Positions 1 through 64,000 of a stretch of 64,000 bases of DNA are shown here, one piece after another. The position numbers and the translations under genes were made by a program. The DNA comes from Saprospirales bacterium (GTDB lineage: Bacteria > Bacteroidota > Bacteroidia > Chitinophagales > Saprospiraceae): the NCBI GenBank assembly GCA_007695145.1, contig REEI01000068.1:62001-126000 (forward strand), given 5' to 3'. How positions within the stretch are numbered: position 1 is the first letter of the stretch; every line of letters starts with the position of its first letter. A model generated the notes under the pieces. The model was not told where the DNA came from, did not search any database, and saw nothing but the letters and a program-made list of their open reading frames with translations.

Positions 1-98
1 CTGCCAGCATTTCAATAATTCCTTTTGCGGAAATTCAACATTTTATTATTTGTTTGCCTCAAATGCATAAGACTTTAAACTTTTGAAAAAATAATATA

Positions 99-106
99 TA
101 ATTTTG
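99..106 (+). promoter_or_regulatory. Candidate -7 promoter element for the GHMP kinase
   Basis: TAATTTTG fits the Bacteroidota -7 consensus TAnnTTTG. No TTG lies at the usual distance of about 20 bases upstream. If it is used, transcription would begin at about 110-113, giving an almost leaderless message for the reading frame that opens at 115. Confidence 0.35.
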
Positions 107-114
107 GCATATGT

Positions 115-1110
115 TTGCAGATTATAAATATAGCGTTAATTTTACGCCCAAATACTGAAGCTATCGAAACGTTCTACGGGAAGGGGAAATTGATGTTGAC
201 AGGGGAGTACTTTGTGCTTCAAGGTGCTACAGCCTTTGCTATGCCATTAAAACTGGGTCAATCCATGGAGGTAAAGAGAGGCAGAGGGTCGGACATCAAG
301 TGGAATGCTCTGGATGCAGATGGTAAAGAATGGTTTAAAGGTGTGTGCTCACTTTTTGATATGAAATTTGAGAAATCAAGCGATGAGTCCATCGCGAATA
401 GGTTGTCTCAAATTCTCAATGAAGCCTGCCGCCTCAATTCAGATTTTCTCTCGCAGTGGTATGGTTTTAAAATTACTACCAGATTAGATTTTTCCAGAAA
501 TTGGGGTTTCGGCTCTTCCTCTTCATTGGTTTATTGCATAGCACAATGGGCAGATGTAGAACCCTATGAACTGTACGACCGAACCTTCGGGGGTTCCGGT
601 TACGATATTGCCTGTGCACGCGCAGACAGCCCACTTTTATTTACCAGAAAAGAGGAAGAAATTAATATTTCTTATGTAGACTTTGATCCGCCCTATTCTG
701 AAAACATGTACTTTGTCTATTTGGGAGAAAAGGCCAACAGTAGAGATGCTATCCGGCATTTCGATTCCAGACGAAATAAAATCTCTTCAAATAGTATTGC
801 ATCGATGAGCGAATTAAGCCGATCTTGCGCAGAGGCAAATTCTCTTAAAGAGTTTACTGAGGTGTTATCGGAGGTTGAAAATTTGGTTGCTGCTGAATTA
901 AAGCTGCAAAGGGTTCAGGATACTCATTTTTCTGATTTTGACGGGATCATAAAAAGCCTCGGAGCTTGGGGAGGAGACTTTGTACTTGCGGTCTCTGAAA
1001 TGGATTCAGATTCCGTGAAGTCTTACTTTTCTGCAAAAGGCCTTCCCCTTGTAAAATCATTTGACGAACTGGTTTGTTGTGAGAATGAGCAACTCGCTCA
1101 GGTTTCCTAA
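115..1110 (+). CDS. GHMP-family kinase, GYDIA type
   Basis: This is a cytoplasmic small-molecule kinase of the GHMP superfamily (mevalonate, phosphomevalonate and homoserine kinases). The N-terminal strand with KGKLMLTGEY lies at residues 23-32. The glycine/serine ATP loop GFGSSSS is at 131-137, and the GYDIA signature that names this Bacteroidota subgroup is at 162-166. Length (331 residues) suits the family. The substrate is not established for this subgroup; a mevalonate-pathway role is inference. The start is uncertain: TTG at 115 is the only conventional start upstream of the conserved N-terminus, since no in-frame ATG or GTG occurs before ATG 193, and 193 would cut into the first conserved strand. 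In related genomes, as I recall, this kinase often sits beside HMG-CoA reductase; any such gene would lie off the left edge. Confidence 0.85.
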   Translation: MQIINIALILRPNTEAIETFYGKGKLMLTGEYFVLQGATAFAMPLKLGQSMEVKRGRGSDIKWNALDADGKEWFKGVCSLFDMKFEKSSDESIANRLSQILNEACRLNSDFLSQWYGFKITTRLDFSRNWGFGSSSSLVYCIAQWADVEPYELYDRTFGGSGYDIACARADSPLLFTRKEEEINISYVDFDPPYSENMYFVYLGEKANSRDAIRHFDSRRNKISSNSIASMSELSRSCAEANSLKEFTEVLSEVENLVAAELKLQRVQDTHFSDFDGIIKSLGAWGGDFVLAVSEMDSDSVKSYFSAKGLPLVKSFDELVCCENEQLAQVS

Positions 1111-1335
1111 TAGGGCAGCGCCTAACCTCTTTTATCTGTTTCCGCCATAGTCTCATGAGTTTTTGCTGTTAAATCAACCTTTTTACAGCTATAGAATTGT
1201 GGGCCCGGTGAACCCAAATCCTACCAGGAACTTGCGTTAGATTCTAATGGAACTTAAATTTTTTTGATATGTTTTATTTAACAAGCAGCGCTTTATGGAT
1301 TAAAGTGTTCTATTAATTGATTAAGTCGACCGACC

Positions 1336-1872
1336 TTGACCGATCGTGAACTCATAGAAGGGTGTTTAAAAGGGGATGCTCAATGCGAGCAGTTGTTGTA
1401 TGAGCGTTTCTCGCCCAAAATGTTCGCGCTTTGTCTGAGGTATGGACGAAATAGGGAAGAGGCTGAAGATATATTACAGGACGGCTTTATCAGGGTGTTC
1501 AGAAAGTTGCACACCTTCAAGTTTGAGGGTTCCTTTGAAGGTTGGATTAGGAGAATTATGGTTCATACCGCATTGAAACTGCTGAAAAAAAGTTCCAATA
1601 AGAATGAATTTAGCAATCTGGATGAAGTCAGAGGTGAAAAGGTGGAAAGTCGCGCTGTTACCAATCTTTCTGAACAGGAACTCATGGATTTGATAAACAG
1701 TATGCCCGAGGGCTACAGGACGGTTTTTAATCTGTATGTCATCGAAGGTTATAAACATAATGAGATAGCTGAATTGTTGGACATAGGTGAAAGTACATCG
1801 AGGTCCCAATTGCTAAAAGCAAGAAAATTTTTGCAGTCAGCGCTCAAGCATTTGCAAATGATGCTAATTTAA
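1336..1872 (+). CDS. ECF-type RNA polymerase sigma factor
   Basis: A 178-residue sigma-70 family factor of the extracytoplasmic-function type that should redirect RNA polymerase to a small regulon. Region 2 is clear, with the YGRNREEAEDILQDGFIRVF segment at about residues 36-55. It is followed by the W-I-R-R-I core-binding segment and by region 4 with its helix-turn-helix (YRTVFNLYVIEGYKHNEIAE) near 134-153. The start is TTG at 1336, because an in-frame stop lies at 1318 and no ATG intervenes; TDRELIEGCLKGD then matches the normal N-terminus of this group. The next gene begins 9 bases after the stop, and its product has the layout of a membrane partner, so the two are almost certainly co-transcribed. 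The exact sigma subfamily and regulon cannot be read from sequence. Confidence 0.92.
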   Translation: MTDRELIEGCLKGDAQCEQLLYERFSPKMFALCLRYGRNREEAEDILQDGFIRVFRKLHTFKFEGSFEGWIRRIMVHTALKLLKKSSNKNEFSNLDEVRGEKVESRAVTNLSEQELMDLINSMPEGYRTVFNLYVIEGYKHNEIAELLDIGESTSRSQLLKARKFLQSALKHLQMMLI

Positions 1873-1881
1873 ATTGATTGA

Positions 1882-3390
1882 ATGAACCTGGATCACAAAA
1901 ACATTGACTCATTATTCAGAGGCAAATTAGGAGCGTACGAAGTGGCTCCTCCTCCTGACCTTTGGAGTAGAATCGCAAGCAAACGAAAGTCTGCGACCCT
2001 CAAGAATTACGCCTTGCTCATTCTGCTTTTACTGCTCTTATTGGGAGGATTGGCCTACATGATATACAGTAATTTCCAGGGATCGATTTTTCAGGCAAAA
2101 GTAGAATCTCCTGAATCGCCAATGGGGAACCAGACAGGATTGGTGGCAAGTACAAGTGAAGAGTTACTAAGCTTCAATGAAAAGACTTTTTTTGAGGAAG
2201 GGGATGGCAATATTGATGAAGATTTTGATCTCGTCGCTGACAATTCCAGCCATTCTGAAAAGTCCGAAAAAAGTAGAACAACTACCCGGGATTTTAGTGA
2301 AACGGATGGCAGACTGTTGCAAAATTTTATGCCAGGTGGAAAAGCTGCTCCAAATGCTGACCAGACTTTTTGGACCGATAGAAATCGTTTGGAAGAGAAG
2401 AGGATTTCTGGTGGATTGACGGATTATTCTAGAACTACTGCAATTGATGGCTTTGAACCCGGCAGCAAAGATCCCTTTTCCCTCGAAAATTTGGACGGCA
2501 TGCGAATTGGTGAGAGGGCAGGTGTAGTTTCCCCTTTATTCTCCGGAAGTACAAACTCTATAGAAAGAAAATTTACCTCACTAGGACTTGAAGGAAAGTC
2601 CAATAGGTCCTTATTTTGTTTGTTAAGTCGGGGACCTGAGTGTTTTGAACCCAGGATTCCATTGAGGTATTTCGCTATAGATTTCATGGCGGGGCCGGAC
2701 TTCTTCAGCAAATCTCTCAAACCTTCGAGCAGTGAAGGAGAAGATTTAGCCGAGCTTAGGAGGGAAACTGAAAGTTATGCTTTCTCTTATGGCGCTACGA
2801 TCAGACTCTCGGCTGTCCTTCAAAATGGACTGGCCCTGAGAGCAGGCTTATCTGCAAATCAGATCAATGAAAAATTTACCTATGTTGATCCGGACCATGA
2901 GAGAAGAAGAGTTGTAAATGTTTTGGTTGACACCATCATCAATGCTCCAAATGATACTACCTTTATTTTTGACACATTATCCATTATCGAGTCAGGAGAG
3001 CGAATCAGGACCGTTTTCAACAGATACCAGATGTTAGATGTGCCTTTGATGATTGGATATGAGCATCGCCATGGCAATTGGACTTTTACCGCCTCCGGCG
3101 GGGTCATGTTTAATGTAGCCTTTAAAACGCGAGGTGAAATTATGTCCGCTTCCGGTGACCCGGTAGGCTTTCCCGATCCGGAGACTAATGGCAGTTTCTT
3201 TAGAGCGCGGCTTGGAATGAGTCTGACTGGAAGTTTTGGAGCTGCCTACCGAATCAACAGCAGATATTCTGCTATTGTCGAACCAAGGTTTGTCTATCGT
3301 CTCAAGCCCCTCACACTGGATAACTATCCCGTTGAGCAAAATTATTTTGTATTTGGTATCCAGGCAGGGCTCAGATATAGATTTAGATAA
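1882..3390 (+). CDS. Inner-membrane-anchored protein with C-terminal outer-membrane beta-barrel, sigma-factor partner
   Basis: A 502-residue envelope protein encoded 9 bases after an ECF sigma factor. Residues 1-40 form a charged, presumably cytoplasmic segment (IDSLFRGKL, PPPDLWSRIA). One strongly hydrophobic helix (seven leucines in a row) covers about 43-64. Residues about 65-260 are a low-complexity, Ser/Asp/Glu-rich periplasmic linker. From about 263 the sequence alternates in the manner of outer-membrane beta-strands (YFAIDFMAGPDFF, FSYGATIRLSAVL, FRARLGMSLTGSF, YFVFGIQAGLRYRF), resembling the PorT/OMP_b-brl_2 group. By position and N-terminal form it may act as anti-sigma factor and sensor in one chain, which is inference. 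There is no cleavable signal peptide. A second protein of the same layout follows another sigma factor at 13352-14653. Confidence 0.8.
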   Translation: MNLDHKNIDSLFRGKLGAYEVAPPPDLWSRIASKRKSATLKNYALLILLLLLLLGGLAYMIYSNFQGSIFQAKVESPESPMGNQTGLVASTSEELLSFNEKTFFEEGDGNIDEDFDLVADNSSHSEKSEKSRTTTRDFSETDGRLLQNFMPGGKAAPNADQTFWTDRNRLEEKRISGGLTDYSRTTAIDGFEPGSKDPFSLENLDGMRIGERAGVVSPLFSGSTNSIERKFTSLGLEGKSNRSLFCLLSRGPECFEPRIPLRYFAIDFMAGPDFFSKSLKPSSSEGEDLAELRRETESYAFSYGATIRLSAVLQNGLALRAGLSANQINEKFTYVDPDHERRRVVNVLVDTIINAPNDTTFIFDTLSIIESGERIRTVFNRYQMLDVPLMIGYEHRHGNWTFTASGGVMFNVAFKTRGEIMSASGDPVGFPDPETNGSFFRARLGMSLTGSFGAAYRINSRYSAIVEPRFVYRLKPLTLDNYPVEQNYFVFGIQAGLRYRFR

Positions 3391-3480
3391 ATATATTTTG
3401 TTTCAGGCAACGCATTGCCGGAGAATTAGGGTCTTAAGTTCGATTAATGGAATTTTAAAATAATCCTGTAAAATCAGTTG

Positions 3481-4449
3481 ATGAGAGTATTTAGTTTTAT
3501 AGTATTTGTATGCATTGGAGTTTTTGCTTCAGGGTGTTTTGAGAATGAAGATTATTTTGTTCCGGATGGGCATTTTACCTATGTTGGCGACGTTCAAAAA
3601 CTAAAGTCACAACTAAAGCCTGAGGGTCATGTGATCAACCTTACTGAACTAGAGGGTGACTCTGCGATCTTAATAGATGGAGGGGTTACATTAATGGTCA
3701 ACCCGGAAAACTTTTTGGATGGTGATGGGTCCCCGTACGAGGGAGAGATAGAATTGTATGTTATCCCTACAGAAAAAATAACAGATTGGGTTGGATTTGA
3801 TCAATCATTCATGGGTGAAAACGGTTTAATTGACCTGTTGTTTGCCCTTAATATTAAAATTGATGGAAGAGAGGGGCGCCCTGCTTTCATCAATATTGAG
3901 AATGCTCCGAAAATTAGACTTGAATCCAATCAGACCGATCGACAGCTCAATTATTTTGATCAAATGGATCAATATGGTATTTATGGCCAATGGAGTTTGA
4001 ATGAAGAGAATAAAATTGTCCCTGATGAATGGATGGAAGAAGATGAGACGGGGCAACCGGTTTTGAAAACAGGCTTTGTCTACACGCTTTTATCAAGTGG
4101 CTGGCACGCTATTGGTCAGGAATCCAATCTGGTAGGTGAGGTCTCTGTTTGTTTTGAGCTCCCGCCCGGATTCACCTCAGGAAATACCACAACCTTTCTG
4201 GTGTTGAGAAATATCAATTCGGTTGTTCAATTGAGGGAATGGAAAGACAGGTATACATCGTGCAATACCGAGTTGCTGATTCCTAGAGATGAGGCCATCG
4301 ATGTGGTTTCTATATCCCGATTTTCAGGAGAAAGGTACTTTCTTTCATTCCAGACGGTAATTGCAGATCAAGATCAACTTCTTATCCATCTCAACCCCAA
4401 AAGAGCCAGTTGGAACAGCATTTTGGATAAAGTCAATTCACGCAACTGA
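3481..4449 (+). CDS. Putative lipoprotein of unknown function
   Basis: A 322-residue exported protein. The N-terminus is a lipoprotein signal (MRVFSFIVFVCIGVFASGC) with lipobox ASGC and lipidation at Cys19. A TTG lies directly before the ATG at 3481, but the ATG gives the normal signal peptide. The mature part is mostly beta-structured, with the segment ILIDGGVTLMVNPENF and then DGDGSPYEGEIELYV. That pattern recurs in Bacteroidota lipoproteins that carry a calcium-type DGDG loop. I know no function for it. It lies 90 bases downstream of the beta-barrel sigma partner in the same direction and may belong to that operon as an accessory envelope component. Confidence 0.75.
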   Translation: MRVFSFIVFVCIGVFASGCFENEDYFVPDGHFTYVGDVQKLKSQLKPEGHVINLTELEGDSAILIDGGVTLMVNPENFLDGDGSPYEGEIELYVIPTEKITDWVGFDQSFMGENGLIDLLFALNIKIDGREGRPAFINIENAPKIRLESNQTDRQLNYFDQMDQYGIYGQWSLNEENKIVPDEWMEEDETGQPVLKTGFVYTLLSSGWHAIGQESNLVGEVSVCFELPPGFTSGNTTTFLVLRNINSVVQLREWKDRYTSCNTELLIPRDEAIDVVSISRFSGERYFLSFQTVIADQDQLLIHLNPKRASWNSILDKVNSRN

Positions 4450-4550
4450 CTTGCTTTTACAGCACTTTGCCTGAAATTTTTACAGCGGGTCAAGCATGTT
4501 TCGGGCTAAGTCCGGGGATACTCCCTTTTTGCTGAAGTGGGTTTGAGATC

Positions 4551-4596
4551 GAGGTCTTACGCAGTTCTTGTTGGATATTAATCAACATAAGACCTC
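4551..4596 (+). terminator. Long bulged hairpin between convergent genes
   Basis: GAGGTCTTA (4551-4559) and TAAGACCTC (4588-4596) are perfect 9-base arms. Inside them TGTTG (4569-4573) pairs with CAACA (4583-4587), adding 5 bp that stack directly on the right arm. The unpaired CGCAGTTCT forms a one-sided 9-base bulge. It lies between the convergent lipoprotein and DUF4783 genes and probably ends transcription on one or both strands, although no T-run follows. Confidence 0.5.
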
Positions 4597-4624
4597 ACGA
4601 CCATTCATTTTGTGATCCTCCAAA

Positions 4625-5011
4625 TTAATCTCTCTCAATGGAGAGTTCTTGAATGACCAATTGATCCTTTTTGGTCTCAAACAAAACAAACACTCGGAAT
4701 GAATTACTGCCCGATGTCAAGGTTCCAATCTTATAGAAGGCTCCATTCCCGGAATTTCTATTGCCGGAATGCCTGATCTCCAGCTTTGTCCCTGGATTTT
4801 CAATAAAAAAATCCTGAAGTAGCTTTTCGGCTTCCTGTTTGCAGGCCCTTGATCGCTTTTGTTCAATTTGAAGATTGGTTGTAGAGTCGATCATTGATGC
4901 AATTTTTATTGCATCACCGCTATTCATTGCGGAGGTAAATTCAGCGATATTTTGAGCAGATGAGACAAATGGTAGGAAAACCCAAAGTGCAACTATTGAT
5001 ATCGTATTCAT
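4625..5011 (-). CDS. DUF4783 family secreted protein
   Basis: A 128-residue protein with a short signal peptide (ISIVALWVFLPFVSSAQ, cleavage after SSAQ). The mature part matches the DUF4783 pattern of Bacteroidota. It has a helix beginning IAEFTSAMNSGDA, the AEKLLQDFFIENPGT segment, an H-S-G-N run, then beta-strands ending FRVFVLFETKKDQLVIQELSIERD. The fold resembles NTF2-like/lumazine-binding small domains. The molecular function is unknown. It stands alone, convergent with the upstream lipoprotein gene and divergent from gpmI. Confidence 0.75.
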   Translation of the reverse strand: MNTISIVALWVFLPFVSSAQNIAEFTSAMNSGDAIKIASMIDSTTNLQIEQKRSRACKQEAEKLLQDFFIENPGTKLEIRHSGNRNSGNGAFYKIGTLTSGSNSFRVFVLFETKKDQLVIQELSIERD

Positions 5012-5194
5012 TTTAAATCTTTTAGTTCATAATTTGCTGGGTAGCGCTTTTACCATTTATCTTCATTATTGAAAAAATATTCACTTTCTATGTCCAGTAG
5101 GAGTTCAAAAAATATCTCTTTCAGTAACCGCCCTAGCCTGGATTTAATTTTAGCAAGATGATTTACAATCCAAAGTACTTTCAATAACAATGGA

Positions 5195-5228
5195 TTGTTT
5201 ATCAATTAATATAGGTGACTTACCTTCG
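5195..5228 (+). promoter_or_regulatory. Weak candidate promoter for gpmI
   Basis: TACCTTCG at 5221-5228 differs by one base from TAnnTTTG. TTG at 5195-5197 is 23 bases upstream, slightly farther than usual. The predicted start of transcription would leave a leader of about 45 bases. Confidence 0.3.
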
Positions 5229-5281
5229 CAAAACATTTTAACCGAATATTTTATTCTGTAAAAGAATGTTAAACAACACAT

Positions 5282-6817
5282 ATGCAAAAGTCAGACCAGA
5301 ATAATAAGGCCATATTAGTGATACTGGATGGTTGGGGCTTAGGACCTTATCCCGATCGCAGTGCTATTCATCTTGCCCATACCCCCAATATGGATTTTCT
5401 ATTGCAAAATTACCCAAACGCTAAACTCATCACTCATGGTGAGGCCGTGGGATTGCCTGAAGGGCAAATGGGCAATTCCGAAGTGGGTCACCTTAATATT
5501 GGTGCAGGAAGAGTGGTCTACCAGGATCTTGTCAAGATTAATAAGGCCATAAGGGAAGGCCAGTTGGATGAGCAAGGCAAGTTGAAATCTTTGCTTGATT
5601 ATGCTGAACGTGAGAATAAAGCTGTCCATCTAATTGGGCTCTGTTCGGATGGTGGTGTGCACTCCCATATTGATCATCTATATGGCATTTTGGACTTCCT
5701 TGACCGCAATTATGATGGAAAGACCTTTATTCACGCAATAACAGATGGCAGAGATACAGACCCCAGGAGTGGTCTTCAAATAATACGTGAGATTAATCAG
5801 AGGTCTTCGAGCTCCAAAAAGTTTGAACTTGCCACTGTGATTGGGAGGTATTACGCCATGGACAGGGATAGAAGATGGGAAAGGACTAAGGTGGCATACG
5901 ATGCTCTGGTTAGAAAAATCGGTACTTTTACGGATGATCCAGCGGCCTACGTGAGAGAACAATATGAAAAGGGCATTACGGATGAATTTATCCTTCCCGG
6001 TATAGCAAGGAATAGCGCATTTAAAGGAATTCAAGATGGAGATGTGGTGTTCTTCTTCAATTTCAGGACAGACAGACCCCGTCAATTGACCATTGCACTT
6101 ACTCAGAAAGAATTTCCTGAGCAAGGCATGAGTCCACTGGATTTGAAATTCCTAAGCATGACCAATTACGATCCTGAGTTTAAAAACATTGAGGTGCTTT
6201 TTGACAAGGAAAATCTAAAGAATACCCTTGGTGAAGTTATAAGCAAGAAGGGGTTGACCCAATTGCGTATTGCTGAAACAGAAAAGTATCCTCATGTGAC
6301 TTTCTTTTTCTCAGGAGGGCGCGAGGTTCCATTTGAAGGGGAGGACCGGATTTTGATCAATTCACCCAAAGTTGCCACCTATGATTTAGAACCGGAAATG
6401 AGTGCACGGGAGGTGACCCAAGCATTGATTGAGGCTATTAGTCAAAGTACTCCTGATTTCATTTGCTTAAATTATGCCAATGCTGACATGGTTGGCCATA
6501 CCGGAGATTTGAAAGCTGCTATTAAAGCTGTTGAAACAGTAGATAAATGCTTGGGCCAACTTATTCCTGTATGTAAAGAAAGCGGTATTGAAATGCTGAT
6601 CATTGCGGACCATGGAAACAGTGACCTGATGATTAATGAAAATGGTACGCCAAATACTGCGCATACAATAAATCCTGTACCCGTGATTTACATAGGGAAG
6701 AACAGCGATAAGGTAGTGATGAAGGACGGAGTACTTGCCGATATTGCACCTACTATCCTGGCCCTAATGGGTCTGGAAATCCCAACTACAATGACTGGAA
6801 AAAAATTAATTGATTGA
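5282..6817 (+). CDS. gpmI: 2,3-bisphosphoglycerate-independent phosphoglycerate mutase
   Basis: A cytoplasmic enzyme of lower glycolysis and gluconeogenesis that interconverts 3- and 2-phosphoglycerate through a phosphoserine intermediate, with two metal ions (usually manganese). The 511 residues match the normal length. Asp16 in VILDGWG is the first metal ligand and Ser66 in MGNSEVGH is the catalytic serine. The inserted phosphotransferase domain carries TDGRDTDPRSG and the R-D-R-R-W-E-R-T segment. The C-terminal metal sites appear as NYANADMVGHTGD and IIADHGNSD. The start ATG at 5282 gives the standard N-terminus. It is monocistronic: the neighbours are a divergent gene and an unrelated lipoprotein. 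Confidence 0.97.
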   Translation: MQKSDQNNKAILVILDGWGLGPYPDRSAIHLAHTPNMDFLLQNYPNAKLITHGEAVGLPEGQMGNSEVGHLNIGAGRVVYQDLVKINKAIREGQLDEQGKLKSLLDYAERENKAVHLIGLCSDGGVHSHIDHLYGILDFLDRNYDGKTFIHAITDGRDTDPRSGLQIIREINQRSSSSKKFELATVIGRYYAMDRDRRWERTKVAYDALVRKIGTFTDDPAAYVREQYEKGITDEFILPGIARNSAFKGIQDGDVVFFFNFRTDRPRQLTIALTQKEFPEQGMSPLDLKFLSMTNYDPEFKNIEVLFDKENLKNTLGEVISKKGLTQLRIAETEKYPHVTFFFSGGREVPFEGEDRILINSPKVATYDLEPEMSAREVTQALIEAISQSTPDFICLNYANADMVGHTGDLKAAIKAVETVDKCLGQLIPVCKESGIEMLIIADHGNSDLMINENGTPNTAHTINPVPVIYIGKNSDKVVMKDGVLADIAPTILALMGLEIPTTMTGKKLID

Positions 6818-6928
6818 TTGTACTGTCAACAAATAACGATGAGTTGGGGAATGATGGTTGTAGAAAAAAACTGTCGAACAATCGACCTAAATTATAGATT
6901 TAATGGAGCAAACAAAATGTAAAGTCGG

Positions 6929-7480
6929 ATGGAGAAGTACTTGTTAATTTTTGCTGGGGTACTTATCTTTCTTGGTTGTAAAGGAGGAGGTCTTGCCAAT
7001 GCATGTGAACAGCATTTCGACCTACAAAATTTGATAACTAATGAAATTCAGCACATCCTGGAGGAGTTTGAAGAAGCGGTTAAAATCATTGAGGCCGGAG
7101 ATCATAGGGATTCAGTTCAACTGAGCAGGGAAAACCTAGTCGATTATCTTGAAGATCTCTCTGAGTTTAATATTGACCTTCCCAACCTACTGGGGAGGTA
7201 TTCCTGTGAGCAAGTAGATTCGGATGAAATTGACTTTGGACAGATCGAAACCTACATTGCCGGGGATAAGAGATTGTCCATTAGAGAATTTAAGGTCACG
7301 TATGGGATTGACGAAATGGCAACACGTCACGTTCAGGCCCAAAAAGAGGTCGGAAGTGTGCTTGCCACGGTTGGGAAAACCCTAAATTGGGATATTGGGT
7401 CTCATTTTTTTGAAATAGAAGTAGAATATTATAATATATTTGGCAGAACAAGAAATTATCTAATTCGAATTGAATATTAA
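6929..7480 (+). CDS. Small putative lipoprotein
   Basis: A 183-residue exported protein that I do not recognise. MEKYLLIFAGVLIFLGC is a lipoprotein signal with lipidation at Cys17. The mature protein is acidic and mixed alpha/beta, with two further cysteines (CEQHF and YSCEQ). It has a helical first half containing EEFEEAVKIIEAGD and ends in beta-strands (FFEIEVEYYNIF, YLIRIEY). It lies 111 bases after gpmI and is followed by a dyad and a strong terminator, so it ends the transcription unit. Confidence 0.6.
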   Translation: MEKYLLIFAGVLIFLGCKGGGLANACEQHFDLQNLITNEIQHILEEFEEAVKIIEAGDHRDSVQLSRENLVDYLEDLSEFNIDLPNLLGRYSCEQVDSDEIDFGQIETYIAGDKRLSIREFKVTYGIDEMATRHVQAQKEVGSVLATVGKTLNWDIGSHFFEIEVEYYNIFGRTRNYLIRIEY

Positions 7481-7489
7481 GAAATAGTT

Positions 7490-7510
7490 TATTTGATATA
7501 ATATCAAATA
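7490..7510. repeat. Perfect 10-base AT-rich dyad
   Basis: TATTTGATAT and ATATCAAATA flank a single A at 7500, starting 9 bases after the lipoprotein stop. It may be a weak RNA hairpin or a protein-binding dyad. A smaller dyad, ATGAGA-ATA-TCTCAT, lies about 20 bases farther on. Confidence 0.5.
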
Positions 7511-7587
7511 TAAAATCCTGTTAACCTTATAATGAGAATATCTCATAAGAATCACGGACAAATGTTGGCCGTGTTGTTTAGGCTAGG

Positions 7588-7620
7588 GGAGTTCCCTTGT
7601 GGTGAGGGAGCTCCTTTTTT
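7588..7620 (+). terminator. Rho-independent terminator
   Basis: GGAGTTCCC (7588-7596) pairs with GGGAGCTCC (7606-7614) through a 9-base loop, with one G-T pair, followed by six T. It ends transcription of the lipoprotein gene and separates it from the converging sensor gene. Confidence 0.85.
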
Positions 7621-7686
7621 CACAATTCTCAAGCTTGAACCCTTCATTTCGACCATGAACAAAAATTTTCATGCTTAAAATTTTGC

Positions 7687-10206
7687 CTAAGACATCCTCC
7701 TGCTTCTTTCTGATTCATTTTTTTTCAAAAATCTAACTACCCAGAATAATAATGCCAGCCCCATGAAACCAATGAGAATCTCCATGACGCCAGGTTCCCA
7801 TCCACCTACCTGGATTTTAAGTTTGTTATCAAGATAAATCAGCTCTTTGCCGGGTAACTCTAATAATAATTCAAGGCTGTAATGTCCTTTGTCCCAATTG
7901 GCGCAATGTATGAGCCCTCCAGATGCTTTCTTCCAGGACTCACCTGAGTCTTTGATTCGGTAAGAGAGCTGAACCTGCCTTTGTAGATATTCGGTCTTAA
8001 AAGTCAGTTTAAATCCTTCGGTACCTCTGCGGATAATAATATTCTCTTCTTCATCTTTGAAAATAAATTCCTTGATAGTAATTCCATCAGAACCAACCGT
8101 GGTCATGGATAATATTTCAGGGAATTTTTCCTCGCTTATGGTTTCTATGTCATCTGGGGAGAAGTAAGTTATGCCGTTGATCCCTCCGTAAATTAATGGG
8201 TTGGATTTTTTTGAAGATGCTCCTACTGCTAAATGATTAAATTCAAGCTCATGAAGACCACTGAGAGTATTGAATTTTCGTACAATTTCTAAAGCAGGGT
8301 CAAGCACATACAAGCCGTAATTTGCACTGAACCATATCCTACCTCGCGAGTCCTTAATTAAATTATAGGTTGAACTTGAATAGAGAAAATTTCCCCTTTG
8401 GAAATGTTGGATTATTTTGAAATCCGGATAGGACAACCAGTACAAACCATCATCCCAGGTCGATATAAGGAAAGAGCCATCGTCAAGAAAAATAAAATCG
8501 TTTATATTTCTCCGGGCCTTTATCAAGTGGTTTAGTACCGGTACATGGGGATCCTCGGACTTCAGATCTGCGAAAATTAAGCCATTTCCAGTGCAGAGTA
8601 TAACATCCTTTGTCTTTGGGTCGAAATATATGCGGTTTATCCTTGTTGTGAATTTTTGCTCCTTTCCGGTTATGATATCCACAAATATTATGCTCTCTTC
8701 TGACTCGTCGAAAAGGTACAATCCTATATCTGTAGCCAGGTAGAAGTAATCTCCCCAAAGATGGACAATGTCCCATACTTCTAATATGCCAATATCGCCG
8801 AGTGAGATTATTCTGCACTCATTATTTTCTGTGTCGGCAATCCTCCATTCGTTCATGGTGAAGTAATAAGTTCCCGGCTTATTTGGACTCTCAGCAAAAG
8901 TGTGAATGAATCTTCCGGCGCAACTTGCAATGAATGAATCGATTTTCTTCTCAACCAATTCAAAGTCTTGATTCAGTTCAAGTTCGAATAAACCGTTATT
9001 GGAGGCTGCCCATATGGTGGAATCGTTGAGATAATGTACCCTTCTGATTGAAATCTCGAGAGCTTGAGGCTGATTCATTGCTGCTTTAAAATTTGATGGA
9101 CCATAGGTCGCATACGTCAGCCCTAATGATGAGCCCATCCATACTCCATTTTCTTGAATATGAATCAATTGAGGAATGGTATTGTTAAGATGCTTTTGAC
9201 AGATAATAGAAAGGTGGTGGTCCAACTGCAAGGATTCACTCCCTGGTCGGTAAACGGATAGCAATCCGTTGTGATCCTTAAAGTAGATATCCATATTCCA
9301 GAGAAAATCTCCCTCATCATAAATCCCCAGTTTGGAAGAAAATTCCCAACCGATTTTGCCAGTTTTAAAGTTCCAGATTGTTGCTGAGTCTCCAATGAAC
9401 TCCAGGCAATTTATGGTTTCGTGACTTTCGCTACATCTGTAGAAGCCACTTATATCGGGATGTATCTGGTAGCTGAATTTATGGTCCCCTGACAAGCTGA
9501 CCTCCACCATCTTTTTCTCTTCCTCTCTTTCTTGTTCTAAAAGAATGGATCCTTTTGCTCTCTGACCGAGGTATCTTGAAGGGAATTCTAAGTCTAATTC
9601 CCTTATTTTGTTCTTGTTAGATAGGATAAAGATGCGACCATCTACTGAATTAAGAAGGAGTTCAGACGTAGGAAGTTTGTCTAAGCTCCTAAACTGCATA
9701 TTTTCAAATTTAGGTTGGTGATTGAACCAGTCCTTAAAGGGTATAAACTCATTGGTCTCCTGGGATAGGACTGCAATGTTTTCAGCACCCGGCATTGCCT
9801 CCTGGGATTGATGCCATACCCAAATACCGCCTTCCTTGTCCCGGGCAATTTGATTGATCTCCCTGAGGCGAAAATTCTCTACTTCTACAATGTCTATAAC
9901 CCTTTGACCATCAAATGAAAAAATTTGACTACTGGTAGCAATCAGCATTTTTCCGTCCTTAATGTCAATTGCGGCAACGTAGTTGTCAATTACCTCCGTA
10001 GGAAATTGATAGTGGAAAACTTTTATCAAAGTGTCCCCGGATTGAATGGAATATTCAGTTAATTTAGGCTCGATTCGCCCATTTGCATAGGATGTACAGG
10101 AGACCAAAATTCCCCAAAATAGAGCCACCATTATCTTCCAGAAGAATTTGGTTGTTTCTGTTTCCATTGCGATTGCATTAGCAATTGAAGGTTTGAAGTT
10201 AGTCAT
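7687..10206 (-). CDS. Two-component-type beta-propeller sensor (Reg_prop/Y_Y_Y) without kinase domain
   Basis: An 839-residue envelope protein. After a lipoprotein-like or uncleaved signal (FWGILVSC), the chain is built of ligand-binding propeller blades typical of hybrid two-component sensors. Blade-like motifs include GGIWVWHQS, GVWMGSSLGLTY, TIWAASNNGLFEL and GRIWFSANYGLYVLD. A Y_Y_Y domain follows near 725-805 (YRIKDSGESW, then YSLELLLELPG). One membrane helix (ILIGFMGLALLFWVV) comes next, and the chain ends with only about 12 charged residues. The histidine kinase, response regulator or LytTR output expected after this helix is absent, and no such gene lies nearby. The start could instead be the internal ATG at 10167, which gives a shorter, more normal signal. 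It is divergent from a large T9SS protein gene. Confidence 0.82.
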   Translation of the reverse strand: MTNFKPSIANAIAMETETTKFFWKIMVALFWGILVSCTSYANGRIEPKLTEYSIQSGDTLIKVFHYQFPTEVIDNYVAAIDIKDGKMLIATSSQIFSFDGQRVIDIVEVENFRLREINQIARDKEGGIWVWHQSQEAMPGAENIAVLSQETNEFIPFKDWFNHQPKFENMQFRSLDKLPTSELLLNSVDGRIFILSNKNKIRELDLEFPSRYLGQRAKGSILLEQEREEEKKMVEVSLSGDHKFSYQIHPDISGFYRCSESHETINCLEFIGDSATIWNFKTGKIGWEFSSKLGIYDEGDFLWNMDIYFKDHNGLLSVYRPGSESLQLDHHLSIICQKHLNNTIPQLIHIQENGVWMGSSLGLTYATYGPSNFKAAMNQPQALEISIRRVHYLNDSTIWAASNNGLFELELNQDFELVEKKIDSFIASCAGRFIHTFAESPNKPGTYYFTMNEWRIADTENNECRIISLGDIGILEVWDIVHLWGDYFYLATDIGLYLFDESEESIIFVDIITGKEQKFTTRINRIYFDPKTKDVILCTGNGLIFADLKSEDPHVPVLNHLIKARRNINDFIFLDDGSFLISTWDDGLYWLSYPDFKIIQHFQRGNFLYSSSTYNLIKDSRGRIWFSANYGLYVLDPALEIVRKFNTLSGLHELEFNHLAVGASSKKSNPLIYGGINGITYFSPDDIETISEEKFPEILSMTTVGSDGITIKEFIFKDEEENIIIRRGTEGFKLTFKTEYLQRQVQLSYRIKDSGESWKKASGGLIHCANWDKGHYSLELLLELPGKELIYLDNKLKIQVGGWEPGVMEILIGFMGLALLFWVVRFLKKNESERSRRMS

Positions 10207-10378
10207 CTTTAATGGCGTAGACTATTTTTTGGCGACTTTTTTATTAAACCACTTTAATTGCATCTTTTTTTCTGACTATGCCCGGTGAAGATGGTTCGAT
10301 GAGAAATGCAAGATGCTAAACGGAGTCAATTTTTATTATCAACTCTTTTTGAACACTCTAAATATCATAAAAAAGTAT

Positions 10379-10386
10379 TATCTTTG
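10379..10386 (+). promoter_or_regulatory. Candidate -7 promoter element
   Basis: TATCTTTG matches TAnnTTTG exactly and lies 28 bases before the ATG of the large VCBS protein, which would give a leader of about 20 bases. The nearest upstream TTG (10349-10351) is 27 bases away, so the -33 part is poor. Confidence 0.45.
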
Positions 10387-10414
10387 CTTTGTCCACAGCT
10401 AAATTTTAAAGCGA

Positions 10415-13345
10415 ATGAACAAGCACCTAAAACTTTTCAAAGTTGGCCCCATTTTTTCAGTTATTGGGGATCAAGCATCGGAATTTAATGCGAGCTACTT
10501 TTTTCTACCGTTGTTTTACTTCTTTGTGCCCTTTCTGCTTATTTCCCAGATTTCCTTCTACAGTGATCCAACAACCACCGTCTTAACTGATGGATTTCGA
10601 TCAGGAGTAGCGGTAGGAATCTCAGATCTCAATGGTGATTTTAGGGATGACCTGTTTAGGCAAGACAACGGTAGGCTGCTACATGTTGATTTTCAGACTG
10701 AGCCGGGAAGGTTTTTAAAAGTAGTAGATGCCATGCGAATCAGCAATCAAACCCAGTGGAATATTGTTAGTGCAGACCTCTCAGGTAACGGCCTTTTAGA
10801 TATTGTATCGGCCGGAAATTTTGATGGAGTATTTATCTTTTATCAAATTGAACCCGGGATTTTTGAAAAAACAGAATTGGACGAGGATATCCACATTTAT
10901 GCTCAAGCAGCCAATGCTTTCGACATCAACAATGATGGCTATTTAGATTTATTTATTTGCAATGACGACGGGATAAATCTTATTTTGGCCAATGATGGGG
11001 AGGGCAACTTTAGGGTTGAACCCGATTGGATAGATCTCGCAACGGTACCCCTTTCAGACAATTCCGGCAACTACGGAAGCCTATGGTCAGATGTCAATGG
11101 CAATGGGAGAATGGATCTTTATATTGCTAAATGCAAGGCCGGTGCTTCTGATCCTACAGATCCCAGAAGAGTCAATCAGCTCTTTATAAACATGGGGAAT
11201 GGTGAGTTTGTAGAGAGTGCAGCCGAATATGGGATTGCGAGTGGCGCTCAAAGCTGGGCCGCAGATTTTGGAGACATCAACAACAATGGTCTTATGGATC
11301 TGGTCATGATCAACCATCCAAATGAGGTGGTGCTCTATCTCAATAATGGCGACGGAACATTTGAGGATATCACCCGTGAATCAGGTATTGAGAGTGCGCT
11401 TTACGGCATACAGGTTCAGTTTGCTGATTTTGATAATGATGGTTTTGTCGATATTTTGATCTCAGGATTTAATCACTACCTGTACCGAAATAACGGAGAC
11501 AATACCTTTACCCCGATGGCGAATCCCTTCAGTGCGAATTCCATCTCTTCTTTTACTCTGGGAGATTTGAATGATGACGGCTTTTTGGACATATACGCTT
11601 CTTATACTGAGCTCTACAATTTGCCTCCAGGTCAGATAGACGATGCCATCTGGTACAATTCTGGAAATGACCATCATTGGCTGAGGTTCAAACTCATCGG
11701 GACTGAATCTAATCTCGACGGAATAGGTGCAGTAGTCAAAGCCTATTCAGCACTTGGGGTTCAAAGCCGTGAACTCAGAGCAGGGGAGAGCTTTGGCATA
11801 CAGCGGTCTAACCTGCTGCACTTTGGAATGGGAGAAATCAAAACACTGGACTCTTTGGAAGTAGTTTGGCCTTCCGGTCAGGTAGATGTCTACTACGACC
11901 TTGCAACATCCAAAAAATATCTTATTACAGAAGGAATTTGCCTGTCACCGATTTTTGAACTTGAAGTAGATGGGGAAATTAAGCGTTGCAATCAAGAGTT
12001 GGTAACCCTCTCCGGCCCGCAAGCTGAAAAATACTTTTGGAGCAATGGTGAGCAGACCATGGAAATCACCACAAGTGAATCTGGTATCTTTTTTTTGAGA
12101 ACCGAGGATTCAGAGGGTTGTAATTCCATCTCAGAGCCTGTTTTTTTGGAGGATTTGTCTAACTTTTCTTTAGAATTATCACTTTCAGGGGATATCCTCA
12201 AATGTGCTAAGGATGAACTAGAGCTGTATTCCTTTTCACCCTGGGATATCAATTGGTCTGATGGTCGATTGGGAAGCTCAATCACGATTCAAAATGCAGG
12301 AGCGTACTATGCGACTACAGGTTCTCTGACCTGTGGTACCTTTTATTCCGACACTCTTTTGGTTGATGAAGTTGAGGTGGTGCCACCGGTTTATACAGGT
12401 GAGCTGTATTTTGAAAGTAGCCCCATCTTACTGCAGGCCGAGGGCACCAATGTTTTATGGTACTCTGACCTGGAAGATGAACAAGCTCTTCATAGCGGCA
12501 ATCAATGGCAATTGGATATCTCTCCCGGCGAATATGAGTTTTTCATCAGCAGTTCTGAGATATTGGCAGGGGAGGTGTATTTCGTCGGGAAGTCAGGATT
12601 TTCAGGTACCGGGCAATATCCCGCTCCTCATATCAATGGTGGACTTGTGTTTGATGCGCTGTTGCCTTTTAAAATTGTCTCATTGAAAATGTACAGCGAA
12701 TTTGATGGTCCCAGAGTAATTAAAGTTTTGGACTACAATGAAAATCTGATTGCCAGCGATACGGTTTATCTCGAGGATGCTTCGCAGGGCAGGAGGGTGG
12801 CACTTGAGCTGGACTTGCCTGCAGGAAAGCAACACACCATTACAAGCTGCAGGGAATTCAATCAACAGGTTTTTGGAGTTAGCGGACCGCGACTCTACCG
12901 ATCAAATCGAGACATGGACTTTCCATACAAAATTCCTGAAACAGTTGAAATACAGTCGTCAACCTTTGGCGCCCAATATTATTACTATTTTTACGATTGG
13001 GAAATAAAATTGCCTGATCTTGTTTGTGAGTCGGAAAGAAAACCGGTAATGTTTACGGTGGATACGGGCTCTTTTATTGAGGGAGAGGCAGATGTACTAT
13101 TATTTCCAAAGCTTTATCCCAATCCTGCTACTAATATGGTTGAGGTTTATTGGGAAAGTGATTGCCAATATAATCGTTCTTTTTCGATTGTGGACTATAG
13201 CGGAAAAAAGTTACATATTGAAGTGATTCCGGCTGGTGTCAATTCATTTGCCTATGATGTCACCTCTCTTCTTCCCGGTCTTTATCATCTTGAATTTGTT
13301 GCCTGCGGAGTAGTTTACTCAGATAAGCTGGTTATTATTCACTGA
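10415..13345 (+). CDS. VCBS/FG-GAP repeat, ASPIC/UnbV-domain T9SS surface protein
   Basis: A 976-residue secreted or surface protein of the CRTAC1-like group. A hydrophobic export segment lies at about 29-46 after an unusually long N-region. Seven calcium-loop repeats follow, including DLSGNGLLD, DINNDGYLD, DVNGNGRMD, DINNNGLMD, DFDNDGFVD and DLNDDGFLD, and they should form a seven-bladed propeller. An ASPIC/UnbV domain follows at about 425-510 (WLRFKLIGTESNLDGIGA, then LEVVWPSGQVD). Next come Ig-like, Cys-containing modules with the repeated WSNGEQTMEITTSESG type. The C-terminus is a T9SS type A sorting domain (LYPNPATNMVEVYW, then LLPGLYHLEF). The cargo would be moved across the outer membrane by the Por system and the domain cleaved. 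The ligand is unknown. The convergent next gene starts only 6 bases beyond its stop. Confidence 0.92.
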   Translation: MNKHLKLFKVGPIFSVIGDQASEFNASYFFLPLFYFFVPFLLISQISFYSDPTTTVLTDGFRSGVAVGISDLNGDFRDDLFRQDNGRLLHVDFQTEPGRFLKVVDAMRISNQTQWNIVSADLSGNGLLDIVSAGNFDGVFIFYQIEPGIFEKTELDEDIHIYAQAANAFDINNDGYLDLFICNDDGINLILANDGEGNFRVEPDWIDLATVPLSDNSGNYGSLWSDVNGNGRMDLYIAKCKAGASDPTDPRRVNQLFINMGNGEFVESAAEYGIASGAQSWAADFGDINNNGLMDLVMINHPNEVVLYLNNGDGTFEDITRESGIESALYGIQVQFADFDNDGFVDILISGFNHYLYRNNGDNTFTPMANPFSANSISSFTLGDLNDDGFLDIYASYTELYNLPPGQIDDAIWYNSGNDHHWLRFKLIGTESNLDGIGAVVKAYSALGVQSRELRAGESFGIQRSNLLHFGMGEIKTLDSLEVVWPSGQVDVYYDLATSKKYLITEGICLSPIFELEVDGEIKRCNQELVTLSGPQAEKYFWSNGEQTMEITTSESGIFFLRTEDSEGCNSISEPVFLEDLSNFSLELSLSGDILKCAKDELELYSFSPWDINWSDGRLGSSITIQNAGAYYATTGSLTCGTFYSDTLLVDEVEVVPPVYTGELYFESSPILLQAEGTNVLWYSDLEDEQALHSGNQWQLDISPGEYEFFISSSEILAGEVYFVGKSGFSGTGQYPAPHINGGLVFDALLPFKIVSLKMYSEFDGPRVIKVLDYNENLIASDTVYLEDASQGRRVALELDLPAGKQHTITSCREFNQQVFGVSGPRLYRSNRDMDFPYKIPETVEIQSSTFGAQYYYYFYDWEIKLPDLVCESERKPVMFTVDTGSFIEGEADVLLFPKLYPNPATNMVEVYWESDCQYNRSFSIVDYSGKKLHIEVIPAGVNSFAYDVTSLLPGLYHLEFVACGVVYSDKLVIIH

Positions 13346-13351
13346 TGCCAA

Positions 13352-14653
13352 TCAAAAATGCACCTTCAGGTTCAGTTGGAAATTGCCTTTTTTTGATCTG
13401 TTTCGAAAAACATCAGACTGCCAAAAATGTGTGAGCTGCCGATGGTACTCAATTCCTGCAGAAAAGCGACAATTTAACTCATACGCAAATCCCACGCCAG
13501 CTGTGAAATGAAAAGGCTTGATCAAGCCGTTAAAATAATACTGAGGTGGATAAGTGGATTCTTGGTTCTCCCAGTCTCCTGAGCCGCTAAATTGGGCTCG
13601 TAGATTTTTTGAGGAAGAAGCGTTGGTTCTAAAGGCGTATTCCATACCCAGCCCACCATGGACGCTTAGCTTTGGTAAAAAATAAAATCCTGCATTCAAA
13701 GCCATCCCGGTTTCCCAATAGGCCCCGAGTAATGTTTTTGGGGTTGTCCTGTAAAGAAACTCATTGGTTTGCGAACTTGCTAAACTGCTGTCCCATCCAG
13801 AAAGCTCCATAAAATCATCTAAAGATTTAGACTTGTTGAAAACAAAATAAGTCAAATTTGCTCCATAGGAAATGAACCATCGATTACTCAAGTCATTTGA
13901 GCGCATAATTCCGAGTCCTAAACCATGTAAATTATGTTGGCCATTGTTTTTGTAGTGCAATCCAAGCGCCCATGAGGATTTGCAATTTGAAAAAGGATTA
14001 TTTGCTTTTTCCACTAAGGGGTTGGGTATGATCATTATATTTGACTGGTCAATCTTGATGTCATTCAGCGTCAAAATTGATGGGGGGTGGTTGGATAGTA
14101 AACTATTTATTGCATCGCCAGAGCTAATGGTATTGACTGCCCGGCCGGTCAAGGCATCCATAATGTCAGGCTCAGAAATATCGGATTGGTTTAAAGACCG
14201 AATTCTGTTGCTCTCTTCAAATTTTTCATTTTCAAAATTGAGGGGAGAATATTGAATTACATGATAAGCCTGGTGGGATGTAGGTTCATCAGTAGAATTT
14301 CTTACTTCAGTTTCTTGAAATTGCCCTGCATGCTCAAGGGCCTGGGTAGTAATAAGTCCGCTGTTAATATTTGCTTCTAACCAATCATTTTCAGGAATAA
14401 ATTTAGTCTTGGCTTCTTCACTCCTCGCTGCATGTTCATCAGGAAATTCACCCGCTACTTTGGGGATGATACTAGGATTGTTTTCCCAGGGTCGTGGTTG
14501 AAGAACTATTCCTGCCAGAATCAAAATAATGCACCCGCTTGAAACGGCTACCTTTAACAAAAGGGGAATAGTTGAATCCGATTTTACAGGCATTTCCTTA
14601 TCCAGCATACCCCTCATCTGATCCCATCCTTTATTTTTCAATGATTGTTCCAT
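13352..14653 (-). CDS. Inner-membrane-anchored protein with C-terminal beta-barrel, second sigma-factor partner
   Basis: A 433-residue envelope protein whose ATG overlaps the stop of the upstream ECF sigma gene (TGATG, one shared base), indicating translational coupling. Residues 1-30 are charged and presumably cytoplasmic (WDQMRGMLDKEMP). A single helix covers about 31-51 (LLLKVAVSSGCIILILAGIVL). Residues 52-225 are a variable Ser/Asn/Glu-rich periplasmic linker. From about 228 there are amphipathic strands of an outer-membrane barrel (WALGLHYKNNGQ, RWFISYGANLTYFVF, FHFTAGVGFAYEL), ending in a terminal phenylalanine as barrel proteins usually do (FQLNLKVHF). The layout repeats that of the protein at 1882-3390, but the sequences are not closely alike. 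An anti-sigma/sensor function is inferred from position and topology. Confidence 0.8.
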   Translation of the reverse strand: MEQSLKNKGWDQMRGMLDKEMPVKSDSTIPLLLKVAVSSGCIILILAGIVLQPRPWENNPSIIPKVAGEFPDEHAARSEEAKTKFIPENDWLEANINSGLITTQALEHAGQFQETEVRNSTDEPTSHQAYHVIQYSPLNFENEKFEESNRIRSLNQSDISEPDIMDALTGRAVNTISSGDAINSLLSNHPPSILTLNDIKIDQSNIMIIPNPLVEKANNPFSNCKSSWALGLHYKNNGQHNLHGLGLGIMRSNDLSNRWFISYGANLTYFVFNKSKSLDDFMELSGWDSSLASSQTNEFLYRTTPKTLLGAYWETGMALNAGFYFLPKLSVHGGLGMEYAFRTNASSSKNLRAQFSGSGDWENQESTYPPQYYFNGLIKPFHFTAGVGFAYELNCRFSAGIEYHRQLTHFWQSDVFRNRSKKGNFQLNLKVHF

Positions 14654-15228
14654 CAGATTATTTTTAGTTTTCGGTCCATTTCATCTCTTTGAGCAAGCTT
14701 AGCCTTTAATATTTTTCTGGCCTGATGCAATTGCCATTTTGAACTACCTTCGGGAATATCGAGTAATTCAGCTATGTCCGAATGCGAAAAACCCTCAATG
14801 GCAAAAAGGGTAAACACATCCCTGGTAATATCCGGTAATTGACGGACCATGTCGATCAAATCCTTGTAATAAAGGTCACTCAGTGCCTGAGGGTTGAGAA
14901 TGAGTCGCTGGTTTACATGCTCAACGACCTCTGAGGACTTTTTTCCATTGCTTCTAGACCGATAGTAATCTGCTATGGCATTGAAAAGCAATCTTCTCAG
15001 CCATGCTCCCAGACTGCCATAGGCATGGTAGAGGTCTATTTTTTTGAAGGCTCGAAGAAAGGCATTATTGACAACCATCATGGCCTCTTCCGGGTCGTGT
15101 ATCCGACTTTTTGCTATGCCGTACATCATATCAAAATGCCTTTTGTAGAAGACTTCTTGCAGGTCGCGCTTGTTTTTCCTGCAGCCCTCCAGCAATTCCT
15201 CTTCTGATATAGTGGAGTTATCTTTCAT
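14653..15228 (-). CDS. ECF-type RNA polymerase sigma factor
   Basis: A 191-residue sigma-70 family factor. Region 2 (FDMMYGIAKSRIHDPEEAMMVVNNAFLRAFKKI, about residues 31-63) diverges from the usual D-x-x-Q core but keeps the N-A-F-L-R-A-F end. The LGAWLRRLLFNAIADYYR segment follows. Region 4 carries the helix-turn-helix ITRDVFTLFAIEGFSHSDIAELLDI near 135-159, then the S-S-K-W-Q-L-H-Q-A-R-K-I-L tail. The gene for a membrane/beta-barrel protein overlaps its stop codon. Eighty bases upstream in the same direction ends an outer-membrane protein gene, so the sigma gene could be read from its own promoter or from the upstream pair. Confidence 0.92.
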   Translation of the reverse strand: MKDNSTISEEELLEGCRKNKRDLQEVFYKRHFDMMYGIAKSRIHDPEEAMMVVNNAFLRAFKKIDLYHAYGSLGAWLRRLLFNAIADYYRSRSNGKKSSEVVEHVNQRLILNPQALSDLYYKDLIDMVRQLPDITRDVFTLFAIEGFSHSDIAELLDIPEGSSKWQLHQARKILKAKLAQRDEMDRKLKII

Positions 15229-15308
15229 GGACTCCTAGATAATGACTTTCAGTTCTTTGCAAAAAAATATTTTAAAGGTACATCAAAACTGCCAAACAAG
15301 ACTTTAAT

Positions 15309-16115
15309 TCAAAAGGAAAACCCGATTGAGAACCCACCTTTCCATCGTTTGTAATTAACTTCCCTCTCAGAGAGTATCCATGAACGATTCGTGTAGTAGA
15401 AACCATGACCAAATAACATCCCTATATCCATCGAAATATTAAAGGCAGGCCCAAAGTTCCACTGAAATCCAAAACCAGGATTAAAATAATATCCACCCTT
15501 AGGCAGCCTCGCATTACCCTCAGGGTCACTTCGATAAATTGAGCCTGATGTAAATCCGCCCTTTATTAAATAGAAGGGGGTGAATACATGGTCGGTGAGA
15601 TACCCCCTGAACTCTATTCCTATGGGAAAAAGCTTAAAGTCTTCTTCCTCGCCACCCAGTTTATATCTTCCACTATGCAAGCCCATTCCAAAGAATTGGT
15701 GAAATTGATAACCAAAAACAAAGCTCAATTCAGAATATTGTTCTGAATAGTATCGTCTGGCCTCCATTTCTCCTGAAGTAATTGCTGCTAGATTGGCGGC
15801 AAAATAAAACCTTCTTTCCCTCTTTACTCTTCTGGTTAGGAAGCTCTTTTCTGTAACCAGCCCAATTTCATATCGTTCAATTGCATCAAGAGAAAACCTG
15901 ACATTTAAATTACTGTATGGATTCAAGTAAAGGAGAGAGTCTTCAGTGAGTTGAATGATACTCCCCTCAAGTATAGAACCATTTTTCAGATAAACCCTGT
16001 CAATAGGTAAATGGGGATTTTTTTGACCGAACCCAACCTGACCAACGGTAGCAATGACCAAAAAGACAGATATCAATCTGATGAAAAATAGGCTTAATTC
16101 AGTCATTTTATTCAT
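15309..16115 (-). CDS. Outer-membrane beta-barrel protein of unknown function
   Basis: A 268-residue exported protein. The signal peptide runs to about residue 30 (LIS VFLVIATVGQVGFGQ). A short N-terminal domain of SH3/Sm-like look follows (RVYLKNGSILEGSIIQLTEDSLLYL), a motif seen in many Bacteroidota secreted proteins. Amphipathic strands of a barrel come next (FYFAANLAAITSG, FFGMGLHSGRYKLG, YYFNPGFGFQWNFG), ending WKGGFSIGFSF with a terminal aromatic residue. The gene overlaps the end of the LVIVD lipoprotein gene by 8 bases, so the two are translated together and their products may work together at the outer membrane. Confidence 0.75.
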   Translation of the reverse strand: MNKMTELSLFFIRLISVFLVIATVGQVGFGQKNPHLPIDRVYLKNGSILEGSIIQLTEDSLLYLNPYSNLNVRFSLDAIERYEIGLVTEKSFLTRRVKRERRFYFAANLAAITSGEMEARRYYSEQYSELSFVFGYQFHQFFGMGLHSGRYKLGGEEEDFKLFPIGIEFRGYLTDHVFTPFYLIKGGFTSGSIYRSDPEGNARLPKGGYYFNPGFGFQWNFGPAFNISMDIGMLFGHGFYYTNRSWILSEREVNYKRWKGGFSIGFSF

Positions 16116-17370
16116 TGTTTATGGACAAAAAGCTTATTTCTATCGGTTGTCTTGGGTCAAAAGTGTCAAACTGTCGGATGCCTCCATCGCCCGTTACAAT
16201 AATGTGGTTCTCCGATCGGGCAATCACATCATATGTATGGCCAAACTTGGTATGGCTGAGTTTATTCCGGTCGATTTGATAATCGTTACTGATGTCAAAA
16301 ATTTTGAGACCATCCCTGCCATCGCAGAGGAAAAGGGTGGAATTAACAATCGATAATCCATGAGGATTGGTCATTGGGTAGCTTTTCAGAAGCCTGGGTT
16401 GTTTAATATTAGAGATGTCAATGACGTCTAACTGGTTGGAGGCATTTACACAATTTACCCCATCTCGCAGAGTGACATAGGCCCTGTTTCCACTCACAAA
16501 AACCGGATCACATGCATTGGCATGGTTGAATTCTGCCAGGTATACAGGAGAAGATGGGGTTTGATTGTCGTAGATATACATTCCACGGTTGCCACCTATG
16601 AATAAATATTCGTTGTAGGGAAAAAGTGTTTCGATGCCCCAGGCAGTTTTTACCTCATTCACCCTTTCAGGTAGTGCCGGATTTTCAAGATCGAAAACAT
16701 GCAGGCTGCGGTTGTCAATCCCGTACAAATGACCTGAGGCGATTCCCATGCGGGCCATAGAGCCGGCTATTCCCGACGGAGCTGATGAGGGAAGAAAGGA
16801 GTCAAAGGAGGAACCTCTGGTTGAAAATGGTGCAGAGCCATCCCAAAATGCATTAAAACTTCCTAGGTTATCGTGACAATCTACTTCCATTATCTCAACA
16901 TGCTCTTCATATCCAACCAAAAGACCTTCTTCCATCCATCCCTGAAGATTGAAAACATTTTTCTCCCGTGCGATGAGTTTAGGGTTCATCCAGTCACTTA
17001 CATCTATGGTCAGTAGATCGCTGTAACTATCTGCATAGAGGTAGTTTCCGGCCACGACCATATCTACATTGCCCGTTATGCCAATGAAATTAACAAAGTT
17101 CGGCTGTGAGGGATTGCGGTTATCAACCACATGGATACCTTTATTGATGTCGTTAATTAGCAGTAAATCACCGTAGAGGAAAATTTTTCCTGCATTTTCC
17201 AATTGCTCATGTTGGCTGATAGTTATATCCACCCGGAAGCTATCGGCATCCAAATAGATAGGAATGTAAGTTGTGAATTCCCTAAGTTCTATACATTCAT
17301 CCTTCAAACAGGAGGAAAAGAACAAAATCATCATAGGAACCAATGCCAGGGTTAGCGGTAATTTTTTCAT
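16108..17370 (-). CDS. LVIVD-repeat lipoprotein
   Basis: A 420-residue lipoprotein with a clear signal (ILFFSSC, lipidation at Cys21). The mature protein is a beta-propeller of LVIVD-type repeats, each with a pattern of a short strand, D-[IV]-[SND] and a [KN]-P element. Examples are GIHVVDNRNPSQPNFV, LLTIDVSDWMNPKLIA, SLHVFDLENPALPERV, MYIYDNQTPSSPVYLA, LDVIDISNIKQPRLL and LKIFDISNDYQI. LVIVD propellers are surface-exposed in bacteria and archaea; their ligands are mostly unknown. The stop overlaps the start of the following beta-barrel gene. It is the first gene of a minus-strand run that continues into the second ECF sigma pair. Confidence 0.88.
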   Translation of the reverse strand: MKKLPLTLALVPMMILFFSSCLKDECIELREFTTYIPIYLDADSFRVDITISQHEQLENAGKIFLYGDLLLINDINKGIHVVDNRNPSQPNFVNFIGITGNVDMVVAGNYLYADSYSDLLTIDVSDWMNPKLIAREKNVFNLQGWMEEGLLVGYEEHVEIMEVDCHDNLGSFNAFWDGSAPFSTRGSSFDSFLPSSAPSGIAGSMARMGIASGHLYGIDNRSLHVFDLENPALPERVNEVKTAWGIETLFPYNEYLFIGGNRGMYIYDNQTPSSPVYLAEFNHANACDPVFVSGNRAYVTLRDGVNCVNASNQLDVIDISNIKQPRLLKSYPMTNPHGLSIVNSTLFLCDGRDGLKIFDISNDYQIDRNKLSHTKFGHTYDVIARSENHIIVTGDGGIRQFDTFDPRQPIEISFLSINNE

Positions 17371-17919
17371 GTTTGAGAAATTTGAGATGAAGAAATGAAA
17401 CCAATAAACAACCCAAAGACAGTGGCCTGTGGTATAAAGGTTGGAAATCGTTAAAAAAATTATAGATGGTTCCCAATTTGTCGCGCAGCCGGTATTAACG
17501 AAGGCACTTTTTTGAGTATTTTCATCTCTAATACCTGACCAGTATATACGATCAAGCTAAATGGATTCTCGGGACTGCATTCATTCAGCTTTTCTCATAA
17601 TTACAAAAATCAAAAAAGCCTGGATTTCCCGGGATTGAATTTTTAGAAGGATGGTAGAGTAAAGCCATATTTTACCTCAGGCCAAAAAAAAGCAACCATT
17701 CTCCGGGGCCGGAAAATTGACATTAAGTATTGTTGTCGGCTGGTAGGTTAAGTTTGTAAGCTGTTGGAATATAATTGAATCGAATTAGGCTAATAAATAA
17801 AAACCTAGAATGGTGATGGTTATCAAAGCAACCAATTGAATAATGGAAGCAAAGTTTACAATCCTTAGCATTTTCGAATTTCAATAACCCTTTCCCGGCC
17901 TAATGTTCATCTTTTTCCC
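17371..17919. other. Gene-free stretch upstream of a truncated T9SS gene
   Basis: About 550 AT-rich bases with no convincing reading frame, RNA gene or promoter. The frame of the downstream T9SS remnant is open only from 17869 (stop TAG at 17866). No recognisable missing 5' part of that gene was found here. Confidence 0.5.
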
Positions 17920-18879
17920 ATGGGCCCAGACAGCCAAAATGAAGACGTCATTTTGGCAGCGAATTTACACAGTGGTCCCCGTAAGTACGCTTCACTGGTT
18001 TATGTAAACAGTAAAGGAGAGGAGGTGTGGAGGGACTCCTATATTGAAGAGGACTCTTACCGTGGGGAAGGCAATGCTAGGATTACGACCTTGTTAGACG
18101 GAGAGCACTTTATGCTCTCCTGGGTGATGGATACCCTGAATACGGAGGTAATCGACAGGGACAGCCCTAAGTTTATTAAGTACAATCTTAGTGGAGATAT
18201 CGTGAATTCTTATAAGATTCCGGCTCCCTTCCTGGCCCCTGTAGATGTTTTTTCCATTACAAAGGCCATGAATGGAGATATTATTGCAACAGGAAGAGCG
18301 AGGGTTTCACAGTCTCCGGGGCACGGTGTGATATTTCGGTTTTCCCCCGATGGCGAGCTGCGATGGATGAAGCTGTATTACGATGGAGGGCACGGGGTGC
18401 ATCACGATCCCACGCAGTTCGATCTGAATATGAATTTTTATGATGCGGTGGAGCTGCCGGATGGCAGTATATTGGCGGGAGGTCGCCGAGTGGACACAGT
18501 AGGACTTGGCTTTGCGAACATAAACGCCTGGTTGGTTCGGCTTGATGCGGACGGCAACTGCCTGGATCCGGATGCTTGTGGGCAGCTGGAAGTGACTGAG
18601 GTGGTGATCACCTCCAGTAGCGATCCAATGGTGGAGGTAGAGCAGATGTCGCTCTTCCCCAATCCCACCAGAGACCGGGTGTACATCCGTCAGCTTCCCG
18701 ATGAGCCGGGTGAACTGTGGCTATTCGACTCCGACGGCCGCCTGCTGAAGACCAGGACGGAGGTGAGGACAGAAGAGAGTTTCGATCTGAGCGAATTTCC
18801 GTCAGGCCTGTATTTCGTAGAGTACCGATCCGGCGATGGCCGCAAGATAATACAGGGTAAAGTGCTGAAAGGAAAGTGA
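17920..18879 (+). CDS. 5'-truncated T9SS type A sorting-domain protein, probable gene remnant
   Basis: The frame gives 319 residues. The first two-thirds form repeated strands of a delta-60/PQQ-like propeller (ASLVYVNSKGEEVW, GVIFRFSPDGELRWMKLYYDGG, AWLVRLDADGNCLDPDACG). The C-terminus is a complete T9SS type A sorting domain (SLFPNPTRDRVYIRQLP, then FPSGLYFVEYRSGDGRKIIQGKV). There is no signal peptide, although T9SS cargo must pass the Sec system. The open frame extends only to 17869 and offers no ATG before 17920, so the 5' end appears lost. Base composition is unlike the neighbours: 36 of 60 bases at 18661-18720 are G or C, against 22 of 60 at 17401-17460. This suggests recent acquisition from a more GC-rich relative. 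It is probably not exported. Confidence 0.7.
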   Translation: MGPDSQNEDVILAANLHSGPRKYASLVYVNSKGEEVWRDSYIEEDSYRGEGNARITTLLDGEHFMLSWVMDTLNTEVIDRDSPKFIKYNLSGDIVNSYKIPAPFLAPVDVFSITKAMNGDIIATGRARVSQSPGHGVIFRFSPDGELRWMKLYYDGGHGVHHDPTQFDLNMNFYDAVELPDGSILAGGRRVDTVGLGFANINAWLVRLDADGNCLDPDACGQLEVTEVVITSSSDPMVEVEQMSLFPNPTRDRVYIRQLPDEPGELWLFDSDGRLLKTRTEVRTEESFDLSEFPSGLYFVEYRSGDGRKIIQGKVLKGK

Positions 18880-18897
18880 GGATTATGAAATAAAGGT

Positions 18898-18940
18898 AAA
18901 TTGATCCCGGTCTGTTCAAATAGGCGGGATCAATTTTTTT
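18898..18940. terminator. Strong rho-independent terminator
   Basis: AAATTGATCCCG (18898-18909) and CGGGATCAATTT (18925-18936) form a perfect 12-bp stem with a 15-base loop, followed by a T-run to 18940. It lies between the T9SS remnant and the convergent YeeE-type gene. The A-rich left flank means it can serve both strands. Confidence 0.9.
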
Positions 18941-19023
18941 CTTGGTGACTTAGTAATTCCTATCTCTCCAAACCATTGTGGATCACATGGCAGGCATTTA
19001 TCTTATGCAATGTGTTGGCTGTG

Positions 19024-19437
19024 TTAGTGGGGTAGTTTGTCTCTGAGGAGGCCATATAGCCAGGTGCCTAAGAGAGCTCCGATAATGGCTATTGAAATGG
19101 CGTAGAATCCATAGCCCAGATTTACAAAAAGTGGACCCGGACAAGCACCCGTAAGGGCCCAACCTAAACCAAAGAATATTCCACCAATGATATACCTGGG
19201 CCAGGTTTTTTCTTTCGGATTGAAAGTGATGGGATTTCCATAGAAATCTCTCATTTTGAACTTCTTGATGAGAAATACACTTAAGGTGCCAAGTACAACC
19301 GCAGTCCCAATGATGCCATACATATGGAAGTCTTGAAACCTGAACATTTCCTGAATACGGAACCAGCTGATGGCCTCTGATTTGGCCATAACTATACCAA
19401 AAAGGATTCCCGCGACTATATAAACTATTGATTTCAT
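19024..19437 (-). CDS. YeeE/YedE-type half transporter (DUF6691)
   Basis: A 138-residue integral membrane protein with four hydrophobic segments, starting at the ATG at 19437 (MKSIVYIVAGILFGIVMAKSE). An upstream in-frame ATG at 19488 would add an untypical polar extension. The conserved LTGACPGPLFVNLGYG motif, with its cysteine, matches the C-terminal half of YeeE/YedE transporters. These families move thiosulfate or related sulfur species, using membrane-embedded cysteines as relay sites (known for TsuA). It is the last gene of the sulfur operon and pairs with the other half encoded 63 bases upstream. Confidence 0.88.
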   Translation of the reverse strand: MKSIVYIVAGILFGIVMAKSEAISWFRIQEMFRFQDFHMYGIIGTAVVLGTLSVFLIKKFKMRDFYGNPITFNPKEKTWPRYIIGGIFFGLGWALTGACPGPLFVNLGYGFYAISIAIIGALLGTWLYGLLRDKLPH

Positions 19438-19500
19438 TGTGTTTGTATTTTCTTGTAAGGGGGTAATGTTGTAATTACAGCCCAGCATTGATTGAGTGAA

Positions 19501-20058
19501 TTAATTGAATATTATCGGAAGTAATAAATGAGTCATAGTCAGCCCGCCAATGAAAAATCCAATTACAGCAACCAGAGAAGGCAACTGCAAATTGCTGAGC
19601 CCACTGATGGCGTGACCTGAGGTGCATCCGCCTGCATATCTAGCACCAAACCCTATAAGGAGACCTCCGATAAAAAGGATTAAAAACCCTTTGAGGGTAA
19701 AGGCGTTTTCCATTCCATAAATTTCCATAGGCTGCAAACCCTCCGGTGCAGCGATGCCAAGAGCCTGTAAATCCTGGATGGTACTCTCAGCGATCTGAAC
19801 AGGCTCACCAGTACTCAGATATTGATAGCTAATAAACCCACCTAAAACGCTCCCAACTAGAAACAAGAGATTCCAAAGTTGACTCCTCCAGTTGAAGTCA
19901 AAGAACTTAGCTGTTTTTCCTGCTCCACAGGCTGAACAAAGTGTTCTGAGGTTAGAAGAAAATCCAAAGCTTTTTCCGAGGAATATCAAAAAAAGCATGA
20001 TGATTACTATTAGAAGGCCCGATATATGCCAGGGCCAAGGCTGCAAAATCCAATCCAT
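19501..20058 (-). CDS. YeeE/YedE-type half transporter
   Basis: A 185-residue inner-membrane protein with about five hydrophobic segments and the signature YAGGCTSGHAISGLSNLQLPS. The GGCTSGH cysteine is the conserved sulfur-relay residue of the family. It forms the N-terminal half of a split TsuA/YeeE-like transporter, with the second half encoded next downstream. A second feature is the segment TLCSACGAGKTAKFFDFNWR near residues 37-56, with two cysteines between helices. It begins 24 bases after the stress-protein gene, within the same minus-strand operon. Confidence 0.9.
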   Translation of the reverse strand: MDWILQPWPWHISGLLIVIIMLFLIFLGKSFGFSSNLRTLCSACGAGKTAKFFDFNWRSQLWNLLFLVGSVLGGFISYQYLSTGEPVQIAESTIQDLQALGIAAPEGLQPMEIYGMENAFTLKGFLILFIGGLLIGFGARYAGGCTSGHAISGLSNLQLPSLVAVIGFFIGGLTMTHLLLPIIFN

Positions 20059-20082
20059 ATTTTCTCTCTCTTTTTAGGTTTA

Positions 20083-20904
20083 TTAATCAAGGTGATAGGT
20101 GATCACCGGTTTGTAAAGGTTGTTAATTAGGCTTTCTGCAACAGATGATTTCAAAAGTCTTCCCAACCCTCGGCGTCCTTCTGTTCCTACAATAATCAAG
20201 TCCATATTGTTCATCTGATTAAAGTGGGTGATTCCTGTTTGGACGTCACGGTCTGCGTGAAAATGGAATCTTGGGCTTTCAAGCTCATTCAGTATACTAA
20301 AGTGCTCCATTTTTTCCTTAAGATGATCCTTGTCCAGGCTACCGGTAAGCACATACAGTAAATGAATATTGGCAGAAAAGCCTTTTTCCAGTACTTTTAG
20401 AAGTGGGATTTTTGTATCCGGCTTTTTTCCAAAATCATGTACAATCAAAATGTCTTTGATTTCAAGGTCTGATCGATCGCACATAAGAGAAAGAACCGGC
20501 ACTTTACTGTATCGGGCTATGTGTTGGGTTTCAGTTCCGGTCAGCCATTTGCTTAATCCATGGGCCGAGTGAGTCCCCATGATCACAAGATCAAAAAGGT
20601 TGTCCCTAGCGTAATCTACAATGGTCTTAGTCCGGGGCCCGAACTGAATGTGAAAGCTATCCCCTTTTCTCTGCTCAATGAGTTCATTCATTTGTTCTTT
20701 TGCCATTTTGAGCCTTTCTTCTAGAAAATGGCTGTCTTCCCCCTCGCCCACCGTTAGTTTTCCCTTTGAATCTCTTTCTGTGTCCCCCCATTCAACTACA
20801 TGAAGGAAGTGAATCTCAGCATTTTGTATCTTTTTAAACTTATCCGCCATCACAGTGGCGTATCTCGACAAATCACTAAAATCGGTTGGAATTAATATAC
20901 GCAT
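20083..20904 (-). CDS. Tandem universal stress protein
   Basis: A 273-residue cytoplasmic protein made of two UspA domains. The first (MRILIPTDFSDLSRYA) ends with the nucleotide-binding motif LVIMGTHSAHGLSKWLTGTETQHIARYSKVPVL, the family's G-2x-G-9x-G(S/T) type. The second half (KDILIVHDFGK) ends with LIIVGTEGRRGLGRLLKSSVAESLI. USPs bind ATP or AMP and modulate stress responses. Here it lies inside a sulfur operon, 82 bases after the rhodanese gene and 24 bases before the transporter genes, so it may tune transport or redox state; that is inference. Confidence 0.92.
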   Translation of the reverse strand: MRILIPTDFSDLSRYATVMADKFKKIQNAEIHFLHVVEWGDTERDSKGKLTVGEGEDSHFLEERLKMAKEQMNELIEQRKGDSFHIQFGPRTKTIVDYARDNLFDLVIMGTHSAHGLSKWLTGTETQHIARYSKVPVLSLMCDRSDLEIKDILIVHDFGKKPDTKIPLLKVLEKGFSANIHLLYVLTGSLDKDHLKEKMEHFSILNELESPRFHFHADRDVQTGITHFNQMNNMDLIIVGTEGRRGLGRLLKSSVAESLINNLYKPVITYHLD

Positions 20905-20986
20905 TTTTAGGTAAATTTTTGGTTGTTTATTTTTGCTCTGTTTCCTTTTTCAACACTTTCTATGGTTGGGAACCCAAAGACATTTG

Positions 20987-21322
20987 TCAGTTTTCAAGGA
21001 CTCCGTTCCACCCCATCAACCCTCTATTGAGATTGTAGACATTTTCATATCCTTTTCTCGCCAGCAGCTTAGCTGCAACACTGCTTCTCGCACCACTTCG
21101 GCAGTAGAGTAAGTAGGATTTACTTTTGTCAAGACGCCCCATTTCATTTTGAAAGTTGGGAGAAGTAAGGTCTATGTTTACAGCATTTGGAATATGTCCC
21201 GAATTGAATTCTGCCGGAGTCCTGACATCGATAATTACCGATTCCCTGGAATTCATCTTAGCTGTAAACTCGCTACTGTCTATGTCACTGTACTCCGCTT
21301 TGGTCTTAAATAAATTAAACAT
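20987..21322 (-). CDS. Rhodanese-like sulfurtransferase
   Basis: A 111-residue single-domain rhodanese. It has the N-terminal IIDVRTPAEFNSGHIPNAVNID motif at about 30-51 and the active-site loop YCRSGARS with catalytic Cys74, as well as the late LNRGLMGW motif. It is expected to carry a persulfide and to pass sulfane sulfur to or from thiosulfate or protein thiols. It has no signal peptide. It sits between the CstB-like dioxygenase and the stress protein. A stable hairpin (21346-21378) lies in the gap before it. Confidence 0.92.
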   Translation of the reverse strand: MFNLFKTKAEYSDIDSSEFTAKMNSRESVIIDVRTPAEFNSGHIPNAVNIDLTSPNFQNEMGRLDKSKSYLLYCRSGARSSVAAKLLARKGYENVYNLNRGLMGWNGVLEN

Positions 21323-21345
21323 GATTATCGTTTTTAAGGATTAGT

Positions 21346-21378
21346 ACCGCCTCCGGTTGGTAATATTCCGAAGGCGGT
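21346..21378 (-). promoter_or_regulatory. Stable intergenic hairpin in the sulfur operon
   Basis: ACCGCCT (21346-21352) pairs with AGGCGGT (21372-21378). After one C/A mismatch, CGG (21354-21356) pairs with CCG (21368-21370). It lies between the dioxygenase stop and the rhodanese start, and no U-run follows on the minus strand. An RNA-processing or partial-termination element that sets gene dosage within the operon is likelier than a full terminator. Confidence 0.5.
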
Positions 21379-21409
21379 AAGAAAAATATTTGGATCTTTT
21401 ATATTTGGG

Positions 21410-22825
21410 CTACTGCGCAAGGGTACTTGGACAAACGTAATCCGTAACTGGGATATCTGTCTTTTTGATCGAATTGAATCCACCTTTAATATCGGTCAGA
21501 TTGTTGAATCCTCGCGCTTTTAGAATACTTGCCGCAATCATGGATCGATAGCCACCCGCACAGTGGACATATATTTTTCCACCCATGTTTGAGAATTTTT
21601 CCATTTGATGGTTCAAAAAATCCAATGGAATACTGATTGCGTTTTCGACATGCTCTGATTCATATTCACCTGGTTTCCTCACATCAACAACAATGGTCTT
21701 TCCTGTCTGATATTCATTAGAAAATTGCACGGCATTAATAGAGTCAATAGTGTCAGTTTCAAATCCGGCCTCCCTCCATGCATTGAGGCCACCGGAAAGG
21801 TATCCAATTGAATGGTCGTAACCCACTCTTGCAAGCCTCGTCACGGCCTCTTCCTCTCTACCCTCATCTGTCACTAAAAGGATGGGTTGATTTATGTCTG
21901 TAATCAAAGCGCCTACCCAGGGGGCAAAATCTCCATCCAGTCCGATATTGATTGAGTTCGGGATGAATCCGGCAGCAAAATTTTCAGCTTTGCGGGTGTC
22001 TAATATCAGCGCTTCAGTCTCATTTGCAGCGGCTTCAAATGCTCTGGGTTCTAATGCTTTTAAGCCACTTTCAAAGGCTGTATCAATGCTTTGATATCCC
22101 TTTTTATTCATTACGGCATTTTTTGGGAAATACTGTGGAGGTGGCAAAAGCCCGTCTGTTACTTCAGCAATAAATTCGTCTCTAGTCATATCCTCCCTCA
22201 GGGCATAGTTGGTTTTTTTTTGATTGCCAATAGTGTCCCATTTCTCTTCTGATAGGTTTTTTCCGCAAGCTGATCCTGCGCCATGTCCCGGGTAGATGAC
22301 AACATCGTCTGCTAATGTCATTATCTTATTTCGCAGAGAGTCAAAGAGATGCCCCGCAAGATCCTCCTTGCTGAGATCAGTTTTTACTGCCAGATCAGGC
22401 CGGCCAACATCCCCTATAAATAATGTGTCTCCAGAGAATATGGCATGGTCTTTACCATTCTCATCTCTAAGTAGAAAGGTGGTGGACTCCATAGTATGAC
22501 CTGGGGTGTGCAGAACAACAATGCTTACATCCCCTAACTTTAGTTCTTCACCATCCTTTGCGATATAAGCTTCAAACTCAGGTTGGGCAGTGGGCCCAAA
22601 AACTATAGGAGCCCCCGTCGCTTTGGCTAAGTCAATATGCCCGGAAACAAAATCAGCGTGGAAATGGGTTTCAAGAATATACTTGATTTTAGCACCCTCC
22701 TTTTCAGCCTTTTCAGTATAGGGCTTGTAATCTCTCAAAGGATCAATGACAACTGCCTCTCCTTTGCTCTCAATGTAGTAAGCCCCATGTGCCAGACAAC
22801 CGGTATAAATTTGTTCAACTTTCAT
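21410..22825 (-). CDS. CstB-like persulfide dioxygenase/rhodanese fusion
   Basis: A 471-residue cytoplasmic protein with three parts. Residues 1-240 are an ETHE1-type metallo-beta-lactamase domain with THFHADFVSGH (ligands His54, His56, His63 with Asp58), the TPGHT and FSGDTLFIGDVGRPDL motifs and YPGHG. This should be a mononuclear non-haem iron site oxidising persulfides to sulfite. Residues about 255-355 are a rhodanese-like domain without the active cysteine (LLVTDEGREEEA). Residues about 360-460 are an active rhodanese domain with HCAGGYRS. The same order occurs in staphylococcal CstB, which makes thiosulfate from persulfide and oxygen. It is the first gene of the sulfur operon, behind a Crp/Fnr-type site. 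Confidence 0.93.
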   Translation of the reverse strand: MKVEQIYTGCLAHGAYYIESKGEAVVIDPLRDYKPYTEKAEKEGAKIKYILETHFHADFVSGHIDLAKATGAPIVFGPTAQPEFEAYIAKDGEELKLGDVSIVVLHTPGHTMESTTFLLRDENGKDHAIFSGDTLFIGDVGRPDLAVKTDLSKEDLAGHLFDSLRNKIMTLADDVVIYPGHGAGSACGKNLSEEKWDTIGNQKKTNYALREDMTRDEFIAEVTDGLLPPPQYFPKNAVMNKKGYQSIDTAFESGLKALEPRAFEAAANETEALILDTRKAENFAAGFIPNSINIGLDGDFAPWVGALITDINQPILLVTDEGREEEAVTRLARVGYDHSIGYLSGGLNAWREAGFETDTIDSINAVQFSNEYQTGKTIVVDVRKPGEYESEHVENAISIPLDFLNHQMEKFSNMGGKIYVHCAGGYRSMIAASILKARGFNNLTDIKGGFNSIKKTDIPVTDYVCPSTLAQ

Positions 22826-22866
22826 GATTTAAGATTTTTAGTTCAGTATATTTTTAATTCTTGATG

Positions 22867-22911
22867 CAAAGATCAGAACAGCCTCATTAACCGTCTGTGA
22901 CTATTGTCACA
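22867..22911 (-). promoter_or_regulatory. Candidate class II promoter with Crp/Fnr-type palindrome
   Basis: TGTGA-CTATTG-TCACA at 22896-22911 is the exact Crp consensus half-site pair with a 6-base spacer. On the minus strand, GATCTTTG (22874-22867) is one base off TAnnTTTG. If transcription starts at about 22862, the palindrome is centred about 41 bases upstream, the classic class II activator position, and no TTG occupies -33. The dioxygenase ATG follows at 22825. Confidence 0.65.
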
Positions 22912-23308
22912 TTAAAGGATGATTTGAGTAGGTTTTCCCCTTTGTGTTGATGGAATGGTGAGGAATCAAAGAGTTGAAAGGAAGATTCATTTTTGATCAA
23001 AAGTAAGGATGGGTGTCCATTTCCTCATTTCTCTCAACCGCCAAAAGCCAACAGCACATTGCAGCCAAAAGCCAATAGCTAGTTGAACCCACCTGGTAGA
23101 GGTATTGTATTTCCAGTCTTGTAAACAGCCAGAAATCATACTCTAGTAAAACCTCAATTTAAATTCCCAACCCAAAAAGGGTCATTTTTTTATTCATTTT
23201 CAGACTATTTTAGAGTAAATTTTGTCAAGGTTAGAAAAATAAGTGCGAAAATGAAGTTGTTTATCAGGGAGTTATGAGAGAGGGCTAAAAAAAAATTGCA
23301 GAATATAG
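22912..23308. other. Intergenic stretch between sulfur operon and ribosomal operon
   Basis: About 400 bases with no supported gene. It contains a 12-base direct repeat (GCCAAAAGCCAA at 23040-23051 and 23064-23075) and AT-rich runs. Nothing else is recognisable. Confidence 0.5.
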
Positions 23309-23339
23309 TTGGTATATGAGGGAAATAGAACTACCTTTG
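23309..23339 (+). promoter_or_regulatory. Promoter of the rplM-rpsI operon
   Basis: TTG (23309-23311) and TACCTTTG (23332-23339) are separated by exactly 20 bases, an excellent Bacteroidota housekeeping promoter. The predicted leader to the GTG at 23385 is about 40 bases. Confidence 0.75.
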
Positions 23340-23384
23340 CACTCGCTTTTGAAACAATAGTATAAATCTTTAAATATTAAGGCC

Positions 23385-23828
23385 GTGGCGAAACTCAGCT
23401 ATAAGACCAAATCGATGCGAAAAGAAGATGTAGAACGCAACTGGTTTGTGGTAGACGCAGAAGGTGAAACAGTAGGCCGCTTGTGCTCCAGAATCGCTCA
23501 TGTATTGAGAGGTAAGCACAAGGCGTGTTATACACCCCATGTCGATTGTGGTGATTATATCATCGTATTGAATGCCGAAAAGGTAAGGTTCACAGGAAAG
23601 AAAATGACTGATAAGCAGTACCTTTCTTACAGTGGATACCCGGGAGGACAAAAATCTATCACTCCTAAAGACTTGATGGCAAAGCATCCGGAGAGAATCA
23701 TCGAAAAGGCTGTTAAGGGCATGCTTCCAAAGAATAAGTTGGGAAGAAGTATGTATAAAAAGTTATTTGTTTATACCGGTTCAGAGCATCCCCATCAGGC
23801 TCAGCAACCCGAACCATTTAAATTCTAA
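23385..23828 (+). CDS. rplM: 50S ribosomal protein L13
   Basis: A 147-residue large-subunit protein that binds 23S rRNA early in assembly. The sequence [46 protein letters not shown] and the [21 protein letters not shown] motif are diagnostic. The start is GTG at 23385, giving the usual short N-terminal arm. rpsI follows after 6 bases, the conserved L13-S9 pair. Confidence 0.98.
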
Positions 23829-23834
23829 TAGTAT

Positions 23835-24221
23835 ATGGAAATGATCAATGCACTGGGGAGGCGTAAAGCCTCGATTGCAAGAGTTTATCTCCGCTCCGGC
23901 GAAGGTAACATCAAAATTAATGGAAGACCGGTGGAGGAATATTTTCCCCAACTTCACATCCGCAATAAGGTGACGGAGCCCTTCGATGCTGCAAGCATTG
24001 AAAACTCTTTCGACATCCTCATCAATGTCAGGGGAGGGGGATTCAAAGGTCAGGCCGAAGCTATTCGTCTCGGTATTTCCAGAGCGCTGGTTAAAGTCAA
24101 TGAGGACTTTAAGCGTCCGCTGAAGGAGAAAAAATTGTTAACCAGAGATGCAAGAGTCGTAGAACGTAAAAAATACGGACGACCCAAGGCGAGAAAAGCC
24201 TTCCAGTTCAGCAAGCGTTAA
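23835..24221 (+). CDS. rpsI: 30S ribosomal protein S9
   Basis: A 128-residue small-subunit protein whose C-terminal tail reaches the P-site tRNA. The family marks are LGRRKASIARVYLR at the start, the GGGFKGQAEAIRLGISRAL segment and the basic end KKYGRPKARKAFQFSKR, which finishes in the invariant lysine-arginine. It is co-transcribed with rplM. Confidence 0.98.
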   Translation: MEMINALGRRKASIARVYLRSGEGNIKINGRPVEEYFPQLHIRNKVTEPFDAASIENSFDILINVRGGGFKGQAEAIRLGISRALVKVNEDFKRPLKEKKLLTRDARVVERKKYGRPKARKAFQFSKR

Positions 24222-24260
24222 TGGCCTTATTTATTTTATTATCAGAAAAATTTTTCAGCA

Positions 24261-24977
24261 ATGCATACACCAACGAATGAAGAATTGTTAAAAGCAGGGG
24301 TGCACTTCGGACACATGAAGAAAAAGTGGAATCCCAAAATGCGCCCCTATATATTCATGGAGCGAAAGGGAATTCATATCATTGACCTAAATCGCACCAT
24401 TGAATGCCTTGAAGATGCCGCCTATGCTATGCAAAATATGGCGCGCACCGGAAAGAAAATCATGTTTGTCGCTACAAAAAAGCAGGCCAGAGATATCGTT
24501 GCCAGTGCTGCTCAAAGTGTCAATATGCCCTATGTGACCGACCGGTGGCTCGGTGGCATGATGACCAATTTCTCTACTATCCGCCGCTCGGTAAAAAAGA
24601 TGCAGAATATTGATCGTATGCTTGGAGATGGATCTTATTCCAATATTACCAAAAAAGAGCGCCTTACTTTGAGCAGAGAGAGAGATAAAATCAACAAAGT
24701 ATTAGGTGGTGTAGCAGACCTAAATCGTCTGCCCGGTGCGTTATTCATCGTAGATATTGTTCACGAGCATCTGGCAGTGGGCGAGGCGTCAAAACTCGGA
24801 ATTCCAACCTTCGGCCTGGTGGATACCAATTCGGATCCAAGGTTGGTCGATTACCCAATACCGGCAAATGACGACTCTTCCAAATCTATTGAAATCATTA
24901 CCAATTTCATGGTGGATGCCATCAAAAAAGGTCTTGAGGAGCGAAAGAGCGTAAAAGAGGAGACCGCATCCAGCTAA
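24261..24977 (+). CDS. rpsB: 30S ribosomal protein S2
   Basis: A 238-residue small-subunit protein. Diagnostic segments are ELLKAGVHFGHMKKKWNPKMRPYIF, KIMFVATKKQARDIV, VTDRWLGGMMTNFSTIRRSV and the late IPTFGLVDTNSDPRLVDYPIPANDDS. It lies 39 bases after rpsI and 37 bases before tsf, the standard S2-Ts order. A palindrome GAAAAATTTTTC lies in the short leader. S2 is often autoregulated at its own leader in bacteria; no such site is proven here. Confidence 0.98.
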   Translation: MHTPTNEELLKAGVHFGHMKKKWNPKMRPYIFMERKGIHIIDLNRTIECLEDAAYAMQNMARTGKKIMFVATKKQARDIVASAAQSVNMPYVTDRWLGGMMTNFSTIRRSVKKMQNIDRMLGDGSYSNITKKERLTLSRERDKINKVLGGVADLNRLPGALFIVDIVHEHLAVGEASKLGIPTFGLVDTNSDPRLVDYPIPANDDSSKSIEIITNFMVDAIKKGLEERKSVKEETASS

Positions 24978-25014
24978 TTTCCATATCCATTTTTAACCCA
25001 ACAAATATAAATCT

Positions 25015-25851
25015 ATGAGTGAAGTAAAAATTTCAGCTAAAGATGTAAAAAAACTCAGGGACATGACCGGCGCCGGTATGATGGACTGTAAAAAGGCTCT
25101 GACTGAAGCAGAGGGGGATTTCGACGCCGCTGTGGATATACTCCGTAAAAAAGGTCAAAAGCTTTCTGCAAAAAGAGCCGAGCGCGAAGCTAAAGAAGGT
25201 GTTGTTGTCGCTATGGTCAACGACTCAAAGGATCACGGCGTAGTCATCAGATTGAGTTGCGAAACCGATTTCGTAGCGAAAAATGAAGAGTTTGTTAAGT
25301 TTGCTGAAGATCTGGCGAGATTGGCTATTGATAAAAAACCTTCAGACAAGGATGAATTGCTAGCACTTCCCTACAACAACATTACCGTTGGTGAGGCCAT
25401 CACAGAGCAGGTTGGAAAAATTGGTGAGAAAATCGAATTGGCGAGCTATAAGTATTTGTCCTCCGAATTGGTTGTTTCCTATATTCACCACGGTAACCGT
25501 GCAGGTGTGGTGGTCGGATTGAATAAGACTGGAGATAAGGCCGAGGAGGCTGGCAAATTTGCTGCCATGCAGATTACAGCAATGAGACCAATAGCTGTGG
25601 ATAAGGAAAATGTCGACGCTGATATTGTAGCCAAAGAGATTGAAATAGGCAAAGAGCAAGCAAGAGCTGAGGGCAAACCGGAGGCTATTCTTGAAAAAAT
25701 CGCAATGGGTAAGTTGAATAAGTTTTATCAGGAAGCAACTCTTCTTAATCAAGCCTTTATCTCCGATCAGAAAACTTCTGTGAAGCAATATCTTCAATCA
25801 ATGGAGCCCGGCTTGACAGTCACTGACTTCTGCCACCTTGAAAATGGTTGA
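25015..25851 (+). CDS. tsf: Translation elongation factor Ts
   Basis: A 278-residue nucleotide exchange factor that releases GDP from EF-Tu. The N-terminal UBA-like segment DVKKLRDMTGAGMMDCKKALTEAEGDFDAAVDILRKKG, the SCETDFVAKNEEF motif that contacts EF-Tu, and the C-terminal core are all present. It is followed by a strong terminator before pyrH. Confidence 0.98.
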   Translation: MSEVKISAKDVKKLRDMTGAGMMDCKKALTEAEGDFDAAVDILRKKGQKLSAKRAEREAKEGVVVAMVNDSKDHGVVIRLSCETDFVAKNEEFVKFAEDLARLAIDKKPSDKDELLALPYNNITVGEAITEQVGKIGEKIELASYKYLSSELVVSYIHHGNRAGVVVGLNKTGDKAEEAGKFAAMQITAMRPIAVDKENVDADIVAKEIEIGKEQARAEGKPEAILEKIAMGKLNKFYQEATLLNQAFISDQKTSVKQYLQSMEPGLTVTDFCHLENG

Positions 25852-25865
25852 TGAAAATTTAAATT

Positions 25866-25896
25866 AAGCGGATGACTTGTCATTCGCTTTTTTTTT
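25866..25896 (+). terminator. Rho-independent terminator between tsf and pyrH
   Basis: AAGCGGATGA (25866-25875) and TCATTCGCTT (25880-25889) form a 10-bp stem with loop CTTG and one G-T pair, followed by a T-run to 25896. It should separate or attenuate pyrH transcription from the ribosomal genes. Confidence 0.85.
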
Positions 25897-25928
25897 GCCC
25901 CAATTGCCGGAACTGAATCAAAACTATT

Positions 25929-26642
25929 ATGAGCTTGAAATATAAAAGAATCCTCCTCAAATTATCCGGAGAGTCGCTTATGGGAGCGAATGGATTTGGT
26001 ATTGATGCCGATATGCTATCGCATTACGGAAATGAAATTAAGAGTCTGATTGATAAGGGTGTACAGGTTGCCATCGTGATAGGTGGTGGCAATATTTTCC
26101 GGGGATTGCAGGCTGAGAGATCCGGAATTGAAAGGGTGCAAGGTGATTACATGGGGATGCTTGCCACAGTAATAAATGGTATGGCTCTCCAATCCCATTT
26201 GGAGCAAATTGGACTGTATACCAGGCTGATATCAGCTATCGAAATGCGACAAATAGCCGAACCATATATCCGTAGGAGAGCCATAAGACATCTGGAAAAG
26301 GGCAGGGTAGTGATTTTCTCCGCCGGTACCGGCAGCCCATATTTTACTACTGATTCAGCTGCAGCTCTTAGAGCAAATGAAATGAATGTGGATGTGATCT
26401 TAAAAGGAACCAGGGTAGATGGTATTTATACAGCCGACCCGGAGGTCTATCCCGATGCAACTCGCTTTGATAGGATTACTTTCTCTAAGGTTATCAATTC
26501 AGGCCTGAACGTGATGGATATGACTGCCTTTACACTCTGTAAGGAAAATGACCTGAGCATAGTAGTTTTTGATGTGAGAGTACCTGGAAATATGTTGAAA
26601 ATTGTCACTGGCGAACCTATTGGGACCCTGGTTGAAATATGA
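25929..26642 (+). CDS. pyrH: UMP kinase
   Basis: A 237-residue hexameric bacterial UMP kinase that phosphorylates UMP to UDP with ATP; GTP usually activates it and UTP inhibits it. Family marks are RILLKLSGESLMG at the start, VAIVIGGGNIFRG, the GDYMGMLATVINGMAL segment and GTGSPYFTTDSAAALRA. Then comes the D-G-[IV]-Y-T-A-D-P motif (VDGIYTADPEVYP) for nucleotide binding. It follows tsf as in many genomes, but behind a terminator. Confidence 0.98.
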   Translation: MSLKYKRILLKLSGESLMGANGFGIDADMLSHYGNEIKSLIDKGVQVAIVIGGGNIFRGLQAERSGIERVQGDYMGMLATVINGMALQSHLEQIGLYTRLISAIEMRQIAEPYIRRRAIRHLEKGRVVIFSAGTGSPYFTTDSAAALRANEMNVDVILKGTRVDGIYTADPEVYPDATRFDRITFSKVINSGLNVMDMTAFTLCKENDLSIVVFDVRVPGNMLKIVTGEPIGTLVEI

Positions 26643-26767
26643 AGTTTTGAATGAATATGGTGATCTTTAGCCTGTCAATTGGTGTCATTATTGAGAGCTT
26701 TAGGTTTTACTAACCCAAATTTTTAACCAATACCTTTTGTCTCATCTGCCTTTTTCAGCACTTGGAT

Positions 26768-29080
26768 TTAATCCGCTTTCTCAATGGAAATGATTACCGA
26801 TTTTGAGATCGGAGTTTTAGATCGGTCCGCGTACTCGTCATAGGGCACAAGAGCATTGGCTTCTGGAAAGTAGGTAGCAACACAACCCGAAGGAATATCA
26901 TATGGAACTACTATAAAACGATCCACACTGCGTTTTATGCCCTTGTAGTTTGAACTTAGGTTAACCACCTCTCTATTTTTTAAACCTGTTCGCACCATAT
27001 CCTCCGGATTCATGAGGACCACCCTTCGCTCGTTGTAGATTCCCCGATAGCGATCGTCCAGCCCATAGATGGTTGTGTTGAACTGATCGTGGCTTCTAAT
27101 CGTCATCATAATGTACTGTTCATCCTCTACTTTCAGAGTGGCTATGGGGTTCACTGAGAAATTGGCTTTTCCGGTATGGGTGTTGAACTGTCTGTTTTTA
27201 GGTCCATTTGGCAGGTAGAAGAAATCCTCCTTCTTGATTCTTTGGTTGAAGTTCTCAAAACCGGGTATAATTTGTTCTATGCTGTCCCGGATGGAGTCGT
27301 AGTTGTCTCTGTAACGGTCCCAATCCGGTTGCTTTTCGCGTTTCAAAGTAGCTTTGGCCATTTCGCAAATAATGGCAACTTCACTTTTTAGTTTGGGCGA
27401 ACAGGGTTCCAATACCCCTTTTGAACTGTGAAGGACGCTCATGGAATTTTCCACTGTTACAAACTGCTCCCCGGATTTTTGTCTGTCTATATCTGTCCTA
27501 CCCAGACATGGAAGAATGAGGGAAATTTCTCCCGGTGCGAGATGTGATCGGTTGAGTTTGGTGCTTATGTGCACAGTCATACGGCATGAGCTCAGGGCAT
27601 CTCCCGTCAATTTAGTGTCTGGACCTGCCGATAAAAAGTTGCCTCCCATGGCCACAAATACCTTCAAAGACCCTTCATGCATAGCCTTAATAGCATCAAC
27701 TGTAGCATATCCATGTTCACGTGGAGGATTGAAATGATAGTAGGAGCCGAGTCGATCTAAAAATTCTTCAGTAGGGGCTTCGTCTATACCCATTGTCCTG
27801 TCTCCCTGCACATTGCTGTGGCCTCTTACAGGGCATACTCCAGCGCCTTCTTTCCCAATTGCACCCTTTAGGAGCAGCAGATTGACTATTTCCCTTATAT
27901 TTTGCACTCCGTTTTTGTGTTGAGTCAGGCCCATAGCCCAGCAGATAATGATGCGTTTTTTTGTTGCAATTTTCTCGGCTGCAAGCTCAATTAGGTCCCT
28001 TGAAACACCGGAGGCCTCAATACAATCACTAAGAGAGGTAGTTTCCAAATGGGCGATCAATTCATCGAAACCGGTAGTGAACTCTTCTATGAATTCCCGG
28101 TCAAAAACACTTCCCTCTTGCTGTTTTTCCCTTTCTAAAAGCAGAATCATTATAGCCTTCAGAAGTGGAATATCTCCATTGATTCGCAGCTGCAAAAACA
28201 AATCGGTTATGGTGGTACCACCAGTCAGTATTTTCAACGGTCTCTGCGGATTGGTGAATTTCATAAGAGCTGCTTCCGGGAGTGGATTTACGGTGATGAC
28301 TTCTCCCCCGTTTTCCTTGCACTTTTCTATAGAGGAAAGCATTCGCGGATGATTGGTCCCCGGATTTTGCCCCATGATAATGAGTAAGTCCGCCTGGTGA
28401 ATATCATTGAGAGTTACCGACCCTTTCCCGAGTCCAATGGTTTCGGACAATCCCACCCCACTGGATTCATGGCACATATTTGAGCAGTCGGGCAGGTTGT
28501 TGGTACCATACATTCTCACAAAAAGCTGATAGAGAAATGCTGCCTCATTGCTGGTGCGTCCACTGGTGTAAAAGGCAGCCTGATTGGGGTCTTTCAAAGC
28601 ATTGAGTTCCCGGGATATAATAGAGAATGCACTTTCCCAATCAATAGGATAATAATGCCCTTTGCTCTTATCGTAGACAAGAGGTTCGCTCAAGCGCCCC
28701 AGCTTACCCAGTTCAAAATCTGATTTTCTTCTGAGACTTTCGACGCTGTTTTCCGAAAAAAAGTTACCATCAATCAAGTTCCTGGCCGCCTCCTCTGAGA
28801 TGGCCTTCATTCCATTTTCACAAAATTCGCCCAATTTCGAGCGATCGTCATCCGGATCTGGCCATGCACAGCCGGGGCAATCAATTCCTCCTTTTTGGTT
28901 AAGCTTGAACATTGCCCTGGCCATAGCCCCCGGCTTCATGTAATTGATGCCGTGCTTCATTGCCACAACTATTCCTGTGACTCCAGCAGAATTGGTTTTC
29001 GGTTTTGTTGTCTTTATTCCCGTGAATTCTGCAGGGCTGAGATGCTTTTTTTCCTTATCTTCAGACTTTCCTTTTTTCAT
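26768..29080 (-). CDS. FdhF/YdeP-family molybdopterin oxidoreductase
   Basis: A 770-residue molybdopterin enzyme of the formate dehydrogenase-alpha-like YdeP group. The N-terminal GGIDCPGCAWPDPDDDRSKLGEFCENG at about 64-91 holds the family's cysteine set. Cofactor-binding segments follow, such as FYTSGRTSNEAAFLYQLFVRMYGTNNLPDCSNMCHESSG, IIMGQNPGTNHPRM and GVCPVRGHSNVQGDRTMGI, with a C-terminal molydopterin-binding domain (YIMMTIRSHDQFNTTIYG, ending FPEANALVPYDEYADRSKTPISKSV). The metal ligand may be the cysteine or serine of the MCHESS region. E. coli YdeP is linked to acid resistance; the substrate is unknown. It has no signal peptide. fdhD lies 29 bases upstream in the same operon. Confidence 0.93.
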   Translation of the reverse strand: MKKGKSEDKEKKHLSPAEFTGIKTTKPKTNSAGVTGIVVAMKHGINYMKPGAMARAMFKLNQKGGIDCPGCAWPDPDDDRSKLGEFCENGMKAISEEAARNLIDGNFFSENSVESLRRKSDFELGKLGRLSEPLVYDKSKGHYYPIDWESAFSIISRELNALKDPNQAAFYTSGRTSNEAAFLYQLFVRMYGTNNLPDCSNMCHESSGVGLSETIGLGKGSVTLNDIHQADLLIIMGQNPGTNHPRMLSSIEKCKENGGEVITVNPLPEAALMKFTNPQRPLKILTGGTTITDLFLQLRINGDIPLLKAIMILLLEREKQQEGSVFDREFIEEFTTGFDELIAHLETTSLSDCIEASGVSRDLIELAAEKIATKKRIIICWAMGLTQHKNGVQNIREIVNLLLLKGAIGKEGAGVCPVRGHSNVQGDRTMGIDEAPTEEFLDRLGSYYHFNPPREHGYATVDAIKAMHEGSLKVFVAMGGNFLSAGPDTKLTGDALSSCRMTVHISTKLNRSHLAPGEISLILPCLGRTDIDRQKSGEQFVTVENSMSVLHSSKGVLEPCSPKLKSEVAIICEMAKATLKREKQPDWDRYRDNYDSIRDSIEQIIPGFENFNQRIKKEDFFYLPNGPKNRQFNTHTGKANFSVNPIATLKVEDEQYIMMTIRSHDQFNTTIYGLDDRYRGIYNERRVVLMNPEDMVRTGLKNREVVNLSSNYKGIKRSVDRFIVVPYDIPSGCVATYFPEANALVPYDEYADRSKTPISKSVIISIEKAD

Positions 29081-29109
29081 ATTGTATATTGAGTGCCTTC
29101 GAAAGAATG

Positions 29110-29946
29110 CTAAGTAGCTCCTGCAATCCTTTCAGGATGACAATAAATGTTAAACTTATCCTTTTTCAAAAAACCAATTAAGGTCATTCCATAGACTTCA
29201 GCTAATTCTACAGCGAGCCTGGATGGAGCTCCAACTGCTGTCATTATTGGAAACCCGGCAATCAGCGCTTTTTGAACAAGTTCAAAACCCGCTCTTCCAC
29301 TAACCGAAACGATTTTTTCACGTGCGGGGAGTTGATGATTAAGGGCCAATTTTCCAATGACCTTATCCATGGCGTTGTGTCTTCCAACGTCTTCCTCAAG
29401 TACCTGCAAATCGCCATTTACATCAAATGCCGCAGTGCCGTGTATCCCTCCCGTCAGATTAAAAACTCTTTGACTCTTGCGCATCACCTCATCTAAACTG
29501 AGGATGAAGTCAGAAGTAACAAGGGGCTTGCCATGCGTTGGAATGTATCTTATGTGGCCTTCCAATTGGTCCACCGAAGCTTTCCCACAGACACCACAAC
29601 TGCTGCTGGCAAAAAAGTTGCGCCTGAATTGCTCCGGGTCGAACACAAAATTGGTTTTCAGTACAATAGTCACCGACTGATCATTCAACAATTGATTACT
29701 TGAGGCTTCGCCTATTTCAATTTGCTCAATGTGATCGATGGAGGGTACAATGCCCTCTGTAATTAAAAATCCGATGGCGAGTTCCTGTTCACTTCCCCTT
29801 GTCCTCATGGTAATGGACAAGGGATAATCCAAAAAAACTTCATTCGACCTATGGCGGATGATGATGGCAAGCGGCTCTTCGTCGGTTAATAGGTCCGATT
29901 CATGAGTAAAACCATTCTTATTAGAGTACTTCCAAATTTTTCGCAT
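29110..29946 (-). CDS. fdhD: Formate dehydrogenase accessory sulfurtransferase FdhD
   Basis: FdhD carries sulfur from a cysteine desulfurase to the molybdenum-bis-MGD cofactor, without which formate dehydrogenase-type enzymes are inactive. The catalytic CGVCG loop is visible in FASSSCGVCGKASVDQ (cysteines at about 117 and 120 from this start). The GGIHGTAAFDVNGDLQVLEEDVGRHNAMDKVIGK motif and VSGRAGFELVQKALIAGFP are typical. The first in-frame ATG is 29973. The ATG at 29946 gives a more usual N-terminus and reduces the overlap with the upstream gene to 26 bases. Its partner is clearly the YdeP-type enzyme encoded 29 bases downstream. Confidence 0.95.
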   Translation of the reverse strand: MRKIWKYSNKNGFTHESDLLTDEEPLAIIIRHRSNEVFLDYPLSITMRTRGSEQELAIGFLITEGIVPSIDHIEQIEIGEASSNQLLNDQSVTIVLKTNFVFDPEQFRRNFFASSSCGVCGKASVDQLEGHIRYIPTHGKPLVTSDFILSLDEVMRKSQRVFNLTGGIHGTAAFDVNGDLQVLEEDVGRHNAMDKVIGKLALNHQLPAREKIVSVSGRAGFELVQKALIAGFPIMTAVGAPSRLAVELAEVYGMTLIGFLKKDKFNIYCHPERIAGAT

Positions 29947-30361
29947 ATTGGAAATGGAATGTAAGTGAGGCAAAATTGTTCTGCTTAGTAACCATTTTCA
30001 GGGCTACTTTTCCCAAAAAGCCTTTGCTCCCTTCATTTTCGGTGATCAGCTTAAAATCCTTCTCAATGATTATTTTTAACTCCTCACTATTGCCGGCTGA
30101 CTGAATCGCCTCTAAATAAGGTTCCTCATTTTTAATCCAGGCTGAATAAGCATCTGCAGGTACAATTACATACAATATCCCATAATCCATGAATGCCTTG
30201 ATTTTATCTGTCCTCATAATTTCAAACACCAGCTTGAAAAACTCGCTTTGGTCTGCTCCAATTTTTATTGATTTTTCCACAAAGGTTTTCCTGGTCAATT
30301 CCTCAGCATCGGGTTGGGAGATTCTGAGGATCAAGAGGTTTTCCTCCATTGAAATTCGCAT
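29921..30361 (-). CDS. DUF7009-like small protein
   Basis: A 146-residue cytoplasmic protein. Its strand-rich start (MRISMEENLLILRISQPDAEELTR), the central LYVIVPADAYSAWIKNE and the C-terminal LKIIIEKDFKLI segment resemble the DUF7009 family as I remember it. That family is found beside molybdenum-cofactor genes in Bacteroidota. The family's usual I-E-K-D-F-x-C-L cysteine is missing here. The 3' end overlaps the start of fdhD and the gene sits 53 bases after the PaaE-type reductase. It may be an accessory or regulatory protein for the molybdoenzyme; that is inference. Confidence 0.6.
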   Translation of the reverse strand: MRISMEENLLILRISQPDAEELTRKTFVEKSIKIGADQSEFFKLVFEIMRTDKIKAFMDYGILYVIVPADAYSAWIKNEEPYLEAIQSAGNSEELKIIIEKDFKLITENEGSKGFLGKVALKMVTKQNNFASLTFHFQYAKNLEVL

Positions 30362-30414
30362 ATTTCAGAAATTTTAATAGTTCGAATGAGGTATTTTTTG
30401 ACTACCTGATCGGG

Positions 30415-31494
30415 TCACTTGATGTCAAAATCTACTGCTATTTCATCAGTCAAAGGGTAGGACTGACAGGTGAGAATAAATCCCTGTTCCAGCTCATCCG
30501 GTTCCAACGCATAATTGACCTCCATGTCCACCTTGCCCCTAATAAGCTTGGCCCTGCAAGTTGAACAAACACCTCCTTTACAGGCAAAGGGTACATCTGC
30601 ACCGGTATTTGCTGCTCCATCCAATAGAGTGGTACCTTCTTTGGGCATTTTATAGTTATAAATGTCGCCATCTATCCTAAGATTGACCCTTACAAAGTCA
30701 CCGGTTATTTCAGAAGCCTTTGTGCTCTTTCTTTCCTTCGGCTTCATTCCTTCAGTGGTAAACAATTCAAAATGAATTTTTTCAGCCGGGACTCCCAATT
30801 CCTGGAGTTGCTCACTGATATCGACAATCATATTACCCGGTCCACAGATAAAAACCCCATCTACCTGATCTGGAGAGAAGAACAGGCGAGAGAATTTTTT
30901 GATCTTTTCACGGTCTATCCGCCCTTCAAAAAGGGGAATGTCGCCCTTCTCCCGAGAGAGAATATGATAGACTGAAAAGCGATTTAGAAACAGATTTTTC
31001 AAGCCTTCAATCTCCTCTTTAAACATGATGGTTGAAGAGGTTTGATTTCCATAAAAGAGGGTGAACCTGCTACCCGGCTCATCCTTTAATATGCTTTTTA
31101 CGATGGAGATGACCGGGGTGATTCCACTCCCACATGCAATACCGAGGTAGTGATGCTTACTTTTCGAATCGACCTGGTGGACAAACTTGCCCATAGGTGG
31201 CATGATATCCAAGATGTCTCCTTCCTTTAGGTCTCTATTTGCATAGGTTGAAAACTTGCCTCCGGGCAATTCCTTTATGCCAACCCTCAGCACACCTTCG
31301 TAAGGTGCCGAGCAGATGGAGTAATTTCTCCTGACTTCCTTGCCATTTAATAGTGTCTTGATCGTGAGGTATTGACCGGGGATGAATAGAAAATCATCTA
31401 TAATCTCCTCCGGCAATTTGAATTCAATAGCTACTGAATCTGCTGTCTCTCGAATTATTTTGGAAACCTCTGCGGTGTAAAACTTATTCTGCAT
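30415..31494 (-). CDS. PaaE-type ferredoxin-NAD(P)H reductase (FAD, NAD and 2Fe-2S domains)
   Basis: A 359-residue flavoprotein reductase with three domains: an FAD domain (RRNYSICSAPYEGVLRVGIKELPGGKFSTYA), a NAD(P) domain (YLGIACGSGITPVISIVKSIL, VDGVFICGPGNMI), and a C-terminal plant-type ferredoxin domain. The latter holds the 2Fe-2S motif ACKGGVCSTCRAKLIRGKVDM, then LTCQSYP for the fourth cysteine. This matches PaaE of phenylacetyl-CoA epoxidase and Hcr-like reductases. No paaABCD genes are nearby. It leads the FdhD/YdeP operon, so it probably passes electrons between NAD(P)H and the YdeP-type enzyme. The start ATG at 31494 fits the family. Confidence 0.9.
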   Translation of the reverse strand: MQNKFYTAEVSKIIRETADSVAIEFKLPEEIIDDFLFIPGQYLTIKTLLNGKEVRRNYSICSAPYEGVLRVGIKELPGGKFSTYANRDLKEGDILDIMPPMGKFVHQVDSKSKHHYLGIACGSGITPVISIVKSILKDEPGSRFTLFYGNQTSSTIMFKEEIEGLKNLFLNRFSVYHILSREKGDIPLFEGRIDREKIKKFSRLFFSPDQVDGVFICGPGNMIVDISEQLQELGVPAEKIHFELFTTEGMKPKERKSTKASEITGDFVRVNLRIDGDIYNYKMPKEGTTLLDGAANTGADVPFACKGGVCSTCRAKLIRGKVDMEVNYALEPDELEQGFILTCQSYPLTDEIAVDFDIK

Positions 31495-31798
31495 TTTTTC
31501 TCATTCAACTAAAATAAGGCGTAAAGTTAACCAATTTTAGCGCTTGGGTCCATTTTTTTGTTTGTAGTTTCACCTAAGGACTTCTTATTCAATTTGCGCA
31601 TTTTGACAATAGGCGAACTCGAAATATTCAGACTTTGCCCGATTAATTACAATCAGCAGGGGATTAGGTTTTGAATTCGTGACAGAAAAAGTGCTAAAAG
31701 GTTGGTATTGCACTTGAGGAAATGATTCCTTCGAATAAAATTGGCAGAGCCAAAGAAAAGCCTGTGGTGAAATTCGCATTAGATGAACACAAAAAGAA
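31495..31798. other. Short gene-free stretch
   Basis: About 300 bases between the reductase and the 2TM gene. A minus-strand frame of 84 codons is open here and runs 41 bases into the 2TM gene, but it has no family features. I see no terminator or promoter that I can support. Confidence 0.4.
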
Positions 31799-32179
31799 TT
31801 AGACCAAATCTCTTTCATCCCATGTTTTCTGCTTTTCATGGGTTTTTCTTTTGAGTTCTTCCAGATCTAGTTTGTCGCTTGACTCCTGATCAGATCGGGC
31901 ACCTTCCTCTCCGGTAAGTTTTCTAAGTCTTTTCAGTTCTTTTTGATAGGCGCGGTATTCCCAATCGGGAGACTGTCCACCAAACCCAAAAGCCTTGAGG
32001 TAATTGACTACCAACTCTATCACAAGTACAGAAATAGGAATTACACTCCACCAGAAGCTGGGGGTGAAGAGCCAATTAACTGCCACAAGGATCACTATTG
32101 CTGTGGTGTGGCCCGACAGCTTTTTGTAAAACTTTTTCTTTTGTTTCACTTTTTTCCTGGCAATTTCTTCTGCATTCAT
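31799..32179 (-). CDS. 2TM domain-containing protein
   Basis: A 126-residue membrane protein with a basic N-terminus (ARKKVKQKKKFYKKL), two closely spaced helices (HTTAIVILVAVNWLF and WWSVIPISVLVIELVVNYL) and a charged, helical C-terminal tail of about 55 residues. This is the Bacteroidota 2TM domain. In other proteins it is joined to sensor or LytTR domains, so a membrane-anchoring or signalling role is plausible, but this one has no output domain. Its ATG overlaps the stop of the upstream gene (TGATG). Confidence 0.8.
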   Translation of the reverse strand: MNAEEIARKKVKQKKKFYKKLSGHTTAIVILVAVNWLFTPSFWWSVIPISVLVIELVVNYLKAFGFGGQSPDWEYRAYQKELKRLRKLTGEEGARSDQESSDKLDLEELKRKTHEKQKTWDERDLV

Positions 32180-32541
32180 CAGGCTGATTTTTTAATCAAA
32201 TTACGGGTGGAACTTCCGGCAGCAAAGGCCAATCCTCCGCCAAGACCTCCAAAAGTTCCGGTAATTAACAACAATCCCAGAAGGTTTACACCTTCGAAGA
32301 TTCGACCTATTCTGGCAGTAAGTATGCTTTCGTTTTGTAAATCAATATAGTAGGCTTGCAAAAGCCAGGCTGCAAAAATACAGAAAAATCCGGTGGAAAA
32401 GGCTTTGATGGGTACCAGCTTTGAGCAATATCCTAATAAGAGGCACACGGGAACAAAAGACCACCAGGGGGAATACCATCCAACAACAATGGTGATCATA
32501 ATGGTCAATAAACTTATGACAGCAAGCCTGACTTTCTCCAT
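32179..32541 (-). CDS. Small integral membrane protein
   Basis: A 120-residue protein with about four hydrophobic segments and a glycine-rich last helix (LLLITGTFGGLGGGLAFAAGSS), ending in a basic tail. The SPWWSFVP motif occurs after the first helix. I do not recognise a characterised family. It is translationally coupled to the downstream 2TM gene, which suggests that the two products act together. Confidence 0.65.
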   Translation of the reverse strand: MEKVRLAVISLLTIMITIVVGWYSPWWSFVPVCLLLGYCSKLVPIKAFSTGFFCIFAAWLLQAYYIDLQNESILTARIGRIFEGVNLLGLLLITGTFGGLGGGLAFAAGSSTRNLIKKSA

Positions 32542-32687
32542 TTTTTAAAAATTGTAACTCGTAAAGGTAAGGATTGTCTGTTTTTCTGCAAATTTCGCAT
32601 TAAAATTATTAAAAGTACGTAATCTGCCTGCTTCCATTCCACAATTTAGAAATGGCAACTTTCAAACCCAGGTATGCTCAAACTTTT

Positions 32688-33182
32688 TCAAGTTAAAAAT
32701 ACACTCATTTCTCCGGGCTTGTCCAGATACACATCTATGTTCTCCATTAAAGTAGTTGCCAGAGAGAGCCCTACATAATCCACCTTTACAGGGAAGCTTT
32801 TGTGTTTTCGGTCAACCAACACGCCTACACTCACTTTTTTTGGAAGTGCCTCCATGAGGCAAGAAAATGCATAAAATAGGGTCCTGCCTGTATTAGCGAC
32901 ATCATCAATTATCAATACTGTCTTTCCGGCTATTTCGGACTTGGGTATATTCAGCTCTATGGGGTGGTTGTTTGGAGAAGCCGGCTTGAGGCTGATTTGA
33001 CCTGAAATCACTTCAATCAATCCAGTTTTTATCAACTCCTTCTCCAGAAGCTCTGCAAATCTCCTGCCATTGTTGTTGATACCTAAAATGTAAAGCGGTT
33101 CACTTTCAGGCTGCTCTTCTAGTATTTGGTATGTGAGCCTTACTATTTTTTGTCTAATCTGTTCGTTACTTAAAACTTTCAT
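32688..33182 (-). CDS. PyrR-like phosphoribosyltransferase
   Basis: A 164-residue type I phosphoribosyltransferase. The PRPP-binding signature VLIIDDVANTGRTL lies at about residues 90-103, preceded by LYILGINNNGRRFAELL. The length fits PyrR/uracil phosphoribosyltransferase-like proteins, and Bacteroidota homologues are usually labelled so. Whether it binds pyr mRNA is unknown. No pyrimidine gene is adjacent; pyrH lies 6 kb away. It stands alone with a candidate promoter at 33365-33393. Confidence 0.85.
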   Translation of the reverse strand: MKVLSNEQIRQKIVRLTYQILEEQPESEPLYILGINNNGRRFAELLEKELIKTGLIEVISGQISLKPASPNNHPIELNIPKSEIAGKTVLIIDDVANTGRTLFYAFSCLMEALPKKVSVGVLVDRKHKSFPVKVDYVGLSLATTLMENIDVYLDKPGEMSVFLT

Positions 33183-33364
33183 CTGCGATACTTTTTTCAG
33201 TCCGATGTTTCAAATCTGTATTTGACTGATCGATAATTTTAAAGCATTACTTCATCATCTTTTCATTGTTGAGCCTAGCCCTAAACTGTTTTATTGTCAC
33301 CGGAGTCTTAACAACCTTTGATACATTGTTCTTTGATCATTGGATCCCTTATTGCAATTGTCTT

Positions 33365-33393
33365 CAAAAGTAATAATTTTTGGCGAACTACAA
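33365..33393 (-). promoter_or_regulatory. Candidate promoter for the phosphoribosyltransferase
   Basis: Read on the minus strand, TTG (33393-33391) is followed after 18 bases by TACTTTTG (33372-33365), which matches TAnnTTTG. It would give an unusually long leader of about 175 bases before the ATG at 33182. Confidence 0.4.
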
Positions 33394-33447
33394 ACAGGAT
33401 TAATAGTTTTGGCCTTATATTAGCACATTCAATCAACTGACAAGGGA

Positions 33448-34818
33448 ATGGAAATCGGACAGATTGTATTTGTAGTTGTGCTGTTGCTCACTTTTGGCTT
33501 TGCTTTTAAAAAGTACAAGGAGCTTATATCGACTATTTTCCTGGCTAAACCGGTTAAAGTTGACGGTCCGGTTTTCGAAAGACTGAAGAATATGTTACTG
33601 GTAGCCTTCGGTCAGAAAAAAATGTTTCAAAATTTCCTGCCAGCCATCTTTCACCTTTTTATTTATGTGGCTTTTTTGATTACACAAATAAAACTAATTG
33701 AGATCATTCTGGATGGGGTCACTGGCTCACACAGAATTTTTGCCGAACCTCTTGGAGGATTTTACACTTTTGTAGTCAGCAGTATTGAAATACTATCGGT
33801 TTTAGCCTTTGTTGCTACATTGATCTTTCTCTGGAGGAGAAATTTGTTGAAAATCCCAAGATTCAACAAGGCCGAAATGACAAGCTGGCCCAAATTGGAC
33901 GCCAATATTATCCTGTTTGGAGAGCTTGTTCTACTTTTTGGTATTTTTTCCTACAATGGTGCTGATATTGTACTCCAACAGAGGGGCATGGAAGGCTACC
34001 CGGATACAGGTCCATTGGCGGTTAGTGCATGGGCAGGTCCCATCTTATTTGGCGGTCTTGAAGCAGAAGCATTGATGGCGTGGGAAAGAGCCGGATGGTG
34101 GATACACATCCTTGCAGTTTTAGGATTTATAGTCTATCTTCCCTACTCGAAGCATCTACACATCTTTTTCGCCTTCCCAAATACTTACCTCGCAAAGCTG
34201 AAGCCAAGGGGAGCCATGGAAAATATGCCGGAAATTATGGAGGAGGTAAAATCAATGATGGGTCTTGCGCCGGAGGGCGATATTGCTACAGACATGGACG
34301 AAATCCCCGAATTTGGTGCTAAGGATATTTTCGATTTGGATCGAATCAATCTCCTCAATGCCTACTCCTGTACAGAATGTGGTAGATGTACAGCGGCTTG
34401 TCCGGCCAATCTAACAGGGAAGAAATTATCCCCAAGGAAGATTTTAATGGATATCAGAGATCGGTCAGAGGAGGTGATGCAGAAATTGAAGTCCGGGAAT
34501 AGCGAATACATAAGAGAAGACCTCAGGGAGAGTGCAAAAAAGCTGAGCCCCGAAAACTTTGATGACGGAAAATCGCTCTTTGATTACATAAGCCAGGAAG
34601 AACTCCATGCATGCACAACTTGCAATGCCTGTGTCGAAGCCTGTCCTGTTTTGATTGATCCTCTAGAGCCCATATTGAAGATGAGACGTTATGAAATTCT
34701 CACTCAATCCTCCGGTCCAGCTGACTGGACCCCCATGTTTACCAGTTTGGAGAACAACGGCTCTCCCTGGCAGATGAGCGATGCAAGAGATGCCTGGACG
34801 GAAGAGGATGAGGATTAG
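33448..34818 (+). CDS. Membrane 4Fe-4S protein, HdrC/NarI-like
   Basis: A 456-residue inner-membrane electron-transfer protein. Five hydrophobic helices occupy about residues 1-260, with histidines suited to haem b binding (for example IFHLFIYV and WWIHILAVLGFIVYLPYSKHLHIFF), as in NarI/DsrM-type subunits. The cytoplasmic part carries two 4Fe-4S clusters: CTECGRCTAACPA (about 308-320) and CTTCNACVEACPV (about 391-403). A CCG-domain protein follows 36 bases later. Together they resemble the HdrDE/LutAB-like quinone-linked modules. Donor and acceptor are unknown. Confidence 0.88.
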   Translation: MEIGQIVFVVVLLLTFGFAFKKYKELISTIFLAKPVKVDGPVFERLKNMLLVAFGQKKMFQNFLPAIFHLFIYVAFLITQIKLIEIILDGVTGSHRIFAEPLGGFYTFVVSSIEILSVLAFVATLIFLWRRNLLKIPRFNKAEMTSWPKLDANIILFGELVLLFGIFSYNGADIVLQQRGMEGYPDTGPLAVSAWAGPILFGGLEAEALMAWERAGWWIHILAVLGFIVYLPYSKHLHIFFAFPNTYLAKLKPRGAMENMPEIMEEVKSMMGLAPEGDIATDMDEIPEFGAKDIFDLDRINLLNAYSCTECGRCTAACPANLTGKKLSPRKILMDIRDRSEEVMQKLKSGNSEYIREDLRESAKKLSPENFDDGKSLFDYISQEELHACTTCNACVEACPVLIDPLEPILKMRRYEILTQSSGPADWTPMFTSLENNGSPWQMSDARDAWTEEDED

Positions 34819-34854
34819 TATAACAATGATTAATCAAGAAAAATTATATTCCGG

Positions 34855-35646
34855 ATGACTGGAAAAAAATTGAATGTAAGAACAATGGCTGAATGGGCCG
34901 CTGAAGGAAAAACTCCTGAGATTTTATTTTGGGTTGGCTGTGCAGGTAGTTTTGATTCCAGGGCACAAAAGGTCACTAAGGCATTTTGTAAGGTACTTCA
35001 GCAGGCTGGCATTGAATTTGGCATCCTCGGTACTGAAGAGAGTTGTACAGGAGATCCCGCGCGAAGAGCTGGTAATGAATTTATCTTTCAAATGCTGGCC
35101 TTGCAAAATATTCAAACCCTCAATGCATACGATGTAAAGAAAATAGTGACTGCTTGCCCGCACTGTTTTAATACCATTAAGAACGAGTATCCCGAACTGG
35201 GGGGCAATTACGATGTGATTCATCACACTCAATTGTTGAAGGAATTGATTGAGGAAGGCAGGATCAAAGTGGGCGAAGGAGAAAAATCCTTGAAAATGAC
35301 TTATCATGACTCTTGCTATCTCGGTAGGATAAACGGCGAGTTCGAGGCACCGAGAAAGGTAATCGAGGCTTTGAATGCTGACTTCAAGGAAATGAAGCGT
35401 TCCCGTCGCAATGGCCTATGTTGTGGAGCAGGCGGTGCTCAGATGTTTAAGGAAGACGAACCCGGCAACAAGAGAGTAAATACAGAACGAGTTGAAGAAG
35501 CACTGGAACTCAATCCAGATGTCATTGTTGCCAATTGCCCCTTTTGTATTACTATGCTATCCGATGGACTCAAGGAAAAAGACAAACAAGAGGATGTAAT
35601 GATATACGACTTGTCTGAATTGATCGTTCACAACAATAAATGGTAA
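34855..35646 (+). CDS. CCG-domain Fe-S oxidoreductase, HdrB/GlpC-like
   Basis: A 263-residue soluble protein with two cysteine-rich CCG domains that hold the non-cubane cluster of heterodisulfide reductase B-type subunits. The first region has FWVGCAGSFDSRAQK, then CPHCFN. The second has SCYLGR, the LCCGAGGAQMF motif at about residues 187-197, and NCPFCITML. It should receive electrons from the preceding membrane Fe-S protein. The pair is widespread in Bacteroidota beside ETF/beta-oxidation genes, but no such gene is adjacent here. A small gene of unknown function follows after 13 bases. Confidence 0.9.
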   Translation: MTGKKLNVRTMAEWAAEGKTPEILFWVGCAGSFDSRAQKVTKAFCKVLQQAGIEFGILGTEESCTGDPARRAGNEFIFQMLALQNIQTLNAYDVKKIVTACPHCFNTIKNEYPELGGNYDVIHHTQLLKELIEEGRIKVGEGEKSLKMTYHDSCYLGRINGEFEAPRKVIEALNADFKEMKRSRRNGLCCGAGGAQMFKEDEPGNKRVNTERVEEALELNPDVIVANCPFCITMLSDGLKEKDKQEDVMIYDLSELIVHNNKW

Positions 35647-35659
35647 CCCCATTAAATCT

Positions 35660-36196
35660 ATGAAAAAAAGTAATCAAGCACTCATAACGGAGCAATGGAT
35701 GGAGCAAGTTAAAGACCTCCCGCTTGCATCCTACTCGCCCGAATCGCAGATTTGGATATACCTCTCCTCCCGAACACTCAACGAAAGCGAGTCCAGGGAT
35801 TTGGACAAAGCCTTGAAACAATTTGCTTCTCAATGGGTAAGCCATGGAGATAAAATGGAAGCTAGCGGAGAGTTCCTTTTCAATCGATTTGTTGTTTTGT
35901 CAGCCAATGCAGACCAGCTTCCGCCCGGGGGTTGTTCAATAGATTCCTCTGTTCATTTTTTGAGAAGGCTTGAACACCACTACAGTGTCGATTTTTTCAA
36001 TAGAATGAACGTTGCCTTCCTCAATGAATATGGGGAGGCTGACACTTTTCATCTGCACAGTATAGGGGATATGATTAAGGAGGGCACCATCACCCTGGAT
36101 ACTCCAGTTTTTGACAATACAGTAAGTATTGTAAGGGGCTTTATCGATGGGTGGATAAAGCCGGTCGAAAAATCCTGGCTCAAAAAATTTATTTAA
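35660..36196 (+). CDS. Conserved Bacteroidota protein of unknown function, in the Fe-S operon
   Basis: A 178-residue cytoplasmic protein with conserved-looking segments (SQIWIYLSSRTLNESESRDLDKALKQFASQWVSHG, RFVVLSANADQLPPGGCSIDSSVHFLRRLE, then VDFFNRMNVAFL). Homologues in Bacteroidota have been labelled ABC transporter ATPase, but no Walker motifs are present, so that label is not supported. Position 13 bases after the CCG-domain gene ties it to the Fe-S module. The conserved cysteine in PPGGCSID may matter for function. Confidence 0.7.
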   Translation: MKKSNQALITEQWMEQVKDLPLASYSPESQIWIYLSSRTLNESESRDLDKALKQFASQWVSHGDKMEASGEFLFNRFVVLSANADQLPPGGCSIDSSVHFLRRLEHHYSVDFFNRMNVAFLNEYGEADTFHLHSIGDMIKEGTITLDTPVFDNTVSIVRGFIDGWIKPVEKSWLKKFI

Positions 36197-36257
36197 AATT
36201 CTTTTGACTCCCGGACTGTTTTAATAGTTGAAGATTCGCTTTACAAATTTATTGGAG

Positions 36258-36725
36258 ATGTTTGGAAAATTGAAGAAATGGTTGGGAGTGGAGGGTGTCA
36301 AACTAGAATTGGAAGCACCGACGGAAGTGCGTTCCGAGGACGAGAAAATTACCGGTAGGCTCCATTTTTACAGCATGAACCCTCAAAAAGTTACCTCTGT
36401 GCAACTGGTTTTCCTGGAGCGATATCGCCGGGGTAGGGGCAAGGATAAACTGATAGACGAGTATGAATTGGGGAGAATCGAAATGCAGTGCGATATCGAG
36501 ATAGAGCCGGAAGTACCTGCAAGTGTAGATTTTGAAATGCCTTTCAAGGCCATTAAAAGTCGTATGGATGAGTTTGAGAAGCAAAACTTTCTTGCAAAGG
36601 GGGTTGCTAAAGTAGCCAAGCTAGCCAAAAACGTCAAATCCATTTATAGACTGGAAGCCCGTGCTACGGTAAAAGGTACCGTATTGCACCCGATTGCCAA
36701 AAAGGAGGTCAGTGTGATATTGTAA
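36258..36725 (+). CDS. Spo0M-like arrestin-fold protein
   Basis: A 155-residue protein starting at ATG 36258 (MFGKLKKWLGVEGVKLELEAP). A TTG at 36228 would add ten residues that do not fit. The pattern of an N-terminal K-x-x-G-x-x-x-x-K-L-x-L-E and beta-strands with the exchange GRLHFYSMNPQKVTSVQLVFLERYRRGRGK matches the Spo0M/arrestin-like beta-sandwich family. These proteins are adaptor-like and their role outside sporulating bacteria is unknown. It ends 16 bases before the convergent miaA. Confidence 0.7.
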   Translation: MFGKLKKWLGVEGVKLELEAPTEVRSEDEKITGRLHFYSMNPQKVTSVQLVFLERYRRGRGKDKLIDEYELGRIEMQCDIEIEPEVPASVDFEMPFKAIKSRMDEFEKQNFLAKGVAKVAKLAKNVKSIYRLEARATVKGTVLHPIAKKEVSVIL

Positions 36726-36740
36726 GTAAAATGAAGCAAA

Positions 36741-37658
36741 TTATCGAGCTTCCAAAAGAAATTGCTCTTCCACAAAAGCGATGATTTTTTCGAGCTCATT
36801 CGGATCGAAAACTTCCCACTCCTGCTGTCGCCTAAACCATGTGTACTGCCTCTTGGCGTACCTCCTTGTATTTTTTTTTATCTGGTAGACGCACTCTTCC
36901 CAATTGATTTTCTGCTCAAAATAATCCACCCATTCGCTGTAGCCCACTGTGTCTACCCCTTCAAGCAGCCCTTTGTTGTAAAGCTCGCGAGCCTCTTTTT
37001 CAAGCCCCTGCTGTATCATCCAATCTACTCTCTTGTTGATCCTTTCATAGAGAAAGTCACGTTCCGGCAGCAGCATCAGCCTGATGGATTGCCAGGGTCT
37101 TTGGATAGGTTCATTTCTGAGGAAAGAGTTAAATGGCTCCCCACTGTAACGCACTATTGCTAATGAGCGGATTACTCTGCGTGGATTTTTACTGTCTATT
37201 TGTTCTGCCCGCTTCGGATCGAGTTTCTTCAACTCCTTGTAAAGTGCTTCTACACCTTTTTCTTTCAGTTCCTCCTCGATTTGAATGTTTATTTCTTCCG
37301 GGATCCTTGGCAGTGGATCAAGACCTCTAATGACTGCATCGATATAGAATCCCGTTCCCCCACATAAGATAGCTCTCTCTCCTTCCCTGAAAACTCTGTC
37401 TAGAATGGCAAGTGCATCGGTTTCAAATTGAGCAGCGGAGTACCTTTCTCCGGGTTGCAGGAGGTCTAGAAGGTAGTGTTTAACTAGCTTTTGCTCCCCC
37501 TCAGTGGCTTTGGCAGTTCCTATGTTCATCCCCTTGTATATTTGCCTGCTATCAGCCGAAAGTATAGGGCAGTTGGCCCGGGAAGCAATTTTTAGTGCCA
37601 GGGTAGATTTGCCGGAGGCGGTAGGACCTGCTATGATGAGTAGTTTGTTTTTATTCAT
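36741..37658 (-). CDS. miaA: tRNA dimethylallyltransferase
   Basis: MiaA transfers dimethylallyl to adenosine 37 of tRNAs reading U-starting codons, giving i6A. The N-terminal P-loop GPTASGKSTLALKIA, the SADSRQIYKGMNIGTAKAT motif, GGTGFYIDAVIRGLDPLP and the late YAKRQYTWFRRQ are diagnostic. The start is ATG 37658 (MNKNKLLIIAGPT), 306 residues. An upstream ATG at 37691 lies on the far side of the promoter element at 37679-37686 and is unlikely. MiaE, which acts later on the modified base, is encoded at 60895-61476. Confidence 0.97.
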   Translation of the reverse strand: MNKNKLLIIAGPTASGKSTLALKIASRANCPILSADSRQIYKGMNIGTAKATEGEQKLVKHYLLDLLQPGERYSAAQFETDALAILDRVFREGERAILCGGTGFYIDAVIRGLDPLPRIPEEINIQIEEELKEKGVEALYKELKKLDPKRAEQIDSKNPRRVIRSLAIVRYSGEPFNSFLRNEPIQRPWQSIRLMLLPERDFLYERINKRVDWMIQQGLEKEARELYNKGLLEGVDTVGYSEWVDYFEQKINWEECVYQIKKNTRRYAKRQYTWFRRQQEWEVFDPNELEKIIAFVEEQFLLEAR

Positions 37659-37678
37659 TGATAGACTTCTGCCTGAGG

Positions 37679-37686
37679 CAAAGTTA
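37679..37686 (-). promoter_or_regulatory. Candidate -7 promoter element for miaA
   Basis: On the minus strand the sequence is TAACTTTG, an exact TAnnTTTG match, 21 bases before ATG 37658. No TTG lies at the usual 18-20 base distance. It supports the downstream start codon. Confidence 0.45.
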
Positions 37687-37691
37687 ATCAC

Positions 37692-38213
37692 TCATCCAGC
37701 CAATTGAAGCTTTTAGAGATAATTCTTGGCTTCTCGTTCATCTTATTCTAAACATTTTTTCTGCATCTTCTTATGATTCAAAGGAGTGATAGTCTTGACT
37801 ATTTACTCTTAAGGTTGAATTCAGTTAATAGCACCAAAATAGTGGAAGATTCATGTAATGAAAAATTCGATATCTAATATGCTGTTTGCAAGTATACTGC
37901 AGAAAAAATGTTTGAAATAGGGTTGCGAAATCCAGGATACATGCTTCTATTAAATCGGCTTTGAAAAAATAATGGAGGAAAATTTTTTAAACGGGTTTAT
38001 TGCGCTAATTTGCAACTTTTTTAATGCTCCGGAAGAATCAGTGCCAAATGGATTGTCTCGGGTTCATAAGCGTATTTTATCAAGGGAGATCTTGCACTAA
38101 GTCTGACGTATGGATTGGAAAAGTCAGTCCGATTTAGCTGAAATGTAGAAGAGGAAAGAGATGTCGTATGGGTGAAACTGTAGACCGGAAGTTCATTGAC
38201 AAATAAATAAAGA
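37692..38213. other. Gene-free stretch between miaA and the acyltransferase
   Basis: About 520 AT-rich bases between divergent genes. I see no supported coding frame, RNA gene or strong dyad. The plus-strand promoter for the acyltransferase must lie here but could not be picked out. Confidence 0.5.
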
Positions 38214-39485
38214 GTGCTGTACAGACTACTTAAAATTTGGATTAGGACCGGATATGCGATGTTCTTTCGCAGGGTTTATATTAGGGGAATCGAAAAGGTG
38301 GATGTCGACAGACCTTCAATTTTTGCGGTGAATCACCCATCTGCATTCTTAGAGCCGACACTCATTGCTACCCATGTATCCTTCCCGGTTCACTTCCTCA
38401 CAAGAGGTGATGTTTTTAATCGCAAGTTTCTGTGGTTTTTCAATGCTACCAATCAGGTTCCCGTTTTTAGATTTAAGGATGGATTTAATCAATTGCGCAA
38501 TAATCAGGACTCTTTTGAAAGGTGTTATTCCAAATTGTTAGATGGGGCCAAGTTGCTCATTTTTTGTGAAGGCAGTATGAAGTGGATAAAAAGGATGAGG
38601 GGGGTGCAACCGGGTGCAGCCAAACTAGCCTTCGGTACTTTGGAGTTAAGGAGTGACCTTCCCCTTGTCATTCATCCGGTGGGTGTAAATTATGATGACC
38701 ATACCCGCTTTAGGTCAGATGTTATGGTTGAGATCGGTGACCCAGTGGAAGTGGCTACATTTTGGGAGGAGTACAATGTAAATGGAAGATCAGCAATTAA
38801 GGCGCTAACCGCTGAGGTGCACAAAGGCCTCGCTAATAGTGTACTGCATATTGAGCGTGATGAGGACTTGAAACGAGGAGCACTTCTTTGGGATGTTGTA
38901 AAAAATGATTTTCTCGCAGGTGGAAGAATGAAGCAGATTTTTTCAAACCCTTTCACAGCTGTGGATGCTGCCCTAGAGTGCCTGAATGATCGCTCAGATA
39001 TAAAAGCGTACTCGGACATTAAAAATACGATTGATGAATATGCTGAATTGGCCGATTGTCAAGGCATTAGAGATGATCAGGTAATTCGTTTAAAAAGTGG
39101 GAAAAAAGTACCCGGGGCATTGCTCGAATTGATATTGATGCCTTTTGCCTTGCTCAACGGTCCACCCCTCCTATTTGCAACTTTTGTGAGTAGGATTGCT
39201 ACTCCAAGTGTTGAGTTTTACTCAAGTGTTCGCATGGTACTTTTTACTCTGTTCTACACTTTTTATCTTCTTCTCCTCCCGTTTGTGTTTGTGCTCCTTT
39301 CGATCAATTGGTGGTACTTTGTATTCATCCCAATTGGCGGTTGGCTGTACTTGCAGGTACGGGGATACTTCAATGTTTTCATTAAATCACTGCTGATGCC
39401 AAAAAACACAAAAGATAAACTCCATGAGAGGAGAAATAAGATATTAGATTATTTTGGTACTTTTGGCAGAGAAAAAATATCTTAA
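38214..39485 (+). CDS. PlsC-type lysophospholipid acyltransferase
   Basis: A 423-residue glycerophosphate/lysophosphatidate acyltransferase-family protein. The PlsC domain occupies about residues 15-230. The catalytic block is NHPSAFLEP (His41, with Glu47 where relatives of this group mostly have Asp). The second block is IFCEGSMKW in place of the usual F-P-E-G-T-R. The C-terminal third has three or four hydrophobic segments (about 305-400), a large addition compared with E. coli PlsC but common in Bacteroidota. The start is GTG at 38214. The stop overlaps the next ATG (TAATG). Both catalytic blocks are non-canonical, so the activity may be altered. Confidence 0.85.
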   Translation: MLYRLLKIWIRTGYAMFFRRVYIRGIEKVDVDRPSIFAVNHPSAFLEPTLIATHVSFPVHFLTRGDVFNRKFLWFFNATNQVPVFRFKDGFNQLRNNQDSFERCYSKLLDGAKLLIFCEGSMKWIKRMRGVQPGAAKLAFGTLELRSDLPLVIHPVGVNYDDHTRFRSDVMVEIGDPVEVATFWEEYNVNGRSAIKALTAEVHKGLANSVLHIERDEDLKRGALLWDVVKNDFLAGGRMKQIFSNPFTAVDAALECLNDRSDIKAYSDIKNTIDEYAELADCQGIRDDQVIRLKSGKKVPGALLELILMPFALLNGPPLLFATFVSRIATPSVEFYSSVRMVLFTLFYTFYLLLLPFVFVLLSINWWYFVFIPIGGWLYLQVRGYFNVFIKSLLMPKNTKDKLHERRNKILDYFGTFGREKIS

Positions 39486-40525
39486 TGGGCTCAAGCACCG
39501 GGTTAAAAAATGTTTGGATGAGTAAATATTTTAATATATGTCTATTGGCAATTGTTGCCTTTTGGTTTGTCGGATGTGCGGAAAAACAATTGGAGGAAGA
39601 TGCTGTCAAAGTTCCGGAATATGTTATGGTAGTGCACGGTGGGGCAGGAGTGTTTGATAGTGGCAATATGCCTGAAGAGCGCAGGAAAGCTTATTATTCC
39701 GCCATGGAAGATGCTCTTGATATTGGCGAGAGCATACTTAAAAATGGAGGTCGTGGCCTGGATGCTGTAACTGAGGTCATTATATTTTTGGAAGATCACC
39801 CGATATTTAATGCAGGTAGGGGTTCGGTCTTTAGCAACGATGGTATCAATGAGTTGGATGCGAGTATAATGGCCGGAGCTGACCTCAATGCAGGTGCTGT
39901 GGGAGGAGTATCCACTGTCAGGAATCCGATAGTGGCTGCCAGAAAAGTAATGGAACAATCAGACCATGTTTTTTTGACGGGAAGAGGAGCAGAGCAGTTT
40001 GCAGCTTCAGTAGGTTGTGAGATAGTTGACAATTCATTCTTTTTCAATCAGGAGCGCTTTGACGAAATGATGAGAGTGAGAGAGTCTGTGATGAAGGAGA
40101 AGGAAAATAACTCGGATAGAGGCACGGTCGGAGTTGCTGTCCTGGACAGCCATGGAAATTTGTATGCCGGAACCTCAACAGGTGGGATGACCAATAAGAG
40201 GTTTGGGAGAATTGGAGATTCACCCATCATTGGTGCCGGTACTTATGCAGATAATAAGGGCGTGGCTGTGTCTTGTACTGGTCATGGTGAATTTTTTATT
40301 CGATATTCCGTAGCTCACGATCTCAATGCACTCGTAAAATACAGAGGAATGAGCCTGGATTCAGCGGCTAATTATATCATTCATGAAAAACTGGCAGAGG
40401 CAGGAGGTGGTGGTGGATTGATTGCGGTGGATGCCAAGGGAAATTACTCCATGCCCTTCAATACTTTTGGAATGGTAAGAGGCGTGGTCAAGCCCGGCTA
40501 CCGCAATACCGCAATTTACGATTGA
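39485..40525 (+). CDS. Isoaspartyl peptidase/L-asparaginase, lipoprotein form
   Basis: An Ntn-hydrolase of the plant-type asparaginase group that removes beta-aspartyl residues and hydrolyses asparagine after autocleavage. The nucleophile is Thr214 in NNSDRGTVGVAVLD, and family marks VVHGGAGVF, NAGRGSVFSNDGINELDASIMAG and GAGTYADN are present. The N-terminus is a lipoprotein signal (FWFVGC, lipidation at Cys31), placing it in the envelope. ATG 39485 overlaps the previous stop (TAATG); ATG 39518 is an alternative start giving a tighter signal. The last 10 bases overlap the convergent rsmI. Confidence 0.93.
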   Translation: MGSSTGLKNVWMSKYFNICLLAIVAFWFVGCAEKQLEEDAVKVPEYVMVVHGGAGVFDSGNMPEERRKAYYSAMEDALDIGESILKNGGRGLDAVTEVIIFLEDHPIFNAGRGSVFSNDGINELDASIMAGADLNAGAVGGVSTVRNPIVAARKVMEQSDHVFLTGRGAEQFAASVGCEIVDNSFFFNQERFDEMMRVRESVMKEKENNSDRGTVGVAVLDSHGNLYAGTSTGGMTNKRFGRIGDSPIIGAGTYADNKGVAVSCTGHGEFFIRYSVAHDLNALVKYRGMSLDSAANYIIHEKLAEAGGGGGLIAVDAKGNYSMPFNTFGMVRGVVKPGYRNTAIYD

Positions 40526-41199
40526 GCATTTTTTTCTGCACCTTCTACAACGAGCACTATTTCGCCCCTTAGATCTGCCCTTTGTTCCAATTGCAGATTT
40601 AAGTCTTCAAGGGTTCCATGGATGACTTCCTCATGTACTTTAGTCATTTCTCTACAAATGGAGGCCTTTCTCTGCGCTCCACAACATTCAAGCAATTCTG
40701 CAAGGCATTTTTTAATCCTGTGAGGGGACTCAAAAAGTACAAAAGTCTCATGAAGCCTCGACAAATAGTGCAATCTGGTCTTCCTCCCCTTTTTGTGTGG
40801 TAAAAATCCTTCAAAGAAAAATTTATCACAGGGTATGCCCGAACCTGTAAGGGCAGTAATAACAGCACTCGCTCCAGGCAGCACACTCATCTCAATTTCC
40901 TCTGATCTGCATGCCCTTACCAATAAAAAACCCGGATCTGAAATTCCAGGACTTCCCGCATCTGTCAGTAGTCCAATAATACATCCATTTCTAAGATCCT
41001 CAAGAACTTTGTGTATTTGCCGGTGCTCATTATGAGCGTGGAAGGGCACCATTTTGTTTTCAATGCCATAGTGGTTAAGCAGTCTGCCAGTTACCCTACT
41101 GTCCTCTACCAATAGGTAGTCCACCTCACCCAATAGCCGGACAGCCCTAAAGGTTATGTCTTCAAGATTTCCTATTGGAGTTGGGATAAGATAAAGCAT
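40516..41199 (-). CDS. rsmI: 16S rRNA (cytidine(1402)-2'-O)-methyltransferase
   Basis: RsmI methylates the ribose of C1402 in the decoding centre using SAM. Family marks are LYLIPTPIGNLEDITFRAVRLL at the start, VEDSRVTGRLLNHYGI, LLTDAGSPGISDPGFLLVRACR and VLPGASAVITALTGSG, then FFEGFLPHKKGRKTRL and FESPHRIKKCLAEL. The 227 residues make the C-terminus slightly short compared with E. coli. It is convergent with, and overlaps by 10 bases, the isoaspartyl peptidase gene. Confidence 0.96.
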   Translation of the reverse strand: MLYLIPTPIGNLEDITFRAVRLLGEVDYLLVEDSRVTGRLLNHYGIENKMVPFHAHNEHRQIHKVLEDLRNGCIIGLLTDAGSPGISDPGFLLVRACRSEEIEMSVLPGASAVITALTGSGIPCDKFFFEGFLPHKKGRKTRLHYLSRLHETFVLFESPHRIKKCLAELLECCGAQRKASICREMTKVHEEVIHGTLEDLNLQLEQRADLRGEIVLVVEGAEKNAQS

Positions 41200-41220
41200 T
41201 AAAGCCTCTTGATTGATGTA

Positions 41221-41475
41221 TTATATCTCGGTCAACTCAAACTCATAGTTCTCCATGATGAGGTTGGCCAAAAGTTTTTTACAGGCCCGATCTACCATTT
41301 TTTCTGCCTCTACCCTTGAAATAGCACTTAAGTACATCTCGATATATTTTCCGATGCGGACATCCTCAACAGTATCGATCTCCAGGTTTTTCATGCTTTT
41401 AGATACAGTTTTTCCCTGAGGGTCCAGTAACTCCTTTAGCGGCATTATCTTTATGGATGCTTTATATTTTTGCAT
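41221..41475 (-). CDS. purS: Phosphoribosylformylglycinamidine synthase subunit PurS
   Basis: An 84-residue small subunit of the multi-part FGAM synthase (PurSQL) in purine synthesis, where it channels ammonia between PurQ and PurL. The sequence KASIKIMPLKELLDPQGKTVSKSMKNL, then VRIGKYIEMYL and the late CKKLLANLIMENYEF, is typical. purQ and purL are not nearby, so in this genome purS lies away from its partners. It is separated by 21 bases from the downstream rsmI and may be co-transcribed with it. Confidence 0.93.
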   Translation of the reverse strand: MQKYKASIKIMPLKELLDPQGKTVSKSMKNLEIDTVEDVRIGKYIEMYLSAISRVEAEKMVDRACKKLLANLIMENYEFELTEI

Positions 41476-41501
41476 GATCAGATTGATGAATTTTTACGAC
41501 G

Positions 41502-41509
41502 CAAAGCTA
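41502..41509 (-). promoter_or_regulatory. Candidate -7 promoter element for purS
   Basis: The minus strand reads TAGCTTTG, an exact TAnnTTTG match, 27 bases before the ATG. A TTG at the right distance is absent. Confidence 0.4.
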
Positions 41510-41581
41510 AGAATTTATTGGTGATAATAGATAATTTGCCAATGGAGGGAAAGCAATGGCAGTTTTTTAAACCAGCATGCT

Positions 41582-42289
41582 TCACATCCTAAAAAAATTG
41601 GAAAGGAGGGAAATCCCAATGTACATCAGCATAATGTAAACCAATCCATTAAGTCCGAAAATTAGAAATATTGCAGCTCCCAATAACAAGATTAGGTACT
41701 TCCACTTGTTTTGAATAAACCCCAAACCCTTAAATTTAAGAGATTGGAAAGTGAGAGGGGAAACCATTAATAGGGCAATAACCACTATGGTTGCGACAAA
41801 AGCTAGGGTGGGAAGTTCCGATATCCAGGTAGCGCCATCGTAATAGATTATATTGTAACAAACGGCCATGACTAACAATCCGGCGGCGGGACTCGGCAGT
41901 CCGCTGAATTCCGAAGAAGGTTCTGCTATGATGTTAAACTTTGCCAACCTTAAGGCTGCACAGCTAGTGTAAATCAAACACCCTAATGCTACTGGAATCA
42001 GGTGATTGGAATCAATCTGGAGGAAGTAGAAAAGTACCACCGGAAAAACACCAAAAGTAATAAGGTCTGCCAGAGAGTCAAGTTGTACGCCAAGAGGCCC
42101 GGAAACACCGAGCAACCTCGCTGTCATTCCATCCAATAGATCTGCCACCAGGCCAACTGTAAGACAAACAAAAACCCATTCAATATCTCCTTTAACAGTT
42201 AGGAGGATACCGGTAAGACCTGCCATTAAGTTAATGATGGTCAGGATGTTGGGAATGTTTGACTTAAGTATACCTATCAATCCGGACAT
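41582..42289 (-). CDS. pssA: CDP-diacylglycerol-serine O-phosphatidyltransferase
   Basis: A 235-residue inner-membrane enzyme that joins serine to CDP-diacylglycerol to make phosphatidylserine, the precursor of phosphatidylethanolamine. The CDP-alcohol phosphotransferase motif is complete: DLLDGMTARLLGVSGPLGVQLDSLADLITFG, i.e. D-G-x2-A-R-x8-G-x3-D-x3-D. About seven hydrophobic segments surround it. The N-terminus NIPNILTIINLMAGLTGI is typical of the short bacterial class. A well-spaced promoter precedes it. Confidence 0.95.
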   Translation of the reverse strand: MSGLIGILKSNIPNILTIINLMAGLTGILLTVKGDIEWVFVCLTVGLVADLLDGMTARLLGVSGPLGVQLDSLADLITFGVFPVVLFYFLQIDSNHLIPVALGCLIYTSCAALRLAKFNIIAEPSSEFSGLPSPAAGLLVMAVCYNIIYYDGATWISELPTLAFVATIVVIALLMVSPLTFQSLKFKGLGFIQNKWKYLILLLGAAIFLIFGLNGLVYIMLMYIGISLLSNFFRM

Positions 42290-42300
42290 TGATTTTGGTG

Positions 42301-42330
42301 CGAAGTTAATGAATTATTCAAGTTTAACAA
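42301..42330 (-). promoter_or_regulatory. Promoter of pssA
   Basis: On the minus strand, TTG (42330-42328) is followed after 19 bases by TAACTTCG (42308-42301), one base off TAnnTTTG. The predicted start of transcription is at about 42296, leaving a very short leader before ATG 42289. Confidence 0.5.
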
Positions 42331-43329
42331 TTCTTCTCGCAGGAAATGAATAGAGTATTAGATATTGAGTGGCAGTTTACAATGGCGGAAAACAGGGCTA
42401 AAGGATCAGGTTGAGAGGAGTGAAATCGATCCGTTTAAAGAAGTGTTATCTGGTAGCTCTTTCCGGTGTCACATTAAAGGCTGTCATGTTTTGGCTAAAA
42501 ACGTCTTCTCCACCTAAAATTTTGCAAACTCAGTCGATAGCAGTTCTCCAGTCATAGCATTTGGACTCAAGTTTAATCGATTAGCATATCTTTGCACCGG
42601 ATTTTGTCTGGGAATCGGACTGTTAAAGCCTTAAAGGACTACCAAATTTTTAACGCCAAATCCTTGAAGACCGGATAAAATGCGGGGTGAAGGAACGCGA
42701 ACCGATGCGCTGATTATTTGAATTCTTATGGAGAAATTTAAGGGAGTTAACTTTTTCCTTGTACCATTCAATATTCTTTTATCATCTTTTAAACTTGGCT
42801 TTAGGATCCATTTAATGGTCTTAAAGCACTCGATTTATTTCATTCATAAAGGAGTGCGAAACTTAAGAGAGCAATTATAGCCTGAAGATTTCAATGCAGC
42901 TATATTTTTCAAAGGTGACGTCAATTGGTGCCCTGAAATAAGTCGCTGGTAATCAATACAGTGATGAGTTGAATTTTTTTGGTCTTTTCTTTGCCGTGAA
43001 GAACTAACTTTCCTTTGATATACCATTACTAATTTTCAGAAAGGGCGGCAATTAGTTATGGGTAGGGTAGTGTCAGGTTATTGGGTTTTTCTTAATCGTA
43101 AGGGGAGATTGAAACTGAGGTTGATCCTCTGGCTGGGTTTGGAGGTCGATTGTTTTACGGCTGCTGAAAAAAGTTAAAATTTTTTTTATCTCCATCCACC
43201 AATTCATTTTGAAAAATAGTCCTATAATTGTGATTTCGGAAACGGTTAATCCTGAAGGTAGGAATCGCCTGCTTTGATTAATCGTGATTACAGATATGAG
43301 GCAAAAGAGCAGCTTGAAAAAAAAATGCT
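42331..43329. other. One-kilobase gene-free stretch with an orphan promoter-like site
   Basis: No reading frame on either strand looks coding. TATCTTTG at 42587-42594, with TTG at 42561-42563 (23-base spacer), is promoter-like on the plus strand, yet the next plus-strand gene starts nearly 800 bases later. The following 120 bases have possible long-range pairing (ATCGG near 42614 with CCGAT near 42702) and a compact GC-rich patch near 42680-42712. An unrecognised small RNA is possible; it matches no RNA family I know. Confidence 0.35.
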
Positions 43330-43337
43330 TATATTTG
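43330..43337 (+). promoter_or_regulatory. Candidate -7 promoter element
   Basis: TATATTTG matches TAnnTTTG exactly, 46 bases before ATG 43383, and probably drives the operon of the membrane-anchored protein, DUF3822 and the RsmD-like gene. The nearest TTG (43314-43316) is only 13 bases upstream. Confidence 0.4.
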
Positions 43338-43382
43338 CTCAGTTTTTAAAAGCATGTGTAAAAGAGTAAAAAATACTTTTTC

Positions 43383-43961
43383 ATGAAGATTGCAATCAAT
43401 GTTGTATTAGTTTTGATCATAGTCGGCCTGGTATACCTTCTAATTGATTCTATTCAGGAACCCATAGAGTTTCAGGCGGAGAAAGAGAGGAGGTCGAGGG
43501 TGGTAATTGATCAGTTGCGCGACATTAGGGAAGCTCAGAGGATGTTCCGCGATATCAGAGGTGTATTTTCCAATGATTTTGACACCCTAATTCATGTTCT
43601 AAAAACAGACAGCTTTAACCGTATTGCGCTTATTGGGGATCCAGACGATCCTACCGGTGATGGTTTTATCCGGGATACTACCCGCATTAGTGCCATTGAT
43701 TCAATTCGTGCAATTGGTCTTGACCTCGATAATCTTCCTTTTGTCCCGTTTACTGAAGGGGTGCGTTTTTATATAAATGCAGACACCATCACTTATCAAC
43801 AGACGCTCACAGCTGTAGTTGAAGTGGGTGTAAAATGGAAGGAATTCATGGGGCCATATGCAGACCCTTCTTACAGAAAGTATGACTATAGATACAATCC
43901 CGAGGGCGTACTGCGATTCGGTAGCATGAATAACCCAAACCTCTCCGGAAACTGGGAATAA
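43383..43961 (+). CDS. Membrane-anchored protein of unknown function upstream of DUF3822
   Basis: A 192-residue protein. One N-terminal helix (IAINVVLVLIIVGLVYLLI) is followed by a charged, coiled-coil-prone stretch with EKERRSRVVIDQLRDIREAQRMFRDIRGVFSNDFDTLI, and then a mostly beta periplasmic domain. The N-terminal helix and the following helix with an early polar face recall pseudopilins of type II secretion-like systems, but no prepilin cleavage motif is present. I do not assign a function. It begins an operon, 6 bases before the DUF3822 gene. Confidence 0.65.
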   Translation: MKIAINVVLVLIIVGLVYLLIDSIQEPIEFQAEKERRSRVVIDQLRDIREAQRMFRDIRGVFSNDFDTLIHVLKTDSFNRIALIGDPDDPTGDGFIRDTTRISAIDSIRAIGLDLDNLPFVPFTEGVRFYINADTITYQQTLTAVVEVGVKWKEFMGPYADPSYRKYDYRYNPEGVLRFGSMNNPNLSGNWE

Positions 43962-43967
43962 GTTCAG

Positions 43968-44762
43968 ATGCTCCTAAACCGCAGTGATGATTTTTTTGCC
44001 AGAAATACTTCTTATAAGGCCCTTTTTATTGGCCACAGCAGAAGCTATCACCTGATTATCTATGCCGCTTCAGAATATTCACCCGGTGCTGTGTATGAAT
44101 TCAATGGAGCGAATAAGGAAATGGAGCTACTAGAAGTTCTCGACACTCTGAAACCACAAAGCATCCAAGTTATTTCCACTTCACTGGAATACAATCTCGT
44201 GCCATTAGAATTGGTCACTGGTAAAGATGACCGGTCTTTTTTGAATGAACTGCCTGGGGAATCCGAAGCAGAGATAGTCCTCAGAAACGAAATCCCTGAG
44301 ATGGGGCTCAATTTGGTTTTTTCAGTAGATTCCGGCGATTATGAATTTCTACATTCTTTAAGTAACAATCGAGGTATCGCACATCTTTCGGCTGAAATGA
44401 TCTCTAATTTGCCACATAAGGATTTTTCTGCGATATGGTCAAAAATTGTCATGTATATTTATAATGGTCACCTATTTGTTTTAGCTCAGCGCCATTCAGA
44501 CTTGGTACTTTCCAATACTTTTCAATACGATACTGCAGAGGATGTTTTATATTACATCCTGTGGTTGAAACAAGAGTTATTTGAGGACTTTGACGAGCTG
44601 CCGGTTTTTGTAAACGGATTTGTTGCTCCTGAGTCAAAATTGGCCAGCAAATTGAAGGAGTTTATTCACCCTCTTTATTTTGGGACTTCTATGAAGAAGA
44701 AGGCTCTTTCTGCTGACGAACCCTATCCTGATTATGTTTTGGAAGCCCTTTTGCGGCACTGA
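43968..44762 (+). CDS. DUF3822 family protein
   Basis: A 264-residue cytoplasmic protein of the Bacteroidota-specific DUF3822 family. The typical late motif LVLSNTFQYDTAEDVLYYILW is present, preceded by YNGHLFVLAQRHSD. The layout, with two related halves, recalls actin-like or pilus-assembly ATPase folds, but no nucleotide-binding motif is evident and the function is unknown. The gene commonly precedes an rsmD homologue, as here (19-base gap), which suggests a link to RNA methylation or simply a conserved operon. Confidence 0.82.
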   Translation: MLLNRSDDFFARNTSYKALFIGHSRSYHLIIYAASEYSPGAVYEFNGANKEMELLEVLDTLKPQSIQVISTSLEYNLVPLELVTGKDDRSFLNELPGESEAEIVLRNEIPEMGLNLVFSVDSGDYEFLHSLSNNRGIAHLSAEMISNLPHKDFSAIWSKIVMYIYNGHLFVLAQRHSDLVLSNTFQYDTAEDVLYYILWLKQELFEDFDELPVFVNGFVAPESKLASKLKEFIHPLYFGTSMKKKALSADEPYPDYVLEALLRH

Positions 44763-44781
44763 TTAAACCATCATTTTTGCC

Positions 44782-45321
44782 ATGCGAGTAATAAGTGGAA
44801 GATTTAAAGGACGAAGGTTTCATCCTCCAGCTGATAAATGGCCGACGAGACCCACTACAGACTTTGCGAGAGAAGGACTTTTCAATATCCTTGAGAATCG
44901 CCTTTTTTTCGATGAGATTAATTGCCTGGATTTGTTCGGTGGTACAGGCAGTCATTCTCTTGAACTCATCAGTCGCGGATGCAAAAATGTAACCTATGTA
45001 GATATGCACCTGCCCTGTATAAAGTTTATCGAAAAATTAAGGGATGAATGGGGTATTGCGGATGAACTCGAGGTGATCCGTATGGATGTTGAGCAATTTC
45101 TACTATTGGGGAATAGAGGTCCATATGACTATATCTTTGCAGGCCCTCCTTACCCCTTACCCTGGTTGGACAAAATTCCCGATAGGTTGTTTTCATCCGG
45201 CCTGCTTGCTGATGAGGGCCTTTTTGTGCTTGAGCACAATCCCAATCATGATTTTTCAGATCATTCACAATTTTCAGTAGTGAGAAATTACGGTAAGACT
45301 TTGTTCAGTTTTTTTCAATAA
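44782..45321 (+). CDS. rsmD: RsmD-family RNA methyltransferase with altered catalytic motif
   Basis: A 179-residue SAM-dependent methyltransferase related to RsmD, which makes m2G966 in 16S rRNA. The N-terminal MRVISGRFKGRRFHPP, the RPTTDFAREGLFNIL segment and SAM motif CLDLFGGTGSHSLELISRG fit the family. The catalytic [DN]-P-P-[YF] motif reads GPPY at residues 121-124 (IFAGPPYPLPW), because codon 121 is GGC at 45142 where GAC would give the usual aspartate. The altered residue normally contacts the target amino group. The rest of the protein looks intact. It is the third gene of the DUF3822 operon. Confidence 0.9.
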   Translation: MRVISGRFKGRRFHPPADKWPTRPTTDFAREGLFNILENRLFFDEINCLDLFGGTGSHSLELISRGCKNVTYVDMHLPCIKFIEKLRDEWGIADELEVIRMDVEQFLLLGNRGPYDYIFAGPPYPLPWLDKIPDRLFSSGLLADEGLFVLEHNPNHDFSDHSQFSVVRNYGKTLFSFFQ

Positions 45322-45406
45322 AGCGGGTAGTTTTTTTAAAAATTAATCCCTTTTAGTCCGGTAATACAGGTGGAAAATCGCATTTTTACATTATATTTTA
45401 AGAGCT

Positions 45407-46129
45407 ATGTCCAAAACTTTGTCAATTATTATTCCCGCTTACAATGAGGAGAAGACCATTGGAGCTATTTTGAATGAAATACTAAATGTTGAGCTGATAG
45501 GTGGCTTTCAAAAGGAGATAGTGGTGGTGAATGATTGCAGCAAGGACAATACGGTGCAGGTAGTTGAAGAATTCATCCAAAATAATCCAGAACTGAGAGT
45601 TCTGCTTAAGAGTCAGGATAAGAATATGGGCAAGGGTGCAGCTCTCCACAGGGGAATAAAAGAGGCTTCTGGAGATTACTTGATCATCCAGGATGCCGAC
45701 CTTGAGTACGACCCGCATGAGTACAATTTTTTGCTAAAACCCATAATTGGAGGACAGGCAGATGTGGTTTACGGCTCGAGGTTTATGGGGGGGAATCCAC
45801 ACAGGATTCTGTTTTTTTGGCATTCCATTGGCAATAAATTTTTGACCTTCTGGAGCAATGCCTTCACCAATCTCAATCTAACCGACATGGAAACCTGCTA
45901 CAAGCTTTTCAGGGCAGATATTATTAAATCGCTCGAATTGAAAGAAAGACGTTTTGGATTTGAGCCTGAAGTAACTGCAAAGATCTCCCGAATTAAGGGA
46001 ATCCGAATCTATGAGGTTGGAATCAGCTATTATGGAAGGACTTATGAGGAGGGTAAAAAAATTGGCTGGAGAGATGGAGTCAGGGCACTTTACTGCATAA
46101 TGAAATACGGTCTTTTTAGAGCCAAATAA
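45407..46129 (+). CDS. Family 2 glycosyltransferase, polyprenyl-phosphate type
   Basis: A 240-residue GT-A glycosyltransferase of the dolichyl-phosphate mannose synthase-like branch, without added membrane helices. Visible motifs are [18 protein letters not shown] at the start, [11 protein letters not shown] for the nucleotide, [11 protein letters not shown] as the metal-binding D-x-D equivalent and [12 protein letters not shown]. Then comes the acceptor-side [17 protein letters not shown]. It probably loads a sugar on undecaprenyl phosphate for cell-envelope or glycoprotein glycans. No other glycan genes are adjacent. Confidence 0.92.
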
Positions 46130-46148
46130 TCTTCTGATTAATGCTTCA

Positions 46149-46179
46149 TTGTTTGATTGGTAATCTTTTCGTAATTTTG
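46149..46179 (+). promoter_or_regulatory. Promoter of the M3 peptidase leader
   Basis: TTG (46149-46151) and TAATTTTG (46172-46179) are separated by exactly 20 bases, fitting the Bacteroidota consensus. Transcription would begin at about 46184, leaving a leader of about 110 bases. Confidence 0.6.
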
Positions 46180-46200
46180 ACCCTCGATCAAACAACTGAA

Positions 46201-46230
46201 TGTTTCGTTTGCGTTAACGTTCCTGAAACA
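46201..46230. promoter_or_regulatory. Thirty-base interrupted dyad in the M3 peptidase leader
   Basis: TGTTTC (46201-46206) and GAAACA (46225-46230) are perfect arms, and CGTTAACG (46212-46219) is a palindrome on the same centre (46215.5). It lies just downstream of the predicted transcription start, a position suited to repressor binding or an RNA stem. Confidence 0.5.
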
Positions 46231-46249
46231 ATCAGCTATGGATGATTTG

Positions 46250-46274
46250 ACAGGTCCGCGGGTCCTGTTTTTTT
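46250..46274 (+). terminator. Terminator or attenuator hairpin before the M3 peptidase
   Basis: ACAGG (46250-46254) pairs with CCTGT (46264-46268). After a T-T mismatch, CC pairs with GG, and seven T (46268-46274) follow. It ends 22 bases before the ATG at 46297. It may terminate the glycosyltransferase message or act as an attenuator for the peptidase gene. Confidence 0.65.
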
Positions 46275-46296
46275 CCAAAAATTAAATTTTTAACAG

Positions 46297-48414
46297 ATGA
46301 AATTTTTTTTGATGCTTTTAGTATTTTCCTCACTCAGCTACGCTACTCTGGTGGCAGAGATTAAGACTTTAAATGACAACCCACTTTTAGAAGAGTTTAA
46401 TACTCCGCATGGAGTGCCACCCTTTGATAAAATAGAGGAGGAACACTTTATGCCTGCTATTTTACAAGGAATTGAAATTCAGCAGGGTATAATCTCAGCT
46501 ATTGTTGAAAACCCGGAGCCCCCAACATTTTACAATACCATTGTGATGATGGATAACAGCGGGGCTGTGCTTTCAAGGGTGCTGCTGGTATTCTACAATC
46601 TGGCAAGCGCTAATACCAATGAAAAACTTCAGGCAATCGCTCAGGAGGCAGCGCCAAAACTTTCTGCCAATTCTGATGATATTATCCTGAATGAACAACT
46701 ATTCGAGAGAGTGAAGGCTGTGTATGAGCAAAAAAACGATCTCGGACTCGATCCCGATCAGTTTAAATTACTGGAAGACACCTACAGAAGTTTTGTAAGA
46801 GGTGGTGCGTTACTTTCTGAAGGCAAAAAAAATAGACTTAGGGAGATCAATAGTCGAATCTCAGTTCTAACCCTCCAGTTTGGAGACAATGTACTTGCTG
46901 ACGTCAATAATTGGAAACTGGTGATTGATAATGAGGAAGAACTCGCCGGGCTTCCACAGAGCATTCGCTCAGCAGGAGCAAAAGCGGCAGAGGATGCCGG
47001 GTTGGAAGGAAAATGGGTTTACACCCTGCATCCACCTAGTGCCTTGCCCTTTTTAACCTATGCTGAGAATAGAGACTTGAGAAAAAAAATGTTAAAGGGC
47101 TATGTAAATAGAGGAAATATGGACAATGAGTTTGACAATAAACAAATATTGACTGAAATTACCAACCTCAGACTTATGCGAGCCAACATGCTTGGTTATG
47201 AGACGCACGCACATTTTGTATTGGAAGAAGGCATGGCGAAAGACCCTGAAACAGTAAATAATTTACTTGAGCAATTATGGGATCCGGCCTTGCATGTGGC
47301 TGAAGAGGAGAGAAGAATGCTCCAGGAAATGGTTGACAAAGATGGCCATGACTTTGAATTGCAGGCCTGGGATTGGAGATACTATGCTGAAAAAGTAAGG
47401 CTGGCAGAATTTGATGTTGACGATGAAGCGCTGAGGCCCTACTTTGAAGCGAATAATGTTGTCAATGGAATGTTTGAACTGGTCAACCGCCTCTGGGGTA
47501 TCGAATTTAGAAAAGTTAATCATCTTCCAGTTTACCATGAAGAGGTTGAAACTTATGAAGTTTATGAGGAGGACGGTACTTTGCTGGGAGTGTTTTATAT
47601 GGATCTTTTCCCACGTGCCAGTAAGAGATCAGGAGCATGGATGAGCAGCTTCAGACCACAGTCTGTAGATGAGGATGGCAATCGAGTAATTCCAATAGTT
47701 ACGATAGTCTGCAACTTTACCAGACCTAGCGGTGATCGCCCTGCATTGTTCAGTATCGATGAAGTGACCACCCTCTACCACGAAATGGGCCATGCCCTTC
47801 ACGGTCTGATGTCTGATGTGAGGTACAGAGGTCAGGCTGGTACCTCAGTTTCACGGGACTTCGTTGAACTTCCCTCCCAAATAATGGAGAATTGGGTGAC
47901 TGAACCTGAGGTGCTTGAACTCTTTGCCTTCCACTATGAGACAGGGGAACTTATTCCTGCGGATCTTGTGGAAAGGATGGAAGAAAGTGCTTTATTTGGT
48001 ACGGGTTTTAGAACAGTAGAATATCTGGCCTCTAGTTGGCTGGACATGGCGTACTACCACCGTACTGAGCCATTGGAGAAAGACATTAATTTGTTTGAAG
48101 AGGAATTGTCTAAAAAGATCAATCGAACTGAGGCCATACCCTTTAGGCATGCAAGTACTCATTTTCAGCATATCTTTAGTGGCGGCTATTCAGCAAACTA
48201 CTACAGTTATATTTGGTCAGAAGTGCTCGATGCAGATGCCTATTCAGTATTCAGAGAAAGGGGATTGTTTGACAGAGCGACTGCTCAATCCTTCAGAGAT
48301 CACATTCTTTCGACTGGAGGAACTGCCGACCCGATGGAATTGTACAAGAGATTTAGAGGCTCTGAGCCGGACATTCAGCCCTTATTGGAAAGAAGGGGAC
48401 TTGTTCAACCTTAA
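46297..48414 (+). CDS. M3-family zinc metallopeptidase, peptidyl-dipeptidase type
   Basis: A 705-residue enzyme of the thimet oligopeptidase/Dcp family. The zinc site is HEMGH at residues 495-499 in TLYHEMGHALHGLMSD, with the third ligand in the following FVELPSQIMENW segment. The helical N-terminal body begins NPLLEEFNTPHGVPPFDKIEEEHFMPA, typical for Dcp. A signal peptide (FFLMLLVFSSLSYATLVA) should direct it to the periplasm, where it would degrade oligopeptides. A promoter, a 30-base dyad and a terminator-like hairpin precede it, suggesting leader-based control. Confidence 0.93.
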   Translation: MKFFLMLLVFSSLSYATLVAEIKTLNDNPLLEEFNTPHGVPPFDKIEEEHFMPAILQGIEIQQGIISAIVENPEPPTFYNTIVMMDNSGAVLSRVLLVFYNLASANTNEKLQAIAQEAAPKLSANSDDIILNEQLFERVKAVYEQKNDLGLDPDQFKLLEDTYRSFVRGGALLSEGKKNRLREINSRISVLTLQFGDNVLADVNNWKLVIDNEEELAGLPQSIRSAGAKAAEDAGLEGKWVYTLHPPSALPFLTYAENRDLRKKMLKGYVNRGNMDNEFDNKQILTEITNLRLMRANMLGYETHAHFVLEEGMAKDPETVNNLLEQLWDPALHVAEEERRMLQEMVDKDGHDFELQAWDWRYYAEKVRLAEFDVDDEALRPYFEANNVVNGMFELVNRLWGIEFRKVNHLPVYHEEVETYEVYEEDGTLLGVFYMDLFPRASKRSGAWMSSFRPQSVDEDGNRVIPIVTIVCNFTRPSGDRPALFSIDEVTTLYHEMGHALHGLMSDVRYRGQAGTSVSRDFVELPSQIMENWVTEPEVLELFAFHYETGELIPADLVERMEESALFGTGFRTVEYLASSWLDMAYYHRTEPLEKDINLFEEELSKKINRTEAIPFRHASTHFQHIFSGGYSANYYSYIWSEVLDADAYSVFRERGLFDRATAQSFRDHILSTGGTADPMELYKRFRGSEPDIQPLLERRGLVQP

Positions 48415-48443
48415 TTTGGCAATATAGTCTTAGAAAAACTTTT

Positions 48444-48478
48444 AGCCCCGGAGACACAATTGTGTTCGGGGCTTTTTT
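48444..48478 (+). terminator. Rho-independent terminator after the M3 peptidase
   Basis: AGCCCCG (48444-48450) pairs with CGGGGCT (48467-48473). Inside, ACACAATTGTGT (48454-48465) is itself a perfect dyad, and a T-run ends at 48478. A GTG inside it (48462) is in frame with the next gene but is unlikely to be its start. Confidence 0.9.
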
Positions 48479-48503
48479 GAATCCCCCGGGAAACTGGCTT
48501 TTT

Positions 48504-49046
48504 ATGAAAAAATTGACCCTTGAACAACTGCAACGCCTGAGTGAAACTGAATTCAAAAGAGCACCCAAGCTGCCTATTGTGCTCATACTGGACAATATCC
48601 GGAGTGGCTTGAATGTCGGATCGCTCTTCAGGACTGCTGATGCATTTAGAATTCAGAAAATCTATTTGGTTGGTATTACTGCTCGACCACCGCACAAAGA
48701 GATATTGAAAACGGCACTTGGTTCAACCCAAACGGTGGATTGGGAATATTGTAATGATGGGGAAAAACTGCTGAAAAAACTAAAAGATTTAGGGTACAAA
48801 ATCATATCCATTGAACAGGCAGATCAGTCAATTAGTCTTGAAGACTTTTTTCCGGCGCCAATGGAAAAACATGCCATCATCCTGGGGAATGAGGTAGGTG
48901 GAGTAAGTGAATCCCTTTTTTTAAACTCAGATATGGTCATTGAAATACCTCAATTTGGTACCAAACATTCTCTCAATGTTGCTGTATGTGGGGGTATAGT
49001 CATTTGGCAGATGGTATCAAACAGCCTTGCAGGTTTAAAGTCTTAA
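48504..49046 (+). CDS. TrmH/SpoU-family RNA methyltransferase
   Basis: A 180-residue SPOUT methyltransferase that 2'-O-methylates RNA. Motif 1 is VLILDNIRSGLNVGSLFRTADAF, motif 2 is HAIILGNEVGGVSESLF, and motif 3 is IEIPQFGTKHSLNVAVCGGIVIWQ. These three define the SpoU fold with its knot. The start is ATG 48504 (MKKLTLEQLQRL); the longer frame from GTG 48462 runs through the preceding terminator. The precise RNA target is not clear from the sequence. Confidence 0.93.
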   Translation: MKKLTLEQLQRLSETEFKRAPKLPIVLILDNIRSGLNVGSLFRTADAFRIQKIYLVGITARPPHKEILKTALGSTQTVDWEYCNDGEKLLKKLKDLGYKIISIEQADQSISLEDFFPAPMEKHAIILGNEVGGVSESLFLNSDMVIEIPQFGTKHSLNVAVCGGIVIWQMVSNSLAGLKS

Positions 49047-49604
49047 AATTTGACCCCGAGTTTCCTCTGGAATTTTCCCTCGATCCATTATTGAGTAACT
49101 AGTAAAGAGCTTCAGTTCTTCCTGATTTCATCAGTTGTTATCTAAAAGCTTTGAGAATTTGGTTTGGGATTTGCGAAATAGGTAGGATGTTCAGCTAAAA
49201 AATCACTCTATAAACCTTCCGATCATCAATAAAACTTTCGTCCCTAATCAATTCATTCCAATAATTTTACTCAGGCTTCTGATGGGGCTTGTAAGATGTC
49301 TTTCCTTTTTTTTAAACCTTGCTATTATAGCTCAATGCAGGTGAAAGGGCGAATTATGTTGACAAATTCATTTTTTTTCAAAATTTATCCTTTTCATTAC
49401 CTCATATCCCAGATTTTTCTATATTTTTAGCACAATTTATTTTTTTATTGAATAAATCAGTTTCTACTAATACTTTGGACGCATCGTAATTTTGACATTG
49501 ATCGACCAGAGTAAAGCGAGTTAAAGGAATATTGGATGATAAGGTCATTGAAGAAAAGTGAGATTTGCAATGGAATAATTCATACATCATAAAAACTCAT
49601 TAAT
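49047..49604. other. Gene-free AT-rich stretch
   Basis: About 560 bases with no supported gene. TAATTTTG at 49487-49494 matches the -7 consensus and could start a leader of about 105 bases for the next gene, but it lacks a well-placed TTG. Nothing else is recognisable. Confidence 0.45.
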
Positions 49605-51794
49605 ATGAATACCACTATTTACCCCTATGTCTTTCAGGCCCTTTTATTAGGTCTACTTACAACAATTCCTGCAATTGGTCAAAACCTGATCGAAGGAAGT
49701 CACCATCATTTGAAAATTTTAAGTCAAAATTCGGCCGAGCGCTATATATTCCCCGATCAGGAATGCGGTTGTTTTGAATTGGAAGTATGCGGATTGGAAT
49801 TGAACAGACAATATTCCTTCTCTGCATCATTTAGTTACACTCCAGATTTATTTGACTTAAAAGTACTTGAAGGCGCTAAACGAATAAATTTTGATGAAGG
49901 GAAAAACTTATTCTTAACCCTTAGTGATTGCATCCGTTTTGAAGCCTGTATCAACCGGGATAAATCGAATCAAATCCCAATTTTGTCTTTCTCAATTCTC
50001 GAGAATAAGTCCAATTTTGGCCAAAGTCCCCGGACTGTTCAGGGCAGATCAGGCTCTTCCATTGAATGGGGCAATTTCTTGTCTTCCAGTGAATTAGTTA
50101 ATAATTACCTGATGGACACCAATTATTTTCATTTGGTAAATATCCAACCCATTGGTCCCGGGCAGGGAAGGGGATCTTTTTTCAACGGAAGAAATTCTAT
50201 TGGAATTGATGAGGGTGTGGTATTATCAACAGGTCATTTGAGGACTATAGAGGGCCCGAATCAGTCTCCGCAAAGTGGCAGTAATCTTGGAGGACATGGA
50301 GATGTGGACCTTTTTCAGCTTAGCAACCTGCCAATTTTTGATGCGGTAGGACTTCAAATTGATTTCACTCCGATGACCGATTCTTTCAAGATTCGGTATG
50401 TATTTGCTTCTGAAGAATACTGTCAATTTGTTGGGATGGGTTTTAACGATGTCATGGGTATTTTTCTTAGCGGGCCTGGAATTGATGGCCCGTTTACCAA
50501 TGGAGCGGTAAATCTTGCTGTAATTCCCCATACGGATCAGTTTGTGTCCGTCGATAATTTGAACCACACGGTCAATGCTGATTTCTATATAGATAATACC
50601 CCTGCCGGGCAATTGCAAACAACAGGAAATGCTGTTATTTGTGGTTCATTACTCGATCAGGATGGCTTTGCAATTGATCTGATTGAGTTTGATGGATTTT
50701 CTGTGGTTATGGAGATAGGCGCAAAAGTCATCTCCAGCGAGACTTACCGACTAAAAATTATAGTTGGAGATGCTTTCGATGCTTCTTTTGACTCAGCCAT
50801 TTTCCTCGATCGCATTGAAGCCATGGTCGAAAGTGATGAAGTATCTGAAATTTATAATTCCAAAACCGGCCGAACATGGATGGATAGAAATCTTGGAGCA
50901 GATCGGGTAGCCTACATTTCAAGAGATGTTGTTTCATTTGGAGACCTTTACCAATGGGGTAGAGGCGCTGATGGTCATCAATTCAGAAATTCCAAAACTC
51001 TTGATGAATTTTCAAATGAGGACCAGCCCGGCCATGGAAAATTTATCACCACCAATTCTCAACCTCACGATTGGAGAAATTCTGCCAATGATGATTTGTG
51101 GCAGGGAGAATCAGGGGTGAATAATCCGTGCCCATCAGGTTTTAGACTCCCGACCATTGAAGAGTGGGAGGAAGAAATTGAGAGTTGGGCCTCGAGGGAT
51201 TTACAAGCTGCATTCAATTCTCCCTTGAAACTTACTGCCACCGGTTCCAGGAGTAGTTCAGGGGAATTGTTTAGAACCGGGAAAACAGCTTACTATTGGA
51301 GTAGCACTGTCAGCAGTGAACGGGTCCAGTCAGTCGCCATATATCCTAATTTTGCGATTACAAGAGAAGCCAACAAGTCCTCTGGCCTGGCCGTCCGTTG
51401 CATTAAAGATGAGGAGCAGGAGATGACGGAGTTTGAATTTCATGAATTGCACTCCTTTCTTGAGGAGGATCCTGATCTGAAAATTAAGGATAAAGCAGAT
51501 TTTAGGGGGCCTGGTCTCCTGACTGAAGAAAAGAATCATTTAACATCCAACCGCTTAAAACTTTTTCCCAATCCCGGAACCGGTCATTTTAAGGTGGATT
51601 TGAATTCCCTTGCTGAATACCACCCGGGGAAGGTAATTGTTACCAACGCAGTAGGTAATTCTGTAATTAAACATACTATTGAGAAACTGAATTTTAGAAT
51701 AGACCTCAGTGGGCAGGGACCTGGCTTGTACTTTATCCATATTTTGAATGCTGAGGGCCTGGTGCTTGAAAGTGGAAAGTTGATAAAGCTGTGA
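49605..51794 (+). CDS. Choice-of-anchor L and FISUMP-domain T9SS surface protein
   Basis: A 729-residue exported protein. The signal peptide ends near residue 26 (TTIPAIGQ). An N-terminal beta domain with cysteines follows (FPDQECGCFELEVCGLEL). A choice-of-anchor L domain covers about 165-400 (NIQPIGPGQGRGSFFNGRNSIGIDEGVVLSTG, FKIRYVFASEEYCQFVGMGFNDVMGIFLSG). A FISUMP domain follows at about 420-605 (GRTWMDRNLGA, FGDLYQWGRGADGHQ, NPCPSGFRLPTIEEW, YYWSSTV, LAVRCIKD). The C-terminus is a T9SS type A sorting domain (LFPNPGTGHFKVDLN, then GPGLYFIHILN). It should be secreted and anchored on the cell surface. The ligand is unknown; the family's presence in adhesive or gliding bacteria hints at attachment. 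Confidence 0.9.
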   Translation: MNTTIYPYVFQALLLGLLTTIPAIGQNLIEGSHHHLKILSQNSAERYIFPDQECGCFELEVCGLELNRQYSFSASFSYTPDLFDLKVLEGAKRINFDEGKNLFLTLSDCIRFEACINRDKSNQIPILSFSILENKSNFGQSPRTVQGRSGSSIEWGNFLSSSELVNNYLMDTNYFHLVNIQPIGPGQGRGSFFNGRNSIGIDEGVVLSTGHLRTIEGPNQSPQSGSNLGGHGDVDLFQLSNLPIFDAVGLQIDFTPMTDSFKIRYVFASEEYCQFVGMGFNDVMGIFLSGPGIDGPFTNGAVNLAVIPHTDQFVSVDNLNHTVNADFYIDNTPAGQLQTTGNAVICGSLLDQDGFAIDLIEFDGFSVVMEIGAKVISSETYRLKIIVGDAFDASFDSAIFLDRIEAMVESDEVSEIYNSKTGRTWMDRNLGADRVAYISRDVVSFGDLYQWGRGADGHQFRNSKTLDEFSNEDQPGHGKFITTNSQPHDWRNSANDDLWQGESGVNNPCPSGFRLPTIEEWEEEIESWASRDLQAAFNSPLKLTATGSRSSSGELFRTGKTAYYWSSTVSSERVQSVAIYPNFAITREANKSSGLAVRCIKDEEQEMTEFEFHELHSFLEEDPDLKIKDKADFRGPGLLTEEKNHLTSNRLKLFPNPGTGHFKVDLNSLAEYHPGKVIVTNAVGNSVIKHTIEKLNFRIDLSGQGPGLYFIHILNAEGLVLESGKLIKL

Positions 51795-51982
51795 ATTAAA
51801 TTTTTGGCCTTTTTGCCGGAAACGTTGCGTCCTGGTATCTTTCTTGGACTAGTATCGAAGTATGCTGTAGCTGTGTTCTCATATAAATTTCAATCTTGAT
51901 TTTTCAAAAGAATAACCATATGATGATGACTATAAAGGTGAATTAAAATGGATTGCCCAGGGGTTTCTCCAAACCTGAGGGA

Positions 51983-52579
51983 TTAAATTAGAATTGCCAT
52001 AATTGTAAAGGAGACCAAAAGGATAATCCAGAGGACACCCATGTAATGCAGATAAAGTCCTAATTGATCAATACTCCTGTATTTAGTGATGTCAGCAAAA
52101 TACATTTCTCGCTGAAAGACGTTGGTGGTTTTTTTTATAAACTGTAAGTAATAGAACAACATAAATGGAATAGCTGCCAATACATGCAGTAGATGTAAAC
52201 CCGACAACAAATACAGAAAAGCGTAGGCATTATTTGAATCCATGAATACATCTTCTGATAACAATCCCCACCAAGAGCGCAATTGGGCTATTAGGAAAAG
52301 AATCACGGAAACCAAAATCAATTGGAAAGAACCCTTGAATAACTGAAATTCTGCATTTTTAAAGCTCTCACGCATCTTTTCCGTATAGTAGCTGATCAAT
52401 CCAATAAATATGGTAGCTAAGACAAACCAGTAGGGAAAATCGATGGAGTCAATGGACTGGGTAAAATACAAGTAGCTCAGAGAGGCCAGCAAGCTGAGAA
52501 ACAGGAATGAAATACCCGCAATTAAAAGCCCAAGTAACAGATAAGAGGAGTGATTCCTACTGAATTCCATGATTTGCAA
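51983..52579 (-). CDS. Solitary heme-copper oxidase subunit III-like protein
   Basis: A 198-residue membrane protein with five hydrophobic helices. The C-terminal motif pair GLHLLHVLAAIPFMLFYY and LYLHYMGVLWIILLVSF is the signature of cytochrome c oxidase/quinol oxidase subunit III. W-x-x-x-S and L-R-S-W-W features occur between helices. No subunit I, II or IV gene accompanies it. It begins 6 bases after the stop of an NhaC-family antiporter and is surely co-transcribed with it. ATG 52570 is an alternative start. It might be a spare subunit or an assembly or lipid-binding factor; that is speculation. Confidence 0.82.
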   Translation of the reverse strand: MQIMEFSRNHSSYLLLGLLIAGISFLFLSLLASLSYLYFTQSIDSIDFPYWFVLATIFIGLISYYTEKMRESFKNAEFQLFKGSFQLILVSVILFLIAQLRSWWGLLSEDVFMDSNNAYAFLYLLSGLHLLHVLAAIPFMLFYYLQFIKKTTNVFQREMYFADITKYRSIDQLGLYLHYMGVLWIILLVSFTIMAILI

Positions 52580-52585
52580 TATGTG

Positions 52586-54649
52586 TTAGCCTGATTTTGA
52601 GGCCGCCATTTCCGGGTCTTTACCGACTCTAAATATGATCAACCAGAGTACAACTCCTCCAATCAGGAAGATGTTTATGCTAACAAACCACCCGCCCCCA
52701 AAAAAGGTTGAAAGAAAACTTGCAACTAAAGCAAAAGCGCCCACTGTCAGTGCATAGGGAAGCTGGGTTCGGACGTGCTCAATATGGTCGCAACCTGTCG
52801 CCAGCGAACTCAGTATGGTAGTATCCGAAAGGGGAGAGCAATGATCCCCCACAACAGATGCTGCTAATACAATCGAAATCACATTTAGAATGAGTTCTAT
52901 CGTTATATCCGTATCCAACCCGGCTGAAATGCATACTGCATAGGTGGCCGGGATGGCAATGGGATAGAGAATAGCCATAGTGCTCCAGGATGAGCCGGTG
53001 CTAAAAGCAGTGAAAGCGGCAATCAAAAAGATAATTGGCGGAAGGAGAAAGGGACTGATGTTGCCCTCGAGCTGCCCTGCTAAGTAGTCGGCTGTTCCCA
53101 GGTCACGGGTAATGAGTGCAAGGCCCCAGGCAAGCACAAGAATAGTGATGGCCGGTAGCATGCTTTTCATTCCCCTTCCAAAGGAATTCATCCCCTCGGG
53201 TACAGTGAGTAAGTTTTGATAGAAGGTCATGAAAAGCGCGACTGTAACAGCAAGTGCTGAGGCCCAAAGAAGTGAATTGAAAGGATCAGAGTATCCAATG
53301 ACTAAGCCTAATTTTTGGAGACTACTACTTGCCTCGGGCAACATAAGCCCTGCTGCTTGCCAGGCAGATCCCCAGCTAAATAAGCCTTCAGCATGCCCCA
53401 AATTCAAGGCATCAAGATGGAGCTCATACAATCCTGTATAGACCAGTCCTAAAATGGAAGCAAAGATCATCGTAAGTATAGGGACTACCCCATTGTACCA
53501 GCGGTATGGAATTCCCTTTTTAGGATCCAATTCTTCGTCTTTTGTGATTTCCTCTTCTTTCCCATCTCTTTTCGCAGAGTTGAGAGATTTAAGCTCTGCG
53601 GAGTACATAGGTCCAAAGTCTTTTTTTGACCAAATGATCATGAATACAAAAACAAGGGTCATGAATGGGTAAAAGGAATATTTGAGAGAGGCCAGGAAGA
53701 TGGCATAAACGGACTGTCCTAACTCCAAATCTATATCGATAATCCCAGACTGTATATAACTCAATTCAGCTCCAACCCAGGTGGTTATGAGGGCCACAGC
53801 CGCTATGGGCGCAGCAGTACTGTCAACTATATAGGCCAATTTTTCTCGGGAAATTTTATAGGCATCTGTCAGTTTTCTCATTGCACTACCCACAATAAGA
53901 GAATTGGCGTAATCGTCAAAAAAGAGCAACAGCCCCATAAAGTAGCCGGTCAGCTTGGTGCTGCGCCTGTCCTTTGCAAAACCGATGATTTTATTGATGA
54001 CTCCCTGCATTCCGCCATTGTTGGAGATTATGGCTACCATGCTCCCAATGAGTAGTGAGAGCAATATGATCGATAAGTGGTAGGTGTCGTGCAGTGCTCC
54101 CATGATGTAAGTGTCTGCGGTGCGCAGAAATGCGGTAATAAGTGAATCAAAATACATTCCCGAGGCAATGAAGGCACCCGACAACACTCCCATGGTAAGT
54201 GCTATGATGACCTCCCTGAATACCAGGGCCAGACCAATTGCCAGGAGAGGTGGGAACAGGCTCAACCACAAGGGTATCTTTCGAATGCGCACTTCGCTTT
54301 GACGATTGAGTGAAAGGTGGTATATTTGTAGTGTTGAAAATTCGCCCGGTAGTTTAATGAGAAAAAGTTCTCCCCGCCTCGTCAGGTCAATGCTCAATGG
54401 AGCCATGTTGTTGATGAACAAAAAGGTATCAACCTGTCCGTTGACTTCAATTTCCAGGGCGAAATCCTCTGCTTCCTGAGCAGTAAAGAAAACTTGTTGA
54501 CGGTTGGCGTCGGTCTTGATATTTATTTTTTGAAAGTCCGGGAATTTAGTCTCTGTAGTATCCGTTATTGCATGCAGAACTGAGGAAAAAAAAAGAACTG
54601 TAAACAGTAGAAAGCTGATGGCTTTCTTCAAAAATATCACATAATTCAT
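52586..54649 (-). CDS. NhaC-family Na+/H+ antiporter with N-terminal periplasmic domain
   Basis: A 687-residue antiporter. The transport body begins near residue 125 (KIPLWLSLFPPLLAIGLALVF) with about twelve helices and family marks FDDYANSLIVGSAMRKLTD, STAAPIAAVALITTWVGAEL and FSTGSSWSTMAILYPIAIP. Then comes AASVVGDHCSPLSDTTILSSLATGCDHIEHVRTQLPYA. Before it lies a signal peptide (FLLFTVLFFSSVLHAI) and about 95 residues of a beta-type extracytoplasmic domain, an unusual extension for NhaC. It should exchange sodium and protons for pH and salt balance. A subunit III-like oxidase gene follows after 6 bases. Confidence 0.92.
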   Translation of the reverse strand: MNYVIFLKKAISFLLFTVLFFSSVLHAITDTTETKFPDFQKINIKTDANRQQVFFTAQEAEDFALEIEVNGQVDTFLFINNMAPLSIDLTRRGELFLIKLPGEFSTLQIYHLSLNRQSEVRIRKIPLWLSLFPPLLAIGLALVFREVIIALTMGVLSGAFIASGMYFDSLITAFLRTADTYIMGALHDTYHLSIILLSLLIGSMVAIISNNGGMQGVINKIIGFAKDRRSTKLTGYFMGLLLFFDDYANSLIVGSAMRKLTDAYKISREKLAYIVDSTAAPIAAVALITTWVGAELSYIQSGIIDIDLELGQSVYAIFLASLKYSFYPFMTLVFVFMIIWSKKDFGPMYSAELKSLNSAKRDGKEEEITKDEELDPKKGIPYRWYNGVVPILTMIFASILGLVYTGLYELHLDALNLGHAEGLFSWGSAWQAAGLMLPEASSSLQKLGLVIGYSDPFNSLLWASALAVTVALFMTFYQNLLTVPEGMNSFGRGMKSMLPAITILVLAWGLALITRDLGTADYLAGQLEGNISPFLLPPIIFLIAAFTAFSTGSSWSTMAILYPIAIPATYAVCISAGLDTDITIELILNVISIVLAASVVGDHCSPLSDTTILSSLATGCDHIEHVRTQLPYALTVGAFALVASFLSTFFGGGWFVSINIFLIGGVVLWLIIFRVGKDPEMAASKSG

Positions 54650-54705
54650 GCCTTGTCTTCTGTTTTGGAGGGTTAAGATATAACAAATTGAAAGATTCTT
54701 AAATT

Positions 54706-56991
54706 ATGATTAGATTTTTAATCCTTTGTTCGACTTATTTTATTGCCGCCATTAGTCTTTCTGCCCAAAGTTTTGAGCGCTTTTCCTACCCGGTATTTAT
54801 TGATGGGGAAGAATTGGAAAACCCCTTTGCGGGAGGTTTGAATAACCCCCAGTTTTCAACTGCCGATATCAATCGCAATGGGGAAAATGAAATAGTGATA
54901 TTTGACAGAGATGGTGGGGTAGTGCTTGTATTTGTGATAGAAGAGGAAGCTGGTAGTTTGTCTTATCGCTACGATTATGAATTATCCGCAATTTTCCCCA
55001 AAATGCGGAATTTTATGTTACTAAGGGATTACAATAATAACGGCATCCCGGACATATTTACCTATTCCCAGATTCCCGGCATACCAGGAATTCAGGTTTT
55101 TACCGGAAAATTGGACAATCAGGGGAAACTGTATTTTGATCTGCTCGAACTGAATCAAGATTTTCACAATGTTTTAGTGTTTCGCGATGGGGGGGGGGTG
55201 GCAAATATCAATGTGCTGTCTATTGATGTACCTGAGATAGTCGATCTTGACGGTGATGGTGACCTGGACATTTTGGTTTTCAACGATGCCGGTGGTACGG
55301 TAGAGTTTTATCGCAATCGAACCGTAGAAGAGGGCAGACAGCCTCATGAATTTATTTTCAGACTTCAAGACAACTGCTGGGGAAAATTTTATGAGGAAGA
55401 TTTTACCGGAAGTATTTTTTTAAGTGATGATCCCGGTAAATGTGCAAGTTGGAATTTTCAAGGTCAGGCAGAGGCAAGACATGCCGGCTCTACTATTGCC
55501 GTTTTTGATGAAAAGGGGAATGGGCTATATGATGCACTAATAGGTGATTTGGGCACAGATAAAATTGCCTTTTTGAGAAACAGCGGAATCTCTTCCGCTA
55601 ATGCCCATATGACAGAAGTGATTTTTGATTTTCCTGAAAATGACGTACCAGTAAACCTTCCCTCTTTTCTAGCTCCATTCATAGTGGATGTGGATGCTGA
55701 TGGTAGGAAGGATCTTTTAGTTTCACCCAATGGGTCCGAAGGTTTTGGTGAGACAAAGGAAAACGTATGGTTTTATAAGAATGTGGGTTCCGGGGCGGAA
55801 TCTGTTTTTGAATTGCAACAAAAAGACTTTTTAGTAGGTGGTATGATAGATGTGGGTTCTCGCTCACATATCGCAGTTGTAGATGTGGATGGGGATGGAT
55901 TGTTAGATCTGGTTGTTGGAACCATGGGTTTGTATGTCAATCCCCAGGAAAGAGATGCTTCCCTTTATTGGTTTAGAAATGTCGGCAGTCTGACTGAGCC
56001 TGCTTTCGAATTGGCAGATTCAGATTTATTTGGCATGAATCAATTTTCCTCAAGCTCCAGGGCCTTTGCACCTGTCTTTTACGATATGACCGGTAATGGT
56101 GCACTGGATGTTATAGTTGGAGACAATTGGGGTCGTCTCTATTACGGTGAAAATGTAAATGGTCCCGGTGAATCCATTCAAGTAAACACATGGCAATATC
56201 CCTGGATGGACATTGACGTGGGCCAATTTGCCCGTCCTGCTGTCGCAGACCTCAATGGAGACGGCCTGCCTGATTTGATTATTGGAGAGCAGAACGCAAA
56301 CAATCTCAATAACATGCGTTGTGGGAATGTAAACTATTTTCAAAATGTTGGTTCGCACGGTAACCCTCATTTTCACTCCAATGAGTTTCAAGTACCCAAT
56401 AACCCCTGTCTTGGAGGGATTCTTACCATCGATGAAGGATCCCTGAGAGGGTTTAGTGCCCCCTCCTTTTATCAGGCAGGTGACGATATTCTCATGTTGG
56501 TAGGTGGGCTCAGTGGACGAATTAGGCTTTACAATGCCCCTGATCCCAGTATTGGTTATATTGCAGAGCCATTATCTGATCGATTTGGCGGAATAGATGA
56601 AGGGTCTTTTTCGCAAGCTGTTTTTGCCGATCTGGACAATGATGGCCAGTTAGAAGTAATTGTTGCCAACCAAAGAGGAGGGCTAGGTATATATAAAACA
56701 GGATTGTCCTCGACAGGTGGTGTGAGTGATGGATTGGTTTCAGCTTTGCCGTTTAATTATTCCCTTTACCCCAATCCCACAAGTGATTATATAGTATTGG
56801 AATTGCCCGATTCAGATAGGGCTGCCTGGAGTTTTACACTTTATGATATTTTTGGCAGGCAAGTATTGAATTCTTCTCAATCTACTCCAACAAAAACCTA
56901 TCTTTTGAATGGGCTGCCTGGAGGGATTTATCTTTATCGACTTGTAGATGATTTGGGGCGATCTGCAAATGGAAAGATAGTCATTGATTAA
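54706..56991 (+). CDS. FG-GAP/VCBS-repeat T9SS surface protein with poly-G tract
   Basis: A 761-residue secreted propeller protein. The signal peptide ends at about residue 21 (FIAAISLSAQ). Calcium-loop repeats include DINRNGENE, DYNNNGIPD, DLDGDGDLD, DVDADGRKD, DVDGDGLLD, DMTGNGALD, DLNGDGLPD and DLDNDGQLE. The C-terminus is a T9SS type A sorting domain (LYPNPTSDYIVLEL, then GLPGGIYLYRLVDDLG). A run of ten G (55189-55198) encodes Gly162-Gly164 and the first base of Val165. Loss or gain of one G leads to a stop within about 15 codons, so the tract could switch expression. The Rpn-type gene follows 38 bases later. Confidence 0.9.
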   Translation: MIRFLILCSTYFIAAISLSAQSFERFSYPVFIDGEELENPFAGGLNNPQFSTADINRNGENEIVIFDRDGGVVLVFVIEEEAGSLSYRYDYELSAIFPKMRNFMLLRDYNNNGIPDIFTYSQIPGIPGIQVFTGKLDNQGKLYFDLLELNQDFHNVLVFRDGGGVANINVLSIDVPEIVDLDGDGDLDILVFNDAGGTVEFYRNRTVEEGRQPHEFIFRLQDNCWGKFYEEDFTGSIFLSDDPGKCASWNFQGQAEARHAGSTIAVFDEKGNGLYDALIGDLGTDKIAFLRNSGISSANAHMTEVIFDFPENDVPVNLPSFLAPFIVDVDADGRKDLLVSPNGSEGFGETKENVWFYKNVGSGAESVFELQQKDFLVGGMIDVGSRSHIAVVDVDGDGLLDLVVGTMGLYVNPQERDASLYWFRNVGSLTEPAFELADSDLFGMNQFSSSSRAFAPVFYDMTGNGALDVIVGDNWGRLYYGENVNGPGESIQVNTWQYPWMDIDVGQFARPAVADLNGDGLPDLIIGEQNANNLNNMRCGNVNYFQNVGSHGNPHFHSNEFQVPNNPCLGGILTIDEGSLRGFSAPSFYQAGDDILMLVGGLSGRIRLYNAPDPSIGYIAEPLSDRFGGIDEGSFSQAVFADLDNDGQLEVIVANQRGGLGIYKTGLSSTGGVSDGLVSALPFNYSLYPNPTSDYIVLELPDSDRAAWSFTLYDIFGRQVLNSSQSTPTKTYLLNGLPGGIYLYRLVDDLGRSANGKIVID
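55189..55198 (+). repeat. Ten-base poly-G tract inside a surface-protein gene
   Basis: Ten consecutive G encode three glycines and the first base of a valine codon. A +1 slip reaches TGA and a -1 slip reaches TAG within about 15 codons, typical of phase-variable tracts. A base-calling error in the homopolymer is also possible. Confidence 0.6.
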
Positions 56992-57029
56992 GCTTTTGAA
57001 TATACTTTAAAATTGGGCATTGACTTTTC

Positions 57030-57998
57030 ATGAGCAAAAACGATATCCTTTGGAAGGGAATCATAGAAGATTTGATAGACGATTTTCTGCGGTTTTTGTA
57101 TATTGAAGCAGAAGAAATATTTGACTTTAGCAGGGGATTTGAGTTTTTAGATAAAGAATTGGAGGACCTCTTTCCTGAGAAGGATCAGGAAAATATTCGC
57201 TATGTAGATAAACTTGTAAAGGTATATCATCGGGATAAGGAAGAACAGTGGCTACTTTTTCATATCGAAGTACAAGGCTACAATGATCCGCATTTCAGGG
57301 AGAGGATGTTTACTTATTATTATAGGATCAAAGACAAATATCAGAGAAATATTTCAGCCTGGGCTATTTTTACAGATAACCACAAGGGCTATAAACCCGA
57401 CCATTATGAAGACTCTTTTTTGGGCACAAGAATCAATTATCAGTTCAACACCCTTAAAATTCTGGACCAGGATCAGGAGAAATTGAATAATAGTAATAAT
57501 CCATTCGCTGTTGTAATTCTTGCCACATTATTGGCATTGAAAAGGAGACAAGAGGATGAATCAAATGTTTTGAAGTTGAAGTTAGGTTTGGTCAGGAGCC
57601 TTATCAGTAAAGGCTTTGCAAAGGATAAAATCAGAGCTATAATGAACTTTTTAAGATTTTATGTCCGTTTAAACAATGATACTGATGTGCTTTTTGAGAA
57701 GAAATTAGAAGAAATAACAGGAAATACTTATCCAATGGGGATCGAAGAATTGATATTAGAACAAGAACGCAAGAAGGCTGAAAAGAAAGGTGAATTAAGA
57801 GGAGAGAAAAAAGGAGAAAAGCGAGGAGAAAAAAGAGGAGAGAAAAGAGGAGAGAAACGGGGTGAATTAAAGGGAAAAACAGAGGTTGTTCTCGCTGGGT
57901 ATGATAATGGACTGAGTGTAGGTCTATTGTCAAATATTACGAATATGCCTGAAAGTAATGTTGTGAAAATTCTCAAAGAAAATGGCAGAAAGTGCTGA
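57030..57998 (+). CDS. Rpn-family PD-(D/E)XK nuclease
   Basis: A 322-residue protein of the Rpn/YhgA-like recombination-promoting nuclease group. The N-terminal half has the nuclease core: FLRFLYIEAEEIFDFSRGFEFLDKEL, then LVKVYHRDKEEQWLLFHIEVQGYNDPHFRERMFTYYYRI with the E-x-Q pattern in place of E-x-K. Rpn proteins cut DNA and stimulate RecA-independent recombination in E. coli. The C-terminus carries five in-frame 12-base repeats (residues 258-277) encoding GEK[KR], then a leucine-rich end resembling a transposase-associated tail. It lies 38 bases after a T9SS gene. Such genes are often mobile and multi-copy. Confidence 0.85.
   Translation: MSKNDILWKGIIEDLIDDFLRFLYIEAEEIFDFSRGFEFLDKELEDLFPEKDQENIRYVDKLVKVYHRDKEEQWLLFHIEVQGYNDPHFRERMFTYYYRIKDKYQRNISAWAIFTDNHKGYKPDHYEDSFLGTRINYQFNTLKILDQDQEKLNNSNNPFAVVILATLLALKRRQEDESNVLKLKLGLVRSLISKGFAKDKIRAIMNFLRFYVRLNNDTDVLFEKKLEEITGNTYPMGIEELILEQERKKAEKKGELRGEKKGEKRGEKRGEKRGEKRGELKGKTEVVLAGYDNGLSVGLLSNITNMPESNVVKILKENGRKC
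57801..57866 (+). repeat. In-frame 12-base tandem repeat in the Rpn gene
   Basis: Five 12-base units (57801-57860), such as GGAGAAAAAAGA, encode Gly-Glu-Lys-Lys/Arg and are followed by a further Gly-Glu. Unit gain or loss keeps the frame and only changes the length of a charged helix. Confidence 0.8.
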
Positions 57999-58204
57999 AT
58001 GATCCTTTATGGTTTTCATCTCATTTAGGAGTTTTAATTTTGCTGCATATTGCGGAATAGTTATATTGAGATGCCTCAAGCAATTTAAGATGGTGATTGC
58101 GCTTATGCATTCGGACATTGTGTAATAGCAATTAACTGTTAATCATCATAAAGTATACCCGGTAACATTAAACATATGTTGGAGGCAATGGGACCGGCCA
58201 TCAA

Positions 58205-59620
58205 TTAGTCTGGAAATATTTTTCCAGGGTTCATGATGTTATTCGGATCAAATACCTTTTTTATATTCCTCATAAGTTGGAGTTCAATCGGGCTGAATAC
58301 AATGTCCATAAACTCTTTTTGAACCAGACCAATTCCGTGCTCTCCGGAAATGGTGCCACCCAATCGTTTTACTTCTGAGAAGAGTTCACGGATAGCAATT
58401 GGCAATTCATGTTTCCATTTATCATCGGAGAGATCATTTTTCAGAATGTTGATATGGAGATTGCCATCACCTGCATGTCCGTAACAGGCCGATGAGAATC
58501 CGTACTTTTTGCCGAGACTTTTTGTGAAACGCAGTAATTCTGGCAAATGAAAGCGAGGCACTACGGTGTCTTCTTCTTTGTAAACTGACTTCCTCTTCAC
58601 AGCTTCGCCTATACCCCTTCTGATTTTCCAAAGTCTTTCCTTTTCAACTGAATTTTCTGCAAAGAGAACTTCCCCAACCGGATATTTTTGAAGAAGGAGG
58701 TATACAGACTCAAGCGTTTCATCTAACTCTGCATTTTTATTCCCATCTAATTCTATGAGTAAAAAGGCTTCCTCATCAGCTTCAAGCGAAAAAGGAGGTT
58801 CTTCTGAGTATCGCAATGCAAGGTCCACGGCGTCCCTGTCCATAAATTCAAGACCGGAGGGAGTAATTCCTGATTTGGCAATTTCGGCTACTGCTTCCGC
58901 AGCTTTTACAGCGTCTTTGAATGGCACTAGCAGCAACTTGTCAAACTTTGGATGAGGTATCAACTTCAAGGTAATTTTTGTTACAAAGCCCAGGGTGCCT
59001 TCACTCCCTACAATTAACTGAGTCAGATTGTAACCGGTGGCATTTTTCAATACATTTGCTCCAGTATTGATGATTTTTCCATTGGGAAGAACCAGTTCCA
59101 GGTTGAGAACATAATCGCTCACCACTCCGTACTTAACAGCTTTAGGACCTCCAGAGTTCTCTGCAATATTTCCCCCTATAAAGCAAGAGCCTTTACTGGC
59201 AGGATCGGGGGGGTAAAACAAACCTTTTTCGCGCACTGCATTTTGAAGCACTTCGGTTACTACCCCCGGTTCAGTTGTTACCTGAAAGTTGTCTTCGTCG
59301 ATTTGCAGTATGCGATTCAGTTTTTTGGTTGAAATGCATGCACCACCAAAAACAGGAATTGCCCCGCCGGACAAACCCGTTCCGGCACCTCTGATGGTAA
59401 CCGGAATGAAATTTTCATTGCAATACGCAAGAATTGCAGAAACCTGACCACTGTCAGCAGGGATCAATACCACTTCAGGTGGGCAAAGGATGTCTTCTGT
59501 TTCGTCACGGCCATGGCTATTGAGTGAATCGCCGTCAATCAACACATTGCCTTCTCCTAAAGTCAGTTGAAAGAACTGTAAATCTTCCCTGCTGACCTTT
59601 TTGTATGCAGAATTTAGCAT
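58205..59620 (-). CDS. FAD-linked oxidase, glycolate/D-lactate dehydrogenase type (GlcD-like)
   Basis: A 471-residue flavoprotein of the vanillyl-alcohol oxidase/GlcD family. The FAD domain has PVTIRGAGTGLSGGAIPVFGGACIS, then GLFYPPDPASKGSCFIGGNIAENSGGPKAVKYGV and VGSEGTLGFVTKITLKL. The C-terminal cap contains YGHAGDGNLHINIL and GGTISGEHGIGLVQKEFM with the conserved catalytic histidines, and ends KKVFDPNNIMNPGKIFPD. It probably oxidises a 2-hydroxy acid (D-lactate or glycolate). The ATG at 59620 gives the family N-terminus; the longer frame from 59731 would overlap aroC by 58 bases. The Fe-S partner subunits are not adjacent. Confidence 0.92.
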   Translation of the reverse strand: MLNSAYKKVSREDLQFFQLTLGEGNVLIDGDSLNSHGRDETEDILCPPEVVLIPADSGQVSAILAYCNENFIPVTIRGAGTGLSGGAIPVFGGACISTKKLNRILQIDEDNFQVTTEPGVVTEVLQNAVREKGLFYPPDPASKGSCFIGGNIAENSGGPKAVKYGVVSDYVLNLELVLPNGKIINTGANVLKNATGYNLTQLIVGSEGTLGFVTKITLKLIPHPKFDKLLLVPFKDAVKAAEAVAEIAKSGITPSGLEFMDRDAVDLALRYSEEPPFSLEADEEAFLLIELDGNKNAELDETLESVYLLLQKYPVGEVLFAENSVEKERLWKIRRGIGEAVKRKSVYKEEDTVVPRFHLPELLRFTKSLGKKYGFSSACYGHAGDGNLHINILKNDLSDDKWKHELPIAIRELFSEVKRLGGTISGEHGIGLVQKEFMDIVFSPIELQLMRNIKKVFDPNNIMNPGKIFPD

Positions 59621-59673
59621 ATTTAAGTCTGAAAATTTATTTCGATGATTGAAAAACCAATCAATTGGTCTGT

Positions 59674-60783
59674 TTAGTCTTGTCCTTGGATCAACTCTTT
59701 TGCCTTTACAAGAGCATTCCATCTCATCCAATGATCTCCTAGGACAAGGGCTGTCATGGCCTCGACTATGGGTACTGCTCTGGGCAAAACACAGGGGTCG
59801 TGCCTTCCTTTAGCTTTGAGTTCAGATAGCCGCCCTTCAGAGTCGAGTGTTTGTTGAGGTTTGAGAATGGTGCTTACCGGCTTAAATGCCACTCTAAATT
59901 TTAGAGGCATACCATTTGAAATGCCCCCCTGAACTCCCCCTGAGTGGTTGGTTGTAGTTAAAACCCTCCCTTGCCCATCCTTTACAAATGGGTCATTGTG
60001 TTCACTTCCCTTCATTTGGGTTGAGGCAAAACCACTTCCCATTTCAAAGCCTTTGCAGGCATTGATGGAGAGCATAGCTTTGGCCAGGTCAGCACTCAAT
60101 TTATCAAAAACCGGTTCACCCAATCCAGCAGGACAATTAAAAACTTCACAAGTGATGCATCCACCGAGGGTGTCTCCCTCTGATCGGGCAAGCTCAATAA
60201 GATTAATCATCTTTTCAGCAAGAGAGCTGTCGGGGCATCGAACTATATTTTCTGCCGAATCCTGGCTTCCAATTATACTGTAATCCCTGTCCAATTCCAA
60301 ATTCGCTATTGAGCTCACATAAGCTCGAATGACTACTCCCTTTTGACTCAGTAACTTTTTTACAAAATAAGCAGCTGCAACTCTAATGGCAGTCTCTCGA
60401 GCAGAAGATCGGCCCCCACCTGCAGGGTCTCTCATTCCGTATTTTGTGCTGTAAGTGTAGTCTGCGTGAGATGGGCGAAAACTTTTTGCAATCTCAGAGT
60501 AATCCCGGGGGCGTGCATCAGTATTTTGTATCAATAGCCCTATGGGCATACCGCTGGTTTTGCCCTGATAAATTCCGGAAAGGATTTGGACCTGATCCTT
60601 CTCATTCCTGCTGGTGGTTATCTTCGATTGCCCTGGCCTTCGCCTATCCATTTCTTGCTGAAGCTCTTCTGAAGATATCTCTATGCCCGGCGGTACTCCA
60701 TCAAGAATGCCACCTATGGCTTCCCCGTGGGACTCACCGAATGTCTTTAGGGTAATGTATTTCCCAAAAATATTGCCACTCAT
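59674..60783 (-). CDS. aroC: Chorismate synthase
   Basis: A 369-residue enzyme that converts EPSP to chorismate with reduced FMN, the last common step for aromatic amino acids. Marks are GNIFGKYITLKTFGESHGEAIGGILDGVPPG, DRRRPGQSKITTSRNEKDQ, the HADYTYSTKYGMRDPAGGGRSSARETA signature and the late GRHDPCVLPRAVPIVEAMTALVL. The GlcD-like gene follows 53 bases after its stop. Confidence 0.98.
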   Translation of the reverse strand: MSGNIFGKYITLKTFGESHGEAIGGILDGVPPGIEISSEELQQEMDRRRPGQSKITTSRNEKDQVQILSGIYQGKTSGMPIGLLIQNTDARPRDYSEIAKSFRPSHADYTYSTKYGMRDPAGGGRSSARETAIRVAAAYFVKKLLSQKGVVIRAYVSSIANLELDRDYSIIGSQDSAENIVRCPDSSLAEKMINLIELARSEGDTLGGCITCEVFNCPAGLGEPVFDKLSADLAKAMLSINACKGFEMGSGFASTQMKGSEHNDPFVKDGQGRVLTTTNHSGGVQGGISNGMPLKFRVAFKPVSTILKPQQTLDSEGRLSELKAKGRHDPCVLPRAVPIVEAMTALVLGDHWMRWNALVKAKELIQGQD

Positions 60784-60881
60784 GTTTCAGACTCTTTCAC
60801 AGTTAAATTTCGCGATAAATCAAGAAATCGGTGCATGCGCAGGGACGAACATATCAGGAGAATTGATCTCAATATCAAGGA

Positions 60882-60900
60882 CACTGACTTTGGGTCAGTG
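60882..60900. repeat. Seven-base hairpin overlapping the miaE stop
   Basis: CACTGAC (60882-60888) and GTCAGTG (60894-60900) flank TTTGG. On the minus strand the miaE stop TGA lies inside the stem. No U-run follows. It may be a weak terminator or mRNA end. Confidence 0.45.
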
Positions 60901-61476
60901 CATTCTATCTCCCCTCAATTCTAGTTCTTTCAACATTTCAGCTTCGAACATCAGGTATTCCTGCCACCTTTTGTCCACCTTTTCCCTGCCACCGTATTGA
61001 CGTGCAAGCTCAATAAACATTTTATAATGGCCCGCCTCAGCCACCATGAATTTATGGTAGAACTTTCTTAGGTTCTCGTCTTCCAACTCTTCCGAAAGGA
61101 GCCTAAATCGTTCACAGCTTCTAGCCTCAATCAGAGCGCAGACCAGAAGTTTTTCTATGAGCCTGTCCTCTCTGGACCCGCCTTTTTTCTGAAATCCCAA
61201 CAACCTGTTGACATATTCATCCTTTCTCTGGAAACCCAGCTGAAGGCCCCTATCCTCCATTTCTTTCAGCACCATCCTGAAATGACCCCACTCTTCTGTA
61301 ACTACAGGGGAAACCTGTTCGATCAGCTCCTTTTTATCTGGATATTGCTGAATTAAAGAAATACAGGACGTAGCTGCTTTTTGTTCACAATATGCATGAT
61401 CTGTGAGGATTTCTTCCAGACTCATACTGGCCAGATCAACCCATCGGGGATCGGTTGGTAATTTTAGTCCTAACAT
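60895..61476 (-). CDS. miaE: tRNA-(ms2io6A)-hydroxylase
   Basis: A 193-residue ferritin-like di-iron monooxygenase that hydroxylates the isopentenyl group of ms2i6A37. Iron ligands come from a four-helix bundle. Visible candidates are E-x-x-x-x-D-H-A-Y-C-E-Q-K-A near residues 24-34, EEWGHFRMVLKEM, EARSCERFRLLSEEL and the last VAEAGHYKMFIELA. The length suits the family. It follows the product of MiaA (encoded at 36741-37658) and MiaB. It lies 8 bases after the next envelope-protein gene upstream. Confidence 0.93.
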   Translation of the reverse strand: MLGLKLPTDPRWVDLASMSLEEILTDHAYCEQKAATSCISLIQQYPDKKELIEQVSPVVTEEWGHFRMVLKEMEDRGLQLGFQRKDEYVNRLLGFQKKGGSREDRLIEKLLVCALIEARSCERFRLLSEELEDENLRKFYHKFMVAEAGHYKMFIELARQYGGREKVDKRWQEYLMFEAEMLKELELRGDRMH

Positions 61477-61484
61477 ATTTAATT

Positions 61485-62777
61485 TTACTGGTTTATTAAA
61501 TACTTATCCAAACATTTCAAATGGTCGCGGATAAGATTGATGTCGTAAACCTCATAGTCTTCAAAGCCAGTGGCCCAGACTACTCTTATTTGATCCACTT
61601 CGGTCTCCCTAAACCTCATTTCATTACTTTTTGACAGTGGAGTAATGGCGGTGAAGCTTACCGTATTTGTTCTTTCGTCATAGGTTCCATTGTCCATGCG
61701 AAGATTGTGAAGATTGACGATCTCCCCATTCATTAAGCGGATCCGGATAGGAGTGTTTTCGGGCAAACCGGTAAAGGACCTTCTTGCACTTGGTATGTGA
61801 AGGGTAAAGTGAAAAGTGAGGAATAGACCGGGACCCTTCCTCCTTGCGCTGATATTACAACTAATAATGGGTCTGCCTCTCAGAGTCAACCTCATCTCTT
61901 CAGGTAAGAAGAAAAATAAGGGTTCAGGATGCGTCTCCAGATGCAATGGCTCTGAAACACCATAATCACTGTAATTTTCAACATTGCAAATTCTCGGTGG
62001 CGGATTTCGATAGAGGTCAGCAATATACACTGTAGAGGGATGAGGCAAAATGGGCATGGGTATATCCTCAGGAGGACTCCAGTCAATTTCAGCTACCTCT
62101 TTTAAATCGTGCTTATCCACTTGGTTTTTTATTTGAGCCATGCCAAAATTATAATCAGTTTGAAGACTTAAAACCTCTCTCAGACTCAAATCTTTAAGTA
62201 TGTCTTGATGCCGAAGCCTTCTCAGGTAAGCCAATTCCTCCTTTGAGTGACCGATATCCCTAATCGTCTGGTTGATGGCTTCCACCACGTAATTGAATCT
62301 CTCACTCAGTTCCATCCTTGCACTTGGTCGTATCCTTCCCGGATTGTCTCTTGCGAAATCAAGATCCGCCTGCAGTTTTTGTTTCTCAGCTCTGTAGCTG
62401 GAAAGGTCTTTCCGCAATCGGTCAATTCGGTTACTCACCATTCGGACGGCTATTGAAGAGTAATCTACTTCGATTGGATTGCCTGAAACGGACTCTTCTT
62501 CCTCTGTTATTGAGGTTTTTTCAATGGTATTAATTTGCTGAAAAGCTTGACGGTAGAGGATAGAGTCCGATGGGACTACTGCTCTCTCTGTTCCATCTGA
62601 AAATCTTATCACCAATTCACCATCGGGGAGTTGGTAGACTGACTGAGCGGAAAGGAAATAAGTGAGTGAAAAGGCCAGTATGGTCAATATAAATTTAGCA
62701 GTGGTGGTGATGCCAGTATAAAACGTCCTAATCAATAATTGGATACAATATCTCTTTGAATGAGCGCTACTTGCCAT
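61485..62777 (-). CDS. Exported coiled-coil protein of unknown function
   Basis: A 430-residue protein that I do not recognise. From ATG 62777 a signal sequence (KFILTILAFSLTYFLSAQ) is followed by a small module with SVYQLPDGELVIRFSDGTERAVV. A coiled-coil helix follows at about 110-200 (MVSNRIDRLRKDLSSYRAEKQKLQADLDFARD and later EELAYLRRLRHQDIL). Then comes a beta-rich C-terminal domain with RPIISCNISARRKGPGLFLTFHFTLHIPSARRSF. The first in-frame ATG (62861) sits against the promoter-like element and would give an odd N-terminus, so 62777 is preferred. The product probably acts in the periplasm. It is probably co-transcribed with miaE. Confidence 0.65.
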   Translation of the reverse strand: MASSAHSKRYCIQLLIRTFYTGITTTAKFILTILAFSLTYFLSAQSVYQLPDGELVIRFSDGTERAVVPSDSILYRQAFQQINTIEKTSITEEEESVSGNPIEVDYSSIAVRMVSNRIDRLRKDLSSYRAEKQKLQADLDFARDNPGRIRPSARMELSERFNYVVEAINQTIRDIGHSKEELAYLRRLRHQDILKDLSLREVLSLQTDYNFGMAQIKNQVDKHDLKEVAEIDWSPPEDIPMPILPHPSTVYIADLYRNPPPRICNVENYSDYGVSEPLHLETHPEPLFFFLPEEMRLTLRGRPIISCNISARRKGPGLFLTFHFTLHIPSARRSFTGLPENTPIRIRLMNGEIVNLHNLRMDNGTYDERTNTVSFTAITPLSKSNEMRFRETEVDQIRVVWATGFEDYEVYDINLIRDHLKCLDKYLINQ

Positions 62778-62862
62778 TGCCTGGGCAATTTTTTCTGTAT
62801 GATTGGCCTGTCTGATATGTAAATCGTTGAAAACTAAAATAATGATCAAATCTTTTGACACA

Positions 62863-62870
62863 CGAAATTA
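62863..62870 (-). promoter_or_regulatory. Weak candidate -7 promoter element
   Basis: The minus strand reads TAATTTCG, one base off TAnnTTTG, immediately upstream of the first in-frame ATG (62861). If used, transcription starts near 62857, which excludes that ATG and supports ATG 62777. Confidence 0.3.
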
Positions 62871-63128
62871 GTAAAGTACATGAAAATGAACTGTACATTT
62901 TGATATTTTAACGAATATTAAACCAAGTAATTTTTTTTAAGAGGTGAATGTTGAGGGTGCTACTTGGTTTGACCGACCTGCGGTTTGCTCCTTTTTCGGC
63001 CAATGTTATTCCAAGCACCTCGTATTGGATAAGTCACATGCTCATAATCTTTATTCAGGCTGAAAAATCTTAGCCTTAAGCCAGGTATTCTTATGTTTGC
63101 GACAAATCCAGGAGTCAATGGCCTGTTT
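62871..63128. other. Divergent intergenic region
   Basis: About 260 bases between two envelope-protein genes read in opposite directions. It is AT-rich on the left and mixed on the right. No supported gene, terminator or strong promoter was found. Confidence 0.4.
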
Positions 63129-63962
63129 ATGACCTTAAAAAGAGACTATTTAATTGGTGTGTTGTTGATATTCATAGTTTTCAACTCTTGTGGAGGAGCA
63201 TATAAAGGGGGTGAAAGTGTAACCGCTTTAGCCGATGGTGGATTTATCAAAGAGTACTTTAATCCATCGGGTCAACTTTTGAAGCGCATTTCTTTTAATA
63301 GTGATTCATTGAAAATGGGCTGCTATGAAATCTTTTGTGAAAGCGGGATACTTCTATTGCAAGCAAGTTTTTCTGAGGACCTTCACCATGGTTGGTTCCT
63401 GTCATTTGACAGTCATGGAAGTTGTAAAGAAATGAGGGACCTGTCGGAAGGAGTAAAAAATGGCTTTCAAAAGGTTTTTAAACCGAATGGAGATATTTCC
63501 ATTGAATACTATTCAAATGGGGTAAAGCACGGAGGGAAAATGCTACTGGACTCGATTGGAATGATGAAGTTTTTTAGGGTTTACTTTTCCGACAAACTTT
63601 TGGGGGAATTTAAGTGGTTGAATGAGATAAGGTATAACATATCAGGAAAATTGTATTTTTTGGATATACTTCCAAGTCCGGCCAATGTCGATGAATTGCT
63701 GCCTGTAATAAGGGTTGCGAGAATACCTGGATTAAGAGGGGAAGTTGCTGTAGCGATGCAGGATGATTCTCTGGGCGTTTTCCTGCAGACGGTGCCACCC
63801 GTAGTTTACTCAAATAATATGCTCGCCTGGGCACTCCGCGATATTCATGAACTGTCACCTGATGCATTCCTTGTCGATCTCAAATTGATCAATGAAAGAG
63901 GTGATTTTGTGTATCGTGAACTGATCAATATTCCACCATCGCAATTGAGTTTCTGGAATTAA
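63129..63962 (+). CDS. Lipoprotein with MORN-like repeats
   Basis: A 277-residue lipoprotein from ATG 63129 (MTLKRDYLIGVLLIFIVFNSC; lipidation at Cys21). An ATG at 63093 would add twelve polar residues before the signal. The region 45-165 has repeats of the MORN_2/YwqK type: FIKEYFNPSGQLLKRISFN, YEIFCESGILLLQASFSEDLHHGWFLSFDSHG and NGFQKVFKPNGDISIEYYSNGVKHG. The rest is a beta-rich domain without known relatives. Such repeats are common in Bacteroidota envelope proteins of unknown role. Its stop lies 38 bases before the window end. Confidence 0.75.
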   Translation: MTLKRDYLIGVLLIFIVFNSCGGAYKGGESVTALADGGFIKEYFNPSGQLLKRISFNSDSLKMGCYEIFCESGILLLQASFSEDLHHGWFLSFDSHGSCKEMRDLSEGVKNGFQKVFKPNGDISIEYYSNGVKHGGKMLLDSIGMMKFFRVYFSDKLLGEFKWLNEIRYNISGKLYFLDILPSPANVDELLPVIRVARIPGLRGEVAVAMQDDSLGVFLQTVPPVVYSNNMLAWALRDIHELSPDAFLVDLKLINERGDFVYRELINIPPSQLSFWN

Positions 63963-64000
63963 TTTCAGAGCCTATACCTAATAATTCGATTTTGGATGAT

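Follow-up and report, generated by a model that had tools for sequence, protein, structure and literature searches.

Can one polypeptide connect the outer membrane to an ECF sigma factor in the cytoplasm? The question is raised by a locus near the start of the window, by which we mean the whole 64,000-nucleotide stretch of contig REEI01000068.1 from a Saprospirales bacterium that was analyzed. In it, an ECF sigma factor gene is followed by a gene for a 502-residue protein with features of both membranes. The FecI-FecR-TonB receptor system similarly places an ECF sigma factor under control from the outer membrane, but divides the task among three separate proteins, whereas the window encodes one chain. 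We considered a TonB/FecR-type system and rejected it, as a Pfam search of the 502-residue protein (E up to 1) turned up neither FecR nor a plug or TonB receptor. Instead, the module is of the same kind as the Dma and Reo systems of other Bacteroidota; what is new is the lineage that carries it, its third gene and its presumed promoter.

Layout of the locus and predicted anatomy of the 502-residue protein

The open reading frame listing and Pfam agree with the coordinates and layout given by the first-pass annotation of this DNA, with 9 bases separating the two genes (Table 1). The sigma ORF scores above the NCBIfam cut-off for TIGR02937, and the other nearest NCBIfam models (among the best 25 of 97) all fall below their own cut-offs. 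A third gene, encoding a lipoprotein, begins 87 bases (TTG start) or 90 bases (ATG start) beyond the end of the 502-residue ORF.

Table 1. Features of the sigma factor locus, in window coordinates
Feature	Position	Strand	Details
Promoter-like site, presumed ECF promoter	1284..1311	+	AGCAGCG-N18-TCT; relaxed match; 52 bases before sigma start
ECF sigma factor gene	1336..1872	+	178 aa, TTG start; Pfam Sigma70_r2 1.8e-15 and Sigma70_r4_2 5e-15, both above cut-offs
Dual membrane-spanning protein, Dma/Reo-type, presumed anti-sigma factor	1882..3390	+	502 aa ORF
Residues 1-42, cytoplasmic, presumed sigma-binding segment	1882..2007	+	motif D..F+.KL......P..lW..I
Residues 43-65, inner-membrane helix	2008..2076	+	hydropathy 2.6; part of AlphaFold2 helix 27-65
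Residues 66-258, disordered periplasmic linker	2077..2655	+	AlphaFold2 low confidence
Residues 259-502 and stop, predicted outer-membrane barrel	2656..3390	+	8 strands, ends GLRYRFR; AlphaFold2, structure comparison
Promoter-like site before third gene	3406..3434	+	GGCAACG-N19-TCT; strict match
Third gene, lipoprotein	3481..4449	+	322 aa; alternative TTG at 3478; lipobox ending in Cys19

The first-pass annotation had described a charged N-terminus, a single hydrophobic helix, a low-complexity linker and a beta-barrel-like C-terminus. The N-terminus and helix hold up: residues 1-42 contain eight K/R and four D/E, and residues 43-65 are strongly hydrophobic. AlphaFold2, run on an alignment of 50 sequences, produced a model with an overall mean pLDDT of 72.4 and a pTM of 0.53, in which helices span residues 5-16 and 27-65 and pLDDT is under 50 for most of 68-253. 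Eight long strands lie within residues 261-501, with 10-residue block means of 82-98, so that structure prediction bears out the suspected barrel. The description of the linker as low in complexity needs correction, since its mean entropy in 30-residue windows (3.55 bits) is close to that of the barrel (3.62 bits); the linker is predicted to be disordered instead. Its length varies from 128 to 231 residues, with a middle value of 170, among 50 aligned sequences.

Comparison with solved structures using VIA-align placed a de novo eight-stranded barrel in the top row for the predicted barrel (Z 18.9, 116 aligned, rmsd 1.5). OmpA (Z 16.4-17.2) and the N-terminal barrel of OprF (Z 17.2, rmsd 2.4 over 131 aligned residues) gave similar scores. 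These models predict that the C-terminal part is an eight-stranded OmpA-type barrel. No Pfam family matches the window protein (E up to 1), and a profile search of PDB sequences with the barrel-protein alignment returned chance-level matches only (best 0.034). Among 37 aligned members, 20 match OMP_b-brl_2 and 14 match OMP_b-brl (E up to 0.1). Structure prediction, along with the conservation described below, supports the proposal of the first-pass annotation that a single chain could cross both membranes, with a helix in the inner and a barrel in the outer one. We also observed two cysteines, Cys246 and Cys254, directly preceding the barrel. They may form a disulphide or serve in redox chemistry, and Cys254 hardly varies in either the 37- or the 50-sequence alignment.

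At the other end of the protein, all 37 sequences of one alignment carry L16 and W28, and W28 is likewise invariant in an alignment of 50. A profile of the first 42 residues matches all four short barrel-less proteins that we fetched (L221-L224; 244-331 residues as called), with E values from 6.6e-12 to 8.6e-8 (three at 1.4e-8 to 6.6e-12, one at 8.6e-8). Each is encoded beside an ECF sigma gene. These anti-sigma-like proteins share the N-terminal motif, the helix and the neighboring sigma gene with the window protein but have no match to the barrel profile; having been picked from class-wide matches for their short frames, they are a demonstration and provide no rate. What is common to the barrel and barrel-less proteins beside sigma genes is the N-terminal segment and the helix, a comparison that favors the N-terminus as the part facing the sigma factor. 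We infer that residues 1-42 bind the sigma factor. In one relative, the N-terminal motif occurs twice in tandem ahead of the helix (L078, 4644-3094, minus strand), and a protein elsewhere in the source genome (L056) has a similarly doubled-looking N-terminus, with profile scores that are only weak.

Conservation, promoter-like sites and the third gene

At E up to 0.001, matches to the 502-residue protein are present in all eight genomes of the genus, the source included, and in 128 of 150 sampled family genomes. An alignment profile finds matches in 295 of 395 sampled class genomes, many of them only partial. The first contig scan, made with a single-protein query, found no relative. Identity to seven genus mates is 42% in the N-terminus, 18% in the linker and 64% in the barrel.

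We collected 107 loci, including that of the window, which represent 93 distinct proteins. The first 48 were chosen as the best-scoring matches from the genus and family searches and consequently favor close relatives; they overlap many of the later 58, and all loci counts refer to sequences and do not stand for independent events. The alignments draw on 36 of the 48 loci (A1), 49 of the 58 loci (A4) and 41 third-gene proteins (A5). This search for the architecture in other genomes, a check proposed by the first-pass annotation, revealed a sigma gene upstream on the same strand for all 89 distinct proteins with at least 500 bases upstream (window included). The two genes overlap by 4 bases for 59 of the 93. 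Three of the 93 show no sigma gene, their contigs stopping 5, 98 and 113 bases upstream. The finding is real and well conserved: it exceeds chance because the N-terminus and barrel are conserved while the linker diverges, because the sigma gene is adjacent wherever enough upstream sequence is present, and because the 4-base overlap recurs.

Several observations concern additional copies of this arrangement. The window contains a second pair with the same layout (13352-15228, minus strand), consisting of an ECF sigma gene (14653-15228) and a partner that overlaps it by one base; the 433-residue product of this partner begins with a hydrophobic stretch near its N-terminus and has an OMP_b-brl match below threshold (E 0.0016). 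On other contigs of the source genome (C99, C77 and C135), ECF sigma genes are followed by genes for proteins of 506, 526 and 559 residues with a Dma-like layout (L056, L058 and L060, respectively). The barrel is supported in L056 by a Pfam match above cut-off and in L060 by a barrel-profile match (4.6e-20); support in L058 is weak. The source genome thereby holds up to five sigma and Dma-like pairs, two of them in the window, among 13 ECF matches. One contig titled as a Streptomyces griseus MAG also encodes the Bacteroidota module (L126); its title or bin is probably wrong.

The regions upstream of the sigma genes contain a recurrent promoter-like motif. Of 90 distinct regions, 46 contain the hexamer GGCAGC (2.0 expected) and 21 contain GTATCT (3.9 expected). 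We combined these as RGCARCR-N17-19-TCT, with a strict version in which the first base is G. This motif precedes the sigma gene at 49 of 90 distinct loci in the relaxed form and at 41 of 90 in the strict form; 100 dinucleotide shuffles of the same set average 0.22 and 0.09, respectively. As the sigma-upstream regions were used to define the motif, the stretch that separates the barrel gene from the third gene provides a separate test, although the site in the window's own third-gene region had been spotted by eye ahead of it. There, the motif is present at 51 of 59 distinct loci relaxed and 44 of 59 strict (strict shuffles, 0.06). In a control of 584 chunks from barrel gene bodies, it occurs twice relaxed and never strict. 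It is missing from 41 of the 90 sigma regions and 8 of the 59 third-gene regions.

A variant of the motif chosen to match both sites in the window has only 25 occurrences across the 3.7 Mb source genome, two of these being the sites themselves, compared with 20 occurrences of the reversed pattern. A second pattern, which does not fit either window site, is found 7 times against 6 for its reverse. As neither count exceeds its reversed control appreciably, no wider regulon is visible. One good-looking site (G000:C75:18544) has no sigma, Dma-like or lipoprotein match within 3592 bases. The motif is presumably the sigma factor's own promoter, and the operon may be autoregulated.

A third gene lies within 1500 bases downstream at no fewer than 58 of 87 distinct loci that have at least 1300 bases there, a lower bound because the first 48 loci were searched with a single protein only. 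The lipobox cysteine of the encoded protein is invariant in alignments of 31 and of 42 members. The consensus KDxD that follows it resembles the surface-export signal of Bacteroidota, of which the window copy is a less typical example. With Pfam (E up to 0.1), no family matches more than one of 31 third-gene proteins. A search of PDB sequences with the third-gene profile gave chance-level matches only (best 0.64).

The lipoprotein model is confident (mean pLDDT 90.3), and Foldseek returned no match for it at E up to 0.001. In VIA-align, the best row is the ZU5 domain of ankyrin-B (Z 8.2, rmsd 3.4 over 125 aligned residues). Domains of the ZU5 and GAIN types and their kin account for 11 of the best 50 rows, covering lipoprotein residues of approximately 46-216 with Z scores of 5.7-8.2, near the level that the tool calls middling. 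Some rows whose titles name no domain presumably hold ZU5, GAIN or FIIND domains. Residues of approximately 218-310 resemble common beta-sandwiches. These comparisons weakly suggest that the lipoprotein is ZU5/GAIN-like. At three loci (L060, 3211-1403, minus strand; L164; L167), a lipoprotein of approximately 600 residues is encoded near the Dma-like gene and replaces the usual one of 320 residues; these longer proteins match the third-gene profile weakly.

Relation to the Dma and Reo systems

The first-pass annotation knew of no characterized example of such a protein. Examples exist: Dma1 and Dma2 of B. thetaiotaomicron (PMC13088901) and Reo of P. vulgatus (PMC9308784, PMC13114119) are proteins of this type, with mutant phenotypes reported to require the cognate sigma factor. 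The window protein therefore belongs to a known kind. Dma proteins, encoded beside ECF21 sigma genes, bind sigma through their N-terminus and continue with a helix, a disordered tether and a barrel (PMC13088901); the window protein resembles them in its presumed sigma-binding N-terminus, single helix, disordered tether, C-terminal barrel and adjoining ECF sigma gene. Loss of Dma2 in B. thetaiotaomicron increases vesiculation in a Das2-dependent manner, and deletion of dma2 raises expression of das2 and neighboring genes (PMC13088901). The dma2 gene, as described there, is likewise part of a three-gene operon. The third gene of that operon, BT_1557, is annotated as DUF4943, whereas neither the window's third gene nor its 30 aligned relatives have such a match (31 proteins; Pfam, E up to 0.1).

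The EcfO-Reo pair of Phocaeicola vulgatus and Bacteroides fragilis offers a second parallel, in which a sigma factor gene lies beside that for an anti-sigma factor predicted to cross the periplasm and end in an outer-membrane barrel (PMC9308784). Reo of P. vulgatus is described as spanning five compartments and as a likely outer-membrane stress sensor (PMC13114119), and its loss switches on the regulon of its sigma factor (PMC9308784). The pair is among the genes most induced by bacteroidetocin A, which targets BamA (PMC13114119, PMC9308784). The two systems are also alike in surface lipoproteins, which in EcfO-Reo belong to the regulon. Those of EcfO-Reo include NigD proteins (PMC13114119), and the P. 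vulgatus nigD gene M0N98_03762 is numbered next to ecfO, M0N98_03761 (PMC13114119, PMC9308784), but the third gene of the window belongs to another family. We considered NigD as its identity and rejected it: none of 31 members has a NigD match (E up to 0.1), and a search of the source genome for NigD_N (E up to 1e-5) came back empty.

Genomes that do carry NigD_N, 12 of the 395 sampled from the class and presumably Bacteroidales, provide a link to the characterized proteins. The alignment profile matches 17 places in 10 of these 12 genomes, and at all 14 loci that we fetched, a sigma gene lies directly upstream, a helix is found near residues 45-75 and the barrel profile matches. The best barrel stretches range from 3.3e-7 to 0.027, and the N-terminal profile matches 12 of the 14; several of the barrel and N-terminal matches are weak. 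Each of the three proteins from this group that we submitted to Pfam exceeds an OMP_b-brl cut-off. A NigD gene is located within approximately 2.3 kb of a match in five genomes. The window's promoter-like motif is absent upstream of the sigma gene at the 14 loci. Through these weak-to-moderate matches, sequence comparison supports homology between the window protein and characterized Dma and Reo proteins. Within the open-licence literature, we found no paper on anti-sigma factors in Saprospiraceae or Chitinophagaceae.

Proposed mechanism and its alternatives

We consider it probable that the 502-residue protein is an outer-membrane-stress sensor that holds its sigma factor, with autoregulation and a dedicated lipoprotein output. 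Residues 1-40 would retain the ECF sigma factor on the cytoplasmic side, and the membrane helix, disordered tether and predicted eight-stranded barrel would bring the chain to the outer membrane. By analogy with the characterized relatives, a disturbance of the outer membrane or of the barrel would release the sigma factor. Once freed, it would probably transcribe its own operon and the lipoprotein gene from the two conserved promoter-like sites (Table 1), and the lipoprotein, which we infer to be the module's dedicated envelope output, would then act at the cell envelope.

Other readings of the same chain differ in where it is cut, in the sign of its effect and in whether it regulates at all. 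ECF sigma factors are usually released by regulated proteolysis, and the linker, being long, disordered and poorly conserved, looks like an open protease substrate. Normal maturation might accordingly cut the chain in the linker or membrane, leaving an inner-membrane fragment as the working anti-sigma factor and the barrel as a separate outer-membrane protein. We judge this unlikely, given that barrel, tether and anti-sigma segment stay fused in 93 distinct proteins and that we saw no conserved cleavage motif in the linker when inspecting the alignment by eye. Sequence also leaves the sign of the effect undecided, and certain FecR-type regulators are required for sigma activity, so the N-terminus could activate or stabilize the sigma factor without inhibiting it. 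This is very unlikely in view of the reported consequences of losing Dma2 (PMC13088901) or Reo (PMC9308784), each of which raises sigma-dependent expression.

The protein could also have nothing to do with the sigma factor beyond a common operon and be a conventional outer-membrane protein, its N-terminal extension serving as an unusual export signal. OmpA-type barrels are common, and the hydrophobic stretch could function as a signal peptide. What precedes the helix, though, is a conserved 42-residue segment with an invariant Trp, a segment that recurs in barrel-less proteins beside sigma genes, and the constant adjacency of the sigma gene (89 of 89) is a further argument against an ordinary protein; we regard the idea as very unlikely.

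The sensor that we favor may be elaborated into a closed loop in which outer-membrane assembly is probed in cis, a scheme that we put forward as conceivable but doubtful. The anti-sigma factor would itself be a barrel in need of assembly, and as long as the barrel is folded, the tether would keep the sigma factor held. Failure of assembly would lead to cutting of the unfolded barrel and the tether and to freeing of the sigma factor, which would then make more of the sensor as well as the single dedicated ZU5/GAIN-like envelope lipoprotein, the latter repairing or capping the defect. Such a loop fits the reported induction of EcfO-Reo by the BamA-targeting bacteroidetocin A (PMC13114119, PMC9308784). 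If true, it would represent the logic of proteobacterial sigma-E with sensor and signal in one polypeptide.

The N-terminal motif of approximately 40 residues is a candidate for a widespread anti-sigma segment in Bacteroidota. More broadly, sensors of the Dma/Reo kind, which the reports cited here study in gut Bacteroidales, are widespread in a branch of the phylum that is free-living. There the module has a clean output to test, made up of a conserved lipoprotein gene and a pair of conserved promoter-like sites, and it lacks the large regulons and the phenotypes seen with the Bacteroides systems.
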